Assembly: GCA_017622255.1 (NCBI GenBank)
Contig: JAGARL010000236.1
Location: forward strand, 1-10,578
From: Methanocorpusculum sp.
GTDB taxonomy: Archaea > Halobacteriota > Methanomicrobia > Methanomicrobiales > Methanocorpusculaceae
DNA: 10,578 nt
Direction: 5' to 3'
How positions within the stretch are numbered: the stretch's first letter is position 1; every line of letters starts with the position of its first letter. Position numbers and translations under genes: made by a program. The notes under the pieces were generated by a model. The model was not told the DNA's origin. It worked only from the letters and a program-made list of their open reading frames with translations, and made no database searches. Positions 1-10,578 of the stretch are shown piece after piece.

Positions 1-73
1 AGATGAGCAGACCGGCGGCATTATCTTCCTTGGGATAGAACGCCTGTGCCCCGCCCCATCCTACCCAATACAT
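1..73 (-). CDS. Possible 5' end of a leftward gene, cut by the window edge (unrecognised)
   Basis: An ATG at 73 reading leftward opens a frame without a stop to the window edge. It gives 24 residues, beginning MYWVGWGGAQAF, rich in aromatic residues and glycine. I do not recognise a family. No Shine-Dalgarno is visible upstream and no TATA-like element lies in the GC-rich sequence to its right, so the start is doubtful. A rightward frame is also open across the same bases (2 to 439), which weakens the call. Sequence to the left of the window is needed to decide. Confidence 0.22.
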   Translation of the reverse strand, partial: MYWVGWGGAQAFYPKEDNAAGLLI

Positions 74-280
74 GTTAAGCGGAGGCGTAAGGCGCGAGGC
101 TCGAAGAGACTTGCGACTGCAAAAAAGACGGATGCGCCGAGCCTACAGGTCTCGAAGAGACCGAAGGCGAAGGAGCAGACGGAAGCAGAACTCCGCAATC
201 CGCGACAGCGGATGGAGGAGGGATGCGGTTTTTTGCAGCCGAAGCGGATGCACGCCAAATCCCAAACCCTTCCTGACCTC

Positions 281-324
281 CCCCGCCGTCTCGGAGCGCC
301 GCGACAGCGAGCGCTCAGGCGGGG
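281..324 (+). repeat. Structured element copy A (two-tier hairpin, loop GCGACAGCG)
   Basis: The outer stem pairs CCCCGCC (281-287) with GGCGGGG (318-324). A left-side internal loop (288-293) is opposed by one base (317). The inner stem pairs GAGCGC (294-299) with GCGCTC (311-316). The loop contains GCGACAGCG (301-309). The same architecture recurs in opposite orientation at 354-395. Confidence 0.5.
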
Positions 325-353
325 CAGTCGAATCATGCCAAAAAAATCATCAA

Positions 354-395
354 CCGCCGGGGGCACAACGCTGTCGCTGTGCCCTTTTCCGGCGG
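354..395 (-). repeat. Structured element copy B (inverted copy of the 281-324 element)
   Basis: Read on the minus strand, the outer stem is CCGCCGG/CCGGCGG (389-395 with 354-360), then an AAAA bulge (385-388). The inner stem is GGGCACA/TGTGCCC (378-384 with 361-367), and the loop is GCGACAGCGT (368-377). The loop and the CCGCC/GGCGG core match copy A, while the inner stem differs in sequence but stays fully paired. Confidence 0.5.
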
Positions 396-470
396 GCCGC
401 CTGGCTGTCGCTGCGGCTTCCTCGCTGTCGCTTCGGTGAATCACAAAACCCACCCACACCGCCGCAAATT

Positions 471-480
471 CATTTATCCC
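471..480 (+). promoter_or_regulatory. Weak TATA-like element for the DNA ligase gene
   Basis: CATTTATCCC lies about 30 nt before the ligase ATG at 508. No Shine-Dalgarno precedes that ATG, so a leaderless or very short-leader transcript would fit this spacing. The match to the archaeal TATA consensus is poor. Confidence 0.25.
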
Positions 481-507
481 CGCAAACCCAATATCAATAC
501 AACATTT

Positions 508-2148
508 ATGCTCTTCCTCGACTTCGCAAAAACCTGCCGGGAAATCGAAAAAATCTCCTCCCGCCTGGCAATGACCGACCTCCTCGCAGAAGTCTTCCCG
601 CAAATCGCAGACGATGAACTCTCCATCTTCGTCCGCTTCGCCCGCGGCAAACTCTTCCCCGACTGGTCCGCCGAAAAACTCAACTTCGGCCCGTCACTCC
701 TCTACGAAGCATTAGCGTACGTCATCGGCAAAAAACGCGAAGACGTCGTGCGTGCCATCAACAGCTCCGGAGACGCCGGAGAAGTCGTCGAAGAACTCCT
801 CAACAAAAAACAGCAGACCACCTTCTTCACCGAAGACTTAGAACTTGCAGACGTCTATGCCCGCTTCATGCAGATGGCAAAAAGCTCCGGCAAAAAATCC
901 CAGCAGGAACGCCTCCGGTCCGCACAATACCTCTTATCCAATGCATCCCCTCTTGAAGGACGCTATCTCGCCCGCCTCATGCTCGAGGAAATGCGAATCG
1001 GCGTCGGCGAAGGAGTCGTAAAAGACGCCATTGCAAAAGCCTTCGACATCCCGCAGGAAATCGTCGAACACGCACACCAGGCATTAAACGACTTAGGCGA
1101 AGTCGCCCTCCTTGCAAAAACCAATCCTGAAAAACTCGCAGAAGTCACAATAACCCCATTCAAGCCCGTCAAAATGATGCTCGCACAGGCAGGCTCCATC
1201 TCCGGCATGGTAGAAACCCACGGGCAGCTTGCCGCCGAAAACAAATATGACGGAAGCAGATTCCAGTTCCACAAAGTCGGCAATAAATGCGCCATCTACT
1301 CCCGCCGCCTCGAAGAAATGACCGCATCTCTTCCAGACGTCGTCGAACAGCTCAGAAACGCAACAACACACGACGTCATCATCGACGGAGAAGTAATCGC
1401 CATCCTAAACGGCAAACCCATGCCCTTCCAGACAGTCCTTCGCCGGATTAGAAGAAAGCACGGCGTCGAAGAAGCAAAGGAAGAAATCGAACTGCGCCCC
1501 TGCGTCTTTGACATCCTCGTCTGTGACGGCAAAACCCTGATTGACCTGCCCTTAAAAGAGCGCCGGGCAGTCCTCGAAGAAGTCATGACCGACTTCGTTG
1601 CCCCGCAGCTCGTAAGCGGTTCCGCAGAAGAGATAGAGCGCTACTACCACGAAGCCTTAGACGCCGGAAACGAAGGCATCATGCTCAAAGTCTTGGACGC
1701 GCCCTACCTCCCCGGAAACCGCGGAAAGCTCTGGATTAAGATTAAGCCCGAAGTGGACACCATCGACCTCGCAGTCACCGGCGCGGAATGGGGAGAAGGA
1801 AAACGCGCCAAAGTATTCGGCTCATTCGTCCTCGCCTGTCAGGACGAATCAGGAAACCTGCTCGAAATCTCCCGGGTTGCAACCGGAATTGACGACGCCA
1901 TGCTGTCTCACTTATACGAACTCTTCAAAGACAGAATCATCGCCGAAAAAGGAAAGAGCGTCACCTTCGAGCCGGACGTCATCTTCGAAGTCGGATATGC
2001 GGAACTGCAGAAGAGCACCAACTACGAAGCAGGATATGCCCTGCGCTTCCCCCGCTTTGTAAGACTCCGCGACGACAAAGACATCTCGGAAATTGAAACC
2101 ATGGAAAGCCTTGCCCGCCGGTACTCCCTCCAGAACAAGGAGGAGTAA
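508..2148 (+). CDS. lig: ATP-dependent DNA ligase (archaeal type I)
   Basis: This gene encodes a 546-residue DNA ligase that seals nicks in duplex DNA using ATP, in replication and repair. Residues 1 to about 200 form the all-helical DNA-binding domain. The adenylation domain carries the active-site motif KYDGSR with the AMP-accepting Lys246, motif [10 protein letters not shown] (293-299), EGIMLK (389-394) and motif V LWIKIKP (408-414). The C-terminal OB-fold domain follows to the end. Length and order match archaeal enzymes. The frame is open back to 379, but the first 43 codons translate GC-rich repeat sequence; the ATG at 508 gives [19 protein letters not shown], the usual family N-terminus. 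No Shine-Dalgarno is visible there. It appears monocistronic, followed by a short T-run. Recognition is by motifs and is secure. Confidence 0.96.
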
Positions 2149-2160
2149 CCCCCCCGCGCG

Positions 2161-2165
2161 TTTTT
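2161..2165 (+). terminator. Short T-run after the ligase gene
   Basis: A T5 run 12 nt past the ligase stop, preceded by a C- and G-rich stretch. Archaeal termination often uses T-runs alone; this one is short and therefore weakly supported. Confidence 0.3.
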
Positions 2166-2243
2166 GTATTCATTCACCGCACAGCAAAACAACGGCTGAT
2201 TTTACCGTATTTCCCGAATCGCCCGAAAATCAAAAAACAAATG

Positions 2244-2251
2244 TTTAAATA
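2244..2251 (+). promoter_or_regulatory. TATA box of the tRNA-Cys/SepCysS unit
   Basis: TTTAAATA is a near-perfect archaeal TATA box, preceded by an A-rich BRE-like stretch. Transcription would begin around 2272-2278, inside the inverted repeat at 2270-2296, leaving a leader of roughly 40 nt before the first tRNA. No other good promoter is seen before SepCysS. Confidence 0.7.
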
Positions 2252-2269
2252 TTCACAGTGTGTATCATT

Positions 2270-2296
2270 ATTCACACAGTGATTCTCTGTGTGAAT
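2270..2296. promoter_or_regulatory. Perfect 10-bp inverted repeat at the predicted transcription start (candidate operator)
   Basis: ATTCACACAG (2270-2279) pairs exactly with CTGTGTGAAT (2287-2296) around a 7-nt spacer. A related half-site, ATTCACAGT, sits just upstream at 2251-2259 beside the TATA box. The dyad covers the expected transcription start, a usual place for archaeal repressor binding. The function as an operator is inferred. Confidence 0.5.
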
Positions 2297-2313
2297 GAGC
2301 AAGCACAGAGAAT
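2282..2313 (+). promoter_or_regulatory. Second perfect 10-bp inverted repeat in the tRNA leader
   Basis: ATTCTCTGTG (2282-2291) pairs with CACAGAGAAT (2304-2313) around a 12-nt loop, ending 3 nt before the first tRNA-Cys. It shares bases 2287-2291 with the preceding dyad, so as RNA the two hairpins cannot form together. It could act as a processing structure for the tRNA 5' end or as part of a switch. Confidence 0.45.
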
Positions 2314-2316
2314 TGT

Positions 2317-2388
2317 GCCAGGTTGGCGGAGTGGTAACGCGACTGCCTGCAGAGCAGTTTTTCTCCCGTTCGAACCGGGAACCTGGCT
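2317..2388 (+). tRNA. tRNA-Cys (GCA), copy 1
   Basis: A 72-nt cloverleaf. Acceptor stem GCCAGGT/ACCTGGC has 7 bp, the D stem is GCG/CGC, the anticodon stem is ACTGC/GCAGT, and loop CTGCAGA gives anticodon GCA (2349-2351). The variable loop is 5 nt, the T stem is TCCCG/CGGGA with loop TTCGAAC, and the discriminator is T2388. CCA is not encoded. G1-C72, U73, the GCA anticodon and G37 match the elements known for recognition by phosphoseryl-tRNA synthetase in methanogens. It differs from copies 2 and 3 by T instead of A in the D loop (2335). Confidence 0.97.
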
Positions 2389-2404
2389 TGTCCCGAAAAG
2401 GACA
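2389..2404 (+). other. GAAA-loop hairpin abutting the 3' end of tRNA-Cys copy 1
   Basis: TGTCCC-GAAA-AGGACA begins on the base after the discriminator. Five base pairs form, with a C-A mismatch closing the GAAA loop. The same hairpin follows copies 2 and 3. Confidence 0.6.
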
Positions 2405-2417
2405 TAAAAGCAAAGAT

Positions 2418-2489
2418 GCCAGGTTGGCGGAGTGGAAACGCGACTGCCTGCAGAGCAGTTTTTCTCCCGTTCGAACCGGGAACCTGGCT
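2418..2489 (+). tRNA. tRNA-Cys (GCA), copy 2
   Basis: Same 72-nt cloverleaf as copy 1, starting exactly 101 nt downstream. The only difference from copy 1 is A for T in the D loop. The acceptor stem, anticodon GCA, T arm and discriminator U73 are unchanged. CCA is not encoded. The 29-nt spacer from copy 1 contains no TATA box, so copies 1 to 3 are probably cut from one precursor. Confidence 0.97.
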
Positions 2490-2505
2490 TGTCCCGAAAG
2501 GGACA
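2490..2505 (+). other. GAAA-loop hairpin abutting the 3' end of tRNA-Cys copy 2
   Basis: TGTCCC-GAAA-GGGACA, six perfect base pairs closed by C-G over the GAAA loop, starting right after the discriminator. Confidence 0.6.
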
Positions 2506-2518
2506 AAAAAGCAAAGAT

Positions 2519-2590
2519 GCCAGGTTGGCGGAGTGGAAACGCGTCTGCCTGCAGAGCAGATTTTCTCCCGTTCGAACCGGGAACCTGGCT
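2519..2590 (+). tRNA. tRNA-Cys (GCA), copy 3
   Basis: Same 72-nt cloverleaf, again 101 nt downstream of the previous copy. Relative to copy 2 the top anticodon-stem pair changes from A-U to U-A (T2544 with A2560), a compensatory double change that keeps the stem intact, as expected for a functional gene. G1-C72, U73 and anticodon GCA are kept. CCA is not encoded. The next gene starts only 63 nt downstream. Confidence 0.97.
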
Positions 2591-2606
2591 TGTCCTGAAA
2601 AGGACG
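2591..2606 (+). other. GAAA-loop hairpin abutting the 3' end of tRNA-Cys copy 3
   Basis: TGTCCT-GAAA-AGGACG, closed by T-A over the GAAA loop, with a U-G wobble at the base. Compared with the copy-2 hairpin, pairing is kept although bases differ. Confidence 0.55.
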
Positions 2607-2610
2607 AAAA

Positions 2611-2628
2611 CCGCACATAAACCTGCGG
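2611..2628 (+). promoter_or_regulatory. Small hairpin between tRNA-Cys copy 3 and the downstream mRNA
   Basis: CCGCA (2611-2615) pairs with TGCGG (2624-2628) over an 8-nt loop, just upstream of the GGAGGA site. It might stabilise the 5' end of the mRNA after tRNA processing. No T-run follows, so it is not an evident terminator. Confidence 0.3.
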
Positions 2629-2634
2629 AAAAAT

Positions 2635-2640
2635 GGAGGA
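2635..2640 (+). promoter_or_regulatory. Shine-Dalgarno GGAGGA that decides the small-gene start
   Basis: GGAGGA lies 13 nt before the ATG at 2654. An in-frame ATG at 2633 overlaps this site and has no ribosome binding site of its own, so 2654 is preferred even though the spacing is long. Confidence 0.5.
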
Positions 2641-2653
2641 CAGAAAACAACAA

Positions 2654-2833
2654 ATGTCACAAAAATCAATTGATGCGGTTTTCGCCGGTCTCTATGCCTT
2701 TACCGACATACGAGGCCTTCTGCGGAAATCCGCACCTCAGCACATCTTAACGCCGGAGGAAAAGGAACAGATACTCACCGCAGGAAACACCATCCGCACA
2801 GCTATTGCAGATATCGAGCGTGATCTGATATGA
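2654..2833 (+). CDS. Small helical protein coupled to SepCysS; candidate truncated SepCysE-like partner
   Basis: This gene encodes 59 residues (66 if the ATG at 2633 is used). The sequence suggests a helical hairpin: a first helix at about 3-25 (IDAVFAGLYAFTDIRGLLRK), a turn around Pro28, and a second helix at about 34-58 starting at TPEEKE. It is acidic-basic mixed, with no cysteines and no signal peptide. Its stop overlaps the SepCysS start in ATGA (2830-2833), so translation is probably coupled. In some archaea, shortened homologs of the SepRS/SepCysS scaffold SepCysE are reported to be fused to, or encoded next to, SepCysS; position and size here fit that pattern. The assignment rests on context; I cannot align it to SepCysE by eye. 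Confidence 0.7.
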   Translation: MSQKSIDAVFAGLYAFTDIRGLLRKSAPQHILTPEEKEQILTAGNTIRTAIADIERDLI

Positions 2834-4005
2834 TTCCTGCAGGAAACGTTGACACCCGGTTCGTAGAAGAAGGATTCATCAACCTCGACCCGATTCAGGC
2901 GGCAGGAAGACTCACCCCCGAAGCCATGAAAGCGGTAATTTCCTGGGGAGACGGATACTCCGTCTGTGATCACTGTCACAAACCGTTCCGTCTCGACTAC
3001 GTGAATAACCCGCCGGTTGCAGACTTCCATGAAGAAGCAGCCAAATGGCTCAACATGGACTCCGTCATGCTGACGCCCGGAGCACGCAGAGCATTCCAGG
3101 TTGTTACCGGAACTCTGGTTGGAAAAGGCGAACCGGTAGTCATGACCGGAATGGGACACTATACTGCATACCTCTCCGTAGAAGTCGTGGACGGAATTGT
3201 CCGGGAAATCAAACCGACACCGGACCATCACATAACTGCAGAAGAAACAGCAAATGCCATAGAAGACAGTATCCGGGAAGTAGGAACACCGAAACTGGTC
3301 TTTGTTGACGCAGTTGATTTCATGTATGGAAACATGCACGAAGTAAAAGAGATTGCCAAAGTCGCTCACCAGTATGACATCCCGGTTCTCTATAACGGCG
3401 TCTATACTGTAGGCGTCCTCCCGGTCGACGGAAAGAAACTCGGCGTGGACTTCATCGTCGGCTCCGGACACAAAAGCATGGCAGCACCTGCCCCGTCAGG
3501 ACTCCTTGCCGTAAACGAAGAGTACGCAGATTCCATAACCCGTACAACAAAAATCCAGGGAAACGTCACCGGCAGAAAATTCGGAATCAAACAGGTCGGA
3601 ATCCTCGGCTGTTCACTGATGGGAGATCCGGTTGTCGGATTAATAGCCTCCTTCCCCACAGTAAAAGAACGGGTAAACCACTTCGACGAGGAGCTCGCAA
3701 ACCACAAAATCGTAACAGACGCACTGATGTCTATCGAAGGAACAAAAGTCGCATCGGAATACCCGAGAAGACACACCTTAACCCGCATGGACACCACCGA
3801 GTCATTCAACGTCACCGCACAGACGCACAAAAAACGCGGATTCTTCCTCTCAAGCGGCCTTGCAAAACGCGGCATCACAGGAATCATGCCGGGCGTTACC
3901 AAACAGTGGAAGTTCAACACCTACGGACTTACCAGACCGCAGGCGGAATACTTAGCCGACGCGTTTCTGGACATTGCAGAAGAAAACAACCTGGCAATAC
4001 ACTAA
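2830..4005 (+). CDS. pscS: O-phospho-L-seryl-tRNA:Cys-tRNA synthase (SepCysS)
   Basis: This 391-residue PLP enzyme of the fold-type I family converts phosphoseryl-tRNA-Cys to cysteinyl-tRNA-Cys, the tRNA-dependent route to cysteine in many methanogens. The N-terminal segment INLDPIQAAGRLTPEAMKAVISWGDGYSVCDHC is diagnostic. Cys46 and Cys49, with Cys261 in GILGCSLMG, match the three catalytic cysteines known in the family (Cys64, Cys67 and Cys272 in Methanocaldococcus jannaschii), implicated in persulfide or Fe-S sulfur transfer. The PLP lysine is Lys215 in GSGHKSMAAP. A GTGAT motif (2820-2824) lies 5 nt before the start, and the ATGA overlap with the small gene suggests coupling. Three genes for its substrate tRNA lie directly upstream. 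SepRS, the partner that loads phosphoserine, is not in this window. Confidence 0.96.
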   Translation: MIPAGNVDTRFVEEGFINLDPIQAAGRLTPEAMKAVISWGDGYSVCDHCHKPFRLDYVNNPPVADFHEEAAKWLNMDSVMLTPGARRAFQVVTGTLVGKGEPVVMTGMGHYTAYLSVEVVDGIVREIKPTPDHHITAEETANAIEDSIREVGTPKLVFVDAVDFMYGNMHEVKEIAKVAHQYDIPVLYNGVYTVGVLPVDGKKLGVDFIVGSGHKSMAAPAPSGLLAVNEEYADSITRTTKIQGNVTGRKFGIKQVGILGCSLMGDPVVGLIASFPTVKERVNHFDEELANHKIVTDALMSIEGTKVASEYPRRHTLTRMDTTESFNVTAQTHKKRGFFLSSGLAKRGITGIMPGVTKQWKFNTYGLTRPQAEYLADAFLDIAEENNLAIH

Positions 4006-4024
4006 CCTCATCCCCCACCAATAC

Positions 4025-4041
4025 TTTTTTTTCCCTTTTTT
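4025..4041 (+). terminator. Double T-run terminator after SepCysS
   Basis: T8 (4025-4032), CCC, then T6 (4036-4041), about 20 nt past the SepCysS stop. Oligo-T tracts like this are the usual archaeal intrinsic terminator. Confidence 0.7.
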
Positions 4042-4061
4042 ACCCGCAGAAGAAAATTCAG

Positions 4062-4085
4062 AAAAAAAGAGTTCCGGAGAAAAAA
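4062..4085 (-). terminator. T-run terminator after metX
   Basis: Read leftward, T6 (4085-4080) and T7 (4068-4062) follow the metX stop within 30 nt. A short CCGG/CCGG inverted repeat (4074-4077 with 4086-4089) brackets the first T-run. It faces the SepCysS terminator, separating the two convergent units. Confidence 0.6.
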
Positions 4086-4090
4086 CCGGA

Positions 4091-5506
4091 TTATGCTTTC
4101 CTGCCGGATGCAAGACTGTCGCTTGTGAGCATGCCGACAACCTTTCCCTGACAGACAACCGGCAGAGCAGAAATATGATACTTCTTCAGACGCTGTGCCG
4201 CCTCCGGGAGAGAGTCTGTCGGCTCTGCGGTAATCACCGATGTGGTCATCACTTCGCGCAGACTGCCGAGGCCAAACGCCACTGACTTTGCAACATCAAA
4301 AGAGGTCACAATGCCTTTCAGGATGCCGTCTTCTGAAACAACCGGCAGATGGTCAGTCCCTTCAGAGACCATCATCTTCGCCGCTTCAGAAAGAGTGGCA
4401 TCACAGTGAATCACCGGCGGGTTGACCTTCATCAAATCTGCAACGGTCTGCGGAGTCAGGAACTTTCCCAGAAGATAGTTCAGCTGACTGAACTCAAGCA
4501 GAAATCCGTCATGACCGAACGGAGAGATAATCTCCGCATACTCCGCATCCTTTCCGGATGCCCGCAGGGCAGATACAATCTCCCCGGAAAGAACAGACGG
4601 ATAGAGCCAGTCGGAAGATACCGACAGAATGAGAAACTGTGCATTTGCACAGGCAAGTCCTGCAGCAAGACTGCCGTCTTTTGTCAGATCATAATAATCC
4701 AGCGCTTTGGTAATGTAGAGATACGAATCCGCGTCGAACCGCTTCACAAAGGACTCACCCTGATGACTCAGATATGTCTCCACGGAAAACTCCGGCGCGA
4801 AATCAAAGGAACGCTCATCGGCATACTGCAGTCTGCGGCCGAACTTCTCGTACATTGACTCCTCGGAGAGATACGTAATATGCGCCATCATCCGGGCAAG
4901 AGCGAGTCCGCCGTCCTTTTCCCGGAGAACCGCGGCGCGCTGCACGGCATTAAAGGCAATGTGCATCGGCGTAGAGTAGCCGGAGGAGGCGATTACTACA
5001 GCTTTCCGGAGAAAATCCGGATAGAGAACAGCCCAGGTAAGCGTCTGCATGCCGCCCATAGAGCCCCCTATTACTGCATAGAGATGCGACACCCCGTGTT
5101 CCGTCAGGAACTGATGCTGTGCGCGAACCATATCGGTTATCGTAATCACCGGAAACTCGCGGCCGTAGGGCTTTCCGGTCTGCGGATTGCGCGAGGACGG
5201 ACCGGTGGAACCGGCACATCCGCCGATGACATTAGTACAGATAATACAGTACCGCGCAGTATCGAGAGCCTTTCCCTCGCCGATAACCCCATCCCACCAG
5301 CCGGATTTTGTCTCTCCGGCATGTGTTCCTGCCGCATGCGCATCGCCGGATAACGCATGACAGAGAAGGATGACCGGATTTTCCAGGCTTCCGTACTGTT
5401 CATAGGCAATCTCCGCATCTTTGAGCTCCGCCCCGCACTCAAGGCGAAGCGGAGACTGCAGACGATGGACTTCTGTCCGGACGGTGCCGACTGAATGCTG
5501 TGCCAT
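4091..5506 (-). CDS. metX: Homoserine O-acetyltransferase fused to a C-terminal CBS-domain pair
   Basis: This gene encodes 471 residues. Residues 1 to about 350 are an alpha/beta-hydrolase of the homoserine acetyltransferase family, which transfers acetyl from acetyl-CoA to homoserine for methionine synthesis. The triad is visible as Ser149 (GGSMGG), Asp299 (SSDWLYP) and His332 (FGHDGF); GGCAGSTGPSS (95-105) is another family block. Residues about 361-410 and 417-467 form two CBS motifs (DHLPVVSEDGILKGIVTSFD and ISALPVVCQGKVVGMLTSD). CBS pairs bind adenosyl ligands, so control by SAM, AMP or ATP is likely, but the ligand is inferred. The start lies 3 nt after the metY stop with only a weak Shine-Dalgarno, consistent with coupled translation. 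Succinyl- rather than acetyl-CoA use cannot be excluded from sequence alone. Confidence 0.93.
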   Translation of the reverse strand: MAQHSVGTVRTEVHRLQSPLRLECGAELKDAEIAYEQYGSLENPVILLCHALSGDAHAAGTHAGETKSGWWDGVIGEGKALDTARYCIICTNVIGGCAGSTGPSSRNPQTGKPYGREFPVITITDMVRAQHQFLTEHGVSHLYAVIGGSMGGMQTLTWAVLYPDFLRKAVVIASSGYSTPMHIAFNAVQRAAVLREKDGGLALARMMAHITYLSEESMYEKFGRRLQYADERSFDFAPEFSVETYLSHQGESFVKRFDADSYLYITKALDYYDLTKDGSLAAGLACANAQFLILSVSSDWLYPSVLSGEIVSALRASGKDAEYAEIISPFGHDGFLLEFSQLNYLLGKFLTPQTVADLMKVNPPVIHCDATLSEAAKMMVSEGTDHLPVVSEDGILKGIVTSFDVAKSVAFGLGSLREVMTTSVITAEPTDSLPEAAQRLKKYHISALPVVCQGKVVGMLTSDSLASGRKA

Positions 5507-5509
5507 AGT

Positions 5510-6772
5510 TCAGATTCGGGAGAATGCCTGCTCCAGGTCCGCAATGATATCCTTCGGATTTTCCAGACCAACGGAAAGACGCAGGGTATCTGCGGTAACG
5601 CCTGTTGTCTCCTGCTCTTCTGGCGTCAGCTGCTGGTGCGTGGTTGATGCCGGATGGATAATCAGCGTCTTTGCATCTCCGATGTTTGCCAGAAGAGATA
5701 TCAGACGAACATTGTTCTGCACAGATACTGCGGCATCATATCCGCCTTTCATGCCGAAAGTAAGAATGGCGCCGCCTTTTCCATCCAGATACTTTTCCAC
5801 ATTCTTTGAAGAAGGCGAGTCAGGCAGTCCCGGATAATTAACCCAGGCAACTTTCGGATGATTTTTGAGATAGAGCGCAACGGTTTTTGCATTCTCCGCA
5901 TGCCGTTCGGTTCTCAGATAGAGCGTTTCCAAGCCCTGCGAAATAAGCCAGGCATTAAACGGAGATAACGCAGCTCCTAAATCACGCATGAGCGAGACGC
6001 GGATGCTGGTTGAGACAACGGAACTGCCAAACGCCTGATAATGGCGCAGTCCGCCGTATGCCGGGTCAGGTTCGGTAAACTTCGGGAACTTGCCGTTGTC
6101 CCACGGGAAGTCTCCTTTTTCGATAACTGCCCCGCCAAGAGCTGTGCCGTGACCGTTTGCATACTTTGTTGCAGAGAGCACAACAATATCTGCCCCGTGT
6201 TCTAACGGACGCACCAGACCGATTCCGACAGTATTGTCAACAATAAACGGAATTCCGGCACGGTGAGCGATTTTTGCGACTGCCTCAAAGTCCGGCACGT
6301 CAAGTTTCGGATTGCCGACCGCCTCGAAATAAACGGCACGGGTTTTTTCGGTGATGGCATTTTCCAGTGCTTCCAGATCAGAGGATTTGACAAACTTTAC
6401 CGTCCTTCCAAAGTTCGGCAGCGTCAGATGGAACAACTCATACGTTCCTCCGTAGAGGTTGTCCGCCGATACAATCTCGTCTCCCGGATTGGTCAGGGCA
6501 AGAACGGCATAACTGATAGCAGCCATTCCCGACGCGGCAGTAATCGCGGCGCTTCCCCCTTCAATAGCCGCGAGACGGGCTTCCAGAGAGGAGGAGTTCG
6601 GATTGGTAAGACGGGTGTAAATGTTTCCCGGCTCACTCAGGCTGAAACGCCCGGCCGCCTCTGCGGCATCCCGAAACACATATGCGGAGGTCATGTAGAT
6701 TGGTTCAGCACGTGCTCCGGTTTCTTTATCCGGAGACTGGCCGAAATGTATTGCTGCTGTTTCTCGTTCCAT
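5510..6772 (-). CDS. metY: O-acetylhomoserine sulfhydrylase (PLP-dependent, Cys/Met metabolism family)
   Basis: This 420-residue PLP enzyme joins O-acetylhomoserine with sulfide to give homocysteine and acetate, the step after MetX. Family marks are IYTRLTNPN (Tyr52 and Arg54, cofactor phosphate region), SGMAAI, the PLP-ring Asp179 in IVDNTV, and the Schiff-base Lys203 in LSATKYANGHG. Length and the QEETTGVTADTLRLSVGLE C-terminus fit O-acetylhomoserine sulfhydrylases rather than the shorter cystathionine enzymes. I chose the ATG at 6772; a GTG at 6784 would add four residues (M-N-F-I), but a GTGA motif (6782-6785) lies upstream of the ATG at usable spacing. It leads the metYX operon. Its promoter region carries the 13-mer also found at the tRNA-Cys promoter. 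Confidence 0.94.
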   Translation of the reverse strand: MERETAAIHFGQSPDKETGARAEPIYMTSAYVFRDAAEAAGRFSLSEPGNIYTRLTNPNSSSLEARLAAIEGGSAAITAASGMAAISYAVLALTNPGDEIVSADNLYGGTYELFHLTLPNFGRTVKFVKSSDLEALENAITEKTRAVYFEAVGNPKLDVPDFEAVAKIAHRAGIPFIVDNTVGIGLVRPLEHGADIVVLSATKYANGHGTALGGAVIEKGDFPWDNGKFPKFTEPDPAYGGLRHYQAFGSSVVSTSIRVSLMRDLGAALSPFNAWLISQGLETLYLRTERHAENAKTVALYLKNHPKVAWVNYPGLPDSPSSKNVEKYLDGKGGAILTFGMKGGYDAAVSVQNNVRLISLLANIGDAKTLIIHPASTTHQQLTPEEQETTGVTADTLRLSVGLENPKDIIADLEQAFSRI

Positions 6773-6801
6773 TATGAAATTCACTTCGTTAACTTATTAT
6801 T

Positions 6802-6825
6802 ACTGTGAATATTTGCAGTGTTAAC
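6802..6825 (-). promoter_or_regulatory. metY promoter with palindromic operator-like element
   Basis: On the minus strand AAATATTCACAGT (6814-6802) includes a TATA-like AAATATT about 39 nt before the metY ATG, which predicts a leader of about 13 nt. It sits in the imperfect palindrome ACTGTGAATATTTGCAGT (6802-6819; 14 of 18 positions symmetric). A GTTAAC palindrome lies on each side (6788-6793 and 6820-6825). The regulator is unknown. Confidence 0.45.
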
Positions 6826-6873
6826 TAATATGTTTTACGGATTAGAGAAGAAAACGCAGGCTCGGACATACTG

Positions 6874-6885
6874 TATATTTATATT
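6874..6885 (+). promoter_or_regulatory. TATA box of the nhaC unit
   Basis: TATATTTATATT contains a strong archaeal TATA match (TTTATATT, 6878-6885). A start near 6905 would leave about 25 nt before the leader ORF and include its Shine-Dalgarno. Confidence 0.6.
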
Positions 6886-6930
6886 CAACCGCCCTATAAT
6901 GAACTATCAATAACTCGGAGGAGGGAAAGA

Positions 6931-6966
6931 ATGTTTATCATCATCAAAGGGGGAGATACCAATTGA
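6931..6966 (+). CDS. 11-residue leader ORF upstream of the antiporter gene
   Basis: An ATG at 6931 reads MFIIIKGGDTN and stops at TGA 6964-6966. It has the best ribosome binding site in the window, GGAGGAGGG (6917-6925), 5 nt before the ATG. The stop overlaps the antiporter ATG by one base (TGATG), the typical layout for translational coupling. Its codons contain the antiporter's own Shine-Dalgarno (GGGGGAG, 6949-6955). Whether the peptide itself matters, or only its translation, cannot be told. No known leader-peptide family is recognised. Confidence 0.5.
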   Translation: MFIIIKGGDTN

Positions 6967-8447
6967 TGCGTAAGCTCAAAGAGGAAATCATCGATTTCAA
7001 GCCGCGCCGTGCACTTCTCTCAGCAGTCTGTGTAATTCTTGCGACTTGGCTGTTATCTTTTCTTATGCCGACCGAAGCATCGGAGTTCGGCGCCTGGTCA
7101 CTATTACCTGCAACATTCCTGATTGTTTACATTTTTATCACCAAGAGAATCCTTGAATCTCTGGTATTGTCCTGTCTGATGGGACTCATTATGGTCGCAA
7201 AGACCGTCAATGTCTTCAGTGAATTCAGTGTAATTTTAACCGAAACCATGCTTGACCCGGACATGGTCTGGCTGATTATCGTCTGCGGTCTGATGGGAAG
7301 TATCATCTCCTTAATTGAAAAGTCCGGCGGTGCAATGGGCTTTGGAAACTGGGCGGCAAAACATGCAAAGGGAGAGAAATCCTCGCTTGTCTGGACCTGG
7401 ATTTTAGGAATTGTAATCTTCCTGGATGACTACTTAAACTCCATGACCGTCGGTTCCTGTATGCGTTCCTTAACGGACAAGTTCAAGGTACCGCGTGAGA
7501 TGCTGTCCTACGTGGTTGACTCCACCGCAGCCCCGATTTGCGTTCTTATCCCGATTTCCACCTGGGCAGTCTTTGCCGGAGGCCTTCTTGAAGTAAACGG
7601 CTGGGCACCGGAAGGCATGGGTCTTGTCTACTTCATCCAGACAATTCCGTACAACTTCTATGCATGGGTCGCCGCAATCATAGTGCTTCTGGTAATCTTC
7701 AGAATCATTCCGGTCTTTGGCCCGATGAAGAAGGCCTACGCCAGAGTTGCCGCCGGCGGTTCTGTTGCTCCGGAAGGCTCGGAAAAGATTGACCTCTACA
7801 GCGGAGACAACTTCACCACGCAGACCAAGCCAAAGATGATGAATCTGATTATCCCGATTCTCAGTTTAATCTTCTTCACCCTTATCTTCGATATCGACAT
7901 GCAGATGGGTGTCATCTGTACTCTTGTTGTCATGTTCATCCTCTACCTCGGACAGGGACTGATGACAGCAGAGGAGTTCGCAGACTGTGTGGTAAAAGGT
8001 CTGCAGAATATGATTATGCCGCTCCTGCTGATGGTGCTTGCCTGGGTGTTTGCCGCAATGTCTGAACAGATTGGATTTACCCAGTTTGTCATCGACACGG
8101 TAGCCGCCAACGTTGGAGTTGCCCTGCTGCCGTTTGTGGTCTTCGTTGCTCTCGCAATTACCCAGTTCGTTACCGGAACCAACTGGGGACTCTACATCAT
8201 CGCACTCCCGATTGTTATCCCGTTAGCAATCCAGATGGATGCAAACGTTGCCCTCTCCGTTGCCGCAGTTATCTCCGCAGGAGTTCTTGGAAGCCACTGC
8301 TGTTTCTACTCCGATGCAACGGTCCTTACCTCTGCCGCCTGCGGTTGTGATAACTTCCGCCATGCGGTAACGCAGATGCCCTATGGAATCCTGGCAGGAG
8401 TAATAGCTGCCATTATGTTCCTCATCTGCGGATTCATCATTGGATAA
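6966..8447 (+). CDS. Na+/H+ antiporter, NhaC family
   Basis: This gene encodes a 493-residue integral membrane protein with about eleven to twelve hydrophobic segments spread over its length, and a charged loop at about 243-272. The block IFLDDYLNSMTVGSCMRSLTDK (Asp154 and Asp155), followed by STAAPICVLIPISTWAVF, is typical of NhaC-type transporters, as is the late SAGVLGSHCCFYSDATVL segment. NhaC proteins exchange cytoplasmic Na+ for H+ at the plasma membrane, but relatives transport amino acids or dicarboxylates, so the substrate is uncertain. I chose ATG 6966; a TTG at 6963 is in frame just before it. GGGGGAG (6949-6955) is the Shine-Dalgarno. It is preceded by an 11-codon leader ORF and followed by a T-run, so it is probably a single-gene unit. 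Confidence 0.9.
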   Translation: MRKLKEEIIDFKPRRALLSAVCVILATWLLSFLMPTEASEFGAWSLLPATFLIVYIFITKRILESLVLSCLMGLIMVAKTVNVFSEFSVILTETMLDPDMVWLIIVCGLMGSIISLIEKSGGAMGFGNWAAKHAKGEKSSLVWTWILGIVIFLDDYLNSMTVGSCMRSLTDKFKVPREMLSYVVDSTAAPICVLIPISTWAVFAGGLLEVNGWAPEGMGLVYFIQTIPYNFYAWVAAIIVLLVIFRIIPVFGPMKKAYARVAAGGSVAPEGSEKIDLYSGDNFTTQTKPKMMNLIIPILSLIFFTLIFDIDMQMGVICTLVVMFILYLGQGLMTAEEFADCVVKGLQNMIMPLLLMVLAWVFAAMSEQIGFTQFVIDTVAANVGVALLPFVVFVALAITQFVTGTNWGLYIIALPIVIPLAIQMDANVALSVAAVISAGVLGSHCCFYSDATVLTSAACGCDNFRHAVTQMPYGILAGVIAAIMFLICGFIIG

Positions 8448-8454
8448 TCATCCC

Positions 8455-8478
8455 ATTTTCTTTTTTTTGTTTTGTTTG
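8455..8478 (+). terminator. T-rich terminator after the antiporter gene
   Basis: TTTTC followed by T8 (8461-8468), then GTTTTGTTT, begins 8 nt past the antiporter stop. No stable hairpin precedes it, as usual in archaea. Confidence 0.65.
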
Positions 8479-8571
8479 GGTTGCTTCCTGAATGTGCAGA
8501 AGCGACATTCCCGCAGTGATAGGTAAAACATCCAAACAGAACACCCGAAAATGTCTCTTACCCCGCGAATG

Positions 8572-8603
8572 AATATATCTTAAGAAGTTCAACATGTAAG
8601 GAG
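8572..8603 (+). promoter_or_regulatory. Promoter-like AT box and Shine-Dalgarno for the acyl-CoA synthetase gene
   Basis: AATATAT (8572-8578) is the nearest TATA-like element and AAGGAG (8598-8603) is a good ribosome binding site 7 nt before the ATG. The box is close to the start, so the true TATA element might lie further upstream. Confidence 0.4.
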
Positions 8604-8610
8604 CTATAAA

Positions 8611-10290
8611 ATGGAAGAATATACAGGCAACATCGGCAACTATGAGGAAACCTACCGGGATTTCCACATTGACGTGCCGAAACACTATAACTTCGCCTTC
8701 GATGTAATCGAGAAATGGGCAAAAGAGGACAGAAACCGCCTCGCAATGATTTGGACCAACCAGGCAGGTGAAGAAAAGAAGTTCACCTTCTGGGACATGA
8801 TGATTCACTCCAACGAAGCGGCAAACATCTTAATGAAGTTCGGCATTCAGAAAGGAGACCGCATCCTTCTGATGCTTCACCGCGTTCCGGAATGGTGGAT
8901 TTTAGTTCTTGGAATCATGAAGCTTGGCGCAGTCTTCTGCCCAAGTCCGCACATGATGACGGTCAAAGATATTGCATACCGCATCAACGCCGGCGGATTC
9001 AAGATGGTCATTACCGACCGCGACAATATGGCAAAGGTCGACGAGGTCGCCGCAGAGTGCCCGCACCTTCAGCTCAGAATGGTTGTTGACGACAACCCGC
9101 TTGAACGCCTCTCCTCCCCATGGATTGGATACCAGCATGAACTCAAATACCCGGCACCGGTATCCACCAAGCTCGTGGCAACCGCAGGACGCAAGGTCCT
9201 TGCAACCGACCCGATGCTTATCTACTTCACCTCCGGAACAACCAAGGACCCGAAGATGGTTCTCCACGACTACGGACACCCACTCGGACAGACCGTGACA
9301 GCCAAATTCTGGCATGACTTAACCGACAAGGATGTGCACTTCACCGTTTCCGATACCGGATGGGCAAAGTGCGGATGGGGCAAGATTTACGGACAGTGGA
9401 TCTGCGGAGCCTGTATCTTCGTCTATGACTACAGAACCAAGTTCCTCGCAACCGAGCTTCTGCCGCTCATCGAGAAGTACGGAATTACCTCCTTCTGTGC
9501 GCCGCCGACCATCTATCGTATGCTCATCATCGCAGACTTAAAGAAGTTCTCCTTCTCTGAGCTGCGCACCTGTACGAGCGCCGGCGAGCCGCTGAATCCG
9601 GAGGTCATCCGCATCTGGAAGGAAGGAACCGGTATTACGATTCGCGAAGGATACGGTCAGACCGAGACCTGCTGTTGCCTTGCAACCATGCCGGGAATGG
9701 AAGTCCGCCAGGGTTCCATGGGCAAACCGGTTCCGGGATGGCACATCCAGCTCCATGACGATGAGGGCAACGAAGTCCCGCAGGGCGAGATTGGAAGAAT
9801 CGCCATCTCCTTAAACCCGAGACCGGCAGGTCTTATCCGCGAGTACTTAGACAATCCGGAAGAGAACGCCGCCATGTTTGTCAACGGCTGGTACTACACC
9901 GGAGACAAGGCACGCATGGATGAGGACGGATACTTCTGGTTCGTTGGAAGAAATGATGATGTCATCAAGTCCTCCGGATACAGAATCTCCCCGTTCGAGG
10001 TCGAGTCCGCATTACTCGAACACCCGGCAGTCAAGGAGTCTGCGGTCGTCGGCAGCCCGGACGACCTCCGCGGTATGATTATCAAGGCATTCATCGTTTT
10101 ACACGAGGGATACCAGCCGTCCGAGAGACTGGTTAAGGAGATTCAGAACCACGTCAAATCCACGACTGCACCGTACAAGTACCCGCGTGCAATCGAGTTC
10201 GTAACGGAACTGCCAAAGTCCTTCTCCGGCAAAATCAAGCGCGGCGAACTCCGCGACCGTGAGCTGAAGAAGTACGAAGAAAACAACTAA
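8611..10290 (+). CDS. AMP-forming acyl-CoA synthetase (acetyl/medium-chain type)
   Basis: This 559-residue adenylate-forming enzyme activates a carboxylic acid with ATP to acyl-AMP and then acyl-CoA. Core motifs are in order: TSGTTKDPK (207-215, phosphate-binding A3), GYGQTE (347-352, A5), YTGD with Asp432 (A7), GRNDDVIKSSGYRISPFEVE (446-465, hinge and A8), and PKSFSGKIKR with catalytic Lys541 (A10). Length and the HPAVKESAVVGSPDDLRG block resemble medium-chain or branched acyl-CoA synthetases, such as the one studied in Methanosarcina acetivorans, more than classical acetyl-CoA synthetases of about 650 residues. The A3 motif has Lys212 where glycine is common. In a hydrogenotrophic methanogen it may assimilate acetate or branched short acids from the medium; the substrate is inferred. 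Confidence 0.92.
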   Translation: MEEYTGNIGNYEETYRDFHIDVPKHYNFAFDVIEKWAKEDRNRLAMIWTNQAGEEKKFTFWDMMIHSNEAANILMKFGIQKGDRILLMLHRVPEWWILVLGIMKLGAVFCPSPHMMTVKDIAYRINAGGFKMVITDRDNMAKVDEVAAECPHLQLRMVVDDNPLERLSSPWIGYQHELKYPAPVSTKLVATAGRKVLATDPMLIYFTSGTTKDPKMVLHDYGHPLGQTVTAKFWHDLTDKDVHFTVSDTGWAKCGWGKIYGQWICGACIFVYDYRTKFLATELLPLIEKYGITSFCAPPTIYRMLIIADLKKFSFSELRTCTSAGEPLNPEVIRIWKEGTGITIREGYGQTETCCCLATMPGMEVRQGSMGKPVPGWHIQLHDDEGNEVPQGEIGRIAISLNPRPAGLIREYLDNPEENAAMFVNGWYYTGDKARMDEDGYFWFVGRNDDVIKSSGYRISPFEVESALLEHPAVKESAVVGSPDDLRGMIIKAFIVLHEGYQPSERLVKEIQNHVKSTTAPYKYPRAIEFVTELPKSFSGKIKRGELRDRELKKYEENN

Positions 10291-10300
10291 CCCCTTTTTT
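10291..10300 (+). terminator. C4T6 spacer between acyl-CoA synthetase and acetyltransferase genes
   Basis: The whole 10-nt gap is CCCCTTTTTT. The T6 run could end some transcripts of the upstream gene, but the next ATG follows immediately, so it may only be an unusual spacer. Confidence 0.3.
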
Positions 10301-10578
10301 ATGCAGCTTTTGGTAAAGCATTTTTCGGAGCTCTCGAATGCAGAGCTGTATGCAATTCTGAAAGCACGCCAGGATGTGTTTGTGGTCGAGCAGAACTGCC
10401 CGTTCCCGGAGATTGACGGCAAGGATTTGGACGCCTACCACCTCTGGCTTGCAGACGAGAACGGAATTGCCGCCTACGCCCGCGTACTTGACCGCGGCAT
10501 CTCCTTTGAAGAGCCGGCAGTCGGACGCGTAATCTCCCTTCGCCGCAGAGAAGGACTCGGCACGCGGATTCTGCAGGA
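10301..10578 (+). CDS. GNAT-family N-acetyltransferase, ElaA type (3' end outside window)
   Basis: The first 92 codons are present and the frame is open at the right edge. The N-terminus shows the ElaA signature: LYAILKARQDVFVVEQNCPFPEIDGKDLDAYHLW (17-49), then AAYARVL, VGRVISL and the acetyl-CoA pyrophosphate-binding RREGLG (82-87; RxxGxG). Full-length family members have about 150 residues. ElaA-type enzymes transfer acetyl from acetyl-CoA to an amine; substrates are poorly known. The gene starts 10 nt after the acyl-CoA synthetase stop, with no Shine-Dalgarno, only CCCCTTTTTT before the ATG. It could be cotranscribed with that gene, which makes acyl-CoA, but a functional link is only a guess. 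Confidence 0.88.
   Translation, partial: MQLLVKHFSELSNAELYAILKARQDVFVVEQNCPFPEIDGKDLDAYHLWLADENGIAAYARVLDRGISFEEPAVGRVISLRRREGLGTRILQ

Follow-up and report, generated by a model that had tools for sequence, protein, structure and literature searches.

The window analysed here is a stretch of 10,578 nucleotides from a Methanocorpusculum assembly (GCA_017622255.1, contig JAGARL010000236.1), in which three tRNA-Cys genes (2317-2590), a 59-aa open reading frame (2654-2833) and SepCysS (2830-4005) follow one another on a single strand, with metX and metY on the opposite one. The features discussed below are:

2244..2251, plus strand: TATA box TTTAAATA, 8/8 match to TTTAWATA
2251..2265: operator-like palindrome 1, ATTCACAGTGTGTAT, one mismatch to ATTCACANTGTGAAT; PWM score 19.1, rank 1
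2270..2284: operator-like palindrome 2, two mismatches; PWM score 17.2, rank 2
2282..2296: operator-like palindrome 3, two mismatches, overlapping palindrome 2; PWM score 14.0, rank 3
2282..2313, plus strand: possible RNA hairpin in the tRNA 5′ leader, ATTCTCTGTG / CACAGAGAAT, a perfect 10-bp inverted repeat
2317..2388, plus strand: tRNA-Cys(GCA) copy 1, with G37 and U73, CCA not encoded (ARAGORN, Rfam, sequence)
2418..2489, plus strand: tRNA-Cys(GCA) copy 2, 99% identical to copy 1 (ARAGORN, Rfam)
2519..2590, plus strand: tRNA-Cys(GCA) copy 3, 96% identical to copy 1 (ARAGORN, Rfam)
2591..2606, plus strand: 3′ trailer hairpin GTCCT-GAAA-AGGAC (sequence)
2611..2628, plus strand: leader hairpin CCGCA/TGCGG, equivalent to stem 1 of the relatives' pseudoknot
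2654..2833, plus strand: SepCysSn-like gene, 59 aa, conserved upstream of SepCysS
2830..4005, plus strand: SepCysS (O-phosphoseryl-tRNA:Cys-tRNA synthase), 391 aa (profile scores, alignment with 3wkr)
4091..5506, minus strand: metX, homoserine O-acetyltransferase with C-terminal CBS domains, downstream of metY
5510..6772, minus strand: metY, O-acetylhomoserine sulfhydrylase, TIGR01326 586.8 bits (cut-off 495.1)
6779-6793, 6796-6810 and 6811-6825, minus strand: three weak operator-like sites before metY, PWM ranks 4-6

The preliminary description had recognised three tRNA-Cys genes followed by a small open reading frame and SepCysS, and ARAGORN, Rfam and the profile scores bear it out. The tRNA genes form a 101-nt tandem repeat and score 55-58 bits against Rfam (E 1e-10 to 6e-10), ARAGORN agreeing on their placement; in copy 3 the end pair of the anticodon stem is T-A instead of A-T. 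Their GCA anticodon, G37 and U73 are traits of the archaeal tRNA-Cys that is the substrate of SepRS/SepCysS, and published passages name G37 and U73 as tRNA-Cys determinants (Mukai et al., 2017, PMC5424206; PMC9499178). A DNA search of the window's assembly, which is 79% complete, found no tRNA-Cys genes beyond these three.

The identity of SepCysS, first proposed from its motifs, is confirmed by a score of 555.5 bits against NF006810 (cut-off 301), while TIGR02539 gives 356.9 bits, slightly below that model's cut-off of 365.25. The SGHKSMAA (PLP lysine, GHK), YSVCDHCH (Cys-x-x-Cys) and LGC (GC motif) segments match the solved enzyme 3wkr in the alignment, and the conserved cysteines have a role in persulfide formation according to passages of Mukai et al. 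(2017; PMC5424206). The small reading frame and SepCysS overlap at ATGA, where the stop codon of the former shares bases with the ATG of the latter; the small frame is open over 2633-2833, with a first in-frame ATG at 2633 and a second, at 2654, that starts the conserved 59-aa protein.

Judged from its sequence and position, this small protein is probably SepCysSn, a putative adaptor. It resembles the N-terminal domain of SepCysE in size, in its position directly 5′ of SepCysS and in an AP.H.L...E motif, but would be the SepCysS-binding part alone, in a gene of its own and with weak sequence similarity. The best PDB match of the family profile is SepCysE MJ1481, at a weak E of 0.042, and the single sequence as query did not retrieve SepCysE; DUF2100 is matched by three of 14 members (best E 0.0033), the window's own not among them. 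A script pattern found SepCysSn in 36 of 41 loci, missing the window's locus (L031), L034, L045, L058 and L179; at the first four of these a related frame is visible by eye.

When relatives are surveyed for tRNA-Cys beside SepCysS, the linked unit recurs in 15 of the 25 Methanocorpusculum genomes and is absent from ten, two of them at least 90% complete. The order tRNA-Cys, SepCysSn, SepCysS is kept in 14 genomes and in one more that is cut by a contig end. The spacer between tRNA and SepCysSn measures 58-63 nt in six relatives, where a conserved covarying structure fills most of it, and 100-181 nt in the other eight leaders. This structure is a pseudoknot, found in 14 of 15 leaders, both stems of which carry compensatory changes in the 14 relatives (nine distinct stem sets). 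The window keeps stem 1 alone, so it is not a full member of the pseudoknot family. Pairs were counted by script on a hand alignment, because MAFFT misaligned the 3′ strand of stem 2 between two subgroups. Two of 5000 covariation shuffles, which ignore relatedness, reach the observed value; single-sequence shuffles, a weak test, give P 0.002 to 0.173 in relatives and 0.668 for the window. No match to Rfam appeared in the three loci searched. H-type pseudoknot leaders include riboswitches such as preQ1 and SAM-II. The present structure shares with them two stems 5′ of a start codon and, in one subgroup, an A-rich last loop.

A single transcription unit had been proposed from the presence of only one good TATA box and from a 63-nt gap after the last tRNA without a T-run. 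Both observations stand: the octamer at 2244-2251 is the only one in 2150-2660 to match TTTAWATA at 7/8 or better, and 2591-2653 holds no T-run of at least 4, such runs being located within the tRNAs (2358, 2459, 2561) and at 2679. The region 2589-2660 folds with a z of -4.12, and trailer hairpins similar to that of copy 3 follow copies 1 and 2 (2389-2404, 2490-2505). The tRNAs and the protein genes could still be separate transcripts, tRNA transcription ending after copy 3 and SepCysSn having a weak promoter of its own. CATAAA, a poor TATA-like sequence, occurs near 2616, and the spacers of 100-181 nt in eight relatives leave room for a promoter, so that a second one is less excluded there. 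Against this stand the absence from 2150-2660, outside 2161-2251, of any octamer reaching 6/8 of TTTAWATA, the spacer without a T-run, the covarying pseudoknot occupying most of the 58-63 nt in six relatives, and the gene order kept in 14 loci, and we regard separate transcripts as improbable. Cotranscription of tRNA-Cys, SepCysSn and SepCysS is strongly supported by comparison of the sequences.

The preliminary description mentions neither the promoter palindromes nor the leader structure, nor the related sites preceding metY (6779-6825). With a PWM trained without the window and then used to rank its sites, the six best scores are split between three strong sites at the tRNA promoter and three weak ones at the metY promoter, although the best score in 100 shuffles of the window, 17.19, exceeds that of the third palindrome (14.0). 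Palindrome 1 is the sole site with at most one mismatch across the assembly; it starts 7 nt after the TATA start and is therefore counted as an extra site. Palindrome 2 begins 26 nt downstream of the TATA start, at the distance that relatives conserve (26-28 nt), and palindrome 3 follows it, overlapping, at a spacing of 12 (14 in relatives). A genome-wide search found no exact operator site in the window's assembly; its degenerate palindromes presumably still function.

Across the genus, the candidate operator is a 13-bp palindrome, TTCACA-N-TGTGAA, frequently tandem; at the tRNA and metY promoters measured it lies close to the expected start site, beginning 26-28 nt downstream of the TATA box. 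In the 25 Methanocorpusculum genomes, every one of the 30 exact TTCACANTGTGAA sites precedes sulfur genes: the tRNA-Cys unit (19), metY (7), fdhD (3) and nifS (1). They occur in 14 of the 25 genomes, and a reversed-pattern control gives one site. With the 15-mer at up to one mismatch in 33 genomes of the family, 43 of 47 sites, a count that includes the window's own, stand before sulfur genes, two before an MFS transporter and two elsewhere (control, one). Each of the 15 tRNA promoters in view carries a site with two mismatches or fewer; no such site was found in 47,393 bases of 15 hand-chosen background loci. Outside the genus, a count of sites alone gives 11 exact ones in nine of 125 genomes (control, two). 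The genus has a shared site before several sulfur genes that is rare elsewhere, the window's own sites being degenerate.

Among the ORFs behind sites, those of fdhD, of nifS at L112 and of larE were called mechanically from upstream of or within the site, and a likelier start codon lies downstream of it. Identity rests on likeness to tested members for L107 and L114 (fdhD), L112, L155-L157 and L161 (nifS), L149-L152 (metX), L154 and L147. The promoter survey left out the metY row of L113, where an upstream in-frame ATG overlaps the site, and the promoter of L039, which begins near a contig end, is in L065.

In the window itself, metY is presumed to belong to the same regulon as the tRNA-Cys/SepCysS unit. 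Its coordinates use the first ATG, with an in-frame GTG at 6784; the three sites before it score 5.2, 2.5 and 4.0 (next best in the window, 0.56), each alone at chance level, and no good TATA box stands at the usual distance. Elsewhere in the same genome, the tRNA-Thr-ED/nifS operon (L220) has tandem degenerate operator-like sites, the best at 10.9 bits. As for the regulator, an HTH/MarR-like protein of 119 aa with four cysteines was considered and dropped. Its gene lies directly 5′ of the second SepCysSn-SepCysS copy in six genomes (G024, G048, G126, G114, G070, G074), and a match at E 1e-3 exists in 23 of the 25 genomes (22 strong; that of G122 weak and different); being present in genomes with and without the motif alike, it is not diagnostic.

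The palindromes might instead work as RNA: a hairpin preceding the tRNA, as a leader or attenuator, would then influence transcription or processing by RNase P. Overlapping, mutually exclusive hairpins can form from the window's inverted repeats, and the one at 2282-2313 folds with a z of -2.73; no counterpart of it was noticed among the relatives' sequences, inspected informally. The attenuator reading of this hairpin, by alternative pairings, was set aside since the palindrome-to-TATA distance is fixed in relatives, which argues for a DNA site. TATA-like octamers stand upstream of the tRNA there too, and the operator follows the best one by 26-28 nt at 13 of 14 tRNA promoters and at four metY promoters; at the exception, L041, 37 nt separate the best octamer from the operator and a TATAAATG lies at 27 nt. 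Moreover, four relatives have the same palindrome 19 nt 5′ of the start codon of metY, and it also stands before nifS, metX, larE and fdhD without any tRNA, making a role as RNA quite unlikely. Ordinary linkage, the array before SepCysS being retained for horizontal co-transfer (as suggested for the Bathyarchaeota operon in passages of Mukai et al., 2017, PMC5424206) without common control, finds some favour in the tRNA-Cys/SepCysS pairing in seven of the 40 regions chosen from outside the genus and its recurrence in other lineages described there, but it leaves the shared operator before sulfur genes unexplained and is very doubtful.

With regard to cysteine supply, CysRS scores over the cut-off in none of the 25 genomes and SepRS in 21; SepRS was not found in the window's assembly, 79% complete. 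In the relatives, additional tRNA-Cys genes lie between 23S and 5S rRNA, and 11 of the 15 unit-bearing genomes have a second SepCysS without tRNA-Cys, which would make the unit an added, separately regulated supply. The early proposal that the supply of the tRNA is tied to that of the enzyme is therefore half right: the unit would add a regulated supply, but these other genes of the relatives stand outside it.

Altogether, we consider it likely that a palindrome-bound repressor controls a single tRNA-Cys/SepCysSn/SepCysS transcript as part of a sulfur regulon. A putative DNA-binding repressor would sit on the 13-bp palindromes over the start site of the single promoter; one transcript would carry the three tRNA-Cys, SepCysSn and SepCysS, from which RNase P and tRNase Z would excise the tRNAs, and the mRNA left behind would have a 5′ leader that is structured. 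Across the genus this candidate operator also precedes metY, metX, nifS and further genes of sulfur handling. With no CysRS in the lineage, cysteine for translation would be made on tRNA-Cys alone, so that the tRNA would act as a biosynthetic cofactor, regulated with sulfur assimilation, while the rRNA-operon tRNA-Cys and the second SepCysS, free of the operator, would provide a baseline. Comparison of the genomes shows the unit, the candidate operator and the predicted regulon in the genus, and no CysRS match over the cut-off; cotranscription, repression rather than activation, sulfur or cysteine as the signal, the processing order of the precursor, and continued function of the window's degenerate sites are what we infer from it. 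In another methanogen, Methanococcus voltae, SepCysS levels are similar on FeS2 and on Fe(II)/sulfide (PMC8516115), which counts against this model; the passages contain no sulfur-limited comparison.

tRNA genes are usually viewed as housekeeping genes, in many cases coupled to growth rate. The present data suggest a tRNA turned on and off in the manner of a biosynthesis gene, its promoter seeming to bear a sulfur-gene DNA switch. The relatives have two tRNA-Cys sets, one located in rRNA operons and another grouped with its modifying enzyme and preceded by a sulfur-gene operator, and so permit a direct test of a tRNA regulated as a biosynthetic cofactor. The work also gives a defined candidate archaeal sulfur operator for finding the regulator, and suggests a reason for two SepCysS copies in many of these methanogens, one constitutive and one regulated. 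More tentatively, and with rather less than even confidence, we propose an elongator tRNA-Cys within a transcription-factor regulon of sulfur assimilation, together with an undescribed pseudoknot, present in most relatives, as a second, RNA-level control of SepCysSn/SepCysS. Within the literature covered (mostly titles and abstract starts) we recognised nothing on this operator, nor on sulfur control of tRNA-Cys or a SepCysS leader element, and as far as that search reaches the control region is the new part of the finding.

The gene arrangement, in turn, is already published in kind. Candidatus Bathyarchaeota BA2 has a tRNA-Cys-SepCysSn-SepCysS-SepRS operon (Mukai et al., 2017, PMC5424206), with the first three in the same order as here, whereas the window's unit lacks SepRS and has three tandem tRNA-Cys; the passages of that paper drawn on make no mention of a shared operator or leader pseudoknot. 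According to the same passages, clade VII SepCysS loci frequently show linkage with a tRNA-Cys gene, with sulfur genes and with tRNA-Thr-ED, the last of which here sits with nifS elsewhere in the genome. SepRS-SepCysS operons, sometimes with tRNA-Cys, are reported from DPANN, early-branching Euryarchaeota and bacteria (PMC8762117); they likewise link indirect cysteine genes to tRNA-Cys, but centre on SepRS, and the passages describe no operator. In pylSBCD clusters, too, a tRNA gene, pylT, stands beside enzymes acting on the tRNA (PMC5424206), but pylT is a dedicated pyrrolysine tRNA and tRNA-Cys a standard elongator. Finally, bacterial cysteine regulons such as that of CmbR (PMC5131005) also place sulfur amino-acid genes under one regulator; the CmbR regulon is bacterial, and the start of its abstract names no tRNA gene.

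The preliminary description had read three tRNA-Cys genes, a small protein gene and SepCysS (O-phosphoseryl-tRNA:Cys-tRNA synthase) as one unit, a layout that holds:

2317-2388, + strand, tRNA-Cys(GCA) copy 1
2418-2489, + strand, tRNA-Cys(GCA) copy 2
2519-2590, + strand, tRNA-Cys(GCA) copy 3
2654-2833, + strand, conserved 59-aa ORF, SepCysSn-like (another in-frame ATG at 2633)
2830-4005, + strand, SepCysS

The three-gene tRNA array has a tandem period of 101 nt, and the stop of the 59-aa ORF overlaps the start of SepCysS, whose product, identified by its motifs, retains both the PLP lysine and the cysteines seen in the solved enzyme. Two further claims, a single good TATA box and a 63-nt spacer free of T-runs 3′ of the last tRNA, also stand: across 2150-2660 the sole TATA-like octamer matching at least 7/8 positions lies at 2244, and the spacer contains no T-run.

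The host assembly (G000; 1.5 Mb, 322 contigs, 79% complete) contributes the window as its entire contig C186. Ranked by SepCysS in a list that may omit the window's own genome, the nearest named relatives, at 83%, are two Methanocorpusculaceae MAGs together with Methanocorpusculum parvum XII; M. petauri follows at 79% and Ca. Methanorbis basalitermitum at 78%. CysRS exceeds the cut-off in none of 25 genus genomes, and the weaker matches in 24 of them look like other class I synthetases. SepRS is above cut-off in 21/25, including all 12 near-complete genomes; no match occurs in the host assembly, which may reflect its incompleteness.

A script pattern detects the small protein ahead of SepCysS at 36 of the 41 loci, and does so for both SepCysS copies. 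Fourteen sequences share invariant M1, S2, D7, F10, T17, D18, R20, L23, R24, P28 and H30. The best PDB match of their profile is SepCysE MJ1481 (E 0.042), suggestive of homology to SepCysE; three of the 14 members match DUF2100, and one homologue bears the source name DUF2100 protein. Profile, DUF2100 matches and position make SepCysSn, which resembles the SepCysE N-terminal domain, the most likely identity.

Within the order, 147 genomes out of 150 contain SepCysS. The proposed survey of relatives did find the linkage: with one locus taken per genome, one to three tRNA-Cys copies lie upstream of SepCysS at 14/30 loci, all in the genus, and none in the fetched stretch of the other 16 (10 genus, 6 outside). 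Counting G126, where a contig end interrupts the unit, 15/25 genus genomes carry it and 10 lack it, near-complete G094 and G098 included. Among the matches listed, 11 of these 15 genomes have a second SepCysS of about 70% identity; the 11 second-copy loci fetched hold no tRNA-Cys.

Upstream of the relatives' tRNA-Cys genes lies a palindrome, TTCACA-N-TGTGAA, often in tandem, which we consider a putative operator. Exact copies number 30 in 14/25 genus genomes (reversed-pattern control, 1), all before sulfur genes: tRNA-Cys/SepCysS (19), metY (7), fdhD-like (3) and nifS (1). Allowing at most one mismatch, ATTCACANTGTGAAT yields 47 sites in 16/33 family genomes (control, 1), preceding tRNA-Cys (19), metY (7), nifS (6), metX (5), fdhD (4), larE (2), an MFS transporter (2) and others (2), where representative genes were identified by family models and the remainder by likeness. 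At the same tolerance ATTCACANTGTGAAT is missing from eight sister-genus genomes, and no operator occurs at the 11 second-SepCysS loci. Across the order, 23/150 genomes have the exact operator (14/25 genus, 9/125 outside); the outside genomes hold 11 exact TTCACANTGTGAA sites (control, 2), three of them in G149.

By best octamer, the palindrome begins 26-28 nt after the TATA-box start at 13/14 of the relatives' tRNA promoters (locus L041 being the exception), and likewise at four metY promoters. This puts the putative operator close to the start site expected in archaea, which favours repression. Each of the 15 tRNA promoters available, that of the window among them, contains a site differing at no more than two positions. 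A 119-aa MarR-like HTH protein that has a CVACDEECDVEHC-type cluster and is possibly a metal or Fe-S sensor is encoded directly 5′ of the second SepCysSn-SepCysS copy in G024, G048, G126, G114, G070 and G074 (loci L170, L171, L179, L046, L177 and L178); its relatives occur in 22/25 genus genomes.

The host assembly has no exact operator, and the window's putative site is degenerate yet recognisable: 2251-2265 is the sole site with at most one mismatch in the whole assembly. A PWM built from 21 unique sites in relatives, window excluded, ranks three tRNA-promoter positions highest, 2251 (19.1), 2270 (17.2; spaced 26 nt from the TATA box, like the sites of relatives) and 2282 (14.0), then the metY promoter sites 6779 (5.2), 6811 (4.0) and 6796 (2.5), then 0.56; the best score in 100 dinucleotide shuffles averaged 4.5 and peaked at 17.19. 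Matches with at most three mismatches number 6 in the window against 4.43 expected, a count reached by 55/200 shuffles. Singly, the metY sites are at chance level, suggestive by place alone. The nifS ortholog of the assembly lies downstream of a tRNA-Thr-ED gene, itself closely preceded by degenerate sites in tandem (10.9, 3.5); by sequence alone, an iscU-like frame comes after nifS.

In G048 (L116) and G126 (L115) metY and the tRNA-Cys unit are divergently oriented, both preceded by operators; the window differs in that metY-metX converge with SepCysS. MetX (4091-5506, − strand) carries C-terminally fused CBS domains, also present in a relative (L148), possibly for feedback control by an adenosyl compound. 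At 60-440, 5′ of a DNA ligase gene, a GC-rich intergenic stretch has many short repeats (CTGTCGCTGCGGC and similar) that by eye look REP-like.

Eleven further tRNA-Cys loci were sampled in relatives (L162-L168, L064, L065, L068, L069). Ten lie between 23S and 5S rRNA; the eleventh, L065, is the operator-bearing unit of G070. Operon and rRNA copies differ at acceptor pair 5-68 and also in other arms; G070 and G074 are exceptions, their operon copies resembling the rRNA ones. The GCA anticodon is common to all copies compared, and G37 and U73 are kept in the genus, save for A at 37 in L044. Amid the arrays of G074 and G070 stand tRNA-Cys-like copies of about 126 nt (L038, oriented ~834-960 and 1003-1128; L039, 1-300; the end of L065), retaining acceptor and T arms with GC-rich hairpins in place of the D and anticodon arms. 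Their core occurs in 2/25 genus genomes, both of which also have partial matches at other places, and Rfam gave no credible match; they would be either a repeat insertion or a structured RNA.

The window leader between the last tRNA-Cys and SepCysSn is structured (z −4.12), with a trailer hairpin and a CCGCA/TGCGG hairpin. In 14 relatives (L032-L044, L115) the loop of the latter pairs with a downstream segment, forming an H-type pseudoknot that covaries and whose two stems are CCGCA/TGCGG and GTATCY/RGATAY. When the 9 distinct stem sets are compared, 11/12 pairs form in every set, with two-sided changes at S1.5, S2.1, S2.2, S2.3 and S2.6; 59/63 stem-2 cells pair versus 52.3 in shuffles, of which 2/5000 reach the observed value, relatedness being ignored. 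The window retains stem 1 alone, stem 2 being absent. Rfam, searched with three loci at E 0.5, returned no family besides tRNA. A conserved RNA structure 5′ of SepCysSn favours transcription from upstream, and hence speaks for cotranscription of tRNA-Cys with SepCysSn and SepCysS. That the pseudoknot might control SepCysSn translation is a guess.

Under sulfur sufficiency, a putative repressor would cover the start site of the unit's promoter; under limitation its release would allow a single transcript to give tRNA-Cys, SepCysSn and SepCysS, and MetY/MetX and NifS would rise in parallel. Such sulfur-linked control would make sense because, without CysRS, tRNA-Cys would be the scaffold for cysteine synthesis.

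In the open-licence literature searched, supplements aside, we found neither an operator shared with a tRNA gene in the regulon nor a leader pseudoknot of SepCysSn/SepCysS. The gene arrangement itself is known in kind. Outside the genus, tRNA-Cys occurs in 7 of 40 further, hand-chosen SepCysS upstream regions (three copies in L193), so the linkage recurs, as Mukai 2017 reported (PMC5424206). That paper describes tRNA-Cys, sulfur genes and tRNA-Thr-ED as often near clade VII SepCysS, and a 2022 paper describes SepRS-SepCysS operons that sometimes include tRNA-Cys (PMC8762117). The closest likeness is the Bathyarchaeota BA2 operon tRNA-Cys-SepCysSn-SepCysS-SepRS, also given in Mukai 2017, which shares with the window unit tRNA-Cys, SepCysSn and SepCysS in that order.
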